Assembly: GCF_900142135.1 (NCBI RefSeq) | Contig: NZ_FQZU01000001.1 | Location: forward strand, 223,653 to 287,652 | Reading direction: 5' to 3' | From: Desulfatibacillum alkenivorans DSM 16219 | GTDB lineage: Bacteria; Desulfobacterota; Desulfobacteria; Desulfobacterales; Desulfatibacillaceae | Length of the DNA: 64,000 nucleotides | In this document: positions 1-64,000 of the stretch, piece by piece | Layout: each line of letters begins with the position of its first letter | Position numbering within the stretch: the stretch's first letter is position 1 | Translations under genes and position numbers: made by a program | Notes under the pieces: model-generated | What the model was told of the DNA's origin: nothing | Seen by the model: the letters and a program-made list of their open reading frames with translations, nothing else | Database searches by the model: none

Positions 1-2030
1 TGCAAGTGGATGGCGGGGCTGTACACCCGGCCTTTGCACCAGCTAAAGCTGCTTCGCTCGACAAAAAAAGACTGGGGGCTTTCCACGATGAACTCCACCC
101 GGCCCTTGTTCATCTGAATACTGCCGGCCTTGACGGAGTCAAAGGAAAAGACCTGCCTGGGTGCGCTGCGCACCGCAACCAGATCCTCCATGTTCAGGGA
201 CAGGCTGATGCCGTTCATTTCCATCTGGTATTCGGGCGCCTGGATCTTTCCGCCCGACAACGAGGCTTCCATGCCGGTTTCCAGCTTTCCCCTGTTGAAC
301 GAAGCAAAACCTTTGACCGTTAGCAGCCCGTCAAAGGTGTAGCCTTTTAACCCGTCGGCGAAACGCTTCATGTCCAGGCCGGAAATCTGATGGCCATCCA
401 CCCCGAAGTGGGAATTGAGCTGAAACTCTCCGTTATCATCCAGGCCCGCATTGCCTCCGAACTCGATATTTAGCCCGGGAATCAAGAGGTCCGGATGATT
501 TCCGGCCAGGGACAGAAACATATCCTTGCGCTCCAGGGTCATGGAGGCGGAGCCGAGTCTTTTTCCGGCTACGCTGATGGCCCTGATGGAAAGGCTTCCC
601 CGGTCCGTCTGTGATGGATAAGTAAACGGCATTTTTCCCTGTATCCCGGAAGCCTGGAATTTAGGGCTGATGCCCCAAACCCTGGCGTCTTTAAACTCGG
701 TTACGGCGTTTACAACAGGCTCTTTGCCGGGGGCCAACACCACTTTACCCGTGCAGGCCAAGCCCGGAATTGTCGCCTGGGCGACGCCTGTTTCTACATT
801 TATGACGGGCAGGGACGCAAAAAAGTCTACAACCAATGCTCCTTTGTCGTCGGTCTCGCCATGGACTTTCCATTCCGGCTGGGCGACAAATGCGATGGCT
901 GCTTCATGTATTAAGGTGATGTCCTTTTTGGGAGGAGCGTTTTTTATGGAAAATGCCAGCTCGCCGTTGCTCGACCTGGCCGCCGTAAACTCCACCTTTG
1001 CCTGGGCGGGGGTTTCCATGGAAAAGGGCAGGTCGGGCAGCGCCCGTACTTTGTAATCAAACTCTCCGGACGCCGTCAGGCCTCCATCTTTCAATAGGAC
1101 GGTCGTTTGCAGGGCCGGAATCTCCACGTTGACCGGCAGGGAAATATGAATGTTTTCCAAGGCCAGGTCGGCTTGATTTTTCCGGAACGAGGCCTTTAAG
1201 GTCAGGGGCTTTTCCTGGGTGGAGACAATCTTTATCGGGCCGGACAGGATTTGCCCCTGGGTAAAAGCCGCCGAACCGGATACGGGCGTCAATTCCGCCT
1301 CCTTCCAGCCTCCTTGGGCGTCCAACTTAACCCCACCCTGCACCAATACGCCGGAGAAACGATGGATGAGGTCGCCGAATCGCCCAGCGTCCAATACTTC
1401 TGATGCCAAGCGAACTTTTATATTCCGGGCCGGAAGATTGATTGCGGCTTTGCAGGCGACCTCCTGCCCTCGCGGGAAGACTTTCACATTGCAGTCAAAC
1501 ACCCCGGCGCCGCGAGTGACAAGGTCCGCGGCCAATGCCAAGCGATAGGCCTTGCCGTCCCAATCCAGGTTAACGGACGCGCTGTCCAGGCTGATGGCGC
1601 CGATTTCCGCCGGCAGCGTTTCCGGCAGGGCTGGAGGGGCGCTTTCCGCCTGGGATTCGGAAGCGGGAAGCTCCAATCCTCTTAAGGAGACGGCCTCTCC
1701 GTCAAATTGGGCGTAAACCTGCACGCCGGCTATTTTAATGGATTTGACTTTTTTGTGGATGAGGTCCCAGGGGGAGTAATCCGCCTGCACGGATGCAATG
1801 GTTGCGGCGGGCGCCGCAGGATCGCCTATTACAACGGAGCCTATGTCGGCCCGGAACAGGCTGATGTTTCTGACTTCCAGGCTCAGGCTGCCGATCCCGG
1901 CTTCTCCGGCGTAAAAAGGCAGTTGCTTCTCCACCATGCCCGGCAAAGCCCACCACAGGCCCAGGCCTGTGCCAATGACCGCCAGCAGCAGAATCCACAA
2001 AACCATTTTGATTTTGGAGCCTAAAGCCAT
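1..2030 (-). CDS. YdbH/AsmA-like envelope protein, 3' part outside window
   Basis: The frame is open from an ATG at 2030 to the left edge, about 676 residues, with no stop. An in-frame TGA lies a few codons upstream of the ATG, and GAGAAG about 9 nt before it is a usable ribosome site. Residues 7-26 form one hydrophobic segment with a short basic flank, so the protein is probably anchored in the inner membrane with the rest in the periplasm. The remainder is a long run of alternating beta-strand-like segments with recurring patterns such as LxLxxxDG and SGxFD, as in AsmA/YdbH/TamB-type proteins proposed to shuttle phospholipids between membranes. The visible end resembles the YdbH C-terminal region (Pfam 'DctA-YdbH'). 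Family membership is inferred from architecture; another AsmA-like protein is possible. Confidence 0.6.
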   Translation of the reverse strand, partial: MALGSKIKMVLWILLLAVIGTGLGLWWALPGMVEKQLPFYAGEAGIGSLSLEVRNISLFRADIGSVVIGDPAAPAATIASVQADYSPWDLIHKKVKSIKIAGVQVYAQFDGEAVSLRGLELPASESQAESAPPALPETLPAEIGAISLDSASVNLDWDGKAYRLALAADLVTRGAGVFDCNVKVFPRGQEVACKAAINLPARNIKVRLASEVLDAGRFGDLIHRFSGVLVQGGVKLDAQGGWKEAELTPVSGSAAFTQGQILSGPIKIVSTQEKPLTLKASFRKNQADLALENIHISLPVNVEIPALQTTVLLKDGGLTASGEFDYKVRALPDLPFSMETPAQAKVEFTAARSSNGELAFSIKNAPPKKDITLIHEAAIAFVAQPEWKVHGETDDKGALVVDFFASLPVINVETGVAQATIPGLACTGKVVLAPGKEPVVNAVTEFKDARVWGISPKFQASGIQGKMPFTYPSQTDRGSLSIRAISVAGKRLGSASMTLERKDMFLSLAGNHPDLLIPGLNIEFGGNAGLDDNGEFQLNSHFGVDGHQISGLDMKRFADGLKGYTFDGLLTVKGFASFNRGKLETGMEASLSGGKIQAPEYQMEMNGISLSLNMEDLVAVRSAPRQVFSFDSVKAGSIQMNKGRVEFIVESPQSFFVERSSFSWCKGRVYSPAIHL

Positions 2031-2205
2031 GGAGGCGTCTTCTCAATCAGCCGGGCTGCAACGCCGGGTGTGCAAGGGCAGGCTGCGCTGCTTTGCCTGC
2101 AACATAGTCGAATATGAATCCAGCCTCTCGAACCTGTTGAACTATGGTATTAGTTCCCGCGCTATGTCAACCTTTTCCGCGGAAAACCCGGGGCGCGGCC
2201 CTCTG

Positions 2206-2246
2206 AAAAAACAAAAGGGAGACCCCTTTTTCCGGGCCTCCCTTTG
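2206..2246 (-). terminator. intrinsic terminator after the acyl-CoA dehydrogenase gene
   Basis: Read on the minus strand, AAAGGGAG (2238-2245) pairs with CTCCCTTT (2214-2221) and is followed by a T-rich run (TTGTTTTTT). It lies just past the stop codon of the acyl-CoA dehydrogenase gene. Confidence 0.75.
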
Positions 2247-2267
2247 GCATGCGGCGGATTCGCCGCG

Positions 2268-3512
2268 TTATTCGTAGATTTTTTCGTCCGGGGCTTCGGC
2301 CTCTTCGGCGTCCAGCTCCATGTCCCGAACTATATTGGCCTGTTTGGATTTAAAGAAATCCTTGTACCATTCGTGGGCGATAACCATGGACATGACTTCG
2401 TTGGAGCCGGTCCAGATGGTGGCCAGACGCAGGTCCCGGTACATCCTCTCCACGGGGAACACGTTGGTGTAGCCAATGCCGCCCATGACCTGCATGGCGT
2501 TGTGAACCACCTTCTGGCAGGATTCGGTGACGAACTTTTTGGTTTCCGAAACCATGCGGCGGGTTTGCCCTGCATAAGGATCAAGGTCCGCGGAACGGCC
2601 CGTAGTGTAAACCAGGGACCGGCAGGCGTCCAGAAGCATGGCGGCTTCCGCAATCTGAAAATTGACGCCCTGAAAATTGTTGATGGTCTGGCCAAAAGCC
2701 TTGCGCCGGGTGGTGTAGCCCGTGGCTACGTCCAGGGCCGGCCTGGCCGACCCGATGGTCATGGCGGCCGTGCCCAGGCGTTCCGGGATCATCATGGTGG
2801 TGAAAACCGGGTAGGCGCCGTGCACCTTGCCCACCACGTTTTCCTTGGGCACTTTCACGTCCTTGAACACAATGCGTCCGGCGCCGCCGCCGCGGCAGCC
2901 CATGAGGCCGTAAAGATATTCCACGTTCACGCCGGGGCCGCGATCCACGATCAGACAGGAAAGGGATTCCTGGGGCTTGGCGTCGGGGTTGGTCTTGGCG
3001 TAGACCAGGAAGTAATCCGCGCCCTCAGCGCCCACGATAAACCGCTTCTGGCCGTTCAGGATGAAGTGGTCCCCTTTGTCCACGGCCGTGGTCGTGGCGC
3101 CGAAAAAGTCCGATCCGCCCCGGGGTTCGGTCAGGCATTCCGCCGCAAAAATGTCGCCGGCCAGCAACGGCTTGACGTATTTTTCCTTTTGTTCGTCCGT
3201 GCCATGGAGGCAAATGGCGTCGCAAACCAGGTCCGCTCCCACGCCGAAGGTGCAGGAAAAAATATAGCCAAGGGTTCCGATTTCCTCCACTACCGCGGCG
3301 GACCCGGCCCAGGACATGCCCCTGCCTCCCCATTCCTTGGGATGGCGTACGCCCAACAGATTGCGGCGGCCCGCTTCCTGCAAAAACTCCTTGGGAAACT
3401 TGATCTTGTCCGCGTCCATGTCCAGGATCATCTGGCGCGGAATGGTTTTGACAAATTCCCTGGCCTCGTCCCTGGCTTTTATTTCCTCTTCGTTCAGCAG
3501 AAAATCAAACAT
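2268..3512 (-). CDS. acyl-CoA dehydrogenase (IVD/LCAD-type catalytic base)
   Basis: This 414-residue flavoprotein catalyses alpha,beta-dehydrogenation of an acyl-CoA, passing electrons to ETF. The usual three-part fold is visible: helical N-terminal domain to about residue 120, a beta domain with LTEPRGGSD (about 127-135) contacting FAD and substrate, and a C-terminal helical domain with QVMGGIGY (about 341-348). At the position of the MCAD catalytic glutamate (Y-E-G-T) this protein has W-T-G-S, with Thr368. Glu244 in MIPERLGTAA sits where isovaleryl-CoA and long-chain acyl-CoA dehydrogenases keep theirs. The start is supported by AAGGAGG 8 nt upstream, lying inside the last codons of the MerR gene, so the two are co-transcribed. 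Substrate is not certain; a branched or long acyl-CoA is the best guess. Confidence 0.9.
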   Translation of the reverse strand: MFDFLLNEEEIKARDEAREFVKTIPRQMILDMDADKIKFPKEFLQEAGRRNLLGVRHPKEWGGRGMSWAGSAAVVEEIGTLGYIFSCTFGVGADLVCDAICLHGTDEQKEKYVKPLLAGDIFAAECLTEPRGGSDFFGATTTAVDKGDHFILNGQKRFIVGAEGADYFLVYAKTNPDAKPQESLSCLIVDRGPGVNVEYLYGLMGCRGGGAGRIVFKDVKVPKENVVGKVHGAYPVFTTMMIPERLGTAAMTIGSARPALDVATGYTTRRKAFGQTINNFQGVNFQIAEAAMLLDACRSLVYTTGRSADLDPYAGQTRRMVSETKKFVTESCQKVVHNAMQVMGGIGYTNVFPVERMYRDLRLATIWTGSNEVMSMVIAHEWYKDFFKSKQANIVRDMELDAEEAEAPDEKIYE

Positions 3513-3513
3513 G

Positions 3514-3924
3514 TCATTTACCTCCTTGAAGTTGATCCAATTTGTTTTGAAGGCGTTTGCGCATGGCCATCATTTCTTTTTCCAAAAGAAGCAATTCCTC
3601 CTTGCGGATGCGAATTTCCTCCAGCTTTTGCGCGCCGTACGCCATGGTTTTTTCAATTTGATCCCGTTCGTCCATGTCCATATCGGCCATGCCGATCATC
3701 TCGGCAATTTCATCCAGCGAAAAGCCGAAGCGCTTGCCCCGCAGGATCAGGCGCAGCCTGGCCCGGTCCTTGGGGCTGTAAACCCGTTGGTTGCCGGGAG
3801 TGCGGGCGGGGGAGATCAGGCCCTTTTGCTCGTAAAAGCGGATGGTCGGGGCGCTGATATCCAGTTGTTCGGCCAGTTGGGATATGGTGAAAGTGGCTTT
3901 TTCTTGTTTGGGGTTTTGGGTCAC
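3514..3924 (-). CDS. MerR-family regulator, LiuR-like
   Basis: This is a 136-residue DNA-binding regulator. Residues about 13-80 form the winged helix of the MerR family, with ATIRFYEQKGL, a wing of NQRVYSPKDRARL, and LILRGKRFGFSLDEIAEMI. The C-terminal part is a long coiled-coil dimerisation helix. No cysteine pair for metal or redox sensing is present. The LRGKRFGFSLDEI segment resembles LiuR-type regulators that control branched-chain amino acid and acyl-CoA degradation, which fits the acyl-CoA dehydrogenase gene beginning 2 nt after the stop. The start codon is GTG, with GGAGG only 4 nt upstream. It probably regulates its own operon through the inverted repeat upstream. The effector is unknown. 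Confidence 0.88.
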   Translation of the reverse strand: MTQNPKQEKATFTISQLAEQLDISAPTIRFYEQKGLISPARTPGNQRVYSPKDRARLRLILRGKRFGFSLDEIAEMIGMADMDMDERDQIEKTMAYGAQKLEEIRIRKEELLLLEKEMMAMRKRLQNKLDQLQGGK

Positions 3925-3938
3925 GTGGCCTCCAGTAT

Positions 3939-3982
3939 TTAAAGTTCAATTTAACTTTAATGGGCCTCGCAACGCAGGTCAA
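3939..3982 (-). promoter_or_regulatory. candidate promoter and operator of the MerR/ACAD operon
   Basis: A perfect 8-bp inverted repeat, TTAAAGTT-N6-AACTTTAA, lies at 3939-3960, 15 nt upstream of the GTG start. On the minus strand a TTGACC box (3977-3982) is 17 bp from TAAAGT (3954-3959), so the repeat would overlap the -10 element. MerR proteins often bind such dyads within their own promoters. The assignment is by inspection only. Confidence 0.5.
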
Positions 3983-4010
3983 GAAAAATCAAACGGCCTC
4001 AGCCCATAGA

Positions 4011-4038
4011 TAAAAACGGGGAACGCAAAGGCGTCCCC
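4011..4038 (-). terminator. intrinsic terminator of the beta-helix lipoprotein gene
   Basis: On the minus strand GGGGACGC (4031-4038) pairs with GCGTTCCCC (4018-4026) around a CTTT loop, followed by GTTTTTAT. It lies about 50 nt past the lipoprotein stop codon. Confidence 0.75.
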
Positions 4039-4090
4039 CGGAGATGAATAAGAGCATCCGCTCAAATTGCAGCGGGCCGTGCGAATATAA

Positions 4091-6166
4091 TCAGGGAAGT
4101 TCTATAGCCCCCACGTCGCCTTTGCCGTTTACCGGGCGGGCCGCCGCCAATTGATCCTGGGTTTCCATGGTGCTTTTCCTGCCAGGCAGGTTGTAAAAGC
4201 GCATGGTGATATTAGGGCTGTCAGGCTGCTCGCCGGCGTCGAACATGCCCAACCAGGCGTCGTCGCCCAAAATTTCCGGCCCCATGCCGGGAATCTCCTC
4301 CGCGACCAGGGCCTCGTCCAGCATATGCCAGAAAAAGATGTAAGGATAATTGGAAAGCTCTTTGGGCCAGGTGTCGGCCGGGCCGAACCAGAGCGTGTCC
4401 GCCAAGGTCAGGATGGGGTTCCCGTCCGGGTCTGTGTACGGCTGAACGCCGCCGGTTTCGTCGTCCGAATCCACGGTTCCCAGGAACTCTTCAAAGTCGG
4501 CGGTGAACCGGGCGGCGAACCCTTGCAGGCTGTAATAATCCTCCAGCCGGTCCAGCATGTATGCCAGGAAGTTGTCCTCCGTTCCTTCCTCCACCCAATA
4601 TTCGGCGTAAATTTCCTGGATGTAATATTGGGCTGTGGGAATCTGGTCCAACGCCTGGTCCGCTGGTTCGTAATAAAGGGGAACCGGAAGCCCTGCATCC
4701 ACGCCTTCGGACAGGATGAAGCCGTGCTCCACCGGTCCGGTCGCCATATCCAGTACATCGTCTATGGCGACGTCGTTGGAGTCTCCTGTTTTGGGATAAT
4801 GCTTGCGGCACAGGGACATCCAGTCTTTTTCTCCGACAGGAACCAGAATCTGGCTGAAGTCCAAAACGCCTATGCGATTGAATCCCCGGCTTTTAAAAGA
4901 AAACACGGTGCCCGAAAAGACGTCGTGGTCGTACACAGCGCCCCCGGATTCATGGACCGTGTTTCCGGCAATGATGCAATGTTCGATTTTCATGTCGTCC
5001 ACGGCATGGGCGTTTCCGATGGTGGCCGCCACGCCCCCGGCCATATTGGACTTGCCCAGGGCGTCGGTTCGGGGAGTTCCATGCACTTCATTTTCCACAA
5101 TGGTGCAGGATTTCAAAGCCAGGCTGCCGTTGGACATGTACACGCCGCCGCCTCGCCAATATCCCATGCCCAAAAGAAAGGGCGGTATGCCCGAGGCGTC
5201 CGCCAGGTTTTTGGCGATGGTGCTGTTGGTGATCGTGAGTGTTTTGGAATTGCCGATGCTGCCGCCGTCCGAATAGACCCCGGCGCCGTAGCTGAACAGG
5301 GCGCTGATATGGTTGCCGCAAATGGAGCAGCGTTCGATAGTGGAAGATTGGTCTTTGGAGCCGGCGCCCGAGACCGAATACACCCCTCCGCCCGCCGCAC
5401 CGGCGCCGTAAATGGAATTGCCGCTTATGACGCAATCTTTCAGATCGACGATGTCCGCGTATAAGCCGCCGCCGAAAGAACCACGGTCCCGGGAGGATTC
5501 AAAGTCCCCCTCACAGTAATTGCCGTATATGGTGCAGTTCTCCAGGTGGGCCTTTCCCCAGACTGCGACGCCGCCTCCCCTGGCCAGAGTATAGGGCTGG
5601 TCCTCGTTGTCCCCGGAGATGTCCTCATAAACGCTGCGGCCTCCGGTGACGGTTATATTGTTCATGTACAGATTGCCGTATACCGCCAAAACCCGGGCGT
5701 CCTCCGCCCCCGCCCATTCCAGGGTGATGCCGTTGGGCAGGTTGGAGGCGTCCAGGACCACGCTTTTTTTGGCGTACAGGGCGGACTTGCCGTAGTCCCT
5801 GTCAAAATAGCCAACCAGGTACGAGACCAGCCCGCTTTCCTCCTCCCTCATGCCCATGACTTCGCCTTTGAGGAGGGAATGCTCTTCACCTACGATGGTC
5901 AGCTGGATCACCCCGCCGTCCAGGCTGGGGTCAAAGACAATGGATTGGCCGGACGCCGCCTGATTCAGAGCGGCCCTTAAGGTCAAACCCGCCTTGCGGG
6001 CCAGGGGGGCGTCGTCCAGGCTGCCTACGACAATGGGCGCCAGGACTGCGGCTGCGTTATCGTCATTATTCTTTTTAGCGACCGGGCCGTCGTCATTGTC
6101 ATCACAGCCTGAAAATGCGAATACAGCCAATAATAGCAAGCAAATGATGGAGGAAATCCTTTTCAT
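4091..6166 (-). CDS. exported lipoprotein with parallel beta-helix repeats
   Basis: The product is 691 residues when started at the ATG at 6166, which has GGAG 8 nt upstream. The open frame extends 48 codons further, but only this start gives a signal peptide: MKRISS, a hydrophobic stretch, then the lipobox FSGC. An acidic linker rich in D and N follows. Residues about 140-400 hold repeated short strands with Asn/Gly turns of the form NCTIxGNxC, DCVISGNS, ERCSICGNH and NSTIAKN, the hallmark of right-handed beta-helix proteins (pectate-lyase or polymorphic outer membrane protein-like). The C-terminal 250 residues are less repetitive and unassigned. Likely a surface or periplasmic carbohydrate-binding or adhesin protein; no catalytic motif is recognisable. 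Confidence 0.8.
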   Translation of the reverse strand: MKRISSIICLLLLAVFAFSGCDDNDDGPVAKKNNDDNAAAVLAPIVVGSLDDAPLARKAGLTLRAALNQAASGQSIVFDPSLDGGVIQLTIVGEEHSLLKGEVMGMREEESGLVSYLVGYFDRDYGKSALYAKKSVVLDASNLPNGITLEWAGAEDARVLAVYGNLYMNNITVTGGRSVYEDISGDNEDQPYTLARGGGVAVWGKAHLENCTIYGNYCEGDFESSRDRGSFGGGLYADIVDLKDCVISGNSIYGAGAAGGGVYSVSGAGSKDQSSTIERCSICGNHISALFSYGAGVYSDGGSIGNSKTLTITNSTIAKNLADASGIPPFLLGMGYWRGGGVYMSNGSLALKSCTIVENEVHGTPRTDALGKSNMAGGVAATIGNAHAVDDMKIEHCIIAGNTVHESGGAVYDHDVFSGTVFSFKSRGFNRIGVLDFSQILVPVGEKDWMSLCRKHYPKTGDSNDVAIDDVLDMATGPVEHGFILSEGVDAGLPVPLYYEPADQALDQIPTAQYYIQEIYAEYWVEEGTEDNFLAYMLDRLEDYYSLQGFAARFTADFEEFLGTVDSDDETGGVQPYTDPDGNPILTLADTLWFGPADTWPKELSNYPYIFFWHMLDEALVAEEIPGMGPEILGDDAWLGMFDAGEQPDSPNITMRFYNLPGRKSTMETQDQLAAARPVNGKGDVGAIELP

Positions 6167-6336
6167 GTCCACTCCCTGGTTGCAGATTAAATTGTGGTTT
6201 TGGAGCAGTGTGCAAGACCAGAATAATAGGGCAGGACAGGCTGCGGCGCAAGAGCTTTGTTGACCCGGAAGGCGGGGAAGGGATATGAAAGAGCAATCCT
6301 GAGCCGTCAAACCTGGATCTGAACTGGAGGGAAATC

Positions 6337-7299
6337 ATGAAAAGCGCATCCTTTAAGGACTTGGCAAGCATTCGCATTGGACACGCCCGGAACGCGGAAG
6401 CCGGAACCGGCTGCACGGTGATCATCTGCGACAAGGGGGCGACTCCCGGCGTGGACGTGCGCGGCGGCGCCCCGGGCACCCGGGAGACGGACGCCCTGGA
6501 CCCGGTGAATCTGGTGGACAAGGTGCACGCCGTGGTTCTTTCCGGAGGCAGCGCCTTTGGCCTGGACGCCTCCGCCGGCGTCATGGCGTATTTGGAAGAG
6601 CAGGGCGTAGGCTTTGACGTGGGCGTGACCAAGGTGCCCATCGTGGCCCAGGCGGTTTTGTTTGACCTTTTTGTAGGCGCTCATAATGTGCGGCCCGATA
6701 AAGCCATGGGCCTGGAGGCCTGCCAGGCGGCCAAGACATGCAATCCCCGGGAAGGCAATATAGGCGCCGGAACCGGCGCTTGCGTGGGCAAGCTCCTGGG
6801 CATGAACCGGGCCATGAAATCCGGACTGGGAGTTTCCATGCTTCGCCAGGGGGATTTGCTGGTGGGCGCAGTCATGGCGGTCAATTGCCTGGGGGACGTG
6901 GTGGACCCGAAAAACGGCGCCGTCCTGGCCGGACTTTTGGAGGAAGATAAAAAATCCTTCGCCTCCACTGAAAAAATCATGGCGGGATTTTATGACCAGG
7001 ACTCCATCTTTCCCGGCAACACCAGCATCGGCGTGGTGGTAACCAACGCTATTCTGCAAAAATCCCAGGCGACAAAAATCGCCTCCATGTCCCACAACGG
7101 CATCGCCCGGACCATGAGCCCGGCCCACACCATGGTGGACGGGGATACGCTTTTTGTCATGGCCACAGGCGAGCAGAAAGCCGAGCCCAGCGTCGTGGGC
7201 ATGATGGCCGCCCGCGCCGTGGAGCAGGCCGTGGTCCGGTCCGTAACTCAAACCCCGGGCGCTTATGGGTTGTTGGGTTATGGGGACTTGATGAAATAG
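6337..7299 (+). CDS. P1/S58 family aminopeptidase (DmpA-like)
   Basis: This 320-residue protein belongs to the self-cleaving Ntn-hydrolase peptidases that remove N-terminal residues from peptides, amides or esters (DmpA, BapA). Family motifs are clear: VLSGGSAFGLDASAGVM (about 67-83), GNIGAGTGA (about 140-148) and PGNTSIGVVVTNA (226-238). The last holds the autoproteolysis site between the alpha and beta chains, with the nucleophile among Thr229/Ser230. No signal peptide is seen, so it is probably cytoplasmic. GGAGGG lies 7 nt before the ATG. It is divergent from the lipoprotein gene. The natural substrate cannot be read from the sequence. Confidence 0.9.
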   Translation: MKSASFKDLASIRIGHARNAEAGTGCTVIICDKGATPGVDVRGGAPGTRETDALDPVNLVDKVHAVVLSGGSAFGLDASAGVMAYLEEQGVGFDVGVTKVPIVAQAVLFDLFVGAHNVRPDKAMGLEACQAAKTCNPREGNIGAGTGACVGKLLGMNRAMKSGLGVSMLRQGDLLVGAVMAVNCLGDVVDPKNGAVLAGLLEEDKKSFASTEKIMAGFYDQDSIFPGNTSIGVVVTNAILQKSQATKIASMSHNGIARTMSPAHTMVDGDTLFVMATGEQKAEPSVVGMMAARAVEQAVVRSVTQTPGAYGLLGYGDLMK

Positions 7300-7677
7300 T
7301 TTCTATCTTATCAAAATCAGGTTATATTCCCTTCATTAACCATGGCGCTATTTTTGGGGCTGACGCCTCAAGCTCGGATTGAACAGGCGAGGAGTGTATG
7401 ATGCTCATCCGTTCCATAGCAATCTCGCCTGGACAGGAATCTTGTATTTTTTGTCAACATTACTGTTTTCCCTCCCATGGAGTGTTTTCAAATCCTTGCG
7501 CCGCCTTTCTATACGCACCCATCCAAAAATTGACCTCAAAAGCGGCGTACCAAAGATAGAATGAGGATGGCGGCACGTTTCATGCATCATTACAATGCGT
7601 TATTTTTAAAATTATTTTTAGCGCAATAGGATTACCTAAGAAGTGCCGGAGACGGAGTATTTCGTGGAGAGGTCACT
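7300..7677 (+). other. intergenic stretch, no convincing gene
   Basis: These 378 bp separate the aminopeptidase and the next gene. Short open frames exist on both strands (7379-7564 plus, 7405-7590 minus), but neither has a ribosome site or recognisable protein character. The last 100 bp are AT-rich and presumably carry the promoter for the gene at 7678. Confidence 0.4.
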
Positions 7678-8538
7678 ATGAGCGCCGATCAAAAGCAGGG
7701 GGATAAGCTGCCGGCCGATGTTTCATTGCAACTCAATGCGATTCGCCGGGAGTTTTTGGAAAGCGTCTCAACGGTCCTGTTGACGCTGGCTCTGGTCGGT
7801 CTGCCCTTATCGCTTTCCCGGACTTACAATACAGGGCTGAATTTTAATCATGCGGCTCATCTATGCATTACCGCGCTGATTTTTGTTGTCTTTTTTGTCA
7901 GAAAAAACATGGCCGACCGGCGGCTTTTAATAATGATAATGCTTATTTTCAGTATGTTAAGTCTTGCTGCCTTTGTAAAGTATGGGATTGTTTCGGCCGG
8001 GTTTTTCTTTGCAGCGACTTGCGTTTTCATAGCGGTGATGGCTCTGGGGGTGTGGGGCGGGGTGATCTGCGCTGCTTCCTATTTTGCGGTTATCGGCCTC
8101 ATGGCCTATTTGTGGATGTCCGGCCTCCTGACCTTTGAAGGAAACTTGCAGGAGTATATTTTATTGCCGTCGGTCTGGGCCCTTTTATCGGTGGCGTTTA
8201 TTATAACCACGGCTGTATTTTTCGTTTCAGCCAACGGTTTTTTTCGCCGCCTTAAAGAACTGGTGGGGGCGGTGGTCGAACAAAGGCAGGAAATGCAAGA
8301 GCAGGCGGAGGAGTTGATCCGTATGAATTCAGAGCTTGAATCGGCCCTGAGCGAGGTCAAGACGCTGTCCGGGCTGCTGCCCATATGCTCCCATTGCAAG
8401 AAAATCCGTGATGACAAAGGGTATTGGAACCAGATTGAAGTTTATATTCAGGATCATTCCGAAGCGGATTTCAGCCACAGCATTTGCCCGGATTGCGCGA
8501 AGAAAATTTATCCTCAAATGAAACTTTACGACAATTGA
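7678..8538 (+). CDS. membrane protein with C-terminal CxxC/CxxC module
   Basis: This is a 286-residue protein. Residues about 27-190 form five or six hydrophobic membrane segments. A coiled-coil follows (about 195-225, rich in Q and E). The last 60 residues form a compact module, LSEVKTLSGLLPICSHCKK...RDDKGYWNQIE...SHSICPDCAKK, whose two CxxC pairs suggest a zinc ribbon. The same module ends the unrelated membrane protein at 57533-58552. The layout, membrane sensor then helical linker then small output-like module, suggests signalling, but no kinase, GGDEF or other catalytic domain is present. GGAGAGG precedes the ATG. Function unknown. Confidence 0.8.
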   Translation: MSADQKQGDKLPADVSLQLNAIRREFLESVSTVLLTLALVGLPLSLSRTYNTGLNFNHAAHLCITALIFVVFFVRKNMADRRLLIMIMLIFSMLSLAAFVKYGIVSAGFFFAATCVFIAVMALGVWGGVICAASYFAVIGLMAYLWMSGLLTFEGNLQEYILLPSVWALLSVAFIITTAVFFVSANGFFRRLKELVGAVVEQRQEMQEQAEELIRMNSELESALSEVKTLSGLLPICSHCKKIRDDKGYWNQIEVYIQDHSEADFSHSICPDCAKKIYPQMKLYDN

Positions 8539-8617
8539 ATCGCTTTTTGCCGCCTGACTCTCATCCAAAAGGCTGAGCGGAGACGCGAAGAAAGCCATCT
8601 TTTTGGACCTCTGCAGG

Positions 8618-10171
8618 CTACATGAACAACCCGGCCTGCACGGGAAGCTGGCCTTTGCGGTCCAGGGTGCGGTACTGGATGGCTTCGGACACGTGGGAGG
8701 CCTGAATGTCCTGGACGCCTTCCATGTCGGCGATGGTGCGCGCGATCTTGAGGATGCGCTTGTACCCCCTGGCCGACAAGCCCAATTTGTCCACGGCGGC
8801 TTCCAGCAAGGACGAGCACGAAGGATCCACCTTGCAATAGGCTTTCATATGCCTGCCGTTCATCTGGGCGTTGCAGAATATTTTCGTGCGGGAGAACCTT
8901 CGGGACTGAACCTCCCGAGCCGCGGAAACCCTTGCCGCGATATCTGAGGATTTTTCCGCGTTGGCGTCGGTCATGAGTTCCTTGTAGGGTACGGTGGGAA
9001 CCTCCACGTGGATGTCTATCCTGTCCAGCAAGGGGCCTGACAAACGGGAGCGGTACCGCTGGATTTGGGCGTAAGTGCATGTGCAGGGGTGCCGCGGATC
9101 GGAGAAATATCCGCACGGACAGGGGTTCATGGCGCCCACCAGCATAAAACTGGCCGGATAGGTCAGGCTGGTTCGGGCCCGGGAAATGGTCACCTGCCTG
9201 TCCTCCAATGGCTGTCTGAGCACTTCCAGGACATGCTTTTTGAACTCCGGCATTTCATCCAGAAACAGGACCCCGTTATGGGACAGGCTGACTTCCCCCG
9301 GCCTGGGAACCATGCCGCCGCCAATAAGTCCTGCATCGGAGATGGTGTGATGGGGGGACCGGAAAGGCCTGCGGGCCACCAAAGCCTGGCCTTCGTTCAA
9401 CAGCCCGGACACGGAGTAGATTTTGGTGGTTTCCAGGGCCTCCTCAAAGGTTATGGGAGGCAATATGCCGGCCAGACGTTTTGCCAGCATGGTCTTGCCT
9501 GAGCCGGGCGGTCCGATCATGAGCACGTTGTGGCCGCCTGCGCACGCCACTTCCAGAGCCCTTTTTACATGATGCTGTCCGTGGACGTCCGTAAAATCCA
9601 GATCCTCGTCTCCGGTATTGGAAAAATAGGAGATGGCGTCCGTGGTGATTTCCTTGATTTTCTGCTCCCCCCGCAAAAAAGCGGCGGCCTGGGAAAGATT
9701 TTCCGCTCCGAACACCCGGATTCCCTTGACCACGGCGGCTTCCCGGGCGTTGCCCGCGGGCACGATAATAGCCTCCGTGGTATCCCTGGCCGCCAGGGCC
9801 ATGGGCAGGGAACCCCGGACGGGCTTTATCCTGCCGTCCAGGGCTAATTCGCCCAGGATCAGGTATTTGTCCAAGGCCTTTTTGGGGATGACCCCCGTGG
9901 CCGCCAGGATGCCTACGGCGATGGGAAGGTCAAAGCCGGTTCCTTCCTTCTTAAGGTCGGCGGGGGCCAGGTTGACCGTGATGTGATCTACAGGAAACCC
10001 GTATCCCGAATTGCCGATGGCCGCCTTGACCCGATCCTTGCTTTCCTTGACGGACGTCTCGGGAAGGCCTACAGTGGAAAAAAGGGGCAATCCGCTGGAG
10101 ATATCCACTTCCACTTCGACGACGGTGGCGTCAATACCAAGCACTGCACTGCTGAGAACGCGAGCTAGCAA
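8618..10171 (-). CDS. YifB/ComM-family Mg-chelatase-like AAA+ ATPase
   Basis: This 517-residue protein has the standard family layout: an N-terminal Lon-protease-like fold without protease activity (about 1-165, including GLPLFSTVGLPETSVKES and VNLAPADLKKEGTGFDLPIA), then an AAA+ core with Walker A GPPGSGKTMLAKRL and Walker B VLFLDEMPEF, and the Mg-chelatase C-terminal domain. ComM is a branch-migration helicase that aids integration of DNA during natural transformation. A TTG at 10171 is chosen as start because AAGGAG lies 6 nt upstream and the family begins LLARVLSSAVLGI; the longer frame from 10189 would place that site inside the gene. Convergent with the gene at 7678. Confidence 0.93.
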   Translation of the reverse strand: MLARVLSSAVLGIDATVVEVEVDISSGLPLFSTVGLPETSVKESKDRVKAAIGNSGYGFPVDHITVNLAPADLKKEGTGFDLPIAVGILAATGVIPKKALDKYLILGELALDGRIKPVRGSLPMALAARDTTEAIIVPAGNAREAAVVKGIRVFGAENLSQAAAFLRGEQKIKEITTDAISYFSNTGDEDLDFTDVHGQHHVKRALEVACAGGHNVLMIGPPGSGKTMLAKRLAGILPPITFEEALETTKIYSVSGLLNEGQALVARRPFRSPHHTISDAGLIGGGMVPRPGEVSLSHNGVLFLDEMPEFKKHVLEVLRQPLEDRQVTISRARTSLTYPASFMLVGAMNPCPCGYFSDPRHPCTCTYAQIQRYRSRLSGPLLDRIDIHVEVPTVPYKELMTDANAEKSSDIAARVSAAREVQSRRFSRTKIFCNAQMNGRHMKAYCKVDPSCSSLLEAAVDKLGLSARGYKRILKIARTIADMEGVQDIQASHVSEAIQYRTLDRKGQLPVQAGLFM

Positions 10172-10307
10172 GTTGGTCTCCTTGTTCAATTTTTAAAACG
10201 GATGGACTATCATAACAGAACCTGATAAAAATTCAAATATTTTTGTAATGTATTCGTAAAAAATTACATGATAGGTCATTTGTAGGCCGTAAATAAAGGA
10301 GGCGTTT

Positions 10308-10493
10308 ATGTTGTGCCAATCATGCAAGCGGGAAACCCCGGACGACGACGGCTGCCAATTGAATGGCAAATGGCTGTGTGAAAAGTGTGCATGGAAGCAG
10401 GGGCTTTTTCCCCTGAGCCACACCGGCGCCAGGCGGGATAAAATTTCGGAGCGGGGCCGGGTCCTTACTCCGCCGGAACCCGCAGGGAAATAA
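10308..10493 (+). CDS. small zinc-ribbon-like protein
   Basis: A 61-residue frame is preceded by a strong AAAGGAGG 7 nt before the ATG. It begins MLCQSCKRETP and continues LCEKCAWKQG, giving two CxxC pairs about 20 residues apart, spacing compatible with one bound zinc. The C-terminal half is polar and likely disordered. It lies in the space between yifB (divergent) and lpxC. The ribosome site and cysteine pattern support a real gene; no function can be assigned. Confidence 0.6.
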   Translation: MLCQSCKRETPDDDGCQLNGKWLCEKCAWKQGLFPLSHTGARRDKISERGRVLTPPEPAGK

Positions 10494-10730
10494 TGCCAAC
10501 GGCAGTCATCCTGGTAATTGCAATCTTGATTTCGAGGGGAGACGATACTTGTCTCAGTAGCTGCCTTGGCGTCTTTTTGAGAGATAAGTTCATGTCACCC
10601 GAAATCCGCCGGACGATAATGGGCGATCAACCAAAGTTGCGGGCGGTAATATCGGAAGAAAAAAGAGACCTCCATAAGGCTTGACCTGAATGAGAACAGG
10701 TGTTAAGTAGGGCTAGGTTTTTGTTTTTCT

Positions 10731-10871
10731 AAGGGTTTTACGCTTCTTGAACCCTTGAGCAGCCGTAAAGGCCGGAATTCGCCTTTGGCGAAAACAGCTC
10801 CCAAGGGAGCATAAAATATAGCAACAAACGCCTCTGAAAAGGCTTGAGACCGGGACTCAAATAAGGCCCGG
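10731..10871 (+). promoter_or_regulatory. hairpin-rich leader upstream of lpxC
   Basis: The 200 bp before lpxC contain several short inverted repeats: AAGGGTT/AACCCTT (10731-10737 with 10750-10756), AAAGGC/GCCTTT (10767-10772 with 10781-10786), TTCGCC/GGCGAA (10778-10783 with 10787-10792), GCTCCC/GGGAGC (10797-10810) and CCGGG/CCCGG (10850-10854 with 10867-10871). The second and third share bases and cannot form together. There is no clear Shine-Dalgarno close to the lpxC ATG. This suggests leader-mediated control, but it matches no riboswitch class I know. The stretch 10494-10730 shows no convincing gene. Confidence 0.4.
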
Positions 10872-10883
10872 CAATATAACATT

Positions 10884-11771
10884 ATGCAACGATATCAACA
10901 CACGGTAGCCGGCGAGGCCCGTTGTAAAGGAGTTGGGTTGCATTCCGGCAGGGAGGTGGAACTATCCATCAAACCTGCGCCGCCCAACCATGGAATCCGT
11001 TTTTCCCGCATTGACCTGCCTAATCGTCCAACCATTTGCGCAATTTTCAAAAATGTCGTGGATACAAGTTTGGCGACGGTCATCGGCGGGGAAGGGGCCA
11101 TCGTCTCCACCATCGAGCACCTGATGTCCAGCTTTGCAGGCCTGGGCGTGGACAACGCCCTTGTGGAGATCAATTCCTATGAACTGCCCATCCTGGACGG
11201 CAGCGCCGCCCCTTTCGCCCGCATGATCACAGAGGCGGGCCTTAAGGAACAGGATAGCCCCAGATATTATTTTATGGTGCGCCAGCCCATCCAGCTTGCG
11301 GAAAACGGACGGTCCGTGACCATTTATCCGGACGAGCAGGCGCGGGTGACGTGCAACATTGACTTTCCCCATCCGGCCATGGGCAAGCAAACGGTTTCCA
11401 TCACCCTTTCCGGAAACGCCTTTGAAGAAGACATCTGCCGGGCGCGGACCTTCGGGTTTCTTCACGAACTGGAGTTCATGAAGCAGTGCGGCCTGGCCAA
11501 AGGCGGAACCCTGGACAACGCCATTGTCCTGGATGAGGAAAAGGTGATCAACGAAGAAGGCCTGCGCTTTGAAGATGAGTTCGCCCGCCATAAACTTCTG
11601 GACTGTCTGGGCGACTTCTCCCTGCTGGGCATTCCCATCCTGGGGCACATCGTCACCCATAAGTCGGGCCACGCCTTTAATCATGCGTTTCTGGAAAAAT
11701 TCTTCCAGGAAAAAGACTGCTGGGAAACCACCACCCTCATCGCCCGGGAAAAAGCGGTCATGCAGGCCTAA
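10884..11771 (+). CDS. lpxC: UDP-3-O-acyl-N-acetylglucosamine deacetylase
   Basis: LpxC removes the acetyl group from UDP-3-O-acyl-GlcNAc, the first committed step of lipid A synthesis, in the cytoplasm. The product is 295 residues, normal for the family. The zinc ligands known from the Aquifex enzyme are all present: His79 in STIEHLMS, and His236 and Asp240 in RHKLLDCLGD. The catalytic His263 lies in SGHAFNHAF. The typical N-terminal GVGLHSG is at about 16-22. The gene stands alone rather than in the ftsZ/secA setting seen in enterobacteria. It follows an unusual hairpin-rich leader and lacks an obvious ribosome site. Confidence 0.97.
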   Translation: MQRYQHTVAGEARCKGVGLHSGREVELSIKPAPPNHGIRFSRIDLPNRPTICAIFKNVVDTSLATVIGGEGAIVSTIEHLMSSFAGLGVDNALVEINSYELPILDGSAAPFARMITEAGLKEQDSPRYYFMVRQPIQLAENGRSVTIYPDEQARVTCNIDFPHPAMGKQTVSITLSGNAFEEDICRARTFGFLHELEFMKQCGLAKGGTLDNAIVLDEEKVINEEGLRFEDEFARHKLLDCLGDFSLLGIPILGHIVTHKSGHAFNHAFLEKFFQEKDCWETTTLIAREKAVMQA

Positions 11772-11806
11772 ACCCAAAGATATCCCCACTTAAAAATCTT
11801 GATTTT

Positions 11807-11851
11807 AACCACGGAAAGCACGGAAGGTATTGTCCCGCGCTTTTCGTGGTT
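11807..11851. repeat. intergenic inverted repeat (ACCACGGAAAGC type)
   Basis: AACCACGGAAAGC at 11807-11819 is an inverted copy, 12 of 13 bases, of 11839-11851. Such repeats are common between genes in deltaproteobacteria. It may also act as a hairpin behind lpxC. Confidence 0.5.
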
Positions 11852-11955
11852 GATATAATTTTTAGGATGAGCCATTGCCGGCATTCCTGAAAAAAGCGGT
11901 TTATCCTTGCAGGGACGACCATTCATGAGGACAAGGAGGCATAATGTCAAGATAT

Positions 11956-12016
11956 TGTTGGGTTTCGCAAGCTCTACCCGACCTATGTCGCGGCAAGCAG
12001 AGCCGTAGGTTGGGTT
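11956..12016. repeat. interspersed repeat of the GTTGGGTTTCG/GTAGGTTGGGT family
   Basis: TGTTGGGTTTCGC (11956-11968) and CTACCCGACCTA (11974-11985) are followed by GTAGGTTGGGTT (12005-12016), which can pair with the second block. The same two end motifs recur at 20645-20774, so this looks like a dispersed, probably non-coding repeat. The rest of 11772-12146 holds no recognisable gene. Confidence 0.5.
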
Positions 12017-12146
12017 AAGAAGTCCGGCTTTCAAGCATCACGCAGCCTTAGCTGATTTTGGACTTCGAACCCAAAAAAAAGGCGCCTGACTCGATCCATA
12101 AAAGCATGGCAAAACATCAGGCTTTAAAAGCCATTTTCACCGCTTC

Positions 12147-12704
12147 TTATTTCCCCGTAACCTTTTTGATCAACAGCCTCCTAAGGCCCAGGTATCCCAC
12201 GCCTCCCAAACAGGTGAAGGCCAAAAACCATTTTATATTGGTCGCCGCCCCGCTGATGACTACCAGCATGTCCGGAACCTCCGGGACCATGGGAATCAGC
12301 ACAAGGTGCAGGCAGTTTTCCAACAGGTCGCAGGTTCCGGCCACAAAAGGCAGGTAAAACAAAAAACGGTGCATGGACGCCTTGGCCGCGCCAAGCTGCT
12401 TGGACAGGGCCGCCACGGCCGAGGCCAGGAAAGCGGCGTAGATAAAGGGGTGCGGAAAGTCAAAATAAAAATGCCGGTAATAAGCGCTGAGTTGATCCGG
12501 GGTCCAGCCCTGGACGATCTTGGCGAACATGGCGCCGTTCATGGTCATTTGGAGGTTCAGCATGTCCGCGCCCAGGGGATGGACAATTACGGCGATTATG
12601 CACTGATTGATCAGATACAAAACCAGAAGCCCCAGGCACACCTTGCCCGAGGATAAATGGTCGAAGAGTTTATCGCCCAGCGTTGTTTTGTGTACGGTTT
12701 TCAT
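12147..12704 (-). CDS. hypothetical membrane protein with four TM helices
   Basis: This 185-residue protein has four predicted membrane segments, at about 22-42, 90-107, 113-130 and 160-177. Between the first two is an aromatic-rich polar loop (YYRHFYFDFPHPF). The sequence FVAGTCDLLEN falls at the end of the third helix. No known enzyme or transporter motif is visible, and no signal peptide. It stands alone with a minus-strand promoter region of several hundred bp upstream. I do not recognise the family. Confidence 0.7.
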   Translation of the reverse strand: MKTVHKTTLGDKLFDHLSSGKVCLGLLVLYLINQCIIAVIVHPLGADMLNLQMTMNGAMFAKIVQGWTPDQLSAYYRHFYFDFPHPFIYAAFLASAVAALSKQLGAAKASMHRFLFYLPFVAGTCDLLENCLHLVLIPMVPEVPDMLVVISGAATNIKWFLAFTCLGGVGYLGLRRLLIKKVTGK

Positions 12705-13044
12705 GGCTTGCCCTTACAATGGCCTTGTTTGTTTTTAAGGCTCAATTTGTGATTGTTTAGAATTCATCATGGACTGAAAAGAATTGCCGTCTTTAGCGCC
12801 TTTTTTGCCCTCCACCCAGACATTGATTAACATAGGCAAGATTGCCTAAAAAGTAAATCCTCCTTGCGCCCCCCATTTTTTCTCCAAAGTCATGCATCTT
12901 TTCCCAATTCCATCAACACACCGTTTTATAGCATTTTAACATTTATATTTTATTGATATTTACTGGCAGGTTCATTTGCTTTGCTTGATGCGGCTTGGGA
13001 TGCAGATTATCGAATTACGCATAGTTTTTTGAAAGGAATCAGCC
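12705..13044. other. AT-rich intergenic stretch
   Basis: This 340-bp stretch separates the divergent genes on either side and becomes markedly AT-rich toward 12920-12960. It presumably holds promoters for both sides. I see no gene, RNA or repeat in it. Confidence 0.4.
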
Positions 13045-13191
13045 ATGATCGCACCTCCGAACGGCCTGAAAATCAAGGTGGACGCGGAAGGCGTCAATCA
13101 AAAGATTGTCATTCCCCATTTGGGAAAAAGAGTGGCTTTACGAAGCGCTGAAGCGGCATTATTGTTTATAATAGGCGTTGTTATCTTTTGA
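13045..13191 (+). CDS. possible 48-residue small protein or gene remnant
   Basis: A short frame begins at an ATG with AAAGGA about 8 nt upstream. It encodes a polar start (MIAPPNGLKIKVDAEG) and ends in a hydrophobic segment (EAALLFIIGVVIF) directly before the TGA. That could be a small single-span membrane protein, or the first codons of a larger membrane protein whose remainder has been lost. No homologue is recognised. Confidence 0.35.
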   Translation: MIAPPNGLKIKVDAEGVNQKIVIPHLGKRVALRSAEAALLFIIGVVIF

Positions 13192-13257
13192 GATTTTAAT
13201 CAGCGCCGACCCTGATAAACTGATTCACAGGCGATCATTGCAAGGAGTGGATGCATA

Positions 13258-14199
13258 ATGCCCAAGCCCATAGCCATAGCCACAGACCAGACCCAATGCT
13301 TTGACCCGGACGGAAAGGCGATCCCCTGCCAGGGGACGGGCCAGGACGGGGAAACCCGGACGGGCGCGCCCTGGCCTGAGCCTCGTTTTACGGACCAAGG
13401 CCAGTGCGTACTGGACAACCTCACCGGCCTCATGTGGACCAGGGACGCCAACCCCGAGGAGTTTCCCCTTTCCTGGGACGAAGCCTTGGCCGCCGTGGAA
13501 GCCATGAACCGGGACCAAGCCCACGGCTATTCCGACTGGCGCCTGCCCACGCGGCCTCAGCTATTTTCCCTCATCAGCCATACGGAGATCAACCCGGCCT
13601 TGCCCAAGGGACATCCCTTTGAAAACGTATTCGCCGGATATTACTGGACCTCGGATTTCTGCGCCCGGTTTCCCAATCAGGCGTGGTACGTGCATCTTGG
13701 CGGCGCCCGGGTGTTTTCCGGCATGAAGCACGGCTCCTACATGGTCTGGCCGGTCCGCGAGGACGAACCCGGTTCAGGGCGAAAGACCGATCCGTCAGCC
13801 GACCGCTTTATTACCCATGAAAACTGGGCGGAGGATTCCCTGACCGGCCTTGGCTGGATGCAGACGAGTTCTTTGCCAGCCAAGCCCGTATCCTGGCCCC
13901 AGGCCCTTCATCTTGTACGAAAATTGAACGAAGACAAGGCCTTGGGATTCAACGACTGGCGCCTGCCCAATATCCGGGAGTTGGACAGCCTAATAGACCT
14001 GACCGCCCACACCCCGGCTCTGAGTCCGGGGCGTCCTTTTCCCCACGTGGAGTTGGGATATTGGTCCTCCACCACCAGCGTGTACGATCCTTCCTACGCC
14101 TGGGTTTTGTACACCCGGGATGGCAGGATCGGGGTGGGATTTAAGACCGGCGAGGATTTTTTCGCTTGGCCGGTCCGCAGTCTGCGACCTTTTCTTTAG
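13258..14199 (+). CDS. DUF1566 (Lcl C-terminal-like) protein, two repeats
   Basis: This 313-residue protein is made of two copies of the DUF1566 domain. Copy one spans about residues 50-165 (LTGLMWTRDA, then YSDWRLPTRPQLFSLI and an ending of MVWPVRE). Copy two spans about 185-310 (LTGLGWMQTS, FNDWRLPNIRELDSLID, YWSSTTS, FAWPVRSL). These domains resemble C-type-lectin/FGE folds and are common in surface or secreted proteins of deltaproteobacteria. Here there is no signal peptide, and the N-terminal region contains an FDPDGKAIPCQGTGQDGE segment typical of the family. AAGGAG lies about 11 nt upstream of the ATG. Function unknown; binding rather than catalysis is likely. Confidence 0.85.
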   Translation: MPKPIAIATDQTQCFDPDGKAIPCQGTGQDGETRTGAPWPEPRFTDQGQCVLDNLTGLMWTRDANPEEFPLSWDEALAAVEAMNRDQAHGYSDWRLPTRPQLFSLISHTEINPALPKGHPFENVFAGYYWTSDFCARFPNQAWYVHLGGARVFSGMKHGSYMVWPVREDEPGSGRKTDPSADRFITHENWAEDSLTGLGWMQTSSLPAKPVSWPQALHLVRKLNEDKALGFNDWRLPNIRELDSLIDLTAHTPALSPGRPFPHVELGYWSSTTSVYDPSYAWVLYTRDGRIGVGFKTGEDFFAWPVRSLRPFL

Positions 14200-14447
14200 C
14201 ATCTGTTTTTATTTATTTTTTAGCCTGTTAGGCGAATTGTGAAAGCCCGGATAGTGACCTGCATCAACGCTCTTTTGTGAAATAGGACAAATTAAGCAAT
14301 GATTGAAAAAATTCTTGTTGTCCTTTTCCCATTCATTTGCGACATTATATTACGAACGCAGTGCTTTGGATTCGGAGGATCGGACTGCTTTGAGACAAAA
14401 ATGGAGCAGGCCGGTTTATAAAAAATTCTTTCAAGGAGGCTTGATAA

Positions 14448-15101
14448 ATGACTTTCATGCGTCGCATTGGCATTCCCGTTACGATTATTCTGATTGTGAG
14501 TCTCGGCATGCTGGGGTGTGCGGATATGAACACCACCCAAAGAAAGACCGCTCAAGGCGCCGCGGTCGGAACGGCGGCCGGGGCTGCATTAGGCGCTCTG
14601 ATCGGCTCCACCCAAGGCGAAATGGGCAAAGGCGCCCTGATAGGCAGCGTGGCCGGCGCAGCCGTGGGAACCGCAGTTGGTCATAAAATGGGCAAGCAAG
14701 CCCAGGAACTGGAACAGATTCCCAACACCCAGGTGGAAGTGCAGGAAGATAAGGTGGTTGTCACCATGGACAACTCCATCCTGTTCGCCGTCAATTCCTC
14801 CGTGGTGCAGCCTGGCTCCCAGGGCACCCTCAGGGACATCGCTCAGGTTATGGTCAAGTATCCCGACACCCAGATCATGGTTAAGGGCCATACCGACAGC
14901 ACGGGCTCCGAAGTGTACAACCAGCAACTGTCCGAACGCCGCGCTAATGCGGTGGCGAATATCCTCATCTCTTACGGCGTGCCGGCTCATCGGATCACCG
15001 CCATCGGCCTGGGCGAAACCATGCCCATCGCCAGCAACGACACCCCGGACGGACGCGCCATGAACCGCCGGGTGGAAATTGAAGTGCGGCCCATTCAGTA
15101 A
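14448..15101 (+). CDS. OmpA-family lipoprotein with glycine-zipper
   Basis: The product is 217 residues. A signal peptide ends in the lipobox LGMLGC, so it is a lipoprotein. Residues about 37-85 are a glycine-zipper region (GAAVGTAAGAALGALIG, GALIGSVAGAAVGTAVG) that may insert into or lie on the membrane. Residues about 100-215 form an OmpA C-terminal domain with VKGHTDSTGSEVYNQQLSERRA and the final MNRRVEIEV, the part that binds diaminopimelate in peptidoglycan. The layout matches YiaD-type outer membrane lipoproteins that tether the outer membrane to the wall. AAGGAGG precedes the start. Two hairpins follow the stop. Confidence 0.93.
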   Translation: MTFMRRIGIPVTIILIVSLGMLGCADMNTTQRKTAQGAAVGTAAGAALGALIGSTQGEMGKGALIGSVAGAAVGTAVGHKMGKQAQELEQIPNTQVEVQEDKVVVTMDNSILFAVNSSVVQPGSQGTLRDIAQVMVKYPDTQIMVKGHTDSTGSEVYNQQLSERRANAVANILISYGVPAHRITAIGLGETMPIASNDTPDGRAMNRRVEIEVRPIQ

Positions 15102-15134
15102 AGAAGAGGGCGGCGAATTGGGAGGCTGAACAGG

Positions 15135-15170
15135 GCCGGGAGAGGCGTACGCCCTCTTGCCCGGCTTTTA
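15135..15170 (+). terminator. hairpin after the OmpA lipoprotein gene
   Basis: GCCGGG (15135-15140) pairs with CCCGGC (15160-15165), with inner pairing of AGAGG to CCTCT, followed by TTTTA. It lies about 35 nt after the lipoprotein stop codon. Confidence 0.65.
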
Positions 15171-15204
15171 AGACGGCGTTTCTAAAAAAGTATTGAAAAC
15201 AATA

Positions 15205-15245
15205 CAGGGCGAATCCTTCCGGGTTCGCCCTGTTGGTTTTTTTTA
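15205..15245. terminator. bidirectional terminator between convergent genes
   Basis: CAGGGCGAA (15205-15213) pairs perfectly with TTCGCCCTG (15224-15232), followed on the plus strand by TTGG and a run of eight T. It ends at the stop codon of the convergent 5'-nucleotidase gene and would serve the plus-strand gene in particular. Confidence 0.75.
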
Positions 15246-17024
15246 TTTCATTTCCACGCAGGCGTATGGGATTGGCTGCAACACGCGGCGGGTCTTGGCG
15301 TATTCCATGAACACTTCGGCGTCCACAAAGCCCGTGTCCAGGCGTTCTTCCTTGGATTTCGACAGGATGGAGTATCCGTCCCCGCCATGGGCCATAAATC
15401 CGTTGACCGCAACTTTATAGGTTTCGCCGTCTTTGATTGCCGACCATTTTCCCGCATCGTTCATATACTCCAAATCAAAAACCCGCCGGCCGGGGGCGTT
15501 ATCCCTAGCAACATCAAACCGGCCGCCGGCCAGATATGGGAAGCCTCCGGCATTGGGCTTGACCGGATCTAAAGCCTGATCCACGGCTTCTTCAAGGGCC
15601 CGTCTGATTTCCTCGCCGGAAAGGTCCAGGACGAATACCGTATTGCCGAATGGCAGCAGGTTATAAACGTCCGCCACGGTCAATGGGCCGGCCTGGACGT
15701 CAGTCCGCACTCCCCCCGCGTTTTGGATGCTCAATTGGACGTTCTGGCCCACGATCCGGCACTTATAAAGCATGCTTTGGGCGATGACGGGCGCGATCAT
15801 GCTTCCCTGTTTCAGGATTTCACCGGTTCCGGGATGGGCTGAGCCCGGGATGCGCACGTGGAGCAAATCCCGGCCGACTTTTGCTACAACTTGATGGCGG
15901 TATGCTTCCACGCCCTTGGAATACTTGGCCAGCAGAACCATGGCTTCCGGGTCATTCGGGATCGCTTCAATTTCCGGATTGTTTTGGATGGCCGCCGTAA
16001 TGGCTTGCTTTATTTCCGAAGAGACGGGAGCTTTTTTCCCGAAAGCGTTTTTTCTCTGAAATTCATCCCCGGCCAGCAGGGTGAATCTGCCGCCGCATTG
16101 GACCACTTCTCCTTCCCGGTCAAATTCTACATCCAGGATTCCCAATCCCTTGGCCCACTCCCAGGCCTGGACAATGTATACGGGTTCTTTTTCCGGATTC
16201 ATGACGATGGTGGGGTAGGGGCCTTTGGGCTGCATGCCCAGGGAGGAAAGGTCGCCCAAAAGGGTGTGGGTGTGTCCTCCCACGATCACGTCTATGCCCG
16301 GGACCGCCTTGGCCAGGGCCATGTCCCGGCCGTATCCAAGATGGGAAAGAACGATGATTTTATTGACGCCTTTTTCCTCCAGCAGGGCCGTTATCTTTTT
16401 CGCCCTGTCAATTTCGTCAAAAAACGTTACATTGGGCCCGGCATTGGAAATCGTGGCTGTTTCCGGCGTGATCAGCCCGATTACGGCCACTTTTTCGCCG
16501 CCCACGTTTATGATGGAGTACGGCTTGAATACTCCCGCCCCGGGCGTCTTCATGGCCATATTGGCCGCCAGGACCGGAAAGTTCAATTCGTTGGCGAACT
16601 CTCTGACAAACGCATCTCCTTTGTCGAATTCGTGATTTCCCAGCACCATGGCGTCGAATCCCAAGTGATTCATAAAATCAGCCTCGGCCTTTCCATTATA
16701 GGTGGGGAAGTACAAAGTCCCCTGCACGGCGTCTCCGGCGCAAAGGAGTAAGGTTTGGGGATATTCCGCCCGAACTTCCTTGACCTTATAAGCCAGGCGG
16801 CCCATGCCGCCCAAGGCCAGGTAGGTTTTTTCGCCGTCCAGAATCAGGCTGGCGGGAATTTCCTCCAAATGGGAATGGACGTCGTTCACGTGCATGAGCC
16901 GGATTTTAAACGCGGTTTCGGGCGCCGCCTGGGGGGTTGCAGCGTTTTCGTTGTATAAGCATCCCGTCCAGAAAAGGACCGGGATAAGTATCATCAAAAC
17001 GGTTAATCGCTTGATTGTTTTCAT
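15243..17024 (-). CDS. 5'-nucleotidase/UshA-type metallophosphoesterase lipoprotein
   Basis: This 593-residue protein begins with a signal peptide and lipobox (LFWTGC), so it is exported and lipid-anchored. The N-terminal metallophosphoesterase domain has the dimetal motifs MHVNDVHSHLE (about 44-54), GNHEFDKGDAF and VGGHTHTLLG. The C-terminal 5'-nucleotidase domain (about 350-580) has QNAGGVRTDVQAG, LPFGNTVFVLDLSGEEI and the substrate-stacking region near GGDGYSIL. UshA relatives hydrolyse nucleoside 5'-phosphates or UDP-sugars in the periplasm to salvage nucleosides and phosphate. The insertion pattern between catalytic domain and C-terminus is ordinary. It lies 26 bp after the trmO-like gene on the same strand, so co-transcription is possible. 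Confidence 0.92.
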   Translation of the reverse strand: MKTIKRLTVLMILIPVLFWTGCLYNENAATPQAAPETAFKIRLMHVNDVHSHLEEIPASLILDGEKTYLALGGMGRLAYKVKEVRAEYPQTLLLCAGDAVQGTLYFPTYNGKAEADFMNHLGFDAMVLGNHEFDKGDAFVREFANELNFPVLAANMAMKTPGAGVFKPYSIINVGGEKVAVIGLITPETATISNAGPNVTFFDEIDRAKKITALLEEKGVNKIIVLSHLGYGRDMALAKAVPGIDVIVGGHTHTLLGDLSSLGMQPKGPYPTIVMNPEKEPVYIVQAWEWAKGLGILDVEFDREGEVVQCGGRFTLLAGDEFQRKNAFGKKAPVSSEIKQAITAAIQNNPEIEAIPNDPEAMVLLAKYSKGVEAYRHQVVAKVGRDLLHVRIPGSAHPGTGEILKQGSMIAPVIAQSMLYKCRIVGQNVQLSIQNAGGVRTDVQAGPLTVADVYNLLPFGNTVFVLDLSGEEIRRALEEAVDQALDPVKPNAGGFPYLAGGRFDVARDNAPGRRVFDLEYMNDAGKWSAIKDGETYKVAVNGFMAHGGDGYSILSKSKEERLDTGFVDAEVFMEYAKTRRVLQPIPYACVEMK

Positions 17025-17050
17025 AATTGATCCCTTTTTGACCCCTTTTC

Positions 17051-17530
17051 CTATTTGCTAAATCGCTCGTCCGCACGGGTTTTTGGAGCGTTCTTCTGGG
17101 CTTCTTCCAGCCATCCGGTGCGCGAGAACTCCGGCGTGTCGAATTGGGGCACATAGGGCTTGATGTCCAGCAGGGGCGTGCCGTCCAGGACGTCGATATT
17201 CTTCACGTGCACTATGTTTCCCTCCACCTTGACCACCTCCACCACGGAGAGCCCGATGGGGTTGGGTCTTTTGGGCGCCCGGGTCGAAAACACTCCCCGC
17301 TCCTCCTTATCCAAAAAAGGAGTCACTCTTAAATTGTAGCCATTGCTTTGGTGAAAGTGATATAATATAATGACATGGGAGAACCCGTCCACGTCTTTTA
17401 ACCCCTCGGCGAGTTCCGGCAGCACCTCCAGCGCACCTTCAACCCCCCTGGCGCCGGCCGGCTGGATGGGCATTCCTTGCGTTTCTTTAAACGGCGTATG
17501 AATGGTTCCAATGGGATTCATCTGGATCAT
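17051..17530 (-). CDS. trmO: TrmO/TsaA-family tRNA m6t6A37 methyltransferase
   Basis: TrmO methylates N6-threonylcarbamoyladenosine at tRNA position 37 using S-adenosylmethionine through a beta-barrel fold. The family motifs are present: MNPIGTIHTPFKE near the start, the central HVIILYHFHQS, and RGVFSTRAPKRPNPIGLSVVEVVKVEG, followed by DVLDGTPLLDIKPYVP. The product is 159 residues when started at the ATG at 17530, which has GGAG 8 nt upstream; the longer frame adds 11 residues without support. The family's second, C-terminal domain is absent, as in short bacterial and archaeal members. Confidence 0.9.
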   Translation of the reverse strand: MIQMNPIGTIHTPFKETQGMPIQPAGARGVEGALEVLPELAEGLKDVDGFSHVIILYHFHQSNGYNLRVTPFLDKEERGVFSTRAPKRPNPIGLSVVEVVKVEGNIVHVKNIDVLDGTPLLDIKPYVPQFDTPEFSRTGWLEEAQKNAPKTRADERFSK

Positions 17531-17641
17531 CTTTGGGACTCCTGCATAGAATAGCGGTTGCAAACCTGCAATATTAGGGCTTTTCGCCCATACGAATAAT
17601 TATGTTTCAGACAAGTATCATACATACAGGGGGGAAGAATT

Positions 17642-20608
17642 ATGGTCAAGGCTGTCAAGACGGAATTGGGAGTTGCTTCTTTTAGAATGTCCCTGAAAAT
17701 GCTGGCCCTGCTTTTCAGGATCAGCCCCGCCTTTCGCAAGGAAATCCTGAACAAGGACACGGGCTTTGTGTTTAACGCCCGGTATCAGTTTTCCACAAGG
17801 GACGACAAGGTCCACATTTTTTTAATCATCGACCAGGGGAAAGTGCGTACGGGGCCGGGCAAAATTTCCAACCCGGATGTCATCATCTATTATAAGGACA
17901 AGGAAACCCTGGCCCGGATTTTTTCCAAAAGCCCGGAGGAGTCCCTGGACTATCTGCTCAGCAACGAAATGTCCTATACGGGCAACATGTCCTACCTCAC
18001 CCGGTTCTCCTATATCACCACCCTGGCGAACAACCTGTTGGCCAAAAAAAAGGCGTCCGGGGAAAGCAAACTCTTCGCCCGCATTCAGGACATCGACCAG
18101 GGCGAAAAACGGCGCAAGCTCCAAAACGAGACTCTGGACAAAAAAACGGACGCCGTAAAATTCCTGGAAGATCCGTACCTGGGCCGATTAACCTTGGAGG
18201 ATTTTCCCCGCCTGAAATATTTGAAGAACAAGCGCTTTTCCACCAAGCCCGCCGTATGCTCGGAAAGGGCCAGGCTGTTGACCGAGTTTCACCGGAAAAA
18301 GGGCTTCGAAACCGATCAAAGCGGCGCCCCCTGGCATCCAGGCCTGCGCCAGGCCCTGGCCATGAAGCACGTTATGAGCCATAAAAAGCCCATCATTACG
18401 GACAGGCAGCTTATGGCCGGGTCCACCACCGCCAAGGAGGTGGGCGTGCCCGTGTACCCCGAATTGATCGGAACCACCATCTGGCCCGAGTTGACCACCA
18501 TCATGGACCGGGAGCTGAATCCCAACGATCTAAGCGAGGAGGAAGCCCGCATCCTGAATTTTGAGGTTTTCCCCTACTGGATGGACCGGAACGTCCGGGA
18601 GCACTGCCGCCGGGAGTTCGGCAATCCCGTGAGCCAGCAGTTGGAGGAGCGGTTCGTCCTTTATTTTATGATGAAGAATAACGCGATTTCCCATACCATT
18701 CCGGATTTCAGGAAGGTGGTGGAGGAAGGCCTGGAGTCCGTGGGCAAGGAAGCCCGCAAGCGGGAGCAGGAGGCGGCGGACCAGGACCAGATCTTGTTTT
18801 ACCGCTCTTTGCACGCAGCCGTGGAAGGGGTGCTGGCCTACGCCGAAAACCTGAAACACGAGGCCCTGGATCAAATTGCGGCCATGGACCCGGAAGATCT
18901 GGATCAGGCCGTCCGCATTGCGGAGTTGAAAAAAATGGCACAGGTGTGCGAAAGGGTTCCGGCCAAGCCGGCCCGCACTGTATACGAAGGCCTTATGGCC
19001 ATCTGGATCAGTTTTGTCTGCCTGCATGTGGAAAACGCCAATTCCGCATTGTCCATAGGCCGTTTGGACCAGATTCTCCAGCCCCTGCTGGCAAAGGAAA
19101 TGGCCCGTGTCAAGACCGATAAGGGCCGCGAGGATGTGGTCAGAAGAACCATCGAACTGGTGGGGTCGTTCTTCCTTAAGCTGAACGATCACGACCCCCT
19201 CATGCCCAGCGTGGGCAACAAGCTCTTCGGAGGCAGTTCATCCGACGACACCGTGACCGTGGGCGGCGTCACCCGGGAGGGAGAGAACGCGGTCAACGAC
19301 ATGAGCTACATCATCCTGAAAACCGCCGAAATGCTCTGCTTTCAGGATCCCAACCTGAACGCCCGGTATTACGAGGGAATCAACTCCCCTGAATACCTGC
19401 GCCGGCTGGCCGAGGTGAACATCAACATGGTGGCCTCGCCCAGCATTCACAACGACAAAGCCATGATCGACGCCCTGGTTCACCAGGACATCCCCATCGA
19501 AGACGCCCGGGACTGGGGCGTGACCGGATGCGTGGAGCCCACCATTGTGGGCAGGCATTACGGCCATACCAACTGCATGCTGGTGAACATGGTGGCGGCC
19601 CTGGAAATGGCCCTGAACAACGGAGTGCATCCGGTCATGGGGGATTTGATCGGCCCCCGGACCGGAGAGGCGGCCGCCGATTTCACGGCCTACGAGGACT
19701 TCCTGGCGGCCTACAAGACCCAGTTGAAATACCTGTGCGACATGTCCGTGGAGATCAACAATTACCTGGGTAAAAGCCATCAATACATCCATCCCACGCC
19801 CGTGCTTTCGGCCATGAGCACCGGCCCCATGGAAAACGGCAGGGACCTCATCGACGGCGGGGCCATGTACAACACCTCCGGGGTGGCCATGGTGTCTCTC
19901 ACGGACGTGGTGGACAGCCTCATGGTCATCAAAAAGCTCATTTACGAGCAAAAGGCCCTGGACTTCCCCGCGCTTTTGGACGCCCTGGCCCGGGATTTCG
20001 AGGGGGACGCCAACGTGGTTCACGCCCGGGTGAACCGCATTCCCAAATTCGGCTCAGGCGACGAGGAGGCCATTTCCATCGCCCAGGACCTGATCGATTT
20101 TTGCTACGACGTGTACATTCCCCAGAAGAACTATCGGGGCGGGGCTTATTGGCCGGGATTCTGGTCCATTAGCTATCATGTGGGGTTCGGCATGCTGTCC
20201 GGCGCCCTGCCTTCGGGACGGAAAAGAGGCAAGGCCTTCACCCCCGGCCTGACCCCGGCGCCCGGCTCGGCCGAGCAGGTGCTGCCCAACATCCGGTCCG
20301 TGGCGGCGTTGAATCATCTGAAAATGCCCAATAACATCGCCTTTAACGTCAAACTGGCGCCCCACGCCGGGGATTCCCACGCCAAGACCCTGGATTATTT
20401 CTCCAGCTATCTGCAAAGCTATTTTCAGCTTGGAGGGATGCAATGGCAGTTCAATGTGCTCACCACGGACATGCTGAAAGACGCCATGGACCACCCGGAG
20501 GATTACCGGTGGCTGATTGTGCGGATTTCGGGCTACAACGCGTATTTCGTCAAGCTGAACAGGAACATGCAGGAGGAGTTGATCGAACGCACTGAGTTTT
20601 TGAGTTAA
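17642..20608 (+). CDS. glycyl radical enzyme fused to N-terminal SCP2-like domain
   Basis: The product is 988 residues. Residues about 20-130 resemble an SCP2/sterol-carrier domain (RYQFSTRDDKVHIFLIIDQGK, NPDVIIYYKDKETLARIF), a fold that binds lipids or acyl chains. From about residue 195 the sequence is a pyruvate-formate-lyase-type glycyl radical enzyme: Cys630 and Glu632 in GCVEP form the thiyl-radical/acid-base pair, and Gly964 in VRISGYNAYF is the radical site. The CxE pattern is that of the dehydratase/lyase branch (diol dehydratases, CutC), not of alkyl- or benzylsuccinate synthases. The usual adjacent radical-SAM activating enzyme is missing. GGGGGGAAG precedes the ATG. Reaction and substrate are unknown; the lipid-binding fusion suggests a hydrophobic one. 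Confidence 0.9.
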   Translation: MVKAVKTELGVASFRMSLKMLALLFRISPAFRKEILNKDTGFVFNARYQFSTRDDKVHIFLIIDQGKVRTGPGKISNPDVIIYYKDKETLARIFSKSPEESLDYLLSNEMSYTGNMSYLTRFSYITTLANNLLAKKKASGESKLFARIQDIDQGEKRRKLQNETLDKKTDAVKFLEDPYLGRLTLEDFPRLKYLKNKRFSTKPAVCSERARLLTEFHRKKGFETDQSGAPWHPGLRQALAMKHVMSHKKPIITDRQLMAGSTTAKEVGVPVYPELIGTTIWPELTTIMDRELNPNDLSEEEARILNFEVFPYWMDRNVREHCRREFGNPVSQQLEERFVLYFMMKNNAISHTIPDFRKVVEEGLESVGKEARKREQEAADQDQILFYRSLHAAVEGVLAYAENLKHEALDQIAAMDPEDLDQAVRIAELKKMAQVCERVPAKPARTVYEGLMAIWISFVCLHVENANSALSIGRLDQILQPLLAKEMARVKTDKGREDVVRRTIELVGSFFLKLNDHDPLMPSVGNKLFGGSSSDDTVTVGGVTREGENAVNDMSYIILKTAEMLCFQDPNLNARYYEGINSPEYLRRLAEVNINMVASPSIHNDKAMIDALVHQDIPIEDARDWGVTGCVEPTIVGRHYGHTNCMLVNMVAALEMALNNGVHPVMGDLIGPRTGEAAADFTAYEDFLAAYKTQLKYLCDMSVEINNYLGKSHQYIHPTPVLSAMSTGPMENGRDLIDGGAMYNTSGVAMVSLTDVVDSLMVIKKLIYEQKALDFPALLDALARDFEGDANVVHARVNRIPKFGSGDEEAISIAQDLIDFCYDVYIPQKNYRGGAYWPGFWSISYHVGFGMLSGALPSGRKRGKAFTPGLTPAPGSAEQVLPNIRSVAALNHLKMPNNIAFNVKLAPHAGDSHAKTLDYFSSYLQSYFQLGGMQWQFNVLTTDMLKDAMDHPEDYRWLIVRISGYNAYFVKLNRNMQEELIERTEFLS

Positions 20609-20644
20609 GGCTAACTTGGGTTCAAACATATGGAAAAAAAGCCA

Positions 20645-20774
20645 TTTGTTGGGTTTCGAGTATAGTTTTTTGACTTCGATTATTGTTTCGGTGTTAAGAG
20701 AGCGCAAATTCAGCAAACAATTTTCTATTCTCTGCCCAACCTGCTATTTTCATAACAAAAAAGTAGGTTGGGTA
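20645..20774. repeat. interspersed repeat pair, GTTGGGTTTCG...GTAGGTTGGGTAGAGC
   Basis: GTTGGGTTTCG near 20648 and GTAGGTTGGGTAGAGC near 20763 repeat the two end motifs found at 11956-12016, here separated by about 100 bp of AT-rich sequence. It lies directly after the glycyl radical enzyme stop codon. Confidence 0.4.
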
Positions 20775-20823
20775 GAGCTTTTTCAAGGTGTGGAAAACCT
20801 GAAAAGAGGCGTTTTGACAACTC

Positions 20824-20940
20824 GTTCCCATGCTTTGCGTGGGAATGCATATCGTAAGATATTGAAACCGTATTCTATTGAAGATTTCATATTTGGCTGC
20901 ATTATATCTCGGTATGCATTCACACGGGGACCGCGGGAAC
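20824..20940. repeat. MITE-like element with imperfect terminal inverted repeats
   Basis: The 28-bp end starting GTTCCCATGC (20824-20851) matches the inverted other end (20913-20940) at 20 of 28 positions, including a perfect GAATGCATA/TATGCATTC stem. The left end also folds on itself (TTCCCA/TGGGAA). The remainder of the 20609-21174 gap has near-repeats of CCAAACATY (20990-21012) and a CATCCCCGC motif (21043) also seen at 63623. No coding gene is convincing here. Confidence 0.5.
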
Positions 20941-21174
20941 CATTTCATCGAGATAAAAGATCGAGATCGCGTCCTTCGAAATCCCAAACATTCCAAACAT
21001 CCCAAACGTCCCTTGCATTCGCTTTAACCCGAAAAGATTGTCATCCCCGCAAGGGTGATCCATTTTTTAAGGATCGCCCGCAACCGGGGACCCGGCGTCT
21101 TTTTTTTTAAGGTATGGAAGGGGTGCAAGTGCCGCCTTTTAAGATCAGGCTTCAATTTTCTTTGGGAGCGGCGC

Positions 21175-21924
21175 CTACAATGCGTCCGGCGCAAGGGCCT
21201 GGGAGGACAATCTGTCGTAGGCCAGTTCCATGAGGGGCTTTAGGTTGACGATGTCCGCCGTGTTGTAGGCGATCAAGCGGTCCAGGGCGGCCTTGTCGCC
21301 GTTTTGCCAGGCTCTCCACAGGAGTACGGCCTCGTAGCCTCCCAGCCCGTCGATATCCTCTCCGCGGCTGATGCCCAGGTCCTTTTCGATTTTTTTCAGG
21401 CCTCCCCGGTATCCCAGCTTTCGCAGGGCGTGCATGAGGTCGATATGCCCCTCGGGCAGGGTGATGGAAGGAAAGGACCGCCTGATGAACGGCAGGTCGA
21501 ACATGGCGCCGTTGAAGGTGATGACCATGTCGTATTCGGCGATGTCGATTTCAAAGTCAGGCAGGTTGAATCCGTTCACGTAGGAGAAAACCTTTTGGCC
21601 GTCATACACGCCGATGACCGTGATTTCGTGCATGTCCTGGTCCAGGCCGCTGGTTTCGATGTCCAGAAAGGCGGTTTTGCCTTTAAAGCGGCGATACATC
21701 CGCCATGATTGGTTGGAAGGCAGCAGTTTTTTAAAATAGGCCGGGTCGTCCAGGTGCAGAAGGGATTCTTCCAGGGCGGCCCGGATCAGCCTGTCCCGCC
21801 CCGGGGAGAACACGGGGCCGGGCCAGTCGAGGAAATCCTGCCAGGTGGCTATCCCCTTGCTCCAAATGCGTTTTTCCGTTTTTTCGCCGATTCCCTGAAT
21901 GTGCATAAAGGTGCGTTGGAGCAA
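21175..21924 (-). CDS. RNase H-like DEDD nuclease domain protein (YprB type)
   Basis: This 249-residue protein has an N-terminal helical part with GIGEKTEKRIWSKGI, a helix-hairpin-helix-like motif, followed by a 3'-5' exonuclease-like RNase H fold. Acidic motifs are FLDIETSGLDQD (Exo I), TFNGAMFDLPFIRR (Exo II) and YNTADIVNLKPL (Exo III). It resembles the YprB ribonuclease-H-like family, predicted to act on nucleic acids. The start is a TTG at 21924, supported by GGAGG 7 nt upstream. The first ATG, six codons later, has no comparable site. The small gene at 21985 lies upstream on the same strand, about 60 bp away. Confidence 0.85.
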   Translation of the reverse strand: MLQRTFMHIQGIGEKTEKRIWSKGIATWQDFLDWPGPVFSPGRDRLIRAALEESLLHLDDPAYFKKLLPSNQSWRMYRRFKGKTAFLDIETSGLDQDMHEITVIGVYDGQKVFSYVNGFNLPDFEIDIAEYDMVITFNGAMFDLPFIRRSFPSITLPEGHIDLMHALRKLGYRGGLKKIEKDLGISRGEDIDGLGGYEAVLLWRAWQNGDKAALDRLIAYNTADIVNLKPLMELAYDRLSSQALAPDAL

Positions 21925-21984
21925 GGCTGAGCCTCCTGGCTGAAGCTGAGTGGGTTGTTTCTTTTAACAAGGGAGGGAGGAGGA

Positions 21985-22167
21985 TCAGTTTGCATCGTCC
22001 CAGTTGTCCTCGGCCTCGCATAAAAAGGCGGCGAACTCCGGGTCGTCCTTCTGGATGCGGGCTGCAATCTGCCTCCAGGTTTCGGTCACGCTGGAGTAGC
22101 CTTTTTGTTTGATGAGGCCTTCTACGTACATAAACAATTCGTCCCGGTTCATGCTGGTCATATCCAT
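21985..22167 (-). CDS. small conserved-looking hypothetical protein
   Basis: A 60-residue, acidic protein (MDMTSMNRDELFMYVEGL...) is predicted to be all helical. AAGGAG sits about 9 nt upstream of the ATG. It lies between the cheZ-like gene and the RNase H-like gene, all on the minus strand. No motif allows a function to be named. The good ribosome site and regular amphipathic helices argue for a real gene. Confidence 0.6.
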   Translation of the reverse strand: MDMTSMNRDELFMYVEGLIKQKGYSSVTETWRQIAARIQKDDPEFAAFLCEAEDNWDDAN

Positions 22168-22201
22168 GGCGCAAAGCTCCTTATGGTTTTACATGGTTTC
22201 G

Positions 22202-22276
22202 GGACCGCACGCGTGAAACGCGGGTTTCGGTCCTTGAGAATCCGGCTTGAGAAACTTTTCAAGCCGGACCCTTTTT
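22202..22276 (+). terminator. tandem hairpins ending in T-run, possible small-RNA terminator
   Basis: GGACCG (22202-22207) pairs with CGGTCC (22228-22233). Immediately after, TCCGGCTTGA (22241-22250) pairs perfectly with TCAAGCCGGA (22259-22268), followed by CCCTTTTT on the plus strand. Both flanking genes run on the minus strand, where no T-run follows, so the orientation is unexpected. Confidence 0.5.
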
Positions 22277-22330
22277 GAGCATTTTCGGAGCTAAAAATCA
22301 AGGGGCGAGGCAAAAAGGACGTCGCGCCGA

Positions 22331-23932
22331 TTAAAAACCAAACTCCTTGAGCAAGGCGTCCACCTCGTCCTGGGAGTGAACCGCGTCGTCCCGCTGGGCG
22401 TGGGAGGGGCCGTACAATTCCTCCTGCTGCTCCCCGGTTTTGTCTTTGGTGACTTTCACGCCGAATTTGGTGACCAGGTTCAGCAGTTTGGATTCCAGAT
22501 CTTTGATCAAGGTGATGATTTTTTGAATCACCTGGCCGGTGAGGTCCTGGTAGTCCTGGGCCGTAAAGATGTCCACAAGGTCCTTGTTGGTGGCTGTGGT
22601 GGATTCCATGATGGAGTCGGTCGCGGCGCCGCAGGCCTGGACTTTTTCCCGGGCCATACGCAAAAGGCCGTGCATGATGGGGATGTTTTCGGCGCTGGGC
22701 TGGTCTTTGTTCTCCGTTGCCAGGTCCATCAATTTGTCCAGGGAGGCCATGAGGACTTCCACGTCGCTGGATGAGCTTTTCAGCTTGTCCATGAGGGCCA
22801 TGCTTTTTTCATTTCTCTCCTGGATGACTTCCGTCAGGTCCATGGTGGTGGACGCCGCGTTTTCCGTGAGTTCGATGATGTGCTCCAGGCGCAGGCTGGA
22901 GTCGGGCAGCTTTTCCTCCACCAGCCCTTTCATTTCCGGATCCAGGGTGTTGGAGAACTCCCGCAAGGAGTCATGCAGCGCTCTGGCCATCTGGCCTATT
23001 TCCCCGAACAGGCCGAAGCCCGGGGAGCCTTTGGTAACGCTTTCCAGGATTGTTTCCGCCTCATCAATATTCCCGGCGGAAAGGGCCTTCATGAATTCCA
23101 GCATTTTGGTGATGATCTCAGTCCCGTCCATTGCCGGATCCATCCCCGCCTCTTTGGTCATGCCGGAAGCCAGGGTTCCTGTGAAGGCGGCCTGGATGCC
23201 TCCGATTTTATCCCGGGGAATGGATAGCGTGACAGTGGGCTCGCCGTTCGCATCCTGATTGATGGAGACGGAGCCTCCTTCCACTTCCAGATGCTTCTGG
23301 AAGGCATCCATAAAGTCTTCCGTGTCCATTCTCCACATTTCCACAATGGGGGGCATGATTTTGGGCTGAGTTTCCTTGGGGGCGGGGGACGCTTTTTGGG
23401 GAAGAGGCGGCGTTTGGAAATCGCCTGCAGAGGCCTGGCCCGAGGCTTCGACCGGGGCCAGGGAGTCCTCCAGCATGTCCAAAACGTCCGGCAGGCCGTC
23501 CCCTGAGTCTTCCCCCAACGCCTCCGCTATAATGTCTGCGGCGGCATCCTCGGCGGCGGCCTCCGGCTCCTGCGCGGGCAAAGGCGTCTGTCCCGACAAA
23601 ATGGCCATGACCTCGGCCATGCCGTAATCCCCATGGTCTCCGTTCAGGGCCCTATCCAGGCTTTCCAATAACGCGTCCAAGGCGAAAGAAAGGGTTGCGC
23701 AAGCTTCCTGGACCGGCCCGCCGCCCAATTTATCGTCCATATAGACCAGAAGACTGTCGCATATTTCCATCAGTTCTTCGGCCATGAGCATTTCCAGGGT
23801 CGTCAATAATTCGCCGACCTGCGCCTTGGATTTGTCAATGCCCTCCGGGTCCGGGGCTGGGGCCTGAAAAACCTTTTGGACGTCTTTTACCGTTATTACA
23901 ATATCTTGCAGGGTTTCGTTATCCAATTGCAT
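22331..23932 (-). CDS. cheZ: CheZ-family CheY-P phosphatase with long N-terminal extension
   Basis: CheZ dephosphorylates CheY-P to reset flagellar signalling. The C-terminal third is CheZ-like: a long helical hairpin with AQDYQDLTGQVIQKI, in which Asp463 and Gln467 match the catalytic Asp143/Gln147 of the E. coli protein, and a C-terminal peptide SQDEVDALLKEFGF of the type that docks on CheY. At 533 residues it is about 2.5 times the usual length. Residues 1-115 form a helical domain, followed by an acidic Ala/Glu/Pro-rich linker (about 116-200) and a mid-domain (about 205-260). No chemotaxis genes lie nearby. The extension may couple another input or localise the protein. Confidence 0.88.
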   Translation of the reverse strand: MQLDNETLQDIVITVKDVQKVFQAPAPDPEGIDKSKAQVGELLTTLEMLMAEELMEICDSLLVYMDDKLGGGPVQEACATLSFALDALLESLDRALNGDHGDYGMAEVMAILSGQTPLPAQEPEAAAEDAAADIIAEALGEDSGDGLPDVLDMLEDSLAPVEASGQASAGDFQTPPLPQKASPAPKETQPKIMPPIVEMWRMDTEDFMDAFQKHLEVEGGSVSINQDANGEPTVTLSIPRDKIGGIQAAFTGTLASGMTKEAGMDPAMDGTEIITKMLEFMKALSAGNIDEAETILESVTKGSPGFGLFGEIGQMARALHDSLREFSNTLDPEMKGLVEEKLPDSSLRLEHIIELTENAASTTMDLTEVIQERNEKSMALMDKLKSSSSDVEVLMASLDKLMDLATENKDQPSAENIPIMHGLLRMAREKVQACGAATDSIMESTTATNKDLVDIFTAQDYQDLTGQVIQKIITLIKDLESKLLNLVTKFGVKVTKDKTGEQQEELYGPSHAQRDDAVHSQDEVDALLKEFGF

Positions 23933-24140
23933 GTTGGCAGCTCCTTAAGGAATATGGGGCGTAAGGATTTTCGTACACAGGGGGAATTTGCAAGAAGCAT
24001 TCCATAGGTGCGGGGCGGGCCAAGGAAAATCGCCTTTTTAAAGTCCGGACTTGAAAGACCTACCCAAGGCCTGATAAAGAAGGAATACGTCAACTTGGCA
24101 TTGTCCCGATCCAGCCTTCAAATTTTGGCAACTTGCGAGA

Positions 24141-25448
24141 GTGCGTGTGGGTTTCTCCATTAAGAAAGTCGGTTATTCCCTTCTGGTTCCAGGTCTCCTG
24201 ATAATCATTTCGAGCATCATGGTCTATTGGTGGCCTGATCTTGTGAGAAAAGTGGGGGACGCAAATAAGGCGAGCGCCCTGCTGGAACTGCTTCCGGTCC
24301 TTCCTTACGCCGTGTTCGGCGCAGGAGTGATCATGGGCTGGAGGTACAGCAACACGGGCATGATTTTGGGGTCGGCGGCTTTGGCCTTAAGCTACGGATG
24401 CCTTGCGGCGACAGGCTCCGGCCCGGGGGCGGTCATGGGCGCCGGCGTCCTGGTGATGCTGCCCATAGACCTGTTTTTGCTGAGCCTGCTTACCAAGCGC
24501 AGGCTGTTCACCAGCCTGGGGATGGCGGCTTTGTCGGTTCTCGTCTTTCAGATACTGGCAATCTGGATTTTTTGCGAGCCCGGCCTGACGGATCTGGTTA
24601 ACACCACCCAGCAGCTTTCCCCGGAATTGGGAAAACGCTTCGCCAACATCCAAACCCGGCTTAACCTGCTATTCAACAACCACTCCCCCCTGGGCTTGGA
24701 GCATGTCTCCATTTTAGGCCAAGTTGCCTTTTGCTGGTCCTTCATTGTTTTTATTGCACGCCTCTACTTTGCGCCCGACCAGCTTGGCACAGGCTTTTTC
24801 GGCGCTTTGTGCGCCGTGTTTTTCGGCGCGGTCATAGGGTCGCCCCAGGCTTATATGATTTTCTTTTTTACGGCCGGCCTCATCCTGCTCGTCACATCCA
24901 TCGAGGCGTCCTTTTCCATGGCTTATATCGACGAGCTCACCGGCCTGCCGGGCAGACGAAGCCTGAACGAGACCATGCTCAATCTGGGCCGCAAATACGT
25001 CATCGCCATGATCGACATCGATCATTTCAAGAAGTTCAACGACACTTACGGCCACAAAACCGGGGACCAGGTCTTGAAGATGATTGCAACCCGGCTGGGC
25101 AAGATGGGCGGCGGCGCCAAGACCTTCCGGTACGGGGGCGAGGAGTTTACGGCCATTTTTCCGGGCAAGGAGATTTTCGAGGCCCTGCCTCACATCGAAA
25201 AATACCGTCAGGATATTGAAAATACGCCTTTCATCATTCGCAGCAAGGGGCGCAAAACCTCCAACGCAAACGCCAGGGGCAAAGCCCCGGCCGCAACCTC
25301 CAAGCGCGTGAAGGTCACGGTCAGCATCGGCGTGGCCGAACCCACCAGGGCCCTGACCAAGCCGGAGCAGGTCATGAAAGCGGCTGACAAAATCCTGTAC
25401 AAAGCCAAAAAGTCCGGCCGCAACTGCGTCAAATCCTCCCAAGACTAA
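24141..25448 (+). CDS. membrane-bound diguanylate cyclase (GGDEF, GGEEF form)
   Basis: This 435-residue protein makes cyclic di-GMP. Residues about 10-250 contain seven or eight hydrophobic membrane segments. The GGDEF domain begins at YIDELTGLPGRRSL (about 262), continues through MIDIDHFKKFNDTYGH (metal-binding Asp) and carries an intact active loop RYGGEEF. No RxxD inhibitory site is visible four residues before the loop. A basic insert of about 20 residues (SKGRKTSNANARGKAPAATS) interrupts the domain near the end. The start is a GTG with only a weak ribosome site, so the first residues are uncertain. It is divergent from cheZ, which may link it to motility control. Confidence 0.92.
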   Translation: MRVGFSIKKVGYSLLVPGLLIIISSIMVYWWPDLVRKVGDANKASALLELLPVLPYAVFGAGVIMGWRYSNTGMILGSAALALSYGCLAATGSGPGAVMGAGVLVMLPIDLFLLSLLTKRRLFTSLGMAALSVLVFQILAIWIFCEPGLTDLVNTTQQLSPELGKRFANIQTRLNLLFNNHSPLGLEHVSILGQVAFCWSFIVFIARLYFAPDQLGTGFFGALCAVFFGAVIGSPQAYMIFFFTAGLILLVTSIEASFSMAYIDELTGLPGRRSLNETMLNLGRKYVIAMIDIDHFKKFNDTYGHKTGDQVLKMIATRLGKMGGGAKTFRYGGEEFTAIFPGKEIFEALPHIEKYRQDIENTPFIIRSKGRKTSNANARGKAPAATSKRVKVTVSIGVAEPTRALTKPEQVMKAADKILYKAKKSGRNCVKSSQD

Positions 25449-25450
25449 GA

Positions 25451-25480
25451 ATGGGGTCAAATCTACGTTTGACGTTTGAG
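25451..25480 (+). repeat. 30-bp repeat, left copy of an inverted pair
   Basis: This sequence, starting ATGGGGTCAAATCTACG, matches the inverted 27352-27381 at 29 of 30 positions. It overlaps the last codons of the minus-strand hypothetical gene, providing its final residues LKRQT and stop. Confidence 0.7.
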
Positions 25481-26242
25481 ACTTCCCATGGTCCAACCGC
25501 ATTCTTTTTGGGCGAATATTTTCAATGCTCTGTAGCGCTTCCGTGAGTTCCGGCAAATATCATAGTAGTTGTAATAGGTTCCATCTGGGTAGCATCCATA
25601 GAGGCAGGGGTACTGCACTATCCGGGTTTTTACGAAGAATTCCTGGGGATGCTGCTGAAAATAGTATCTCGCCCCTTGGATTGCGGCTTTGGTTTCATTC
25701 TCATCCCTGAATAAGATTGGGTAATGGAATAGCTCGCTTTTCACGAGAAAGCTGTTTTCTTCAAAATGGAACATGCATAGGTCCACGGGATGAATATTCC
25801 AGAGTCCGTCTTCGTCCAGGAAGACCATTTTCAGGATGCGGGCGTTCTTCACCGCCTCCTCGACAGGCTGGAGATTTTCCGGGGCGTCCGAACTCCAAAT
25901 GAGTTCGTAGTCGTTTTTTACAACAAATTTATGGTGTTCATACCTTTCCAAGGGCATCCAGCAGACTATGTCCGACTCGCCTGCAAAGCTGAAAAACACC
26001 TTCTCCTCATTATTGCCGTAACAGAAGGCATTCCCTTCTTTTACGACGAATTCCCCCAAAATATGGGCGCAATGGGCCGCGCGGGTGAAACCCCAGAATA
26101 ACCCATTGTGAATGAGAATATTGGGCAGAAGGAAGCCTTCCCAATGCCTGGGGCGGTTGGTGGGGATGGCTGCGTCCGGCATCATGACGGTAGCCAGGGA
26201 GTTCCCGCCAATAAGCGCTTGGATGATTTCTGAATTTTTCAT
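25463..26242 (-). CDS. hypothetical protein of unknown family
   Basis: This 259-residue cytoplasmic-looking protein is rich in aromatic residues (Y, F, W, H), with no signal peptide or membrane segment. Notable stretches are HNGLFWGFTRAAHCAHILGEF (about 45-65), the acidic centre VFLDEDGLWNIHPVDLCMFHFEENSF, and YPCLYGCYPDGTYYNYYDICRNS toward the end. The cysteines are scattered rather than paired. I do not recognise a family. Its C-terminus is encoded by the 30-bp repeat, so the original end may have been replaced. It shares an inverted-repeat-bracketed segment with the mtfA-like gene. Confidence 0.65.
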   Translation of the reverse strand: MKNSEIIQALIGGNSLATVMMPDAAIPTNRPRHWEGFLLPNILIHNGLFWGFTRAAHCAHILGEFVVKEGNAFCYGNNEEKVFFSFAGESDIVCWMPLERYEHHKFVVKNDYELIWSSDAPENLQPVEEAVKNARILKMVFLDEDGLWNIHPVDLCMFHFEENSFLVKSELFHYPILFRDENETKAAIQGARYYFQQHPQEFFVKTRIVQYPCLYGCYPDGTYYNYYDICRNSRKRYRALKIFAQKECGWTMGSLKRQT

Positions 26243-26365
26243 GACATATTCCTTATGCAGTTGTTTTTGAATGTAAAGTGCTCTGACTTAATTTTGCATA
26301 ATTCATACCATGGCTTGGGAAGCTGCGGGTTGCGGCAAAAGCAAAGGGGCCCAAAACGGCAAAAG

Positions 26366-26385
26366 CGTCAAACCTGGATTTGGCC
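26366..26385 (-). repeat. shorter copy of the GGTCAAATC...GTTTGACG repeat
   Basis: On the minus strand this reads GGCCAAATCCAGGTTTGACG, close to the core of the 30-bp repeats at 25451 and 27352. A similar fragment (CGTCAAACCTGGATCTGA) lies at 6305-6322 just upstream of the aminopeptidase gene. Confidence 0.45.
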
Positions 26386-26482
26386 TATGCTTGCCCCAGA
26401 GACTGGTTTATAGGATTTGAATCGGGCTGCTTTTTCTCGGGGATGAGATGGAAAAAAGCATCATAAGGATCATGGTCGTCCC

Positions 26483-27283
26483 TTATGCCATTGGTTGGGA
26501 CTGCCGGGAAGCGCGCCGGTATGGATCCTGGCGGTAGTATTCCTTGAGCACCCGATACAACTCCGGGGCGTGCTCGACCATCTTTTGGGGCTGCTCGAAA
26601 AATTGCTCCGTGGCCACGGCGAAAAACTCCGCCTCATTCACGGCCCCGTAACTTCTTAAGAAGGATTTTTTTCCCTTCTTCGCATCTTTTTTCAGGCGCA
26701 AGAACTCCTCGGAGCAGACCCGGACCCAATCCCTGTACTCGGCCCTGTCCCGCAGGGGCGGCGTTCCGTCGGCCGCCCCGTCCAGCATGTCCAGCTTGTG
26801 GGCGAATTCATGATAAACCAGGTTGTGGCCGTCTTGGCTGTTGCGTCCGCCTCTCAACCCGGCGTCCCAGCACAAAATAACGGGACCGCCCTTGAAAGCC
26901 TGCCCCAGGATGGGTTGGGGCGCTTCAACGGACGTGGGGGAGCTTTCAAAAAAGCTCCGCTTGCGCCGAGGCGGAGTGACCGTGGAGGGATACACGATGA
27001 TGGACTGGACGTTCCGGTAATAGTTGTGGGGCAGGCCCAGAAGAAGGAGACAGGCCTGGGCCGCAATGGTGACCCGGATTTCGTCTGTCAACTCCAGCCC
27101 TCCGGCGCCCTCCCAGTATTTCTCGGCGACGAATACCTGGATCAGGGCATGGAGCTTTGCCCGCTCCTCCGCCTTCAGCATGCCGTAATAGGCGACGTTT
27201 TGAACAAGTATTTTTTTCCAGGTCGGCGGAAAGGGCGCCTGGGTGAGTTTTTTCCTGCGGCGATCTGCGAACCAGCGAAACAT
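26483..27283 (-). CDS. MtfA-family zinc peptidase (M90)
   Basis: This 266-residue protein resembles MtfA, a zinc-dependent aminopeptidase that in E. coli also binds the Mlc repressor. The zinc site HEFAHKLDMLDG is intact, and the following glutamate zone (NEAEFFAVATEQFFEQP) matches the family. Other conserved parts are QACLLLLG and the IIVYPSTV segment. No signal peptide is present, so it is cytoplasmic. GGGAG lies before the ATG. It lies downstream of pdxA on the same strand with a 30-bp repeat between them, and upstream of the unknown gene at 25463. Confidence 0.9.
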   Translation of the reverse strand: MFRWFADRRRKKLTQAPFPPTWKKILVQNVAYYGMLKAEERAKLHALIQVFVAEKYWEGAGGLELTDEIRVTIAAQACLLLLGLPHNYYRNVQSIIVYPSTVTPPRRKRSFFESSPTSVEAPQPILGQAFKGGPVILCWDAGLRGGRNSQDGHNLVYHEFAHKLDMLDGAADGTPPLRDRAEYRDWVRVCSEEFLRLKKDAKKGKKSFLRSYGAVNEAEFFAVATEQFFEQPQKMVEHAPELYRVLKEYYRQDPYRRASRQSQPMA

Positions 27284-27351
27284 TGCACTCCCTATTCATT
27301 TGAGGGTAAGGGGGCAAGCCTTTGTGTGCCCTTTGGCATTCGAAAAAAAGG

Positions 27352-27381
27352 CTCAAACGTCAAACGTAGACTTGACCCCAT
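27352..27381 (-). repeat. 30-bp repeat, right copy of an inverted pair
   Basis: The inverse of 25451-25480 with a single difference. It ends 4 bp before the pdxA stop codon. The pair encloses about 1.9 kb holding two genes. Confidence 0.7.
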
Positions 27382-27385
27382 GGTA

Positions 27386-28387
27386 TTATTTGAGGTGGGA
27401 GGCCTGCAAAGCCGCCATGCGGATGGCCGCCTCCATGCTGCCATGGTCGGCCTTGCCGGTTCCGGCCAGGTCGTAAGCCGTGCCGTGATCCACCGAGGTG
27501 CGGATGATGGGCAGCCCCAGGGTGGTGTTCACCCCGTCGTGAAAATGGATCATCTTGAACGGAATAAGCCCCTGGTCGTGATACATGCAGACCACGGCGT
27601 CCCACTTTCCCTGCTGGGCGTGGTAAAACAGGGTGTCCGCAGGCCAGGGGCCGTCCAGCGCGATGTCGCCGCCTTTGAAGTGCTCCATGGCCGGGATGAT
27701 CACGTCCCTTTCCTCATTGCCGAAGGCGCCTTCCTCGCCGGCGTGGGGATTCAAGGCGGCCACCGCCAATTTGGGTCGGGGAATTCCAAACCTTTCCTTT
27801 AATGCCTGGCCTGTCACTTCGACGGTTTCAATAAATTTCTCCCGGGTCACATGGGCCGGAATTTCGCTGACGGCCATGTGGATGGTCACCAGCACCACCC
27901 GCAGCTTGTCCCCCGCCAGCATCATGACATACTTGCTGGTCCCGGTTCGTTGGGCTAAGAGCTCGGTATGGCCGGCGAAAGTGTAGCCGGCCGCATGCAC
28001 CGCCGCTTTTTGGATAGGGCCGGTCGTAACAGCCTGTATCCGGTTGTCCCTGGCATAATCCACAGCCGTGGTGATATATTTGACCATGGCTTCACCCGTC
28101 TCCGCGCAAGGCGTTTTAGGCGCAAGCCGGGCCGGATCCAGGTCTGACACAGGCAGTATGTCCACCCGGCCGTACTCATAGGGGGCGTCCTCCGGGGACC
28201 TTGCAGGGCGGAAGTCCAGGCCCGACCGGATCAAAGTTTCCGCCCGCTCCATAACCAGTAAATCGCCGATAACCAATGGCCGGCAAATATTATAAATTTC
28301 CTTGTTTTTTAAGGTTTTAACTATGATTTCAGGGCCGACTCCCACAGGGTCTCCCATGGTGATTCCGATGATTGGCAATGATTCCAT
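27386..28387 (-). CDS. pdxA: 4-hydroxythreonine-4-phosphate dehydrogenase
   Basis: PdxA oxidises 4-phospho-hydroxy-L-threonine with NAD(P), giving the aminoketone that PdxJ converts to pyridoxine 5'-phosphate. The 333-residue length is normal. Motifs are complete: [14 protein letters not shown] at the N-terminus, [24 protein letters not shown], the metal-binding histidines in [20 protein letters not shown] and [11 protein letters not shown], and the closing [14 protein letters not shown]. Some PdxA relatives (PdxA2) act on four-carbon sugar acid phosphates. No vitamin B6 or sugar-acid genes lie nearby to decide between them. Confidence 0.93.
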
Positions 28388-29208
28388 TTTAGTCTCCTCC
28401 TGAAAAGGATCATAGTGCAGGAATTCAGTGATTTCAAGCGTCTAAGCATGCATGGTCTACTTTAACAACTACTTTAAGAATTACTAGGCGCATTTTAGTT
28501 CGTTTTTGCAGCGTTGATATAGGTTTTTTCAATATAACTTTTTTTTGAAAAAAAAAGATCAACCCCGAATTGCGCAAAACATAATGTTTTCAAAGTCCAA
28601 GGCTCCGGAAAAGAGGTCTCGGTTTTCGATGAGGGCGAAAATCGGAATAATCCAGAGGAAATTGGAGGAAATGGGAGATCGTAAAATTGTTAATAACTTC
28701 ACAGGTGCACGGATGTTCCCAATATGCTTGGGAAAAGAAACCATAAAAGAAACAAGTGTGATTTAGGCGGTTTAAATTTCATGTGTTAAAATTTGATTAA
28801 AAAATCAGGAGGTTATTTTTAGGACGGGAGCCGGAGGTTTGAGATGTTTTTAAGAAGAAAATCGCTCTTATCCGATTTGACGTCGAAGGGCCTCTGAGCT
28901 TATAACGCTATCAACGCTTGGGTCACTTCGGCCCGCTTCAAAAAAACCGCGAAAAAATATCTGAAAACATTCCCATTTGGAACGGCGCAGTTGCGTCCAT
29001 GTCCGGTGAGACGTCCGGGCAATCAGGGGCTATTGTAGCACACCCAGAGGATATTTTTTTCCAAATTTTTTGTAAGCGGCCAAAAAACTTTTTAAGCGGT
29101 TGATGAAAAGGGGACGGCAAAAACCCGATCAAAACCGTACAGGATACCTTTGCGGCCGGGAAAAGCCTTAGAAATTTTAACCTTTTAAATTACTCGTAGG
29201 GAATATCC
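28388..29208. other. 820-bp AT-rich gap upstream of the DnaA-family gene
   Basis: No convincing gene is present; the longest frame (28545-28766) starts at a TTG without a ribosome site. The stretch is AT-rich with long A and T runs, including a TTTTTTTTGAAAAAAAAA hairpin near 28540-28557. I looked for TTATCCACA-type DnaA boxes and found none better than 6 of 9 matches. An origin-like role is possible because of position and composition but is not supported by boxes. Confidence 0.35.
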
Positions 29209-30573
29209 ATGATGACAGATTCTATGCGGCTAGTCTGGGAAAAGGCCAAGGAAGCCATTCGTTCGCAGGTGCCGGATCAGGGATATCTCATGTGGATTGA
29301 TCCGTTGAAGGTGCTCAAAGCCGCCGAGGATTCGGTGGTGCTGGGATGCCCAAACCCCTTGGCTAAGAAATGGTTGATGGACCACTATCGCGGCTTGCTG
29401 GAATCGGCGATGCGCGAGGCGGCCCAACGACCGTTAAAAGTCCTTTTGGAGGTGGCGGAGTGCGCGGCCGAGGCCCCGGAGGCGCCGGAAGAGGCGCCTC
29501 AGCAGTTGTGCCTGCCTGCCTTCGCCGACATTCCCCGGCCCAGTTCGGGGAGGCTCCTGAACCGGGATTTCACCTTTGACAGTTTTGTGGTGGGGGATTG
29601 CAACGACTTCGCCTATTCGGCGGCGTTGTCCGTAGCCTCCAAACGTTCCAAACTTCATGCTCCATTATATCTCCTGGCTCAGACCGGGTTGGGCAAGAGC
29701 CATTTGTCCCAGGCGGTGGGGCGCCAGGTGATGCAGGAAAGCCCCGAGGAGCGGGTTTTTTACATCACTGCGGAAGATTTCACCAACGAGATGATCGGCG
29801 CCCTGAACACGGGAACCATTTCCTCGTTCAAGGAAAAATACCGCAGGAACTGCGACACGTTGATCCTGGAAGACGTCCATTTTCTGAGCGGAAAGAACCG
29901 GACCCAGGATGAATTGGCATTTACCTTGGATTCCCTCATGGAAACCAACAAGCGCCTGGTTTTCACCAGTGCGTATCTGCCTTCGGAAATCCCCAAGATG
30001 CACGATTCCATGCGCTCCAGGCTCAACGCCGGAGTCATTTCCAGCCTGGAAGCCCCGGATTTCAGAATGCGAATGCGCATACTTCAGCGCAAAGCCAATT
30101 CCGCCAAAATAGCTCTGCCCATGGATGTGGCCGAATTCATGGCCTCCGAACTCACCGGGGACATCCGCCACCTGGAAAGCGGCATCAAAGGCCTGGCCGC
30201 CAGAAACTCTATCATGGGGCGCGGCATCGACCTGAAAATGGCCCGGGAAGTGGTTGGGAACATCGTCAGGAACAGAAAAGCCTTGACTCTGGGCGTCATA
30301 ACAAAGATGGTCTGCAAATATTACCGGGTCACCGAAGAAGATCTGCGGTCCCGGTCCCGGAAGCAAGCCATAGCACGTCCCAGGCAGGTCGCCATGTATT
30401 TGGGCCGGCGCTATACGGATCAGTCCCTGCAGGCCATCGGCCGGAGCTTTAACCGCTATCACGCCACGGCCCTCCATGCCGTGGGCGTGGTGGAACGCCA
30501 CATCCGCGAACACGGGGACATGCGGGAGCCTGTCCTTTTCCTGTGCGGGAAAATTGAATCCGGGGAATTTTAA
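29209..30573 (+). CDS. DnaA-family replication initiator, divergent
   Basis: This 454-residue protein has all DnaA domains: domain I (about 1-80), a short linker, an AAA+ domain III and DNA-binding domain IV. Walker A is AQTGLGKSHL and Walker B is LILEDVHFLSGK, with Glu where most DnaA proteins have Asp (IDDIQF). Domain IV keeps ARPRQVAMYLGRRYTDQSLQAIG, but the box-reading motif, normally close to RDHTTVLHA, is RYHATALHA. No dnaN, recF or gyrB follows, as they would at a typical origin. It may be a second DnaA acting as a regulator or initiator with altered site choice. It ends before a strong terminator. Confidence 0.88.
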   Translation: MMTDSMRLVWEKAKEAIRSQVPDQGYLMWIDPLKVLKAAEDSVVLGCPNPLAKKWLMDHYRGLLESAMREAAQRPLKVLLEVAECAAEAPEAPEEAPQQLCLPAFADIPRPSSGRLLNRDFTFDSFVVGDCNDFAYSAALSVASKRSKLHAPLYLLAQTGLGKSHLSQAVGRQVMQESPEERVFYITAEDFTNEMIGALNTGTISSFKEKYRRNCDTLILEDVHFLSGKNRTQDELAFTLDSLMETNKRLVFTSAYLPSEIPKMHDSMRSRLNAGVISSLEAPDFRMRMRILQRKANSAKIALPMDVAEFMASELTGDIRHLESGIKGLAARNSIMGRGIDLKMAREVVGNIVRNRKALTLGVITKMVCKYYRVTEEDLRSRSRKQAIARPRQVAMYLGRRYTDQSLQAIGRSFNRYHATALHAVGVVERHIREHGDMREPVLFLCGKIESGEF

Positions 30574-30617
30574 AACCTGACGAGATCATTTTTCCGCAGT
30601 CATGAAGCTGCCTTTTG

Positions 30618-30657
30618 GGCCTTCCCTGCAGCCTGCTGCGGGGGAGGCCTTTTTTAT
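30618..30657 (+). terminator. strong terminator touching the glcD start codon
   Basis: A 14-bp stem (30618-30631 with 30636-30649, two G-T pairs) with a 4-nt loop is followed by seven T residues. It follows the dnaA-like stop by 45 nt. The T-run ends 2 nt before the ATG of the oxidase, and the only Shine-Dalgarno-like GGGGAGG is inside the 3' arm. Confidence 0.8.
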
Positions 30658-30658
30658 T

Positions 30659-32047
30659 ATGCCCATAGACGCCGCCATTATAAAAATTCTGAAAAAAATC
30701 GTTGGCCCCAAACACGTCCATGACTCATGGCATCAGCGGGCGGCTTACGCCTATGACGCGTCCAACAGGGATTTTGCGCCCGACGCCGTGGTTTTTCCGG
30801 CCACCACAGCCCACGTGGCTGAAATCATCAACCTGGCCAATCTCAATAATTTTTACGTCATCCCCCGGGGAGCGGGAACGGGAATGACCGGCGGGTCCCT
30901 GGCCGTGGAAGGCGGGGTGGTTATGCCCCTGACCCGCATGGACCAGGTGCTTGGCGTGGATCCGGCCAATCTGACGGCGGACGTGGAGCCCGGGGTGGTC
31001 ACCGGCGATTTTCAGAAGCTGGTGGAAGCCCAGGGCCTGTTTTATCCCCCGGACCCGTCCAGTTCGGCCTACTGCACCATGGGCGGCAACGTGGCCGAAT
31101 GCGCGGGAGGCCCCAAGGCCGTCAAATACGGCGTCACCAGGGATTACGTCCTGGGCCTGGAAGCGGTCACCGGCGCAGGCGAGATCATCACCACCGGCGT
31201 GCGCACGGCCAAAGGCGTGGTGGGCTACGACCTCACCCGGCTGATCACAGGCTCCGAAGGCACCCTGGCCGTCATTACCCGGATCACCGTGCGCCTCTTG
31301 CCTCTGCCTGAGTCGGTGCGCACCATTACGGCCGTGTACGACAAAATCGACGACGCCGCCAAAACCGTGGCCGCCGTGTTCTCCGCCGGCATCATATGCC
31401 GGAGCATCGAATACCTGGATCAGGCGGCTATAGGATGCGCCGAAAGCCACCTGGAAATCGGCCTGCCCACGGACGCGGAAGCCATTCTGCTTTTGGAAGT
31501 GGACGGCGATCCCCAGCAGGCGGAGCGCGCCGCCGAAAGGGTCGCCAAGGTCTGCCGGGATCAGAACGCCCGCACCGTATCAGGCGTGGACGACGCCGAA
31601 GCCGCCGCCAATCTCTGGAAAGCCCGCAAGGGGCTGTCGCCGGCCCTTTTCAAGTACGGCCCGCATAAAATCAACGAAGACATTGTGGTGCCCCGCACGA
31701 AAATTCCCGACGTGGTGCGCAGGATCAACCAACTCCGGGAGAAAACCGGCCTGACCATGGTCAGCTTCGGCCATGCCGGGGACGGCAACATTCATTTTAA
31801 CATCATGCTGGATAAGGAAGACCCGGTCGCCCTGGAAAAGGCCGAGTCCGCCGTGGTGGAGCTTTTTGACTACGTCCTGAAACTGGGCGGCACCATTTCC
31901 GGCGAGCACGGCGTGGGCATTTCCAAAGCCCCGTATTTTGACATGGAAGTTCCCCCCGCCCAGATAGCAATCATGCGCCAGATCAAGGACGTGTTCGACC
32001 CGAACCACATCCTTAATCCCGGCAAAATGTTTCCGCCGGAATCCTAA
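30659..32047 (+). CDS. FAD-linked oxidase, GlcD/D-lactate dehydrogenase type
   Basis: The product is 462 residues when started at the ATG at 30659, matching the family length; the longer frame would translate through the terminator hairpin. It oxidises a 2-hydroxy acid such as glycolate or D-lactate with FAD. The FAD-binding_4 domain shows VIPRGAGTGMTGGS (about 75-88), PPDPSSSAYCTMGGNVAECAGGP and the GLEAVTGAGEII region. The FAD-oxidase C-terminal domain ends in FGHAGDGNIHFN and GTISGEHGVGISK, which hold substrate and flavin contacts. The partner iron-sulfur subunit genes (glcE, glcF) are not adjacent. Confidence 0.9.
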   Translation: MPIDAAIIKILKKIVGPKHVHDSWHQRAAYAYDASNRDFAPDAVVFPATTAHVAEIINLANLNNFYVIPRGAGTGMTGGSLAVEGGVVMPLTRMDQVLGVDPANLTADVEPGVVTGDFQKLVEAQGLFYPPDPSSSAYCTMGGNVAECAGGPKAVKYGVTRDYVLGLEAVTGAGEIITTGVRTAKGVVGYDLTRLITGSEGTLAVITRITVRLLPLPESVRTITAVYDKIDDAAKTVAAVFSAGIICRSIEYLDQAAIGCAESHLEIGLPTDAEAILLLEVDGDPQQAERAAERVAKVCRDQNARTVSGVDDAEAAANLWKARKGLSPALFKYGPHKINEDIVVPRTKIPDVVRRINQLREKTGLTMVSFGHAGDGNIHFNIMLDKEDPVALEKAESAVVELFDYVLKLGGTISGEHGVGISKAPYFDMEVPPAQIAIMRQIKDVFDPNHILNPGKMFPPES

Positions 32048-32064
32048 AGCCTTTTTTCATCCTC

Positions 32065-32094
32065 AAAAAAAGCGGGAGACGAGCCGTCTCCCGC
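32065..32094 (-). terminator. intrinsic terminator of the C25 protease gene
   Basis: On the minus strand GCGGGAGAC (32086-32094) pairs with GTCTCCCGC (32072-32080) around a 5-nt loop, followed by seven T. It also sits just behind the convergent oxidase gene. Confidence 0.75.
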
Positions 32095-32186
32095 AAGCGA
32101 ATAAAGTTTGAGCTTCTCCAGGTTCTTGATATTGTTGTTTGTATGGAATTTCCAGGGAAGCCGGCCGCTGTCGCGGCTTCGTGAAA

Positions 32187-35039
32187 TCAGTTCGTCTTGC
32201 CCCTGAAGTCGAGGGGGCCTGACGGGCCTTTGTCTCTGATCCAGCCCTGGAAGAGCCTGCAGGTCTGATCCCCCTCCGGCCAAAAATAACGGGAGTCGCT
32301 GCCTAACATCAACTCGATGGCGCCTTCCGAGTCGTTTCCGTCTTCAATGCACCAGGCGATTCGATTGGCTTCGATCAGAGGCTTGACGAGCGTCTTTCCC
32401 GCATAGGTTATGTCTCCGTCTGACTTGATTTCCAGGTTGGACGCATCATGCCATGTTCCGGTCGTTCCTCCGTATTTTGTCCCGCAGGTGTACTGGCCGG
32501 TAAAATAAAAGTTGAGATGCTGCTTTTGCCAGGAGGCTTTGTGGATGCGGCCGCTGTTAGTGACGCTCAGGATATTGATGCTGGTCTGCACCTGGTCATA
32601 CAGCACGTTGAACTTATCGGAGACGATTGCGCCTTCTTCGCCGCCCTCGTTCATGGCCCAATAGCCGAGCAGGCCGTTGTGCCGATCGATTTCGTCTGCG
32701 AGGATATTGTCGAAAATATCGCCCTGGATCTCCTTTTGGGAGCGGGCTTTGTTCCACAAGGCCACGCTGGCGATGTCCCCCTGGAACCACCGTTTGTCCC
32801 ACTCGGGATTGGCGTTTTTAGCAAAGACAAGGTCTCCGTTGTATTGGGTGATGTTTCCCTTGACGGATTTGCTGAACCAAAGCTCCCCGTCCACGTACAT
32901 TTTAATGATTTTGCCGTCAAAGGTCCCCGCCAGATGATACCAGCGTTTGGCTTTCAGCTTGGGGGACTTTGAGGGATCGTCGGGCTGGGCGTAATAATGC
33001 GTCTTGCCAATGGTGACCATCATGCGGGGGATGGCTTCCCCCACACGGAGCTCCCAGCCGCTTTCGGGGCCGTGCTTGGAAACCACGGCGTCCTGCCAGT
33101 TTCCGCCGTTAAAGGATTCGGCGCGCATCATGACCTCAACCGTAATCTCCTTGGCCGTCGCAATGTCGGGAGAGTTGGAAACCGATGCATAGGAGCCGTC
33201 ATTGCCCTTGAAGCTGACCGAGTAGTTTTTCACCTTTTTGGCGTCCGCCGTCGGGTCCCCCAGGAGCAGGTACATCTTGATGTTCTGCTTGGCCAGGTCG
33301 CTGGTATCATTCTGCCATAACTTGGCCGTGCCGTATTGGGCGATTTCGCCGATGCCGGTGTACCGCTCGTTGATGATTCCTTCCCATAAAAATTTGTCGA
33401 ACTTGTGATTTACGGCGGTGTAGGACGGCCTGGACGCTCCCCAGAATCCGGCGGATTTCAATTTGCTGATCCATGTTTCGCCAAAGCAGGGGCCTGTCCA
33501 GTCAATGAAATTGTTCAGGCAGCAGATGCTGAGGACCAAGGGCGTCTTGCTTCCGGTTTTCAGGTTGGTGACGTCGTTGATGTTCAGTCCATTGGAAGCC
33601 TGCCAGGCGGTCTGGGAGCCGTGCCCGCGATAGTTCACGATATCCGCGCCGCCGTTTTTGGCGACGTTATGGTTGTCCCGTTCGTTGAGTCTTTCAATGA
33701 TCTTCGCCTTGGTCGCCGCCGGATCGCTGCCGTAGTATTTTAACGCGGCGTTGTAATCCTTGCGTTTTTCCCCGTCAATGGCGACGGCGATGGCGTCCTT
33801 GCACTGCTCGTAATCGTTGCGCTGGTAGGTGGTGAGCATAATGACGTCCCGCCATTGGCTGCCGTGGCGGCCGAAGGCGAGGGCGCGCACGCAGATTTTC
33901 TTCATAGTATCAACGTCGCTTGCCGGAAAGCGGCCGACCAGGAGTTCGGGCAGAATATCCCCGGAAATGTCGGCATAGTAATGATCCGAGGCCATGAGCC
34001 CATGATGCGGCTCGTCGCCCGGATCGTTCCAGGTTGCGCAGGCCGTATGATGGGTGGGGATTTTGTCCACGTCTCCTCCCAGGATCACCCATTTAGGGCG
34101 CAGCGCCCAGTTATTGTAGGCATAGGTAAGAAAATCCTTGATGGAAACGTCATCCCCGGTTGCCGGAAATTCCTTTTTGATGTCATCCAGCAGCGCGAGC
34201 TTGACCGTGTGGTCCAGGTTGCGAATGTCGATGAAGTTTTTAAAGGCGTCCTTGAGATCGCCGGTGGTCACAATGACAAAATCGCCGTGGTTGCCCGGGT
34301 CCTTGAGCTTTTTGGGCTCGGCCGCCTTGGCGTCCGCGTCTGCGCCCAGCTTGTCTTCCGTCTCAAAAGCCGTGCCGGCGTCCAGAATCAGGGAGTCCAG
34401 AATGGCGTTGGATGCCTGGCCGCGTTTCATGGGGACGCAGTCCATGCCCGGCTTGGTGTCGTAAGTCACTTCCAGTTCCATTCTTTCCACCAAAACGACT
34501 TTGCCAGTCTGGGGATTGTACTTGGCCGGAAAAACCAGGATGTGCGCCACCAGACGGCCTGAAACCCGTTTTTCCCCCACGAACTCGAAGGGCTGATCCG
34601 GAACAAAAGCGTCTTTCCCGTATATGCCGGGGTCCGGTTTGTACACCTCCGCCTGGCCTTCGATGGCGGGCTCGGCCACGGGAATCAGGTTGTATTTCCC
34701 GTCAAGCTCGCGATCCGCCTCTTTGAGCAGCTTCACGCCCGTAACCTTTGCATTGGGCGGAACGGCCACAAAGAGCCCTTCCTGGGGGACCGCCGGATGG
34801 CCCGGCTGCGTGTGCACCCCCGCGCTGGGAATGTCGATAAGGTCATACACATTCCCCCGATACTCCAGTTCATCCATCCAGGCGCCGGTCAATTCGTAGG
34901 TTACGATTGTGGCGCCGCCGCCCTGGTCGTCAACCCCCAGACTCCGCACTTTGGAGTAATCCGTCTTGGCGATTGACTTGTCCGCTTCTTTGCCGATGTC
35001 GGTTTTTCCGGACGCAGAGATCCATGTTCGTTTTTCCAT
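32187..35039 (-). CDS. gingipain-family (C25) cysteine protease with LamG domain
   Basis: The product is 950 residues. Residues about 60-250 resemble the C25 propeptide region, and about 253-560 form the caspase-like gingipain domain. The probable catalytic His473 is in YRGHGSQ and the cysteine is Cys506 or Cys507 in LSICCLNN. Residues about 640-810 form a LamG/concanavalin-like domain (AKRWYHLAGTFDGK, MYVDGELW, GDIASVALWNKARS). The last 110 residues are a separate small beta domain with paired cysteines. Oddly, no signal peptide or C-terminal sorting signal is visible, although the family is normally secreted. GGAGG precedes the ATG; a 21-bp element repeated at 35394 lies in its promoter region. 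Confidence 0.85.
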   Translation of the reverse strand: MEKRTWISASGKTDIGKEADKSIAKTDYSKVRSLGVDDQGGGATIVTYELTGAWMDELEYRGNVYDLIDIPSAGVHTQPGHPAVPQEGLFVAVPPNAKVTGVKLLKEADRELDGKYNLIPVAEPAIEGQAEVYKPDPGIYGKDAFVPDQPFEFVGEKRVSGRLVAHILVFPAKYNPQTGKVVLVERMELEVTYDTKPGMDCVPMKRGQASNAILDSLILDAGTAFETEDKLGADADAKAAEPKKLKDPGNHGDFVIVTTGDLKDAFKNFIDIRNLDHTVKLALLDDIKKEFPATGDDVSIKDFLTYAYNNWALRPKWVILGGDVDKIPTHHTACATWNDPGDEPHHGLMASDHYYADISGDILPELLVGRFPASDVDTMKKICVRALAFGRHGSQWRDVIMLTTYQRNDYEQCKDAIAVAIDGEKRKDYNAALKYYGSDPAATKAKIIERLNERDNHNVAKNGGADIVNYRGHGSQTAWQASNGLNINDVTNLKTGSKTPLVLSICCLNNFIDWTGPCFGETWISKLKSAGFWGASRPSYTAVNHKFDKFLWEGIINERYTGIGEIAQYGTAKLWQNDTSDLAKQNIKMYLLLGDPTADAKKVKNYSVSFKGNDGSYASVSNSPDIATAKEITVEVMMRAESFNGGNWQDAVVSKHGPESGWELRVGEAIPRMMVTIGKTHYYAQPDDPSKSPKLKAKRWYHLAGTFDGKIIKMYVDGELWFSKSVKGNITQYNGDLVFAKNANPEWDKRWFQGDIASVALWNKARSQKEIQGDIFDNILADEIDRHNGLLGYWAMNEGGEEGAIVSDKFNVLYDQVQTSINILSVTNSGRIHKASWQKQHLNFYFTGQYTCGTKYGGTTGTWHDASNLEIKSDGDITYAGKTLVKPLIEANRIAWCIEDGNDSEGAIELMLGSDSRYFWPEGDQTCRLFQGWIRDKGPSGPLDFRGKTN

Positions 35040-35057
35040 GTGCCGCCTCCTTGTTAG

Positions 35058-35078
35058 TGTTTAGTATATAATACACAA
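35058..35078. repeat. 21-bp exact direct repeat, copy 1 (promoter-proximal)
   Basis: The core TTTAGTATATAATACAC is identical to 35394-35414. On the minus strand it lies about 19 nt upstream of the C25 protease start, and its TATTATATAC core could be that gene's -10 region. It may be an operator or promoter element shared by the two sides of the gap. Confidence 0.55.
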
Positions 35079-35393
35079 AATGCCCTTAAAAAAATCACGA
35101 CTCGCCTCTCGCACCGAAGGCGCATCATGACACCCCTAAAAAGCCCCGCTTAAACGCCTACATTATGGGGCGAAAAAACAAAGGCCCTATATCAGCCCAT
35201 TTCCGGACTATCGATCAAATTGGATTTTTAGCTAAAATCTAAATATAACAGATACTTAAATCGCTTACACAAAGACCGCCCTGCAGCATGCGAATAGAGA
35301 TTCATTGCGGGTCTTCGGCTTTGCACGCCGCTTTCGTTCTTTGAGATTGATCAGCCCTATGCCAGTTACACGATCTTGCCGGCTTATGTTTAT

Positions 35394-35414
35394 TGTTTAG
35401 TATATAATACACAA
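35394..35414. repeat. 21-bp exact direct repeat, copy 2
   Basis: Second identical copy, 336 bp from the first, in the promoter region facing the Cache protein gene. The 35040-35660 gap otherwise shows no convincing gene; the frame at 35453-35740 lacks a proper start and overlaps the Cache gene out of frame. Confidence 0.55.
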
Positions 35415-35660
35415 TAATTCAGGTCTGCGTCAATCATTATCTCACCATTAATTTGAATCCAAAGGAGGATCTTGGGAGGCCGCCCGCTCCCCCTGCTCTC
35501 CAGCTATTTGAAAACGGGATTTTTTGCTCGGCTGTGGGTATTCACATTACTTTACCTTATCCGCACCGGCTTGGTAGTATGTTATTTGCATTTTGGTATC
35601 GCTCCAAACAGATGAGCAAACCGATTCCAATGGATCCGCAAGCGAGGGAGGTGATCGCCC

Positions 35661-36209
35661 ATGAAATGCAGGGGGCCATTTTTAATAGTCATGATACTCC
35701 TGGTTTTAGGGTTCGCGCCTGCATCGACGGCCCAGGATGATGAGCCCATTCAGGACATCGCCGCAAAAACAAAAGGGATTGTGAATGCGGCTTATGATTA
35801 CGTCAGCCGGCATTCCGGCGACATGTCCGCTGTGCAGCACGCCCTTCAAACCAACCCGGATTTTTTGGACCGGGAAAAAAATCTTTATGTTTTTATCCAT
35901 TGCTACAATATCGAGAAAAAAGAGGCCGTATGCTGCGGGCAGGGAAGTCGTCCGGAGCTTGTTGGGAAGAATATGTGGCATCTGAGGACGCCCAGCGGCA
36001 GGATGCTTTTTTTTGAGATCGCCCGGATGATTGAGAAGGACGGCGAGGGATGGATTGAATATGATTGGCTGAACCCTTATACGAAGACGCTCATGTCAAA
36101 GTATTCCTATGTGAGGGGGATTACCCTGCAAGACGGGCGGAAAGCCTGGGTGGGATGCGGGTTTTGGAAAAACAAAAACAAGGATTTTCAGCATGACGAT
36201 AAAAAGTAA
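35661..36209 (+). CDS. exported single-Cache-domain protein
   Basis: This 182-residue protein has a clear signal peptide (basic MKCR, hydrophobic LIVMILLVLGFA, cleavage near ASTAQ), so it is periplasmic. The mature part is a single-Cache sensor fold: a long N-terminal helix (IAAKTKGIVNAAYDYV), LYVFIHCYNIEKKEAVCCGQG, ELVGKNMWHLRTPSGRMLFFEIA and SKYSYVRGI. Cache domains usually sit inside receptors; here it is a free protein. Its end overlaps the following histidine kinase gene by 17 bp, so the two are translationally coupled and probably form one receptor, with this protein presenting a small ligand to the kinase. Confidence 0.85.
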   Translation: MKCRGPFLIVMILLVLGFAPASTAQDDEPIQDIAAKTKGIVNAAYDYVSRHSGDMSAVQHALQTNPDFLDREKNLYVFIHCYNIEKKEAVCCGQGSRPELVGKNMWHLRTPSGRMLFFEIARMIEKDGEGWIEYDWLNPYTKTLMSKYSYVRGITLQDGRKAWVGCGFWKNKNKDFQHDDKK

Positions 36210-39200
36210 AATTTTTGCTGCAGGCGCCGTGTTTTTTATTGTTTTTGTCTTGCTCGCCTTTATGAGCATCTGGACCCAGCACGAAGTTTTGGCAAATCGA
36301 AACATCCGGGACAGTGTAGACAAAAAGTTGGCCGACATTCAGGAGTTTGAAGAATGGAAGACCAGTTTGATTCGTTCGGTTTCGGACATGGCGGCCCAGG
36401 AGCATGTCCCGCCCCTTGCCCGGGAGCAATTCCTCCTGCCCGCCGGACAACAAATGCCTGGTTATGACATTCTGTCTGAGTCAGGGCTGCGGCTGGTGGA
36501 TCTCATTGCCTCGAAGGAAAAGGCGTCGGCGGATATTGATCAGGCTTTCGACGATATCAGGTTTAAAATTAATACATTGTATTATCAATTGGATGAAAGG
36601 ATCGCTACCGTTTTGGCGATCCTTCAGTTGGAGCGCGTCATGGGAGAGGATGCTTCCGAAAAAGGCGCCTTGGCGCCTTATGTCTTAAAAAGCCTTAATC
36701 AACTGACGCTGGTCGCGCTCAACGGCTTGGTATCCAGAAGTTTTTCGAACGCCGACAAAAGCGTGGTCATGAAAAATCAGCGGTTTATTTCCTCGCAGCT
36801 TGAATTGATTGATTCGGACGGCAGTCTTCTCGCCTTGTTTTCGGAACTGTTCGCCCAAATCGAATCCCTTGAGCGATTGATTACCGAGTCGGATGCAACC
36901 CTTTCGCGCTATCAGGCACAGATTGCAGAAGCAAGAGACGCCTTTGACTCGGCCGCCAAATCAACGGAGATTGACGCCTTTGTTGCAAGAGCCAAGTCCG
37001 ATCTGGACGCCGCCAATATGAAATTGGAAAATGCAAGCCGCTCCACTTTGACAACGGTGGTTGTTTTTCTTTTTTTGGTTCCTCTTCTCGTGATTATCTT
37101 TGGCATTTTTGGCTTGAATACGATTATTTTGCGTCCCATCAGCCAGTTGATGCACGCCATGAAACGGGTTGAAGACGGGAAATTTGATGTAGCGGTCCCG
37201 ATCAGGGCCGAGGATGAAATCGGTAAACTTGCCTGGGCGTTTAATGCCATGGCTGCCGAGATTACGTCCAAAGTTGCGGAGATGTCAAAGCTGAATCAAG
37301 GGCTTCGCGAAAGCGAGTCCAAATATAAGACGCTCGTCAATAATATTCCGCAGAGAATTTTTCTTAAGGACAAATATTTTAAATATGTTTCATGCAACCG
37401 GAATTACGCACAGGATGTGAACATGACAGAGGCGCAGATTGAAGGGAAAAATGACTTTGATCTGTTTCCAAAGGAAATTGCGGAAAAATATCGGTCTGAC
37501 GATGAACGGATTCTCTCGGCGGGGGAATCGGAGGAAATTGAGGAATCCTATATCAAAGACGGAGAAACCATGTTTGTTCAGACCGTTAAAGTTCCGATAC
37601 GGGATGATGCGGGGGAAGTCAGCGGTGTTCTGGGCATCTTTTGGGACATCACCGAACGCCGAAAAATGGAAGAATCCTTGCGCATCACCCGTTTCAGTTT
37701 TGAAAACGCCCCCTTGGGGATCTACCTGATCGGCGAAGGCAGGCGCATCCTGGACGTCAATGAAGCCGCCGCCCGGATGCTGGGGTATACGAGGGAGGAA
37801 CTGGCCTCCATGGGTACTTGGGAGGTTGATCCCTTACAGGCAAAGTTAGATGAAGAGGCGGCCTGGAACATGGCAAAAGCCCGAAAAGAAGGGGAGTGCT
37901 TTGAGTCTGTTCATCTAAGGCAAGACGGCTCCGAGGTTCCTGTGGAGGTCAGCAGCAACCTGTTCGAATACGAAGGGCGGAGATATGCGGTCGCCTTTAT
38001 TCAGGATATCACCCAGCGCAAACAAGCGGAAGAGGAATTGCGTAAAAACAGGCGGCTGCTCAGCAATATTTTGGAATCCATGGATGAGTCCGTGGCGACG
38101 GTAGACCAGGAATTTGTCTATCAGCTTGTCAATAGGAGGCATGAAGAATGTTTCGATCAAGCGAGGCAAGATGTGGTGGGCAGAACGGTTTGGGATATCT
38201 TCCCCGGCGTACAGGAGACGCCGGCATGGCGTTATATGAACAGGGCGATGCAAGGCGAGATGGTCGGCGGCGTTGAGATTAAGGTCCCTAAATTGGACGG
38301 AACCGAGTTGTGGATGCGAGGGTCCTATTCTCCGTTAAAGGATTCCGATGGAAAGGTCATCGGCGTCGTAGGCGTCGGCGTGGACGTCACCCAACAAAAG
38401 AAGGACGAAGAAGAATTGCGCCGCCTGCGCAACTACCTGTCCAACATCATTGACTCCATGCCTTCGGTCCTGGTGGGGGTGGACTCCAAAGGGCTGGTCA
38501 CCCAGTGGAATAAACGGGCCGAGCAGGTCACCGGGATACCCTCGGAAAACGCCCGGTTCCAACCCCTGGACAAGGTGTTCTCCGGCCTGGCGTATGAGAT
38601 GGACCGCATCCAGGCTTCCATCCGGGACCGTCAGGTGCTCCATAATTCAAAGGCCCCCAGCCGAAATCAGGACGAAACCCGCTACGAGGATATCACCATC
38701 TATCCCCTGGTCGCCAATGGCGTGGAAGGCGCCGTTATCCGGGTGGATGATGTAACGGAACAGGTGCGGCTTGAGGAGATGATGATCCAGAATGAAAAAA
38801 TGCTGTCCGTTGGCGGGCTGGCTGCAGGCATGGCTCACGAGATAAACAACCCCCTGGCCGGCATCATACAGACTGCGAATGTGATGCGGTCAAGGCTGGA
38901 GCAATTGGAATTGCCGGCAAACATCCGCGCTGCCCAAGAGGCGGGAGCGTCCATGGATGTGATCAAGGCGTACATGGAAAAAAGGAGCATTCCCCGGATG
39001 CTGGAGACCATCGATGAATCCAGCAAAAGAGTGGCGGAAATCGTCAAAAACATGCTCAGCTTCGCCAGAAAATCCAATGAGACTTTCTCACTCCATCATC
39101 CGGTGGACCTTATGGACAAAATCCTTGAACTGGCGTCCACGGATTATGACTTGAAAAAACAGCAGGATTTCAAAACAATCAAAATCATCAAAGAATATGA

Positions 39201-39591
39201 GGAAAATCTTCCTGAAATATCTTGTGAAGGGACCAAAATCCAGCAGGTCCTGCTTAACATTCTCCGAAACGGCGCCCATGCAATGCAATCCTCGGATGCG
39301 AGCCGCGGGTATACGCCCTGTTTTGTCTTACGGCTTGCCAGGGAAGAACGCATGCTGCGCATGGAAATCCAGGACAACGGCCCTGGCATGGACAAGGCAA
39401 CCCTGTCACGGATTTTCGAACCCTTTTTCACGACCAAGCCCGTGGGCGAAGGAACCGGGCTTGGGTTGTCCGTCTCGTACTTCATCATCACCCAGAACCA
39501 CGGCGGAACCATGGATGTGGTTTCCTCGCCGGGCAATGGCGCCAATTTCATAATTCGCCTGCCCCTGGATCATGCCCATGACAATGCTTGA
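36193..39591 (+). CDS. multi-PAS sensor histidine kinase
   Basis: The product is 1132 residues. Layout: TM1 (about 7-28), a periplasmic helical region (about 30-280), TM2 (about 283-310), HAMP (about 313-360), four PAS domains (about 375-495, 497-615, 617-740 and 745-865), HisKA with phospho-acceptor His882 in GMAHEINNPLAG, and an HATPase domain with NILRNGAHAM (N box), DNGPGMD, FEPFFTTKPVGEGTGLGLS (F and G2 boxes). There is no receiver domain and no response regulator gene next door, so the output partner lies elsewhere. The start overlaps the Cache gene by 17 bp. The HisKA region contains an insert of about 25 residues (LPANIRAAQEAGASMDVIKAYME) common in NtrB/AtoS-like kinases. Confidence 0.93.
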   Translation: MTIKSKIFAAGAVFFIVFVLLAFMSIWTQHEVLANRNIRDSVDKKLADIQEFEEWKTSLIRSVSDMAAQEHVPPLAREQFLLPAGQQMPGYDILSESGLRLVDLIASKEKASADIDQAFDDIRFKINTLYYQLDERIATVLAILQLERVMGEDASEKGALAPYVLKSLNQLTLVALNGLVSRSFSNADKSVVMKNQRFISSQLELIDSDGSLLALFSELFAQIESLERLITESDATLSRYQAQIAEARDAFDSAAKSTEIDAFVARAKSDLDAANMKLENASRSTLTTVVVFLFLVPLLVIIFGIFGLNTIILRPISQLMHAMKRVEDGKFDVAVPIRAEDEIGKLAWAFNAMAAEITSKVAEMSKLNQGLRESESKYKTLVNNIPQRIFLKDKYFKYVSCNRNYAQDVNMTEAQIEGKNDFDLFPKEIAEKYRSDDERILSAGESEEIEESYIKDGETMFVQTVKVPIRDDAGEVSGVLGIFWDITERRKMEESLRITRFSFENAPLGIYLIGEGRRILDVNEAAARMLGYTREELASMGTWEVDPLQAKLDEEAAWNMAKARKEGECFESVHLRQDGSEVPVEVSSNLFEYEGRRYAVAFIQDITQRKQAEEELRKNRRLLSNILESMDESVATVDQEFVYQLVNRRHEECFDQARQDVVGRTVWDIFPGVQETPAWRYMNRAMQGEMVGGVEIKVPKLDGTELWMRGSYSPLKDSDGKVIGVVGVGVDVTQQKKDEEELRRLRNYLSNIIDSMPSVLVGVDSKGLVTQWNKRAEQVTGIPSENARFQPLDKVFSGLAYEMDRIQASIRDRQVLHNSKAPSRNQDETRYEDITIYPLVANGVEGAVIRVDDVTEQVRLEEMMIQNEKMLSVGGLAAGMAHEINNPLAGIIQTANVMRSRLEQLELPANIRAAQEAGASMDVIKAYMEKRSIPRMLETIDESSKRVAEIVKNMLSFARKSNETFSLHHPVDLMDKILELASTDYDLKKQQDFKTIKIIKEYEENLPEISCEGTKIQQVLLNILRNGAHAMQSSDASRGYTPCFVLRLAREERMLRMEIQDNGPGMDKATLSRIFEPFFTTKPVGEGTGLGLSVSYFIITQNHGGTMDVVSSPGNGANFIIRLPLDHAHDNA

Positions 39592-39844
39592 TTTATAAAA
39601 TATTGCGGCTGACGTCGAACGGCGCTGCCTGGGCCGCCCCAAAAAAGTTGCCTCCAACAAGATTTTCCTCACCTTGCACCTGATCAAAAGGCGGTGAGCC
39701 CTCTGCTAAGCCTCCTGACTCATAGTTATTGAGTTTTTGAGAGGCGTCTTCAAAAACCAAAAACATTGTTCTGCCGGGGCTGCCCATTTTTCTCTCCGGC
39801 GAAAACGATTCCAGCATTATCCAATAATCATTGAACATTAGCCA

Positions 39845-39882
39845 TGCGGCCGCACCCCGGTGGACTTTGGGATGCGGCCGCA
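39845..39882. repeat. paired 10-bp palindromes between convergent genes
   Basis: TGCGGCCGCA occurs at 39845-39854 and again at 39873-39882; each is self-complementary and the two can form one hairpin. The remainder of the 39592-39911 gap holds no convincing gene: the minus-strand frame at 39593-39838 has no ribosome site. Confidence 0.5.
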
Positions 39883-39911
39883 GTGTTTTCAGTCAATCAA
39901 AATAATTCCGT

Positions 39912-41546
39912 TTATTCCTTGCCCCATTCCTGATTGCGGAGCTGGACCCGGCGGATCTTTCCGCTCACGGTCTTGGGCAGGACGTCCACAAACTCGATCT
40001 TCCGGGGATATTTGTAAGGCGCGGTCACGTTTTTCACGTGCTTTTGCAGCTCCTTGGCCAGTTCGTCGCTTGCGGTAAAGCCGTTTGCCAGGATGACGAA
40101 TGCCTTGACCACCTCGCCCCTTGTTTCGTCCGGGCTGGAAACCACGGCGGACTCGGCCACGGCCGGGTGTTCGATAAGGGCGCTTTCCACTTCAAAGGGT
40201 CCGATGCGGTATCCCGAGGTCAGAATCACGTCGTCGGCGCGGCCCACGAACCAGAAGTAACCGTCTTCGTCCACATAAGCCCTGTCGCCGGTGAGGTAGT
40301 AATCGCCGCGATATACCGAAGCTGTGCGGTCGGGCTCCTTCCAGTATTCCTTAAACAGCCCCACGGGCCGGTTGGGCTTGACCTTGATGGCGATGTCGCC
40401 CTCGGTGTTGGGGGGCAGTTCGTTGCAATCCTCGTCAATGACCTTAAGCTCGATGCCCGGGGTGGGCTTGCCCATGGAGCCGAACCGGGGCTCAATGCAG
40501 GGAAAGCTGCCGGCCAGAAGCACGGTTTCGGTCTGGCCGTAACCGTCGCGGATCACGCAGCCGGTGGCTTTTTTCCAGACCTCGATGATTTCGGGATTCA
40601 AAGGCTCGCCCGCGCCCACGCAATGCCGGAGGGTGGGGAACTTGAACTGGCTGAGATCCTGAAGCACCAGCATGCGGTAAATGGTCGGCGCGCCGCACAT
40701 GGTGGTGATGGGGTACTGGGCCAGAAGCTCCAGGGTTTTGATGGGGTCGAACCGGTCCGTATGATGGATGAACTGGGCCGCGCCCATGTTCCAGGGACCG
40801 AAATAGCTGCTCCAGGCGGCCTTTGCCCAGCCGGTGTCGCTCACGTTCCAGTGCATGTCCTCAGGCTTGAGGTCCAGCCAGTATTTGCCGGTCACCTGAT
40901 GGCCGATGGGATAGGAAGCATGGGTGTGCAGGGCCATTTTGGGGAATCCCACGGTGCCCGAGGTGAAGTAGACCAGGCAGTTGTCGCTGCTTTTGGTTTT
41001 GGCGGTTTCAAACCGGTCGGACGCGGCTTCCACGGCTTCCGTGTAAAAGGTCCAGTCTTCCCTGGGTTCGGTGATGATGATTTTGGATGTGACCGTGGGG
41101 CATTCGCCGGCGACCTTATCGAATTTTTCCGCCAGCTCCGGATTGGTGATGATGCAGGAGGCTTCCGCTTTGTTGGCCCGAAACTGGAGGTCCTTGGAGG
41201 TCAACTGGGTGGTGCCGGGGGCCAGCAGGGCGCCCATGCGGATGCACGCGGTGAAGACTTCCCACCACTCGATGTTCCGGGGCAGGACCACCATTACAAC
41301 GTCTCCCTGGCCCACGCCCAGGCTTGAAAGCAGGTTGGCCAGCTTTTTGGAGGCGGCGCTCAGTTGAGCGAAGGTCTTTCGAACCTCGTTTCCGTCGTCG
41401 TCCACCCATAACATGGCGAGTTTATCCGGGTCTTGAGCCCACTTGTCGATGACGTCTCCGGCGAAGTTAAAATACTCGGGGACTTCCCATGTAAACTCGT
41501 CGTACTCTTTTTGATAATCGGTCATGTTCGGTGTTGCACCCATCAT
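39912..41546 (-). CDS. acyl-CoA synthetase (AMP-forming, ACSM-like)
   Basis: This 544-residue ANL-superfamily enzyme activates a carboxylic acid to its CoA thioester using ATP. Motifs: P-loop YFTSGTVGFPKMALH (about 201-215), GAPTIYRML, DGYGQTETV (A5), YLTGDRAYVDEDGYFWFVGRADDVILTSGYRIGP (A7-A8 hinge) and the catalytic lysine in PKTVSGKIRR. The N-terminal WEVPEYFNFAGDVIDKWA and overall pattern are most like medium-chain/benzoate-type acyl-CoA synthetases. AGGAGG lies 7 nt before the first of two adjacent ATG codons. Substrate not fixed by sequence; a medium-chain or aromatic acid is likely. It is not clearly linked to the downstream glycan operon. Confidence 0.92.
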   Translation of the reverse strand: MMGATPNMTDYQKEYDEFTWEVPEYFNFAGDVIDKWAQDPDKLAMLWVDDDGNEVRKTFAQLSAASKKLANLLSSLGVGQGDVVMVVLPRNIEWWEVFTACIRMGALLAPGTTQLTSKDLQFRANKAEASCIITNPELAEKFDKVAGECPTVTSKIIITEPREDWTFYTEAVEAASDRFETAKTKSSDNCLVYFTSGTVGFPKMALHTHASYPIGHQVTGKYWLDLKPEDMHWNVSDTGWAKAAWSSYFGPWNMGAAQFIHHTDRFDPIKTLELLAQYPITTMCGAPTIYRMLVLQDLSQFKFPTLRHCVGAGEPLNPEIIEVWKKATGCVIRDGYGQTETVLLAGSFPCIEPRFGSMGKPTPGIELKVIDEDCNELPPNTEGDIAIKVKPNRPVGLFKEYWKEPDRTASVYRGDYYLTGDRAYVDEDGYFWFVGRADDVILTSGYRIGPFEVESALIEHPAVAESAVVSSPDETRGEVVKAFVILANGFTASDELAKELQKHVKNVTAPYKYPRKIEFVDVLPKTVSGKIRRVQLRNQEWGKE

Positions 41547-41796
41547 TGAAAATCCTCCTGCAGAACCTTTGGCCGTATAGAGGGACCAATCCTCAGGGCC
41601 GTTTAGTAATTGGTTTTTTTGTGCACTGGCTGGCAGCGGCTAGTTTGTTTGAGGAAACGCAAAAATTAAATGGTGACTGGACTCGTGAAACTGATTTGAA
41701 ACGACTGGCGGGAGGCGATTCCCCGCGGCTGGATTTCTATAGCAAATGAGTTGACCTCAAGTCTACCCCTTAAATGCGTTTTTTGGCGGACAGTTT

Positions 41797-42546
41797 CTAT
41801 TTGAGGCGCAGGGCCTTCTTTCTCAAAAGCTCATAGGTTTCTTCCACCTGAACGGGCAGCCTGTATTTCCCTCTGGAATGACTATGGATCAGATCCGGCA
41901 TGATGGAGCGAGCCGCGTTCGCAATCGCTTTTTCATCCACGCAAATTTCCAGGGCGGAAGCCAATTTTTCGATCTGAACTGCCGGGGCGCTGCACAGTTC
42001 TTCAAAGAGGACGATGACGTGCGGCGTTTCTCCCAAATGATGCATCACCTGCTGATAGTGCAACTCCCACAAGGCGCAGCATTTTTCCCGGGAATACCCG
42101 TTGCGCCGGGCCAGAGACCCAATGGCGTCCACGGGATTACGCACCATCACTATCGCTCTACACTCAACTTTTAAAGCGGACAGGGCGTTTTTCCACAGCG
42201 GCAATAGCAGGCAGGCCCTGGGGTCTTTAAAAGCCCAGAGGGGGCGGCCGGTAAAGACGTCCTCAACTTTGGCGATCAACTCCCGCTCCAGGTTTGGGGC
42301 CTGGGGCAGGGCGCCCCAATCGGGCGTGGGGGAGGGATCGTCCCAGGTTCTGCCCATGGACTGCAAGGCCTTGTCGTGGAATTCCATCAAGTCCCACCGC
42401 TCCCAGAAACCGGCGAGATTGTCCAGGGCCGGCCCCATGAGGTCTTCCTCCCGGCCCAGATAGGCGCCTAGCAGATTGACGATCCGGGCGGTCATGGAGG
42501 TTCCGCAGCGGTGCATGCCCAATATGGCGACGGCCCTGGATTTCAT
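41797..42546 (-). CDS. sulfotransferase-family protein
   Basis: This 249-residue cytoplasmic protein has the PAPS-binding loop ILGMHRCGTSMTARIV at its start and the 3'-phosphate site VMVRNPVDAIGSLARR (about 138-153), both typical of sulfotransferases that move sulfate from PAPS to a hydroxyl of a sugar or lipid. The ATG overlaps the wzt stop by 4 nt (ATGA), so it is the last gene of the glycan operon and probably decorates the exported glycan or its carrier. A minority of such proteins act as other nucleotide-dependent transferases, so sulfation is inferred. Confidence 0.82.
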   Translation of the reverse strand: MKSRAVAILGMHRCGTSMTARIVNLLGAYLGREEDLMGPALDNLAGFWERWDLMEFHDKALQSMGRTWDDPSPTPDWGALPQAPNLERELIAKVEDVFTGRPLWAFKDPRACLLLPLWKNALSALKVECRAIVMVRNPVDAIGSLARRNGYSREKCCALWELHYQQVMHHLGETPHVIVLFEELCSAPAVQIEKLASALEICVDEKAIANAARSIMPDLIHSHSRGKYRLPVQVEETYELLRKKALRLK

Positions 42547-43880
42547 GGTTTTTGAACCCGTTTCACGCTGACCCGTTCGCCGTCATTCAGGTGAACGCCG
42601 AAATCCATGATCCCTGTGGCCAACAGTCCGGGGAGCGGCGTGACCCGGAACATGACGGCGTCCACTATGCGATGCAGATATACGGAGTTTTCGTCTCCCA
42701 CGCTTTGGACGCCGGCGTTGATAAAATACACATTGGGCGTAAGCTGGCACTTGAACGCGAAGCGCAGGCGTAGCAGGGCGCCCTTTTCCACAAACTCCAG
42801 CGCGTCGCCCGCGCCATGGGAGACGGCGCCGCCCGCCTCCAGCCCGCTTTGCGTCTTGACCATCATGCCGAAGCGGACGTTTTTGGCGTCCTGGTCGAAC
42901 CGCACGTCATAGGTGTAAAAATAGTCCCTGCCTATAACCAGGTTGCCCACGGGCCTGCCGTCCCGGCCGATAATCCGCGGGTTGAGAATGCACGCGCCGT
43001 TGGGCTCATACACCCGGGGCTGATGAAAGCCGGCCAGTTCCTCCACCAGACGGTCGCCCTGGGCGGGAACCTGGGGTTCCGCGCAGTCGGCAATCCGGTC
43101 CAGGATGGTTTTCTGGTTTTCAAAGGACGAATTGGCAAACCGTTCGTATTCGCCCACAACAAAAGACGGCGCACCTTTCAGGATGATTTTCCCCCGCTCC
43201 ATCCACAGTGCCGTATGGCATAACTCCACAATGTTTTGCAGGGAATGGGAAACCAGGATGACCGTGCCGCCGTTGCGGCGGATCCGGTTGATCCGGGCGA
43301 AGCATTTCCTGCGGAAGGATTCGTCTCCCACGGCCAGGGTTTCGTCCACCACAAGGACGTCGGGATCGGCGTGGATTGCCACGGCGAAGGCCAGCCTGAC
43401 GTACATGCCGCTGGAATAGGTTTTCACCGGCCTGTGGATGAACTCCCCGATGCCGGCGAAGTCCAGGATGGCCGGCATTTTTTCGGCCATCTCCTCCCGG
43501 GAGTAACCCATGAACGCGCCGTTTATATAGGCGTTTTCCAGACCCGTGAACTCAGGGTCGAACCCCGCTCCCAGATCCAGGAGGGTGGAAACCCTGCCCC
43601 GCACCCGAACCTCTCCCTGAGTCGGCGTCATAATGCCGCAAATGATTTTTAGCAGGGTGGTCTTGCCTGAGCCGTTTCTGCCTACAATGCCCAGAGTTTC
43701 GCCTTTGGAGACGTCAAAACTCACGTTGTCCAGGGAGCGGAATTTTTCACCCGGTCTCAAGGGGGCTGGGACGAAACGGCGCAGAAATCCCGCCTTTTCA
43801 GGTCCGGACACCCTGAAATCCTTGCTAATCCCCTGTACGGAAACCGCAGGGGCCATATTTTTCGAGGCGTTATCGGGCAT
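42543..43880 (-). CDS. Wzt-type ABC transporter ATP-binding protein
   Basis: This 445-residue protein has an ABC ATPase domain (about 1-250) and a C-terminal beta-sandwich (about 280-440). The ATPase carries Walker A GRNGSGKTTLLK, the polysaccharide-exporter signature YSSGMYVRLAFAVA, and Walker B DVLVVDETLAVGD. The C-terminal domain is like Wzt carbohydrate-binding modules that recognise the finished O-antigen end (NVYFINAGVQSV region). It powers export of a lipid-linked polysaccharide across the inner membrane. The Wzm permease that must partner it is not in this operon or elsewhere in the window. It overlaps both neighbours (11 bp upstream, 4 bp downstream), a tight translational coupling. 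Confidence 0.92.
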   Translation of the reverse strand: MPDNASKNMAPAVSVQGISKDFRVSGPEKAGFLRRFVPAPLRPGEKFRSLDNVSFDVSKGETLGIVGRNGSGKTTLLKIICGIMTPTQGEVRVRGRVSTLLDLGAGFDPEFTGLENAYINGAFMGYSREEMAEKMPAILDFAGIGEFIHRPVKTYSSGMYVRLAFAVAIHADPDVLVVDETLAVGDESFRRKCFARINRIRRNGGTVILVSHSLQNIVELCHTALWMERGKIILKGAPSFVVGEYERFANSSFENQKTILDRIADCAEPQVPAQGDRLVEELAGFHQPRVYEPNGACILNPRIIGRDGRPVGNLVIGRDYFYTYDVRFDQDAKNVRFGMMVKTQSGLEAGGAVSHGAGDALEFVEKGALLRLRFAFKCQLTPNVYFINAGVQSVGDENSVYLHRIVDAVMFRVTPLPGLLATGIMDFGVHLNDGERVSVKRVQKP

Positions 43881-44913
43881 AGAGGCCTTTATAGATTGTC
43901 ATGACTGACCGGGCGATGTTTTTCCAATCAAATTCCAGGGCCCTTTTCCGGGCGGATTCAGCCATGGCGGCCAATAAATCCGGGCTGTCCTTAAAATCCA
44001 TTAGCGCGGTCAGGGCCTGTCCGGGGTCGGAAGGCGGAACAAAAACGCCGCAGGATGAGTCCATATAATCCCCCATGCCGCCCACGTCCGTTGCCGCCGC
44101 GGGCAGGCCGCAGGCCATGCCTTCCAACAACGTGTTGCTTGCCGTAAAATCCGTGACCGGCATGAGCAAAACGCTCGCGGATTGATACAGGCTGCGCAAG
44201 CGGGCATCCGGGACGCTGTGAAAAATTTTTACGTTTGGCGCCCCGTCAAAGTCCTTTATCCGGTCCTTTGGCAGAACCAGGTGAAAGCAAAGTCCTGACC
44301 GGCGCCTGCCGGCTTCCCGGATGACTTCCGCCAACAGGGAAAAGTCCCTTAGCCAGCTTCCTACGGCCAGCACGATGAATTTTTCCTCCACAGGCTTGGG
44401 AGCAGGCGTGAAAAAATCCGCATCCACGCCGTGGGGGATTACATGAACCTTATCCTCCCCGGCGACATCCTTCAGATAATCCCCCTGGCTGCGGCAGCAC
44501 GCCAGCACGGCGTCCGCTCTTCTGAGGGCCCTGGGATCGGGAAAAACCCTCTCAAAGACTTGAGGCGGCTGGTGCAGGCTGACAACGATCCTGGCGCCTT
44601 TCCGCCGGGGAAAACGCCCCGCCCATCGAAAGTCGTTTTCTCCGTACAGCCAGTGGTAAACGCCTCCGGCAAGGGTCATGGAGCCCATTGCCTGCAGTTC
44701 CTGTGCAAGCTGCCGGGGCCTCCAATACCAGGAGTAGGGGGGGGAATCCAGGCTGGCCTTGACGGCGCTGGAAGGCGTTCTTTTTAGAATGGACGTCAAT
44801 GCACGATGAATTGCAGGGGATAAAGGCCTGGAGCGGACGCGGCGGGCAAGCTGATCGTAGCCCGAGCGCCCGGCATGGTGTTGAATGCGCTCCCCAATGG
44901 TGACCACCCTCAC
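43870..44913 (-). CDS. family 4-like glycosyltransferase
   Basis: The product is 347 residues from a GTG at 44913, chosen because GGAGGGGGG lies 7 nt upstream and the protein then begins VRVVTIGERIQHH; an ATG 18 nt further up is in frame but unsupported. The GT-B fold is visible: VIPHGVDADFFTP, FIVLAVGSWLRDFSLLAEVI, and the donor site TDFTASNTLLEGMACGLPAAATDVGGM with the conserved E in LLEGMACGLP. It transfers a sugar from a nucleotide donor in the cytoplasm. It overlaps wzt by 11 bp. The unusual N-terminal half (WLYGENDFRWAGRF) gives no further clue to the sugar. Confidence 0.88.
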   Translation of the reverse strand: MRVVTIGERIQHHAGRSGYDQLARRVRSRPLSPAIHRALTSILKRTPSSAVKASLDSPPYSWYWRPRQLAQELQAMGSMTLAGGVYHWLYGENDFRWAGRFPRRKGARIVVSLHQPPQVFERVFPDPRALRRADAVLACCRSQGDYLKDVAGEDKVHVIPHGVDADFFTPAPKPVEEKFIVLAVGSWLRDFSLLAEVIREAGRRRSGLCFHLVLPKDRIKDFDGAPNVKIFHSVPDARLRSLYQSASVLLMPVTDFTASNTLLEGMACGLPAAATDVGGMGDYMDSSCGVFVPPSDPGQALTALMDFKDSPDLLAAMAESARKRALEFDWKNIARSVMTIYKGLYAR

Positions 44914-44936
44914 GGTCCGTCCCCCCTCCATAATCG

Positions 44937-46667
44937 TTAACGCAGGCCGCGCCCGGTCATTATACGGTAAAGCGCCTTTTTTTCAAGGCTTTGTATGGAG
45001 GCCTTTCCCTCAGGCTTGACTTGCAGCCCCTCCAGGGCCTCCCAGCCGGGCCGATGCTCCGCGGATTCCAGCCGGACCAATCCGTCTGCGTTCAATTCCA
45101 ACGCAATGACCTCGCCTTGTTTGACGGCCCGGGTTTCCCGGCCCTCTCCTGGAATTAGCAGGGTCCATGACTCTCCTCCCGGATCGGGTGCAATGCCCGC
45201 AATGATTTTTTCATTTAAAATAAACAGGGACGGGGGGGAGGTCCAGTCTTTGGGAAATTGAAACATTTGCTCCAGCACCAGCCGCACGGACCAAGCATTG
45301 GGAATCACAAAGTCCGACGTCGTCCTTATGTTTTCCTTGATAAAAATGGTGGTCCCGTCTTCCAGATCCGGGCAAAGCTGCAGGACTTCCCCCCATAATT
45401 TTCGCTGAAATTCTGAGCCGTTAACAAAATCCTTTTGCACGGCCAGAGAAAAGCCCAGCAGTAAAGCCAGATAAACTGCGACGGCCGCGGCCGCTGCAAG
45501 TTTAAGCCTGAACATGCCGGCTGTTTCCAGAATCATCCAAACCAGCCCGGTTATGACAATGGATGCGCCGAAGGTTGCAGCCAGGTGCACACAGGTGTCG
45601 CGTCCTCCCAGGCTTGTAGGCGGCCAGCGGGTGAAGGTTAGCACGTACGCCAGGCACAGGGCGAGAGCCCCGGCTATTAACAGCCTGCCGCCCGGCGCAA
45701 GCCCCCGCGGGATTTTGAGGCTGCCTTGCATTTTCAACCCGTGTTTTTCCGACAGGGCCGAAAAGGACAGGCTTTTCAGTTCCAAAGGCAAAGGAAGCCG
45801 CCAAAGCGCCCATCCCAAACCTCCGGCAAAGATCAGTCCGGAGGCCGCCATAAAGGCGTTTGCATGGCTCAGGGCGTAGCCGGGCCGGAGGATAAAGGCT
45901 TTTAGCACGGTCAGCGGCCCGATAACCATGGAGGCCGGAACATGGCCTGCAAGCAGCCAGGGACTGTTGCTGACAAGCTCCAGCATCCTGTGCTCGTGCA
46001 TGGAGGCTCTCAGCAAAGCGTGCCCCGTCATAAGAAGCGCTACGACGGCCGCTGTGGTTGCAAGCTCCTTGAGGGTTTTGCGGTTCCAGGGCGATTTTAG
46101 CAAAGGCGCGGCGACAAAGGGGACGATGGCGGTTTCGTAGCAGATCAGGGTTCCCGCGATTAATAGGTAGGAAATCCGTTTTTTGCCGCTTAAATAGGAG
46201 TAGACGGCGGCCAGCAAAAACATGAGCGAGGCCTGAAGCGCCATGTTATGCGTCAGCATGGCGTGGGTCGTATCCGCCGGAAACAGGCAAAACGCGCATG
46301 CGCCCGCCAAAGCCGGGCCGGGCGGCGCCATTTTTAAGGCGATGACGTAAAACAGCGCGGCGTTGCCTGCGATGAACAGGAATCCGAAAAAATACACCCA
46401 GGGCAGCCCGCCCATGTGCATTCCAAGGCCGGTAAGCACGGGCATGAGCGAAAAATGCAGGGGGCGCCCCTGAGGCCAGGCTTCCCACGCCCACTTCAGG
46501 AGATAGTATATTTCGTCCCACTCGCCGTTCAGGCTCCTGCCCACATGGGAGTAATCGTCTTCAAATAATAGAAAGTCCCGAACCCAGAAGAAATGCGCAA
46601 CCCAGGCGGTGAGCGCCAGCGCAAAAACAATCAACGAAGTTCGTTTATCGGGAATCCCAAGACGCAT
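44937..46667 (-). CDS. multi-spanning membrane protein, GT-C-like
   Basis: This 576-residue protein has about ten hydrophobic segments between residues 10 and 410, and a C-terminal soluble part of about 160 residues. The first outer loop carries FEDDYSH (about 35-41), in the place where GT-C glycosyltransferases (PMT/ArnT-like) have their acidic catalytic motif. That suggests a polyprenyl-phosphate-sugar-dependent transferase acting at the outer face of the inner membrane. The soluble tail (LFILNEKIIAGI, GEVIALELNADGLVRLE) is beta-rich and unassigned. No Shine-Dalgarno is evident. It sits between two cytoplasmic GT4 genes in the operon. Confidence 0.7.
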   Translation of the reverse strand: MRLGIPDKRTSLIVFALALTAWVAHFFWVRDFLLFEDDYSHVGRSLNGEWDEIYYLLKWAWEAWPQGRPLHFSLMPVLTGLGMHMGGLPWVYFFGFLFIAGNAALFYVIALKMAPPGPALAGACAFCLFPADTTHAMLTHNMALQASLMFLLAAVYSYLSGKKRISYLLIAGTLICYETAIVPFVAAPLLKSPWNRKTLKELATTAAVVALLMTGHALLRASMHEHRMLELVSNSPWLLAGHVPASMVIGPLTVLKAFILRPGYALSHANAFMAASGLIFAGGLGWALWRLPLPLELKSLSFSALSEKHGLKMQGSLKIPRGLAPGGRLLIAGALALCLAYVLTFTRWPPTSLGGRDTCVHLAATFGASIVITGLVWMILETAGMFRLKLAAAAAVAVYLALLLGFSLAVQKDFVNGSEFQRKLWGEVLQLCPDLEDGTTIFIKENIRTTSDFVIPNAWSVRLVLEQMFQFPKDWTSPPSLFILNEKIIAGIAPDPGGESWTLLIPGEGRETRAVKQGEVIALELNADGLVRLESAEHRPGWEALEGLQVKPEGKASIQSLEKKALYRIMTGRGLR

Positions 46668-46740
46668 TGAATTTTTATAAGAAGACTATGTAAGAATATT
46701 GAATAAGGGAACCTACAGATCCGGTCCCGCCAGGGAAAGA

Positions 46741-47943
46741 TTACCTGTCGAACAAAAGCTGATCCAAAATGTGTCCGACCTTTTTACTAAGTATTTTCCA
46801 ATCAAACTTCGTCGAGACGTAATCGTAGCCTTTTCTCCGCATCAGGCCTCGTAATTCCGGCTTTTTCAGCGTGTCCCAAATGGCCGTTGCAAAGTTATCC
46901 AGTTCGGAGATGACCACATGCTTTTCATTTTCCACGTCCAGGCCGCGGCATCCAAAGGGGGTGGAAACCGTGGGAATGCCCGCCGCCATGTAATCCAGCA
47001 TTTTAATGTTTACGCCGGAGCCTTTGGACATGGGATTTACCGCCAGGTCCGCCGCCCTCCAGTAATGCTCCAGGTAATCGTCGGTCAGGATGCCTGCAAA
47101 GCTCACGTTGTCCGGCGCCTGGCTGTCGGAAAAAGCATTGGTGACCGTGCCAACAATGACAAACTGGCAGGCGGTCAGTTTGGGCGCCAGACGGTTGACG
47201 ATGAAATCCACGGCCTGGATGTTGGGCTTGTAATAGGCGCCTACAAATAAAACGACCGGCTGCCTGGCGTAGCCAAGCTCTTCTCTGGCGGCCACCCGTT
47301 CTTTAAGGGACGGCAGGGGGGGGATGTCCGTCCCGTTTTCCACAATGGATATTTTACCCGGGTCCAGCTTGTATATGTCCACAAAAGCCTGTTTGTCTTC
47401 CTCGGAGCAGGCCAGGATGACTTTGGCCCGGCGGCAGAGGTCGCCTTCCAGGGCCTTGGTTTTGTGCGTCAGAATGGGCTTGAAAAGATTGCCTTCGGCC
47501 AGGGACCGCATCAACGTGTATTCGCAGTTGTGGGCGTCGTATATTACCGGAGAGTCGGTTCTGAATTTCAGGGTGTTCCAGGACCAGGGATGGCTGCAGA
47601 CTATTGCGTCGGCCGGCTGGCTTTCCAGGGCGTCCACGTAATGCTTGGCGTTATCGATGAAAAAATAGGTGTATGGATCGAAATTAAGGTTTTTAAACAG
47701 CCGCTCGTAAATCGGGAGCCAGTACTTGTAATAGGATTCGGGCATGGAAAAGCGCTTTTCAAAGAAATCCTCGCTGGCTTCAATGCCCTTGACCAGTTCG
47801 TATTGGCCCGTATCCACGCCCACATAGATAATGTCGTACTTGTGGGTCAGGTTGGAAAACAGTCCCCAGATCCTTTTGGGCCCGCCCCACATGGGAGGAT
47901 AAAGGGGGGCTGTGTCGCTTATGAGTATTTTCTTTCGGATCAT
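46741..47943 (-). CDS. family 4 glycosyltransferase
   Basis: This 400-residue cytoplasmic or membrane-peripheral glycosyltransferase has a GT-B fold. Visible elements are ISDTAPLYPPMWGGPKRIWG at the N-terminus, VIYDAHNCEYTLMRSL, a linker VENGTDIPPLP, VVLFVGAYYKPNIQAVDFI and the donor-binding end NPMSKGSGVNIKMLDYMAAGIPTVSTPFGCRGL, where the usual E-x7-E is partly replaced by K-M-L-D-Y-M. It is the third gene of the operon, 12 bp behind the radical SAM gene. Donor and acceptor sugars are unknown. Confidence 0.9.
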   Translation of the reverse strand: MIRKKILISDTAPLYPPMWGGPKRIWGLFSNLTHKYDIIYVGVDTGQYELVKGIEASEDFFEKRFSMPESYYKYWLPIYERLFKNLNFDPYTYFFIDNAKHYVDALESQPADAIVCSHPWSWNTLKFRTDSPVIYDAHNCEYTLMRSLAEGNLFKPILTHKTKALEGDLCRRAKVILACSEEDKQAFVDIYKLDPGKISIVENGTDIPPLPSLKERVAAREELGYARQPVVLFVGAYYKPNIQAVDFIVNRLAPKLTACQFVIVGTVTNAFSDSQAPDNVSFAGILTDDYLEHYWRAADLAVNPMSKGSGVNIKMLDYMAAGIPTVSTPFGCRGLDVENEKHVVISELDNFATAIWDTLKKPELRGLMRRKGYDYVSTKFDWKILSKKVGHILDQLLFDR

Positions 47944-47955
47944 GGCGTCTGTTGG

Positions 47956-49062
47956 TTACACGTTTCCAAAAGCAACGGCGGTCTTGCCGCCCGCCGCTTT
48001 TTTTGCCTGCGGCTTGATAATTTCCAGCCTGTCCAAAAGTTCCTGGTCTTTGTCAGGGCCGTCGAAAAAATTTTCCCGATTTCGAATGATTCCGCGAATT
48101 TTTTGAAAATAAACCGAATCCACTTTAAGGCGTTCGCCCAACCGGACGAAATCCGTCATTTCTTCCAAATTGCTGCGCATGACCGTGAAGTTAATAAAAA
48201 GCTGGGGAATCTTCCCCTGTGCTCTAAGATCGGACAGAAACTCCAGATTAGCGACGATGTCGTCCCATTTTCCCGGGGGCCTGACCTTTTCATAAGTATC
48301 CTTGGCGGCAGCATCAACCGATACATTAACATAACGGAACGCATTATGCTTGATTTTTTTCCACATTTTTGAATTAAAAAGCAGACCGTTCGTGAAAAGT
48401 GCAATTTCGGGCCTGACTCTTTTGTCCTTTGAAAACAAAATCTTACGTGTGTCAGGCCGAAAAAGGGGGTCTCCTGCGCCGCACAACCCAAGCACCTTGA
48501 GGTCCGGAAGCCCGTTCACAACGTCCCCGGAGATCCTTTCCAGGACGGCCATGTTTTCGCCTTCCATGATTTCCCGCTGCTTCTCCACGGCGCAATCAAA
48601 GGGCGCGTCGTTTCTGTTTTCAGTGTAAATATTGCGAAAGGGGCCGCACATGGGGCACTTCAGGTTGCAAGCCTCCAGGTTGGACATGAGCACATAGGTG
48701 GGCGAAGCGCTCATGCGCGTGCGCCCCGCCTGAATATCCTTGATATGCCGCTCAGTCAGGACAAAGAGTTTTTTCCCGGCGCCGTCCGTGGTCAGTTCCT
48801 TCCAACCCTCGCTAACCAGTGTGGGGCAGACGCCGGGCCGGCAGACGTCCTCCCATTCCCCGGCCAGCATTTTCCGTCTGATGTATTGGGCCGCATCGCT
48901 GTTCCAGATTTCCGTCAGGCTTTGGTTCTGCACATTGCCGATATACGGAGCCTTGGCCCATTCCACGCAGCAAAAGCTGACCTCGCCTCCGGGCTGAAGC
49001 TCCATGGTGGTGAAAGGGCGGATGCATCGCACACGGTTGTTTTTGAAGCCTGGTCCCGTCAT
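47956..49062 (-). CDS. radical SAM protein with N-terminal SPASM-like region
   Basis: This 368-residue enzyme has the [4Fe-4S]/SAM motif CNLKCPMC at residues 132-139 (CxxxCxxC). Before it, residues 10-80 carry further cysteines (13, 31, 32, 74, 79) in the setting GEVSFCCVEWAKAPYIGNVQNQSLTEIWNS, which is the SPASM signature normally found after the core. The order is therefore inverted. SPASM clusters usually serve peptide or protein modification and some sugar-modifying enzymes. The gene overlaps its upstream neighbour by 4 bp and lies 12 bp before a GT4 gene. It is probably a glycan- or peptide-modifying enzyme; the substrate cannot be read from sequence. Confidence 0.85.
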   Translation of the reverse strand: MTGPGFKNNRVRCIRPFTTMELQPGGEVSFCCVEWAKAPYIGNVQNQSLTEIWNSDAAQYIRRKMLAGEWEDVCRPGVCPTLVSEGWKELTTDGAGKKLFVLTERHIKDIQAGRTRMSASPTYVLMSNLEACNLKCPMCGPFRNIYTENRNDAPFDCAVEKQREIMEGENMAVLERISGDVVNGLPDLKVLGLCGAGDPLFRPDTRKILFSKDKRVRPEIALFTNGLLFNSKMWKKIKHNAFRYVNVSVDAAAKDTYEKVRPPGKWDDIVANLEFLSDLRAQGKIPQLFINFTVMRSNLEEMTDFVRLGERLKVDSVYFQKIRGIIRNRENFFDGPDKDQELLDRLEIIKPQAKKAAGGKTAVAFGNV

Positions 49063-51233
49063 GCGTTTTGTAAAGCCTCCTCAGTGACATGGCAGCTAAG
49101 GATTCGGCATGTCCGGGTGCAGGCGGCGATTTGCTTCCTGCGCTTTTCGGCTTCCGAAGATTTCCAGATGCGTTCCGGCGCGTCGTGGAGGATGTTGCCC
49201 ACAGGCGGCAGGTTCCAGCACAGCAGCACGTCTCCGTTATTTTTGATGATGAAGTTCTTCTCTCCCGAAAGGCATTGAAACCTGCGGCAAAAATCCCGGG
49301 GATCGGCGAAGTAGCGCTTCACGGCCTCCAACTGGGCCGGGCTGTTGTCTATGGGGGCGCCGCGGAGCTTCATGGCCCGCAGTTTGTCCATGGACCGGTT
49401 TAAAGCGTCCAGATCCTTGATCCAATAGGGATTGGAGGCGAACCACTGTGGATCGTATTTATTATGGAAATTCTGGTCCAAAGCCTGAAAGCTGATAAAG
49501 TCCGCGCCGCCCTTATACACGAACTCGGCCAGGGCAGGCAGTTCCTCCACATTGGGCGCCATGACAATGGTGGCCGCGCCTATGGAGAATTCCTTGTCCC
49601 TGTATCGCCTAAGCTCCTGCAAATGCTTTAAGGCCTTTATCGCTTTGGCGAAGGTTCCGGCCTTCCCGCGCATCCGGTCGTGCACTTCCGGGTGCAGGCT
49701 GTCCAGGGAAATGTGAATGGAGTCCAGGCCCGAATCCAGCAGCTTGCGCGCTCTGGCCTTGGTGATAAGCGCGCCGTTGGACAGCAAAATCGTTTCAACG
49801 CCCATGGCCGAAGCGTAGGCCGTGAGTTCGTCATTGTCCGGCCTCAGGAGGGGCTCGCCCCCGGCGATGTCCAGACGGTACGGCCCCAGCCAGTGAAAAA
49901 CCTTGTCGATTGCCTTACGCCATTGCTCGGCGGGAAGCTCCTCTTCCCTTTCCTGAGACCAGATGCCGCACATACGGCATTTCAACTGGCAGTTGTTCGT
50001 AAACTTCATGGAGACGATCCGGGGCAGGGCAGGGGAGGGCGGGGGAGCGTTTCTGGTTCGGGGCAGGGCGGCTTTGACGCGGTCCGCAGCCTTTTGCACC
50101 GGCTTTAAGACGCACCGGTACGACAAAGACTCCCGCAGAAGCCGCAACTCCTCTTCCCTTTGGATGACCAAATCCCGGAGCCGGTCGATCTCCGCGTATA
50201 ACCGGGATTCCACGTCCTGCAAGTCCAGCCGGGCGCGCTCCTTTTGCAACTCCAACTCCCTGGCCGCCTCCTTTTGATGGAGCATGGCTTTTCGGACCAG
50301 GGCGTCCTTTTGCGGGTCCAGCGCCTGGGCGAGTTTGATAAAAACATCGTCCAGGATTCGCCCGGCCTTTTCAGGGGGATGCTCGGCCAACAACTTGCCG
50401 CAGGCCTTGGAGGCGGCCGGGATAAAAGCCCGTTGCTTTTCGGGATCGGGCTGCAAGAAAAAACCCCGGCCGGTCAGATTTTCCGCCAGTTTTTCCGGCC
50501 AGTGTTTGGCGATGAGAAGCAGGCGATTGGACTCAATCAAAAGCCTGGCCTGGCTTTCGCCGGCTATTGAGCCATGGAAAAGGTGGCGCACCCGGCTTTG
50601 AGGCTGGCAGGCCAGAGACCATCCATGGTCCCGGCATCGCACGCCAAAATCCACATCTTCCACAAACATGTTAAAGTCTTCATCCAAAAGTCCTGCTTGG
50701 TCCAGGCATTCCCGGCGGTACATGGCGCACGCCCCGCACAGGCTGTCCGCCTCCATGAGAGCGTCCCCATACTGGCCCAGGTCCGGCTCCCCCATCCCGC
50801 GGTCCGTCCAGTAAAAATCAGGGCTTTTTATGTGGCCCAAACTTTGGATCATGCCGTCAAAATAAAGCAGCTTGGGCTGCACTCCCCCCAATCGAGGATT
50901 TTGCTCCATGGCCTCAGCCAGAGGCCGCAGCCAGCCGGGATCCATTTTCACGTCATTATTGAGCAGGATCACGTAATCGCCGGAGGAGTGCTTTATCCCT
51001 GCGTTATTGGCGGCCGCATAGTTGTTGGGCTGATGATCCAGGACCTTAACGTTCGGGAAGTTCTTTTTCAGGAATTCCTGAGAGCCGTCCGTGGAGCCGT
51101 TATCCACGCAAATGACTTCCAGGGCTTCTTTGGGCCAGTCCGTTTGCGCCAGGGAGGTAAAGCAGTCTTCAAGGAATTTGAGGCCGTTATAATTGACCAC
51201 GATAATGCTTACTTGGGGCGTATTGTTTTTCAT
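49059..51233 (-). CDS. GT2 glycosyltransferase fused to radical SAM/SPASM enzyme
   Basis: The product is 724 residues, in one uninterrupted frame. Residues about 7-245 form a rhamnosyltransferase-like GT2 domain (VSIIVVNYNGLKFLEDC, VDNGSTDGS, LLNNDVKMDPG, and FVEDVDFGVRCRDHGW). Residues about 310-370 are a charged coiled coil. Residues about 404-724 are a radical SAM domain with Cys415, Cys419 and Cys422 (CQLKCRMC), AGGEPLLR and SNGALIT, ending in a SPASM cysteine set (CRRFQC, LLCWN, CTRTCRILSC). I know no characterised protein with this fusion. It is the first gene of the operon, behind a strong promoter, and could couple sugar transfer with radical modification of the same glycan or carrier. 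Confidence 0.9.
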   Translation of the reverse strand: MKNNTPQVSIIVVNYNGLKFLEDCFTSLAQTDWPKEALEVICVDNGSTDGSQEFLKKNFPNVKVLDHQPNNYAAANNAGIKHSSGDYVILLNNDVKMDPGWLRPLAEAMEQNPRLGGVQPKLLYFDGMIQSLGHIKSPDFYWTDRGMGEPDLGQYGDALMEADSLCGACAMYRRECLDQAGLLDEDFNMFVEDVDFGVRCRDHGWSLACQPQSRVRHLFHGSIAGESQARLLIESNRLLLIAKHWPEKLAENLTGRGFFLQPDPEKQRAFIPAASKACGKLLAEHPPEKAGRILDDVFIKLAQALDPQKDALVRKAMLHQKEAARELELQKERARLDLQDVESRLYAEIDRLRDLVIQREEELRLLRESLSYRCVLKPVQKAADRVKAALPRTRNAPPPSPALPRIVSMKFTNNCQLKCRMCGIWSQEREEELPAEQWRKAIDKVFHWLGPYRLDIAGGEPLLRPDNDELTAYASAMGVETILLSNGALITKARARKLLDSGLDSIHISLDSLHPEVHDRMRGKAGTFAKAIKALKHLQELRRYRDKEFSIGAATIVMAPNVEELPALAEFVYKGGADFISFQALDQNFHNKYDPQWFASNPYWIKDLDALNRSMDKLRAMKLRGAPIDNSPAQLEAVKRYFADPRDFCRRFQCLSGEKNFIIKNNGDVLLCWNLPPVGNILHDAPERIWKSSEAEKRRKQIAACTRTCRILSCHVTEEALQNA

Positions 51234-51379
51234 AGGGCGTTATCGAAGCTGCTTTTCGGGCGTAAACTGCGGGGGGAAAGGCTTAATAACGGGCGGCGCC
51301 CGGCGCGGCGAATCCTTGCGTCCTCCCGCCCCCCTCCGGAAGAGGCCTCAAGCCGCCAAAGTCTGCGCATCATTAATTA

Positions 51380-51417
51380 TTAGGAATTTTTATATTTCCT
51401 AAACGGTTGAGTGTCAA
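51380..51417 (-). promoter_or_regulatory. sigma70-like promoter with overlapping dyad for the glycan operon
   Basis: On the minus strand TTGACA (51412-51417) is exactly 17 bp from TATAAA (51389-51394). A perfect 7-bp inverted repeat, TTAGGAA (51380-51386) and TTCCTAA (51396-51402), brackets the -10 box and could be an operator. The first ATG of the operon is about 150 nt downstream. Confidence 0.75.
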
Positions 51418-51457
51418 GGCGTATAAGGGCCTTCCGAACGCCTCCCGATTATCCGCA

Positions 51458-52480
51458 TCACCGGGACTGAACCAAAAAAAAGGCTAATACGCACAAAAGA
51501 AGTATCCAGAATTCCACGGCGTACCGGGAATACTTTTTTGCCAGATCCGCCTCCCAGAATGTGTTGGGACGCACGCCCTGGGCGGCGAATGTGATCACCC
51601 CCGCCAAGTTGACGCAAATGGTGTTTGCCCCGAACAAAAGGAACGCGCCCAAGGCCTGGGGCGTATGCCCCGAGCCCAGCAGCATGCCGCAGACCGCCAG
51701 GGGCGGCAGCAAGGCCACCGCCACCATCACGCCGATCAACGCAGACGAGGTTCCCTGATTAAAGGACAATGCGCCGGCCACTCCGGCGGCCAGGGCCAGA
51801 ACCAGGTCGATAAAATCCACGGTGGTGCGTGAGGCGATTTCCCGCCCGGCGTCATCGACGTGAAGGCTAAGCCCCAGGCCGATGCTCAAAACAAAGGCCA
51901 AAGCCACTCCGGCCATGAGGGTTTTGATCGCCCGCTTGGCCAGATCGGGGTCTCCCAGGGTCGCCGCCAAAGCCAGGGACACATTAGGCCCCAATAGCGG
52001 CGCAATGACCATGGCGCCGATCACCACGGCCACGTTGTCCCGCAACAGCCCGATGGCCGCCACAAAGGATGACAGCAGCACCATGATCAAATAATTCCAA
52101 GTCAGGGCGGACACGTCCCGGGCGTCCGTATACAACTCCTGGCGATGCACCCGGCCCCGGTTTTTCTTGGCGGCAGAGGCTTTGCCCTCCTCCGCGCCGT
52201 TTCCATTCCCGGTTGCGCCGCCCGGTTTTTTGATTTCCCTGGGAAAGGCCGCCTCCACGGGCAGAATCACCATTTGAAACCGGCCGTACGATGCAAACCG
52301 CCTTTCCATGACGTCCAGCAAGGATTCCGTGGACTCCGAACTCACCAGCACATTGGCGACAAACAGGCCGTCCGGGGCGTTCTCCAGCCAAAACCGTTTG
52401 ATTCCCTGGTCCTCCAAAAGGTTTTTGGCGGCCTGCTCTTCCTGTTCAGGAATGACGATGCGTATGAGGCGTAGAGCCAT
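51458..52480 (-). CDS. TIGR00341/DUF389 membrane protein
   Basis: This 340-residue protein has an N-terminal soluble ferredoxin-like region (about 1-80), a linker rich in G, N and K (about 88-112), and a C-terminal block of seven or eight membrane helices (about 130-335) with VVIGAMVIAPLLGPNVSLALAATLGD, the hallmark of the DUF389/TIGR00341 family. The biochemical role of the family is not established. It lies upstream of the glycan operon on the same strand, but the strong promoter in between suggests separate transcription. It is divergent from the purF-like gene. Confidence 0.9.
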   Translation of the reverse strand: MALRLIRIVIPEQEEQAAKNLLEDQGIKRFWLENAPDGLFVANVLVSSESTESLLDVMERRFASYGRFQMVILPVEAAFPREIKKPGGATGNGNGAEEGKASAAKKNRGRVHRQELYTDARDVSALTWNYLIMVLLSSFVAAIGLLRDNVAVVIGAMVIAPLLGPNVSLALAATLGDPDLAKRAIKTLMAGVALAFVLSIGLGLSLHVDDAGREIASRTTVDFIDLVLALAAGVAGALSFNQGTSSALIGVMVAVALLPPLAVCGMLLGSGHTPQALGAFLLFGANTICVNLAGVITFAAQGVRPNTFWEADLAKKYSRYAVEFWILLLCVLAFFLVQSR

Positions 52481-52808
52481 ATTTTCTCCAGGTCTTCCCC
52501 TTTTTTTATCAACAAGGCGGGCGGCGGCGCCCGGCGGTCTCTTTTGCGCCGCCTTGCATGAATCCTGTCAGGACCGATTGTCATGATTCGGATGCTATGT
52601 TTAGCCGATTTTAGCCGCCGGTCAACAAAAAAAGGGGGAAAGGGCCCCGGGGCTGATTTTTCAAGGATCGGGGAAAGGGCGCCCGGGCGTTTGTTTGGGA
52701 TCTTCTCTTGCCATTTGTCCGCAAATTCTATATTAGCAAAATCAAATATTAACCGTAATATTTCATTTCTACTACATAACTGAGATCGCAAGCAGGGGGA
52801 AAGGTTTT
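52481..52808. other. divergent promoter region, no gene seen
   Basis: This 328-bp gap separates the DUF389 gene (minus) from the PurF-like gene (plus). The half nearest the plus-strand gene is AT-rich (52728-52770) with ATATTAACCGTAATAT as an imperfect dyad. No coding frame of interest is present. Confidence 0.4.
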
Positions 52809-54209
52809 ATGGGAGGGTTGTTCGGCTGCTGTTCAAAAGATGAATGCGTAAGCGAAGTGTTTTACGGAACGGATTATCATTCCCATTTGGGGACCCGGCG
52901 GGGCGGCATGGCTTTTATGGACGGCGCGGACGTGCACCGCTCCATTCACAATATTGAAAGCGATTACTTCCGCTCCAAGTTTGAGCCGAATCTGGACAAG
53001 TTCTCCGGCGACAAAGGCATTGGAGTGATTTCGGACACAGATCCCCAGCCTCTGGTGGTCAATTCCCATTTGGGCCCTTTCGCCATCGCCACGGTAGGCC
53101 GCATTGTCAACATGGAGCAGTTGATCGAGCAGGCCTTTGCCTCGCGCAATTTTTTTACGGAGTCAAAAATCGGCGGCGCCAGCCCCACGGAATTGGTGGC
53201 CATGCTGATCTGTCAGGAAGACAGTTTTGAGGCGGGAATCCGGAAGGTCCAGGCTTCTGTGCAAGGCTCCTGCTCCATCCTGCTTCTGACGCCTCAGGGA
53301 TTGTGGGCGGCCAGGGACAAGCTGGGGCGCACGCCCCTGGTGATCGGAAAGAAAGCCGGCGCCTATGCAGTCGCCTCGGAAAGCAGCTCCTTTCCAAACC
53401 TGGGCTTTGAGCTGGATTATTTCATCGGGCCTGGAGAGGCCGTGTTTATCGGCCCGGAAGGCTGGGAGCAAAAGCTGCCGCCGGGCGACAAGATGCAGGT
53501 TTGCTCCTTTTTATGGGTTTATTACGGATATCCCGCTTCGTCCTACGAAAATATCAATGTGGAGGCCGTGCGATACAAATGCGGCGCCGCCTTGGCGAAA
53601 AACGACGACGTAAGGCCCGATTACGCGGCCGGCATTCCCGACTCCGGCATCGGCCACGCCCTGGGCTACGCCAATGAAAAGCGCATCCCCTACCAAAGGC
53701 CTTTCGTCAAATACACCCCCACATGGCCCCGCTCTTTTATGCCTCAAAATCAAAAGGTCAGGGACCTTGTGGCTCAGATGAAGCTCATTCCGGTGGCGGA
53801 GCTCATCAAAGGGAAAGCCCCCTTGTTTTGCGACGACTCCGTGGTGCGGGGAACCCAGCTTAAAGGTATCATCCAGGGCATTTTCAGGGCCGGCGCCCGG
53901 GAGGTGCACATGCGCCTGGCCTGCCCCTGCCTTATCTTTCCCTGTGACTTTCTTAATTTTTCCACGTCCCAGTCCTCCATGGATCTTATTGGAAGAAGGG
54001 CGGTCATGGCCATGGACGGAAGCCTGGATAAGGTTCACGACTACGCCGTCTCCGGCAGAGGAAAAAAGCAGGCCCTCAATGAATGGATCGGCGGGGAGAT
54101 CGGCCTGAACTCCCTCAAATACCAGAGGCTCGAGGATCTGGTGGAGGCCATCGGCCTGCCCAAATCCCGTCTTTGCACCCATTGCTGGGACGGCTCCAGT
54201 TATTTTTAA
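52809..54209 (+). CDS. PurF-like amidophosphoribosyltransferase lacking the N-terminal catalytic Cys
   Basis: The 466-residue length and order match PurF: glutaminase-like domain, then phosphoribosyltransferase domain. Canonical PurF begins M-C-G-I, where Cys is the nucleophile freed by processing; this protein begins M-G-G-L-F-G, with its first cysteines at 7-8. The PRPP loop is CDDSVVRGTQLKG, close to the usual DDSIVRGTT. The cysteines that bind a [4Fe-4S] cluster in Bacillus-type PurF appear kept (VCSFLWVYYG, CPCLIFPC, CTHCW). It may use free ammonia, another amine donor, or be a regulatory or repurposed paralogue. GGGGGAAAGG precedes the ATG, and carB follows 52 bp later. Confidence 0.85.
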   Translation: MGGLFGCCSKDECVSEVFYGTDYHSHLGTRRGGMAFMDGADVHRSIHNIESDYFRSKFEPNLDKFSGDKGIGVISDTDPQPLVVNSHLGPFAIATVGRIVNMEQLIEQAFASRNFFTESKIGGASPTELVAMLICQEDSFEAGIRKVQASVQGSCSILLLTPQGLWAARDKLGRTPLVIGKKAGAYAVASESSSFPNLGFELDYFIGPGEAVFIGPEGWEQKLPPGDKMQVCSFLWVYYGYPASSYENINVEAVRYKCGAALAKNDDVRPDYAAGIPDSGIGHALGYANEKRIPYQRPFVKYTPTWPRSFMPQNQKVRDLVAQMKLIPVAELIKGKAPLFCDDSVVRGTQLKGIIQGIFRAGAREVHMRLACPCLIFPCDFLNFSTSQSSMDLIGRRAVMAMDGSLDKVHDYAVSGRGKKQALNEWIGGEIGLNSLKYQRLEDLVEAIGLPKSRLCTHCWDGSSYF

Positions 54210-54261
54210 TAATGCGATTTCAAATTCAAATATACTAATCCAAAGAAAAAGGGAGGCTCGT

Positions 54262-57200
54262 ATGCCCAAACGGGATGACGTAAACAAGGTTCTCATTATC
54301 GGATCAGGCCCCATTATCATCGGCCAGGCCTGTGAGTTCGACTACTCAGGAACGCAGGCCTGCAAAGCCCTGCGGCAGGTGGGATACGAAATCGTCCTGG
54401 TCAATTCCAACCCGGCCACCATCATGACGGATCCGGGAATGGCGGACGCCACCTACATCGAGCCGTTGAACGTGGAAAGTCTGACTCGCATTATAGAAAA
54501 AGAGCGTCCGGACGCGCTTCTGCCCAATTTGGGCGGGCAGTCGGGCCTGAATCTTTCGTCCGAACTGGCGCAGCAGGGCGTCCTGAAAAAATACGGCGTA
54601 AAGATTATCGGCGTGCAGGAAGGCGCCATCAAGCGCGGCGAGGACCGGGACGAATTCAAAGCCGCCATGAATAAGCTGGGCATTGAGATGCCCAGGAACA
54701 CCGTGGTCACCACCGTGGAGGACGCGCAAAAGGCGGCCGCCGAGTTAGGCTTCCCTGTAGTGGTCCGGCCCGCCTACACCATGGGCGGCACCGGCGGAGG
54801 CATGGTTTTCAATCGGGAGGAGCTGGAGGTCATCGCGGCCCGCGGGTTGTCCGCCAGCCGGGTGGGCCAGGTGCTTATTGAAGAGTCCGTCCTGGGCTGG
54901 GAGGAATTGGAGCTGGAAGTGGTGCGCGACGCCAAGAATCAGCGCATCACGGTCTGCTTTATCGAAAACGTGGACGCCATGGGCGTGCACACGGGCGACT
55001 CCTACTGCACCGCCCCCATGCTCACCATATCCCAGGAGCTTCAGGACCGTTTGCAGAAATACTCCTACGACATCGTGGAGGCCATCGAGGTCATTGGCGG
55101 AACCAACGTGCAGTTCGCCCACGATCCCGAAACCGGCCGGGTAGTGGTCATTGAAATCAACCCCCGGACCTCCCGCAGTTCGGCCCTGGCGTCCAAGGCC
55201 ACGGGCTTTCCCATCGCCTATGTTTCAAGCCTCCTGGCCGCCGGCCTGACCTTGGACGAAATTCCCTATTGGCGGGACGGAACTTTGGAAAAATACACGC
55301 CTTCCGGGGATTACGTGGTGGTGAAATTCGCCCGCTGGGGCTTTGAAAAATTCCCCGACGCCCAGGATCAGTTGGGCACCCAGATGCGGGCCGTGGGCGA
55401 GGTTATGTCCATCGGCAAGAATTACAAGGAGGCCCTGCTCAAAGCGATCCGCTCCCTGGAAACCGGGCGCTACGGCCTGGGATTCGCCAAGGACTTCAAC
55501 GGCGCCTCCCTGGAAAAGCTCATGGATATGCTGGCCCAGCCTACTTCGGAGCGTCAGTTCATCATGTACGAGGCTTTGCGCAAGGGCGCTTCCGTGGAGG
55601 ACCTGCATAAAAAGACCTTTATCAAGGCCTGGTTTATCGAACAGATGAAGGAACTGGTGGAGCTGGAGGAGGAAATTCTCAAGTACAAGGGCCGGAGCCT
55701 GCCGGACGAACTGTTTTTGCAGGCCAAGAAAGACGGCTTTGCGGACAAGTATCTGGCCCAGCTGCTTGAGCTTGACGAGGCGGCAATCCGCGAAAAGCGC
55801 CTGGGACTCGGCCTGGCCGAGGCCTGGGAGCCGGTGCCCGTCTCGGGCGTGGAAGACGCGGCCTATTATTTTTCCACCTACAACGCCCCGGACAAGGTGG
55901 ACTCGGCTCCCGGCCGGAAAATCATGGTCCTGGGCGGCGGCCCCAACCGCATTGGCCAGGGCATCGAATTCGACTATTGCTGCGTGCATGCGGCCTTTGC
56001 ATTGCGGGACGAAGGATTGTCGTCCATCATGGTCAACTGCAACCCGGAAACCGTTTCCACGGATTACGATACGGCCGACCGCCTGTATTTCGAGCCTTTG
56101 ACCTTGGAGGACGTGCTTTCCATTTACGAGAAGGAAAAACCCGAAGGCCTGATCGTTCAATTCGGAGGCCAAACTCCGTTGAATATCGCCGGAGAACTGG
56201 CAAAGGCGGGCGTTCCCATTTTGGGGACCCAGCCGGAATCCATTGACCTCGCCGAAGACAGGGACCGCTTCGCCTCCATGATGGCCGGGCTGAACATACC
56301 CATGCCCGAGGCCGGCATGGCGAGCAACCTGGACGATGCGCTTCAGGTCGCCTCCAAAATCGGCTATCCCCTCATGGTCCGGCCCTCCTATGTATTGGGC
56401 GGCCGGGGCATGGAAGTGGTGCACGATGAGGAAATGCTCAAACACTACGTGGCCAAGGCCGTGGGCGTCACGCCTGAACGGCCTATCCTCATTGACAAGT
56501 TTTTGCCCCACGCCATCGAGGCGGAGGCCGACGCCCTGTCCGACGGCGAGGACGTTTTCGTGCCGGCCGTCATGGAGCATATCGAGTTGGCCGGCATTCA
56601 TTCCGGGGATTCCGCTTGCGTGATCCCTCCCATCAGCATTCCGGCCAAGCATCTGGAGACCATCAAGGAGTACACGAAGAAGATCGCCAAGGCTCTCAAG
56701 GTGGTGGGGCTCATGAACATCCAATACGCCATTTGCGAGGACAGGGTGTACGTCCTGGAGGCCAACCCCAGGGCTTCGCGGACCGTGCCCATCGTCTCCA
56801 AGGTGTGCAACGTGTCCATGGCCAGGCTGGCCACCCGCCTTATGCTGGGGCAAAAACTGTCGGACCTGAATCTGACGGAGAAGACCGTGCCCCATTTTGG
56901 GGTTAAGGAGTCGGTCTTTCCCTTTAACATGTTTCCGGAGGTGGATCCGGTCCTGGGGCCGGAAATGCGTTCCACCGGCGAGGTGCTGGGCATCGCCGAT
57001 TCTTTTGGCAGGGCGTTTTACAAAGCCCAGGAGTCCACGGGAACGGCCCTGCCAACGTCCGGAAACGTCCTTTTAACCGTCACCGACGACAACAAATCCG
57101 AAGCCCTGGAAGCTGCAAAAAGGCTGAAAAGCATGGGATTCGGCATTTGGGCCACCAGAGGAACTTGCAATTATTTTAAGGAAAACGGCCTGGAAGCCAA

Positions 57201-57462
57201 ATTGATCAACAAAATGCACGAGGGACGGCCCAATATCGCGGACGCCATAAAGAACGGTGAAATCCAATTGGTGATCAACACCCCGAGCAACCGGCTGAGC
57301 CAGTACGACGATTCCTATATCAGAAAGACGGCCATTAAATTCAAGACGCCGTACATCACCACCACGGCGGCGGCCATCGCAGCGGTCCGGGGAATTGCGG
57401 CCCACATTGAGGATCAGACGGAAGTCAAGCCTCTTCAACAATACCATCAGGACATTTGCTGA
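54262..57462 (+). CDS. carB: carbamoyl-phosphate synthase large subunit
   Basis: CarB makes carbamoyl phosphate from bicarbonate, two ATP and ammonia passed from CarA, feeding pyrimidine and arginine synthesis. The 1066-residue length is normal. Two homologous ATP-grasp halves are visible: the first starts KVLIIGSGPIIIGQACEFDYSG, the second KIMVLGGGPNRIGQGIEFDYC near residue 555. GGTGGGMVF and GGRGMEVV are the grasp loops, and the C-terminal MGS-like domain (about 935-1066) ends with the allosteric region (NTPSNR). GGGAGG precedes the start. carA is not adjacent; the upstream neighbour is the PurF-like gene. Confidence 0.97.
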   Translation: MPKRDDVNKVLIIGSGPIIIGQACEFDYSGTQACKALRQVGYEIVLVNSNPATIMTDPGMADATYIEPLNVESLTRIIEKERPDALLPNLGGQSGLNLSSELAQQGVLKKYGVKIIGVQEGAIKRGEDRDEFKAAMNKLGIEMPRNTVVTTVEDAQKAAAELGFPVVVRPAYTMGGTGGGMVFNREELEVIAARGLSASRVGQVLIEESVLGWEELELEVVRDAKNQRITVCFIENVDAMGVHTGDSYCTAPMLTISQELQDRLQKYSYDIVEAIEVIGGTNVQFAHDPETGRVVVIEINPRTSRSSALASKATGFPIAYVSSLLAAGLTLDEIPYWRDGTLEKYTPSGDYVVVKFARWGFEKFPDAQDQLGTQMRAVGEVMSIGKNYKEALLKAIRSLETGRYGLGFAKDFNGASLEKLMDMLAQPTSERQFIMYEALRKGASVEDLHKKTFIKAWFIEQMKELVELEEEILKYKGRSLPDELFLQAKKDGFADKYLAQLLELDEAAIREKRLGLGLAEAWEPVPVSGVEDAAYYFSTYNAPDKVDSAPGRKIMVLGGGPNRIGQGIEFDYCCVHAAFALRDEGLSSIMVNCNPETVSTDYDTADRLYFEPLTLEDVLSIYEKEKPEGLIVQFGGQTPLNIAGELAKAGVPILGTQPESIDLAEDRDRFASMMAGLNIPMPEAGMASNLDDALQVASKIGYPLMVRPSYVLGGRGMEVVHDEEMLKHYVAKAVGVTPERPILIDKFLPHAIEAEADALSDGEDVFVPAVMEHIELAGIHSGDSACVIPPISIPAKHLETIKEYTKKIAKALKVVGLMNIQYAICEDRVYVLEANPRASRTVPIVSKVCNVSMARLATRLMLGQKLSDLNLTEKTVPHFGVKESVFPFNMFPEVDPVLGPEMRSTGEVLGIADSFGRAFYKAQESTGTALPTSGNVLLTVTDDNKSEALEAAKRLKSMGFGIWATRGTCNYFKENGLEAKLINKMHEGRPNIADAIKNGEIQLVINTPSNRLSQYDDSYIRKTAIKFKTPYITTTAAAIAAVRGIAAHIEDQTEVKPLQQYHQDIC

Positions 57463-57469
57463 TCTTTTG

Positions 57470-57522
57470 CACAAACCAGGGAAGGGGGGGGCTTTCCGCC
57501 CTTTCCCTCGTTTGTGATTTTT
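57470..57522. terminator. long hairpin between convergent genes
   Basis: CACAAAC (57470-57476) pairs with GTTTGTG (57510-57516), with GGGAAGG pairing CCTTTCCC inside, followed on the plus strand by ATTTTT. It lies 7 bp after the carB stop and before the end of the convergent membrane protein gene. Confidence 0.75.
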
Positions 57523-57532
57523 GACGAGGCTG

Positions 57533-58552
57533 TTAATCGTCGTACATTTTGATGTTTGGATAGAATTTTTTTGCGCATTCCGGGCAGACCCCATGGCTCA
57601 GTTCGACCTCGGAATGCTCCAAAAGGTAGGCCTCCAGACGATTCCAATAGCCTTGGTCGTCCCGGATGCTTTTGCAGTGGGCGCATATAGGCAGAAAGCC
57701 TCGGAGCGTTTTCACTTCGGAAAGGGCCTGCTGCAACTCCTCGATCAACTTGTCCCTTTCGGCCTCGGCTATTTTTCTTCTTTCAATTTCCTGCTGGGCC
57801 GCGCCCAACTCCACCTCGATTTCCGCCACCTGCTTGAGAATGGCCAGGACCGGCCGGTTTTCAATGGAGATGCCCTTTTTTTGGTTTTGCCAGTACAGAT
57901 ATCCGTATAAAAAGGGCAGGGCGAATAAAGATATAATAAATCTGCTGATTAGCGTGCCTTGAAGAATTCCGGTGTAATGGGGCGTTCCCGCAAAAGCGCC
58001 CGTGGAAAACAGGATGACGTCCAGCCACATGACTCCCAGCAAGGTGGTGTAGGCCCTAAGCCCGAGCTTTAACCCAAATCCGGGACGCCCAAGATACTCC
58101 CAGGCAATGCCTAAAAAAATCAGGTCTATCAAAGTGGTTATGACCGAGGCCGTATTTATCCTCAAACTGGGCAAGGGGATGTACGCCAGATGGGGCTTTC
58201 CGATCAACGCCATCTGGACGTGCAGAGCCACGGCGATTAACGGAACAAGAATGGAAACCCCGGCCACCGTGGAAATGGCGATGCGCGTTGCGCGGGGGCC
58301 GTCAAAAACATAGACGACAAAAACCCCCAACAAAAGCGAGGTGTAAAAAACCGTGGACCCGATAACAAAGGTGACTCCCCCAACCTGAACGCTTAAACCC
58401 GCGTCCGTAACCCAGGACATGATGGCGGTTATCCCTCCGATGATAGCGTAAAAATGCACAGGTCCGAATCGGTGGCGCAGGGAATGCGCCCATAGAACCA
58501 GAAAATACACCACCATGGCTTCCGCTATTAAAATAAGTGCTTCGTTTCCCAT
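57533..58552 (-). CDS. membrane sensor-like protein with C-terminal CxxC/CxxC module
   Basis: This 339-residue protein has seven or so membrane helices (about 5-225), a coiled coil (about 232-275, AAQQEIERRKIAEAERDKLIEEL) and a 60-residue C-terminal module LSEVKTLRGFLPICAHCKS...RDDQGYWNRLE...SHGVCPECAKK. That module is nearly the same as the end of the protein at 7678-8538, while the membrane parts are unrelated. The two CxxC pairs suggest zinc binding. The helical linker joined to LSEVKTL is common at the end of PAS or receiver-containing signalling proteins in this group. No enzymatic domain is seen; the output mechanism is unknown. Confidence 0.8.
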   Translation of the reverse strand: MGNEALILIAEAMVVYFLVLWAHSLRHRFGPVHFYAIIGGITAIMSWVTDAGLSVQVGGVTFVIGSTVFYTSLLLGVFVVYVFDGPRATRIAISTVAGVSILVPLIAVALHVQMALIGKPHLAYIPLPSLRINTASVITTLIDLIFLGIAWEYLGRPGFGLKLGLRAYTTLLGVMWLDVILFSTGAFAGTPHYTGILQGTLISRFIISLFALPFLYGYLYWQNQKKGISIENRPVLAILKQVAEIEVELGAAQQEIERRKIAEAERDKLIEELQQALSEVKTLRGFLPICAHCKSIRDDQGYWNRLEAYLLEHSEVELSHGVCPECAKKFYPNIKMYDD

Positions 58553-58779
58553 TAATCTCTGCTTTCTTCCAAGAACAAACGGCCAAGTTCCTTTTTATGC
58601 AATGACTATGCCGGATAGCAAGCCGCCTAAAGAGCGCCTTTTTGCTTTGTTGCTTGCTTTTCAAATCCTCCTTGCCATCTATTCGATAATGATTATTTTT
58701 TACTTACCTGGGCCGGGATTTTAACCTTTATGCGCCCTGTCTGTTCTTATACAAGATAAAGGGCCGGGAGGAAAATCCC

Positions 58780-59115
58780 ATGAAAAACGAATTGCAGGAA
58801 GTCATCAAGAGCATCGGCGAGGAGTATGCGTCGGCCATCAGCCAGGATTCCACCTATTTGCTGGAAGTGGACCTGGCCGGAAAGGCCGAGAAACTGGGCT
58901 ACGGCAAGGTCCGGGATAAATACCGGGGGGCGACGGCCTTTGCGCCCTTGAAAGATTCGGCGCCGGGCATGAAAGTCATGTTTGACGGGCGGGGATTCTC
59001 GCGCCACGCTCAGTTTGATTCCGGGATGATCGTCCCGGAGCATATCGCCAAGGAAGCGGGCTTGCCGCACAAGGCGTATATTCCTCATGAAAGCATGATT
59101 CGCATAATCGGATAG
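58780..59115 (+). CDS. hypothetical 111-residue protein
   Basis: GGGAGG lies 8 nt before the ATG. The protein is soluble, mixed alpha/beta, with a helical start (MKNELQEVIKSIGEEYASAI) and a later beta-rich part (APGMKVMFDGRGFSRHAQFDSGMIVPEHIAKEAG). No cysteines, signal or membrane segment are present. It is divergent from the membrane sensor-like gene and is followed by a strong terminator. I do not recognise the family. Confidence 0.7.
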   Translation: MKNELQEVIKSIGEEYASAISQDSTYLLEVDLAGKAEKLGYGKVRDKYRGATAFAPLKDSAPGMKVMFDGRGFSRHAQFDSGMIVPEHIAKEAGLPHKAYIPHESMIRIIG

Positions 59116-59149
59116 TTCCCATTGATATAGAGGGGACGAGGCATTTTAA

Positions 59150-59190
59150 AATGGGCGCGGCGGCCTTGGGCTTCCCGCCCATTTTTTTTG
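59150..59190 (+). terminator. intrinsic terminator after the 111-residue protein gene
   Basis: AATGGGCG (59150-59157) pairs with CGCCCATT (59176-59183), followed by a run of T (to 59189). It lies about 35 nt after the stop codon. Confidence 0.8.
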
Positions 59191-59211
59191 TTTGTAAGCC
59201 AAGAAGGGGGT

Positions 59212-59393
59212 CGCCCATCCCCGAAAACGGGGATGGGCGTCCTGGATGGAGAGAGGAGATCAGACTTTTCGCTTTTGGGGGCAGGGTTTGGGGACCCTGT
59301 GCGAAAAGTTCGTTCTGCCGGCCATGTAAAACAAGCGCAGGCCAAAAGTGTGAACGAAAGGGGGGGGATTGCGTTCTTTCGTCTTTGGCCTGC
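59212..59393. other. three consecutive large hairpins, possible structured RNA or repeat
   Basis: Hairpin A is a perfect 12-bp stem with an AAAA loop (59212-59223 with 59228-59239). Hairpin B nests two stems: 9 bp (59264-59272 with 59301-59309) around 6 bp (59282-59287 with 59294-59299). Hairpin C nests 10 bp (59337-59346 with 59384-59393) around 7 bp (59354-59360 with 59376-59382). No frame here has a ribosome site. It matches no RNA family I recognise. The bases from 59394 to 59519 show nothing else. Confidence 0.5.
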
Positions 59394-59519
59394 TATGTTT
59401 ATTACGGCCTTGTATCTAGTCCTGCTGACAATGCAAGAACCAATACCGCCCGGCTAATCGCGGGCCGGGCCTTTTGCGCGCCCATTGAAATTGGCGTTTT
59501 TCGCGGGCGCGCAAAATCT

Positions 59520-61307
59520 TTATTCTGCAAACGCTTTGTTTTGGCCTCTATAAAGTCTGCAAGCAGCTTGATTATGGTCTTGCAGATGGTTGAGGCCGTG
59601 CGCCGCCGAGTTTCCAAAAGCATAAGGAAGCGCCGGGCTTGAACCCGCGTTTCCGGATTTCGCCCCGTGGCTTTGGGGGGGTGGAAAACGCAGGGACAAA
59701 GCGAAACGCCGGTTAAAGCCCGGATGCTTCTTTATGTTCAAGTGCTTAGCGGAGGAGGCGATGCGATCCGCCCGAAGCCTGTACTGCAATGATCCCAGCA
59801 TCATACCGGCTCCGGCGCCTGCAGCGGCGCCCGCCCAAATTGGTCTTGCGCGGGGAAAATTGGGCGTTAAGCCGATTTCCGCAGCACTGGAAAGGTGTAT
59901 ATCGCTGCCGTAAGCTCCGGCCAGGAACACATGCTCAATGGATTCGGGGGCGGCTCCCGCCGCTTCCAAGAGGCATTCAATCCCGGTGCGAACAGCGCTT
60001 TTTGCAATCTGAATCTGCCTGACGTCTTTCTGGGTCAGCACGATATCCCGGCCGGACCCGCTTTGAGACCTGGGAACCAGGACGAACTCCAAGCCCTCTT
60101 CTCCCTGGCGCACGCCGCCGGCTTTTCTTTTAAGGCGGCCCATTTCATCCATGACTCCCAAGCGAAGCAGGGCGGCCGCTGCGTCCAATGCGCCGGACCC
60201 GCACAATCCGATGGGTTTGACGTTGCCGATTGTTTTTATAATCAGGCTATTGCCGGATAGAAAAACCCTTTCAACGGCGCCTTGCGCGGCCAACATGCCG
60301 TCTTTAATGCCGGCGCCTTCCAGAGCCGGGCCGGGCGGGCACGAAATGGTGTACAACCGATCACGCTGCGGCAGGTACAGGGCGGCTTCCGCGTCCACGC
60401 CCATGCTCAGGGCGAGGGCGGGCTTATCGGACCGATCCAGCCCCAAAGCCATGATCAGGGCGGTCAGGTCGGCGCCTGCCGATCCTCCCGGGGTGGGAGG
60501 CAGGAACGCCTTGGCCTGAGGCGAAACGTCCAACTCCAGGTCTTGGGCGGGCAGGATCACGGCCGGACTCGCAACCGAGCGGCCGGTTTCCGCTAAAAGA
60601 CCGGGAAGGGGAAGCTCCCGCAACAACCGAATCATCCCAGGAGCGCCCACAAGGCAAATGCGCTTGATGTCCAAACGGGAGGCGCCGGCCTTGACGGCCG
60701 CGCCCTCGGCCAGAGCGTTAACTCCGGCGCGCAAAAAGCGGGACAGCATTTTAGCCCCTTGGGGATTGGAGGCCGCTTCGTTCAATTTTCCGGCGGCGTC
60801 CTCGCCAAAAGCAGCCGAAGGATTGATCATTCCCGCGTCAGCCAATTTTTCGCCCGTTTTCAAATCATACAAGCAGCCGCTGATCTGCGCGGCGCCCAAG
60901 TCCACTGCCAAGCCCAGACACGTCCCGTCTTCAGCAACGGGGTCGAAATCCTCCGGACGGACCAAAGGCGCCTTGGGGGGCTTCAACTCCCGGGGGCGGA
61001 GGGGCAATATCGAGGAGGCAGGAACGTAAACCCGCACGTCTCCCTGGACAATGCACTGGCAGGCCAGGCGAATGCCGGCGTCCAACTCATGCTGCGCCAG
61101 CAGGGACCGCTCCGCGTCAGTGATCCCGGACAGCCCCGGCCCGTTTGCCACGACCTTGCAAAGCCCGCAAGACCCGGTCTCGCAGTCAGACGCCAGGGCG
61201 ACTCCGGCCTCCACCAGGGATTCATGCAAACCGGCGCCGTAAAAGGCGCAGGTTCGCAACCCCATGGGCTGGATTTCTATTTGGCATTCGGAGGCTATTT
61301 GGTTCAT
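59520..61307 (-). CDS. RACo-type reductive activator of corrinoid protein (ASKHA, DUF4445)
   Basis: This 595-residue protein uses ATP and a [2Fe-2S] cluster to reduce inactive Co(II) corrinoid proteins back to Co(I). Residues about 5-95 form a plant-type ferredoxin domain with SDCETGSCGLCK and CQCIV for the cluster. A linker follows (RPRELKPPKAP), then an actin-like ASKHA domain (about 125-560) with GLAVDLGAAQISG near its start, GLCGSGALDAAAALLRLGVMD, QIAKSAVRTGIECLLE and VFLAGAYGSDIHLSSA. The C-terminus ends in a family-like FNRRFALSLRFP plus about 45 extra residues. The corrinoid protein and a GntR regulator lie upstream on the same strand. Confidence 0.92.
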   Translation of the reverse strand: MNQIASECQIEIQPMGLRTCAFYGAGLHESLVEAGVALASDCETGSCGLCKVVANGPGLSGITDAERSLLAQHELDAGIRLACQCIVQGDVRVYVPASSILPLRPRELKPPKAPLVRPEDFDPVAEDGTCLGLAVDLGAAQISGCLYDLKTGEKLADAGMINPSAAFGEDAAGKLNEAASNPQGAKMLSRFLRAGVNALAEGAAVKAGASRLDIKRICLVGAPGMIRLLRELPLPGLLAETGRSVASPAVILPAQDLELDVSPQAKAFLPPTPGGSAGADLTALIMALGLDRSDKPALALSMGVDAEAALYLPQRDRLYTISCPPGPALEGAGIKDGMLAAQGAVERVFLSGNSLIIKTIGNVKPIGLCGSGALDAAAALLRLGVMDEMGRLKRKAGGVRQGEEGLEFVLVPRSQSGSGRDIVLTQKDVRQIQIAKSAVRTGIECLLEAAGAAPESIEHVFLAGAYGSDIHLSSAAEIGLTPNFPRARPIWAGAAAGAGAGMMLGSLQYRLRADRIASSAKHLNIKKHPGFNRRFALSLRFPPPQSHGAKSGNAGSSPALPYAFGNSAAHGLNHLQDHNQAACRLYRGQNKAFAE

Positions 61308-61411
61308 GACTCTGCCGGACCTGTCCGTTTTAAAAAATGTTCACAGGCCGGCTCTTTTCAGGATTCCCCCAAAAAAAAGGCCGTTTTCACCTGCTTATAT
61401 AAAGTTCCGGA

Positions 61412-61477
61412 CTCCCCTTTTTCCGGCGGGATCTTGGCGGAAGAGGGCCTGAAAGGCCTCACGCCGGAAAAAGGGAG
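61412..61477. repeat. large imperfect palindrome upstream of the RACo gene
   Basis: Arms 61412-61428 and 61462-61477 pair over 16 bp with one bulged C, and CCGG blocks extend the pairing at the base. A second short palindrome (GAGGGCCT/AAGGCCTC) lies in the loop. It is in the 61308-61943 gap between the corrinoid protein and RACo genes, where no convincing coding frame was found; the minus-strand frame at 61524-61763 starts at a TTG with no ribosome site. Confidence 0.5.
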
Positions 61478-61943
61478 CCGGTGGTTTTGCAAATGCGGCA
61501 GGTTGGTTAAGTAGGACGTACGCTTAGGGGATACACGACGTTTTATTTTCGGAACCATCCGGATGCAGCTTGGAGGACGGCATGGCATTTGGTTTCCGCC
61601 GCAATGCAAAATTGGCGTCTTCGTTTTTAAAGAGCTTGGGCAGCGCGTATTGGCTGCCTCTTGTTCGGATGGAGCGCCGGTCTTTTCTCTTTTTTAGATC
61701 CGTCGCCTTTTCCATCCTGGCTTTGAAGTTTGAAATGCCCCTTTCGGGTTTTTCTTCGTTCAAAGCGGTCTAATTATATAGTTCTATAGGGAAGTTTGTC
61801 AAAGAAAAAATTCCGGCGCCCAATTTTTTTTTGTTTCTGCTTCTATATCAAATGGTTAAATTGCTGGAATTCCGGCGTTGAAAGGCGGGATCGAGGGGTT
61901 TTCAACTGGATTTTTCATTCTCAGAGATCCAGGAGGACAACAA

Positions 61944-62594
61944 TCAGGCCTTCACGGCGTCCTGGCAAAACCGGACCCCGGCCATGGCGTCCTGGGTCCA
62001 AAAGTCCGCTCCCACCATGTCGGCGAAAATTTGGTCCGCGATGCCGCCTCCTATTATAAAAAGCGGAATAGAGGCCCCTTGCGGGACTTCGGATCGGATC
62101 AGGGAGATGGTTTCCTTCATGGCGTCGATAACGCTGGTCAACAGGGCGGAAATTCCGACGATTTGGGGTTTATGTTCAATAAAACTTTCCAGGAAGGCCT
62201 GGGGCGAAACGTCCACGCCCAGATCAATGACGTGGAACCCGTAGCATTGGAGCAGGGTGATGAAGAGGTCTTTGCCCAGGTCGTGGATGTCGCCCTGGGC
62301 CGTGCCGATCAGCACGGTCACGGCGCTTTTTCCCGAATGGATTTCCCGGATGTGAGGGGCCGTGAGGTTGACTACGTCCTTGAGTATCTCGGCGGCGATG
62401 ATGAGCCCCGAGATGAAGTATTCCTTTTTTTCGTATAAAAGGCCCACGCCCTCCATGCCTTTTTGGCATTCGTTGAGGATTTCCATGGGATCGTCCCCTC
62501 GCTCCAGACGGGCGACCACCTGGTCGTGGACCTCTTGCTCTTTCAGAGCGGTTACCAGTTCGGGAAGGGATTGGTTTAATATGTTGTTCGGCAT
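61944..62594 (-). CDS. B12-binding corrinoid protein of a methyltransferase system
   Basis: This 216-residue protein resembles MtbC/MttC/MtmC-type corrinoid proteins that carry a methyl group on cobalamin between two methyltransferases. Residues about 1-85 are the helical cap (VVARLERGDDPMEIL, GLIIAAEILKDVVN), and about 90-215 the Rossmann B12 domain with GDIHDLGKDL, whose histidine binds cobalt from below, then VGISALLTSV and IIGGGI. A partner MttB- or MtrH-type methyltransferase is not in the window. RACo, 640 bp downstream on the same strand, is the expected reactivator; a GntR regulator lies 73 bp upstream. Confidence 0.93.
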   Translation of the reverse strand: MPNNILNQSLPELVTALKEQEVHDQVVARLERGDDPMEILNECQKGMEGVGLLYEKKEYFISGLIIAAEILKDVVNLTAPHIREIHSGKSAVTVLIGTAQGDIHDLGKDLFITLLQCYGFHVIDLGVDVSPQAFLESFIEHKPQIVGISALLTSVIDAMKETISLIRSEVPQGASIPLFIIGGGIADQIFADMVGADFWTQDAMAGVRFCQDAVKA

Positions 62595-62667
62595 GATTTG
62601 GACCTCGTTGAGAATCGTTGCTGCGCCAGGCTGTTCCAGCCTTCGGGACGGGCGCTCATCCTTGCTG

Positions 62668-63432
62668 TTACCACGGCCCTACGGCCGCCCTGAACTGGAC
62701 GCGTTCGCTATGGCAGACAAACCAACCCCAGCTTACGGGCTGGTCTGCAAAATCAAAAAACAAATGCTCCAGGCGGATGGCCGGCGACCCTGTGGGCAGC
62801 CGGAACCATCCGGCTTCCTGATCGCTGAGCTGGGTTGCGTTGATGGCGACCTGGCCTTTTTTCAAGCCGCTTTGATTCAAACCGGTGAACAGCCCTTTTA
62901 AAGAGGTGACCTCCATTTCATCCTCCACAATGGGCCTTTTGGGATCGCACACCAACTGCTCCTGATGATACAAAACAGGGTCTTTATCCAGATAGATCAG
63001 CCTGCGGATGTAAATAATCCTGTCTCCGGGCTCAATGGCCAGATGGGCCGCCGCTTCCGGCGAGGCCTTCACGGCGTTCAGCTCCAGCAAGCGCACGCTG
63101 GCCCCGTCCTCTTTCAGGATGTCCACAAACTCCGTCAGGGAGAAATTAACCGAACTCAAGGCAATGGGCTTGACAAAGGTGCCCTTGCCCTGGGTCGTAT
63201 CCACCATCCCCTGGTCAATGAGCAGGTTGATGGACCTGCGGACGGTCATGGGGCTGATGTTGTATTTCTTGCAAAGCTGCGCCTCCGAAGGCAGGCGGCT
63301 CCCCGGGGGGAACTGGCCCGAGGCTATCTGGCTTTTTAAAAGGTTGACGAGTTGAACGTAGGCGGGTTCGTATGAGTTTCTGTCTATGCTGCCTTTTAGG
63401 TTAAAGGCTTCTTTGCGTTGGTTCCTTGGCAT
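62668..63432 (-). CDS. GntR-family regulator with UTRA domain (HutC type)
   Basis: The product is 254 residues. Residues about 20-90 form the winged helix of GntR proteins (PGSRLPSEAQLCKKYNISPMTVRRSINLLIDQGMVDTTQGKGTFV). The rest is a UTRA ligand-binding domain (ALSSVNFSLTEFVDIL, RLIYLDKDPVLYHQEQLV, AIRLEHLFFDFADQPVSWGWFVCHS). HutC-type members sense a small molecule related to the pathway they control. Being first in the run GntR, corrinoid protein, RACo, it probably senses the methylated substrate and controls the methyltransferase genes. The operator has not been identified. Confidence 0.92.
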   Translation of the reverse strand: MPRNQRKEAFNLKGSIDRNSYEPAYVQLVNLLKSQIASGQFPPGSRLPSEAQLCKKYNISPMTVRRSINLLIDQGMVDTTQGKGTFVKPIALSSVNFSLTEFVDILKEDGASVRLLELNAVKASPEAAAHLAIEPGDRIIYIRRLIYLDKDPVLYHQEQLVCDPKRPIVEDEMEVTSLKGLFTGLNQSGLKKGQVAINATQLSDQEAGWFRLPTGSPAIRLEHLFFDFADQPVSWGWFVCHSERVQFRAAVGPW

Positions 63433-63648
63433 AATGGTTGCCTATATAACATCATAAGATTCCTTGTCCATGGAAAAGTATGGAAGAGAACCTTTGGCGC
63501 CGATAAACGTTATCAATTGCAATATGTAGTATTATTAAGGAATTGTACTTTAAGATAATTGGCTATGATGGGGGGTAAGCGCTCTCGTTTGCATATTTCA
63601 TTGGTTTACCAAGCATGGAGGTCATCCCCGCGAAAGGGATAAAGGGTG

Positions 63649-63696
63649 AAAAAAGCCGGGCGCGGCGCCTAAAAAGGAGCGCCGCAGGCCCGGCTT
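63649..63696 (-). terminator. terminator of the TRAP binding-protein gene
   Basis: On the minus strand AAGCCGGGC (63688-63696) pairs with GCCCGGCTT (63653-63661), with GCGGCGC pairing inside, followed by TTTTTT. It lies about 25 nt past the stop codon and separates this gene from the GntR gene. Confidence 0.8.
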
Positions 63697-63720
63697 ATTA
63701 ATCAGATTTTACACCCTGCT

Positions 63721-64000
63721 CTATCCGGAATGCGCCTTGCGAAAGTCCGCCAGGTGTCCTTTGACTTCCTCCAGGACTTCTTCGGGGTATTCCTCTCCGG
63801 CCAGTTCATCCCAGATAGCCGTCGCCTTCTCCCGGACGATGGCGAAGTCTTCTTCCGTCATCTTGGTTTCTTGCAGGCCGTATTTGATCAGGGCCGCCAG
63901 GGATTTTTCATTGTCCTTGCGAACGGCTTCGCAATATTTTTTCTCCACGTCAGGACGGCGCCTGAAAAATTCCTCTTTATATTCGTCGGGCAGGTCCTCC
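63721..64000 (-). CDS. C-terminal end of a probable TRAP transporter solute-binding protein
   Basis: The frame is open to the right edge, giving 93 visible residues (LPDEYKEEFF, then EKKYCEAVRKDNEKSLAALIKYGLQETKMTEED, then IWDELAGEEYPEEVLEEVKGHLADFRK). The alternating helices, the late W-D-E-L-A-G and the final helical pair resemble the end of DctP/TAXI-type extracytoplasmic binding proteins of TRAP transporters. If so, it delivers an organic acid or amine to membrane subunits whose genes lie outside or elsewhere. Only the end is visible, so the family is uncertain. It has its own terminator, separating it from the GntR gene. Confidence 0.6.
   Translation of the reverse strand, partial: EDLPDEYKEEFFRRRPDVEKKYCEAVRKDNEKSLAALIKYGLQETKMTEEDFAIVREKATAIWDELAGEEYPEEVLEEVKGHLADFRKAHSG

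Follow-up and report, generated by a model that had tools for sequence, protein, structure and literature searches.

The window analysed here is a 64,000-nucleotide stretch of the Desulfatibacillum alkenivorans DSM 16219 genome, in which seven genes lie on one strand and either overlap or are separated by gaps of at most 73 bases. The first of these, predicted to open an operon, is a single 724-codon frame on the minus strand (49059-51233). It codes for a protein of 724 aa comprising a GT2 domain, a helical spacer and a radical SAM/SPASM part; frame 1 of the plus strand is interrupted by stops over the same interval. The Pfam domain matches of this fusion protein all exceed the curated cut-offs.

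The GT2 domain (PF00535, E 3.8e-28) occupies residues 9-178 (50700..51209, minus strand) and scores 99 bits against a cut-off of 23.3, which places it among the GT2 glycosyltransferases. The motif VDNGSTD begins at residue 43 and NNDVKMD at residue 92. Residues D44, N92, D94, E192, D193 and H217 are found in all 32 aligned rows and D195 in 31 (window included). The radical SAM domain (PF04055, E 6.8e-25) spans residues 409-558 (49560..50009, minus strand) and has the CxxxCxxC motif (Cys415/419/422), the GGE motif and the fold of the radical SAM superfamily. The initial annotation had described one continuous 724-residue frame with complete motifs for both enzymes, naming no strand, and the positions that it gave are correct.

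A SPASM-like domain is present at the C-terminus (residues 654-714; 49092..49274, minus strand), where PF13186 matches with E 1.3e-5 and 25.8 bits against a cut-off of 21.5. The canonical SPASM motif has seven cysteines and binds two auxiliary clusters. This motif is absent from the fusion, which has five conserved cysteines (654/672/705/709/714) in the order C-x12-G-x4-C then C-x3-C-x4-C; the earlier assignment of a SPASM domain thus holds for the Pfam family but not for the canonical motif. Cys714 is a candidate extra cysteine, missing from the aligned stand-alone relatives L105, L106 and L108. No named radical SAM or GT family reaches its curated cut-off among the best 25 of 67 NCBIfam models, the top one being NirJ2 with 110.9 bits of 500.

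The helical spacer covers residues 301-368 (50130..50333, minus strand), and its length varies among relatives. It is followed by an amphipathic basic motif beginning SLSYRCVLKPV, a putative membrane contact (residues 369-392; 50058..50129, minus strand), defined by a pattern picked post hoc from the sequences. AlphaFold predicts one helix at residues 307-389 with low to medium confidence. The spacer had been read as a coiled coil; the helix is consistent with this, but heptad periodicity was not significant in a shuffle test of four proteins out of four (window, L009, L031 and L084, with windows of 42, 56 and 70 residues; L010 was left out because of Ns). By hydrophobic moment the amphipathic stretch ranks within the top 0.1-1.7% of windows in each of five proteins, although it had been selected as the best of 40. 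The full-length AlphaFold model is poor (pLDDT 61, pTM 0.39) and therefore says nothing about domain contacts, so the structure prediction proposed for the domain interface was uninformative. Modelled alone, the radical SAM part gave pLDDT 64 and pTM 0.67, with the SPASM end under 50.

The same unbroken frame is found in Desulfatibacillum MAG7 (L009, 71-73% identity depending on method) and in genome G006 (L013/L031, 44-45% identity). Since the frame recurs in these genomes, chance and a frameshift are excluded, and a missed stop codon between the two domains, raised earlier as a possible refutation, is ruled out. In genome G003 (42-44% identity) the frame is broken at an assembly gap of Ns. 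The fusion is under purifying selection: between the window and L009, NG86 gives dN/dS values of 0.129 (GT2 part), 0.136 (spacer) and 0.131 (radical SAM part), dS exceeding 1 and therefore being saturated, and YN00 gives 0.073 for the radical SAM part. One in-frame TGA was flagged as possible selenocysteine in each of G003 and G006. This reading was rejected for both: the position of the TGA in G006 is that of the frame's own terminal stop, and the stop in G003 sits at the assembly gap.

The remaining genes of the cassette are also on the minus strand. The second encodes another radical SAM protein (47956..49062), with an N-terminal SPASM/twitch domain (N-twitch), and its start overlaps the stop of the fusion gene (ATGA). 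It is followed by a GT4-type glycosyltransferase identified with Pfam (GT4a, 46741..47943), a 576-aa protein that resembles a membrane protein by eye and has no Pfam or NCBIfam match (44937..46667, conserved in L009), and a second Pfam-identified GT4-type glycosyltransferase (GT4b, 43870..44931, conserved in L009 and G003). Next is Wzt (42543..43880), the ATPase of a polysaccharide ABC exporter, with a Wzt_C carbohydrate-binding domain (PF14524, E 5.3e-27) that is the sole Wzt_C match in the genome; no Wzm adjoins it. The last gene encodes a sulfotransferase-like protein (41797..42546; PF13469 and PF00685 above cut-off), conserved in L009, G003 and G006. MAG7 keeps the order of the cassette genes.

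The GT2-spacer module is found in 32 proteins with extended loci (window included), which are a subset of all matches; several loci end at a contig edge. Pfam scans cover all except 11 of these (L009, L032, L088, L092, L094, L098, L128, L129, L133, L134 and L135), and for two of these 11, L009 and L032, the assignment to the window's own domains comes from phmmer. Wzt is directly upstream of the GT2-spacer gene in 16 of the 32 loci, elsewhere in the locus in eight and not seen in eight; genome G201 has no Wzt_C match whatever. The same module is followed by radical SAM in nine proteins and by GT4 in four, a case of domain shuffling. In 14 loci no radical SAM gene was seen beside the GT2-spacer gene, and only one of these (L031) has a fused radical SAM domain. 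The module is therefore associated with Wzt more than with radical SAM. Spacer length is 53-632 residues in those eight of the 32 proteins where the end motif was located, by a pattern chosen after the sequences had been seen.

In Omnitrophota the same module carries one or two radical SAM domains. L084 has a GT2-rSAM1 protein and a separate, adjacent rSAM2, while L010 has GT2-rSAM1-rSAM2 in one frame; rSAM3-GT4a forms a single frame in both L010 and L132. In the largest versions (L095, L096 and L097) the radical SAM domains come behind a GT4 and an additional GT2. Related stand-alone radical SAM proteins have neighbours that resemble, by eye, glycosyltransferases, flippases and rml genes.

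Nine genomes of the family were compared. The fusion (E 1e-45), the N-twitch radical SAM protein (1e-15) and GT4a (1e-40) are all present in G000, G001, G003 and G006, and all absent from G002, G004, G005, G007 and G008. As the nine genomes represent five genera and the four positives only two, these are not nine independent tests. At E 1e-40 GT4a is found in eight of 13 genomes, namely the four family genomes with the system and all four Omnitrophota genomes tested, which also have it, and in none of the five family genomes that lack it. The fused genes of G006 and G003 are not on the contigs that carry the cassette pieces.

The initial annotation had suggested that both activities act in turn on one molecule, or that the substrate is positioned by the GT domain. 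Of this only a single shared pathway is supported, because the predicted operon is kept in MAG7 and the fusion occurs in two phyla, because the radical SAM domains are fused in L010 and adjacent in L084, and because the three proteins co-occur across the nine genomes.

The cassette includes a Wzt with Wzt_C, two GT4s and a sulfotransferase, in an order kept in MAG7. Further points in favour are the co-occurrence of the three proteins, the many loci with a Wzt, the domain shuffling, the separate and fused versions of the radical SAM domains, the neighbours of the stand-alone radical SAM proteins, and the known terminators and sugar-acting radical SAM enzymes described below. We therefore propose, with a probability of about one half, that the fusion takes part in assembling a surface polysaccharide of the ABC-transporter-dependent kind, in which GT2 caps and radical SAM edits the growing sugar chain. 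The layout suggests that GT2 is distal on the spacer, in the capping position, and that the radical SAM domain is membrane-proximal. From the distal tip of the spacer the N-terminal GT2 would add a sugar that is most likely the cap, and the amphipathic motif may keep the spacer base at the membrane. Using SAM and Fe-S clusters, the radical SAM/SPASM domain would abstract hydrogen from one of the sugars in the lipid-linked chain as it grows; epimerisation or oxidation of that sugar is the most plausible outcome. We infer that the Wzt_C domain recognises the finished, modified chain end, which would be exported with a Wzm encoded elsewhere; a Wzm-like permease of the genome (G000:C21) is a candidate.

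Known coiled-coil terminator and polymerase proteins of O-antigen assembly by the ABC-transporter route (WbdD, WbbB and Klebsiella pneumoniae O7 ORF6) have an amphipathic helix and a CBM-bearing Wzt (PMC11231755). The fusion resembles them, as far as the available text of that paper describes them, in its N-terminal catalytic domain, predicted helical spacer, putative amphipathic region and optional C-terminal enzyme modules, and it resembles the WbdD/WbbB type in having a partner Wzt with a carbohydrate-binding C-terminal domain in the same gene row. It differs in having radical SAM/SPASM at the C-terminal place and GT2 at the N-terminus, and in its heptad periodicity, which was not significant. 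That text names methyl, methyl-phosphate and Kdo as caps and puts GT2 modules in the polymerase (O7), not in terminators. The WbdD/WbbB type is further characterised by a spacer whose length governs that of the glycan and by an end residue that export requires.

These differences in caps and in the role of GT2 weigh against the glycan-assembly reading. So do the heptad result, the choice of the amphipathic stretch as best of 40, the loci in which Wzt was unseen, the lack of a Wzm beside the window's Wzt, the closer tie of GT2-spacer to Wzt than to radical SAM, the division of the G006 and G003 pieces among contigs, the poor full-length model, the peptide maturases and viperin among the nearest folds and sequences, and the small number of genera behind the co-occurrence.

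NeoN is a radical SAM epimerase that acts on a sugar already in a glycoside (PMC10991966). Like NeoN, DesII and BlsE the fusion is a CxxxCxxC radical SAM enzyme, but these are stand-alone enzymes of antibiotic pathways, and the similarity in fold or sequence is weak. For the hydrogen-donor cysteine of NeoN, Cys714 is at most a candidate counterpart. Foldseek with the modest radical SAM model retrieved radical SAM enzymes in general; its nearest PDB entries by fold and sequence are sugar-acting enzymes (DesII and BlsE) but also peptide maturases (SuiB, SkfB and PqqE) and viperin, so that a sugar substrate cannot be read from the fold.

Since DesII, BlsE and viperin act on nucleotides or nucleotide-linked sugars, the radical SAM domain could instead make a precursor, such as a modified nucleotide sugar, for GT2 to transfer, the fusion channelling the donor. 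This agrees with the earlier idea of action in sequence, and we regard it as possible though rather unlikely. The variable spacer and the placement of radical SAM domains after a second GT2 and GT4 in L095, L096 and L097 fit chain modification better than a single donor-transferase pair.

It is improbable that the spacer and fusion are a mere membrane scaffold for independent enzymes, the radical SAM acting on the lipid carrier or anchor. The stand-alone radical SAM proteins of L105 and L106 adjoin genes that resemble, by eye, LpxL-type acyltransferases and B12-type radical SAM proteins, but that of L034 is beside rml-like genes (by eye) with a GT2-like gene next, and a Pfam scan of eight proteins on the cassette side recognised no acyltransferase.

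In mycofactocin biosynthesis a radical SAM/SPASM protein (MftC) and a GT2 (MftF) act in one pathway, as separate proteins, on a peptide-derived cofactor. The fusion, which has both activities in one protein, might likewise be a peptide or protein maturase with a glycosylated peptide as product; SuiB, SkfB and anSME are among its nearest folds, and its GT2 part matches the MftF model weakly, with 78.7 bits against a cut-off of 280. This seems very unlikely, as no maturase model reaches its cut-off among the best 25 of 67 and the gene has Wzt_C, GT4 and sulfotransferase genes around it. A sequencing error joining two genes has no point in its favour and is already refuted by the unbroken frame in two other genomes and the low dN/dS, in the spacer too.

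Radical SAM genes adjoin glycosyltransferase genes, as here, in the surface-polysaccharide loci of a Brachyspira plasmid (PMC4267127) and the Campylobacter jejuni HS:19 capsule cluster (PMC8743553), but as separate genes, and the available text of these papers describes no fusion and assigns them no role by experiment. No description of a GT2-radical SAM fusion of this kind was found among the open-access papers that the searches listed. Under the chain-editing reading, radical chemistry would add diversity to bacterial surface sugars at the level of the chain and not of nucleotide precursors. More tentatively, the Thermodesulfobacteriota and Omnitrophota proteins may form a class of ABC-transporter glycan assembly proteins, with at least one radical SAM/SPASM domain built into the terminator or polymerase for C-H editing during synthesis. 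The fusion and conserved gene row offer a concrete enzyme pair for testing, and the variable spacers and several-domain versions of Omnitrophota a natural series.

The in-depth searches covered genomes of Thermodesulfobacteriota and Omnitrophota, and two of them scored only 3 and 2 candidates per genome. An exact 8-residue pattern scan of genome contigs, which detects close kin only, found three relatives among 60 stretches. No relative was found in the viral contigs searched, nor in the plasmids searched at 1e-30; the phages searched gave two partial matches, to GT2 only, at 1e-20. For the origin of the fused radical SAM domains, a group of five rows needs three changes, a number as low in 6 of 500 shuffles, and this is compatible with one origin.

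The gene at 49059-51233 on the minus strand is a single frame of 724 codons, and the GT2 motifs and the radical SAM cysteines (Cys415/419/422) lie where the initial annotation placed them. The GT2 and radical SAM matches are far over the Pfam cut-offs, the SPASM match is modestly so. A frameshift between two separate genes would make the fusion an artefact, this is rejected because the same architecture occurs in one unbroken frame in Desulfatibacillum MAG7 (71-73% identity) and in genome G006 (44-45%). The relative in G003 (42-44% identity) has its radical SAM part interrupted by an assembly gap of Ns. Between the window protein and its MAG7 relative (L009), dN/dS (NG86) is 0.129 for the GT2, 0.136 for the spacer and 0.131 for the radical SAM part, with dS above 1 and hence saturated. 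The spacer had been described as a coiled coil, a canonical one was not evident in a heptad test, and the full-length structural model is too weak to give contacts at the domain interface. The nearest folds to the radical SAM part include peptide maturases, viperin, and also DesII and BlsE; these neighbours are of mixed kinds and the fold therefore does not fix the substrate.

The own genome contains 17 matches to the fusion protein, and only the window's own covers both ends. Full-length matches are found in 4/96 genomes (own genome included), in 3/395 genomes sampled evenly across the phylum, and in four of the nine family genomes.

Downstream of the fusion, on the same strand, are genes for an N-twitch radical SAM protein, GT4a, a 576-residue protein, GT4b, a Wzt with a Wzt_C domain and a sulfotransferase, neighbours overlapping or being separated by at most 73 bases. 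This seven-gene order is kept in MAG7. The 576-residue protein (44937-46667) has no Pfam or NCBIfam family match; it is conserved in MAG7. The fusion, the N-twitch protein and GT4a (thresholds 1e-45, 1e-15 and 1e-40) occur together in the same four family genomes, which represent two genera, and are all absent from the same five. G003 has the fusion, the N-twitch gene and a row GT4a-GT4b-Wzt-sulfotransferase on three contigs; G006 has the fusion, an N-twitch-GT4a pair and Wzt-sulfotransferase, again on three, so these two genomes speak for co-occurrence only. GT4a is present in all four Omnitrophota genomes tested, the N-twitch protein in none of them at 1e-15. Genes resembling lpxC and comM by eye stand near the MAG7 cassette; in the window the lookalikes (8618-11771) are 30 kb from the cassette (41797-51233).

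The first 300 residues form the GT2 module, which includes a helical extension that is also conserved, and the spacer comes after. Among 32 aligned GT2-spacer proteins, window included, D44, D94, E192 and D193 never vary, and 31 of the proteins have D195. The motif that marks the end of the spacer has the approximate form S-x-S/G-Y-R/K-x-L/V-L/V-R/K-P-L/V and is followed by a basic amphipathic stretch. This pattern, chosen post hoc from sequences already seen, matches 8/32 proteins, with spacers of 53 (L009), 68 (window), 102 (L085), 132 (L095), 165 (L084), 167 (L010), 227 (L096) and 632 (L131) residues. It misses L031 (in G006), whose motif is at residue 405, and L090, where a similar one can be recognised by eye at the extreme end of the protein. 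A radical SAM domain comes after the module in nine proteins (window, L009, L010, L031, the gapped L032, L084, L095, L096 and L097), in L095, L096 and L097 only after further GT domains. In four others (L101-L104) a GT4 comes after it; these belong to other genomes of the phylum (G508, G677, G712 and G717), where the GT4 is in the place of the radical SAM. The remaining 19 have long helical or unassigned tails, reach a contig end, or (L131) carry a further GT2 and a partial GT4. The L095, L096 and L097 proteins are large Omnitrophota proteins of 1532, 2077 and 2163 residues; in these, and in a 1781-residue Omnitrophota protein that runs past its locus edge (L100:8659-14001), GT2, GT4 and at least one radical SAM or SPASM domain share one chain.

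The Wzt gene is immediately upstream of the GT2-spacer gene in 16 of these 32, elsewhere in the locus in eight and not seen in eight, and 14/32 loci showed no radical SAM gene next to that of the GT2-spacer protein. By these counts the GT2-spacer module goes primarily with Wzt, and radical SAM with part of the family only. Wzt_C has a single match in the own genome. Family genomes with the fusion have Wzt_C at 78.7-96.5 bits (G006 has a second at 50.2), those without it have matches of only 39.4-57.4 bits, or none (G002); among the four Omnitrophota genomes, G201 has no match. No Wzm adjoins the Wzt of the window. A Wzm-like permease without an adjoining Wzt, at about 20 kb of G000:C21 in the own genome, is a candidate partner only.

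The accessible text of PMC11231755 describes ABC-transporter-dependent O-antigen assembly in which a coiled-coil ruler bears the terminating enzymes at its distal tip and is anchored to the membrane at its other end by an amphipathic helix, possibly with further GT modules after it, and the carbohydrate-binding domain of Wzt takes finished chains only. The window protein and its cassette have parts that may correspond to those described there. The window protein differs in the radical SAM/SPASM domain at what would be its membrane-proximal end, and in its GT2, the terminators named in that text not being GT2s. NeoN, in the part of PMC10991966 available, is a radical SAM enzyme that turns neomycin C into B, with Cys249 the reported hydrogen donor; it shows that a radical SAM enzyme can act on a sugar inside a finished glycoside. 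By analogy with this layout and the NeoN precedent, we propose that the GT2 may cap a sugar chain, the spacer may hold the two domains apart and the radical SAM domain may edit the chain, both substrate and reaction being putative. The fusion protein may also contact the membrane. Radical SAM genes adjoin glycosyltransferase genes in Brachyspira (PMC4267127) and C. jejuni HS:19 (PMC8743553), according to the available portions of these papers, and searches of open-access papers listed none on a GT2 fused to a radical SAM domain. The proposed assembly strategy is already known; the enzymatic module would be new.

The window order is GT2-spacer-rSAM2, N-twitch rSAM (radical SAM), GT4a. In L010 (Omnitrophota) GT2-spacer-rSAM1-rSAM2 forms one frame of 1256 residues and rSAM3 fused to GT4a comes next, rSAM3-GT4a being one frame also in L132, which includes a B12-type rSAM (PF02310). 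In L084, GT2-spacer-rSAM1 is followed by rSAM2 and GT4a as genes of their own, with a B12-type rSAM between them; L099, which a contig end truncates, has spacer-like repeats, rSAM1, rSAM2 and then GT4a. That the same neighbours occur both fused and split argues for their products working jointly. In a tree of 49 rSAM domains the five fused ones fall in a 13-member group with eight stand-alone relatives, split from 36 array members with support 100/99; on this tree the fusion may have arisen once or more than once. The arrays (L109, L110, L111 and L136, in Omnitrophota G163, G190, G245 and G146) consist of 7-10 radical SAM/SPASM paralogues placed head-to-tail, mostly of 320-365 residues. Several clades contain one array member per genome from three or four of these genomes, with array order kept, and the array is therefore old and colinear.
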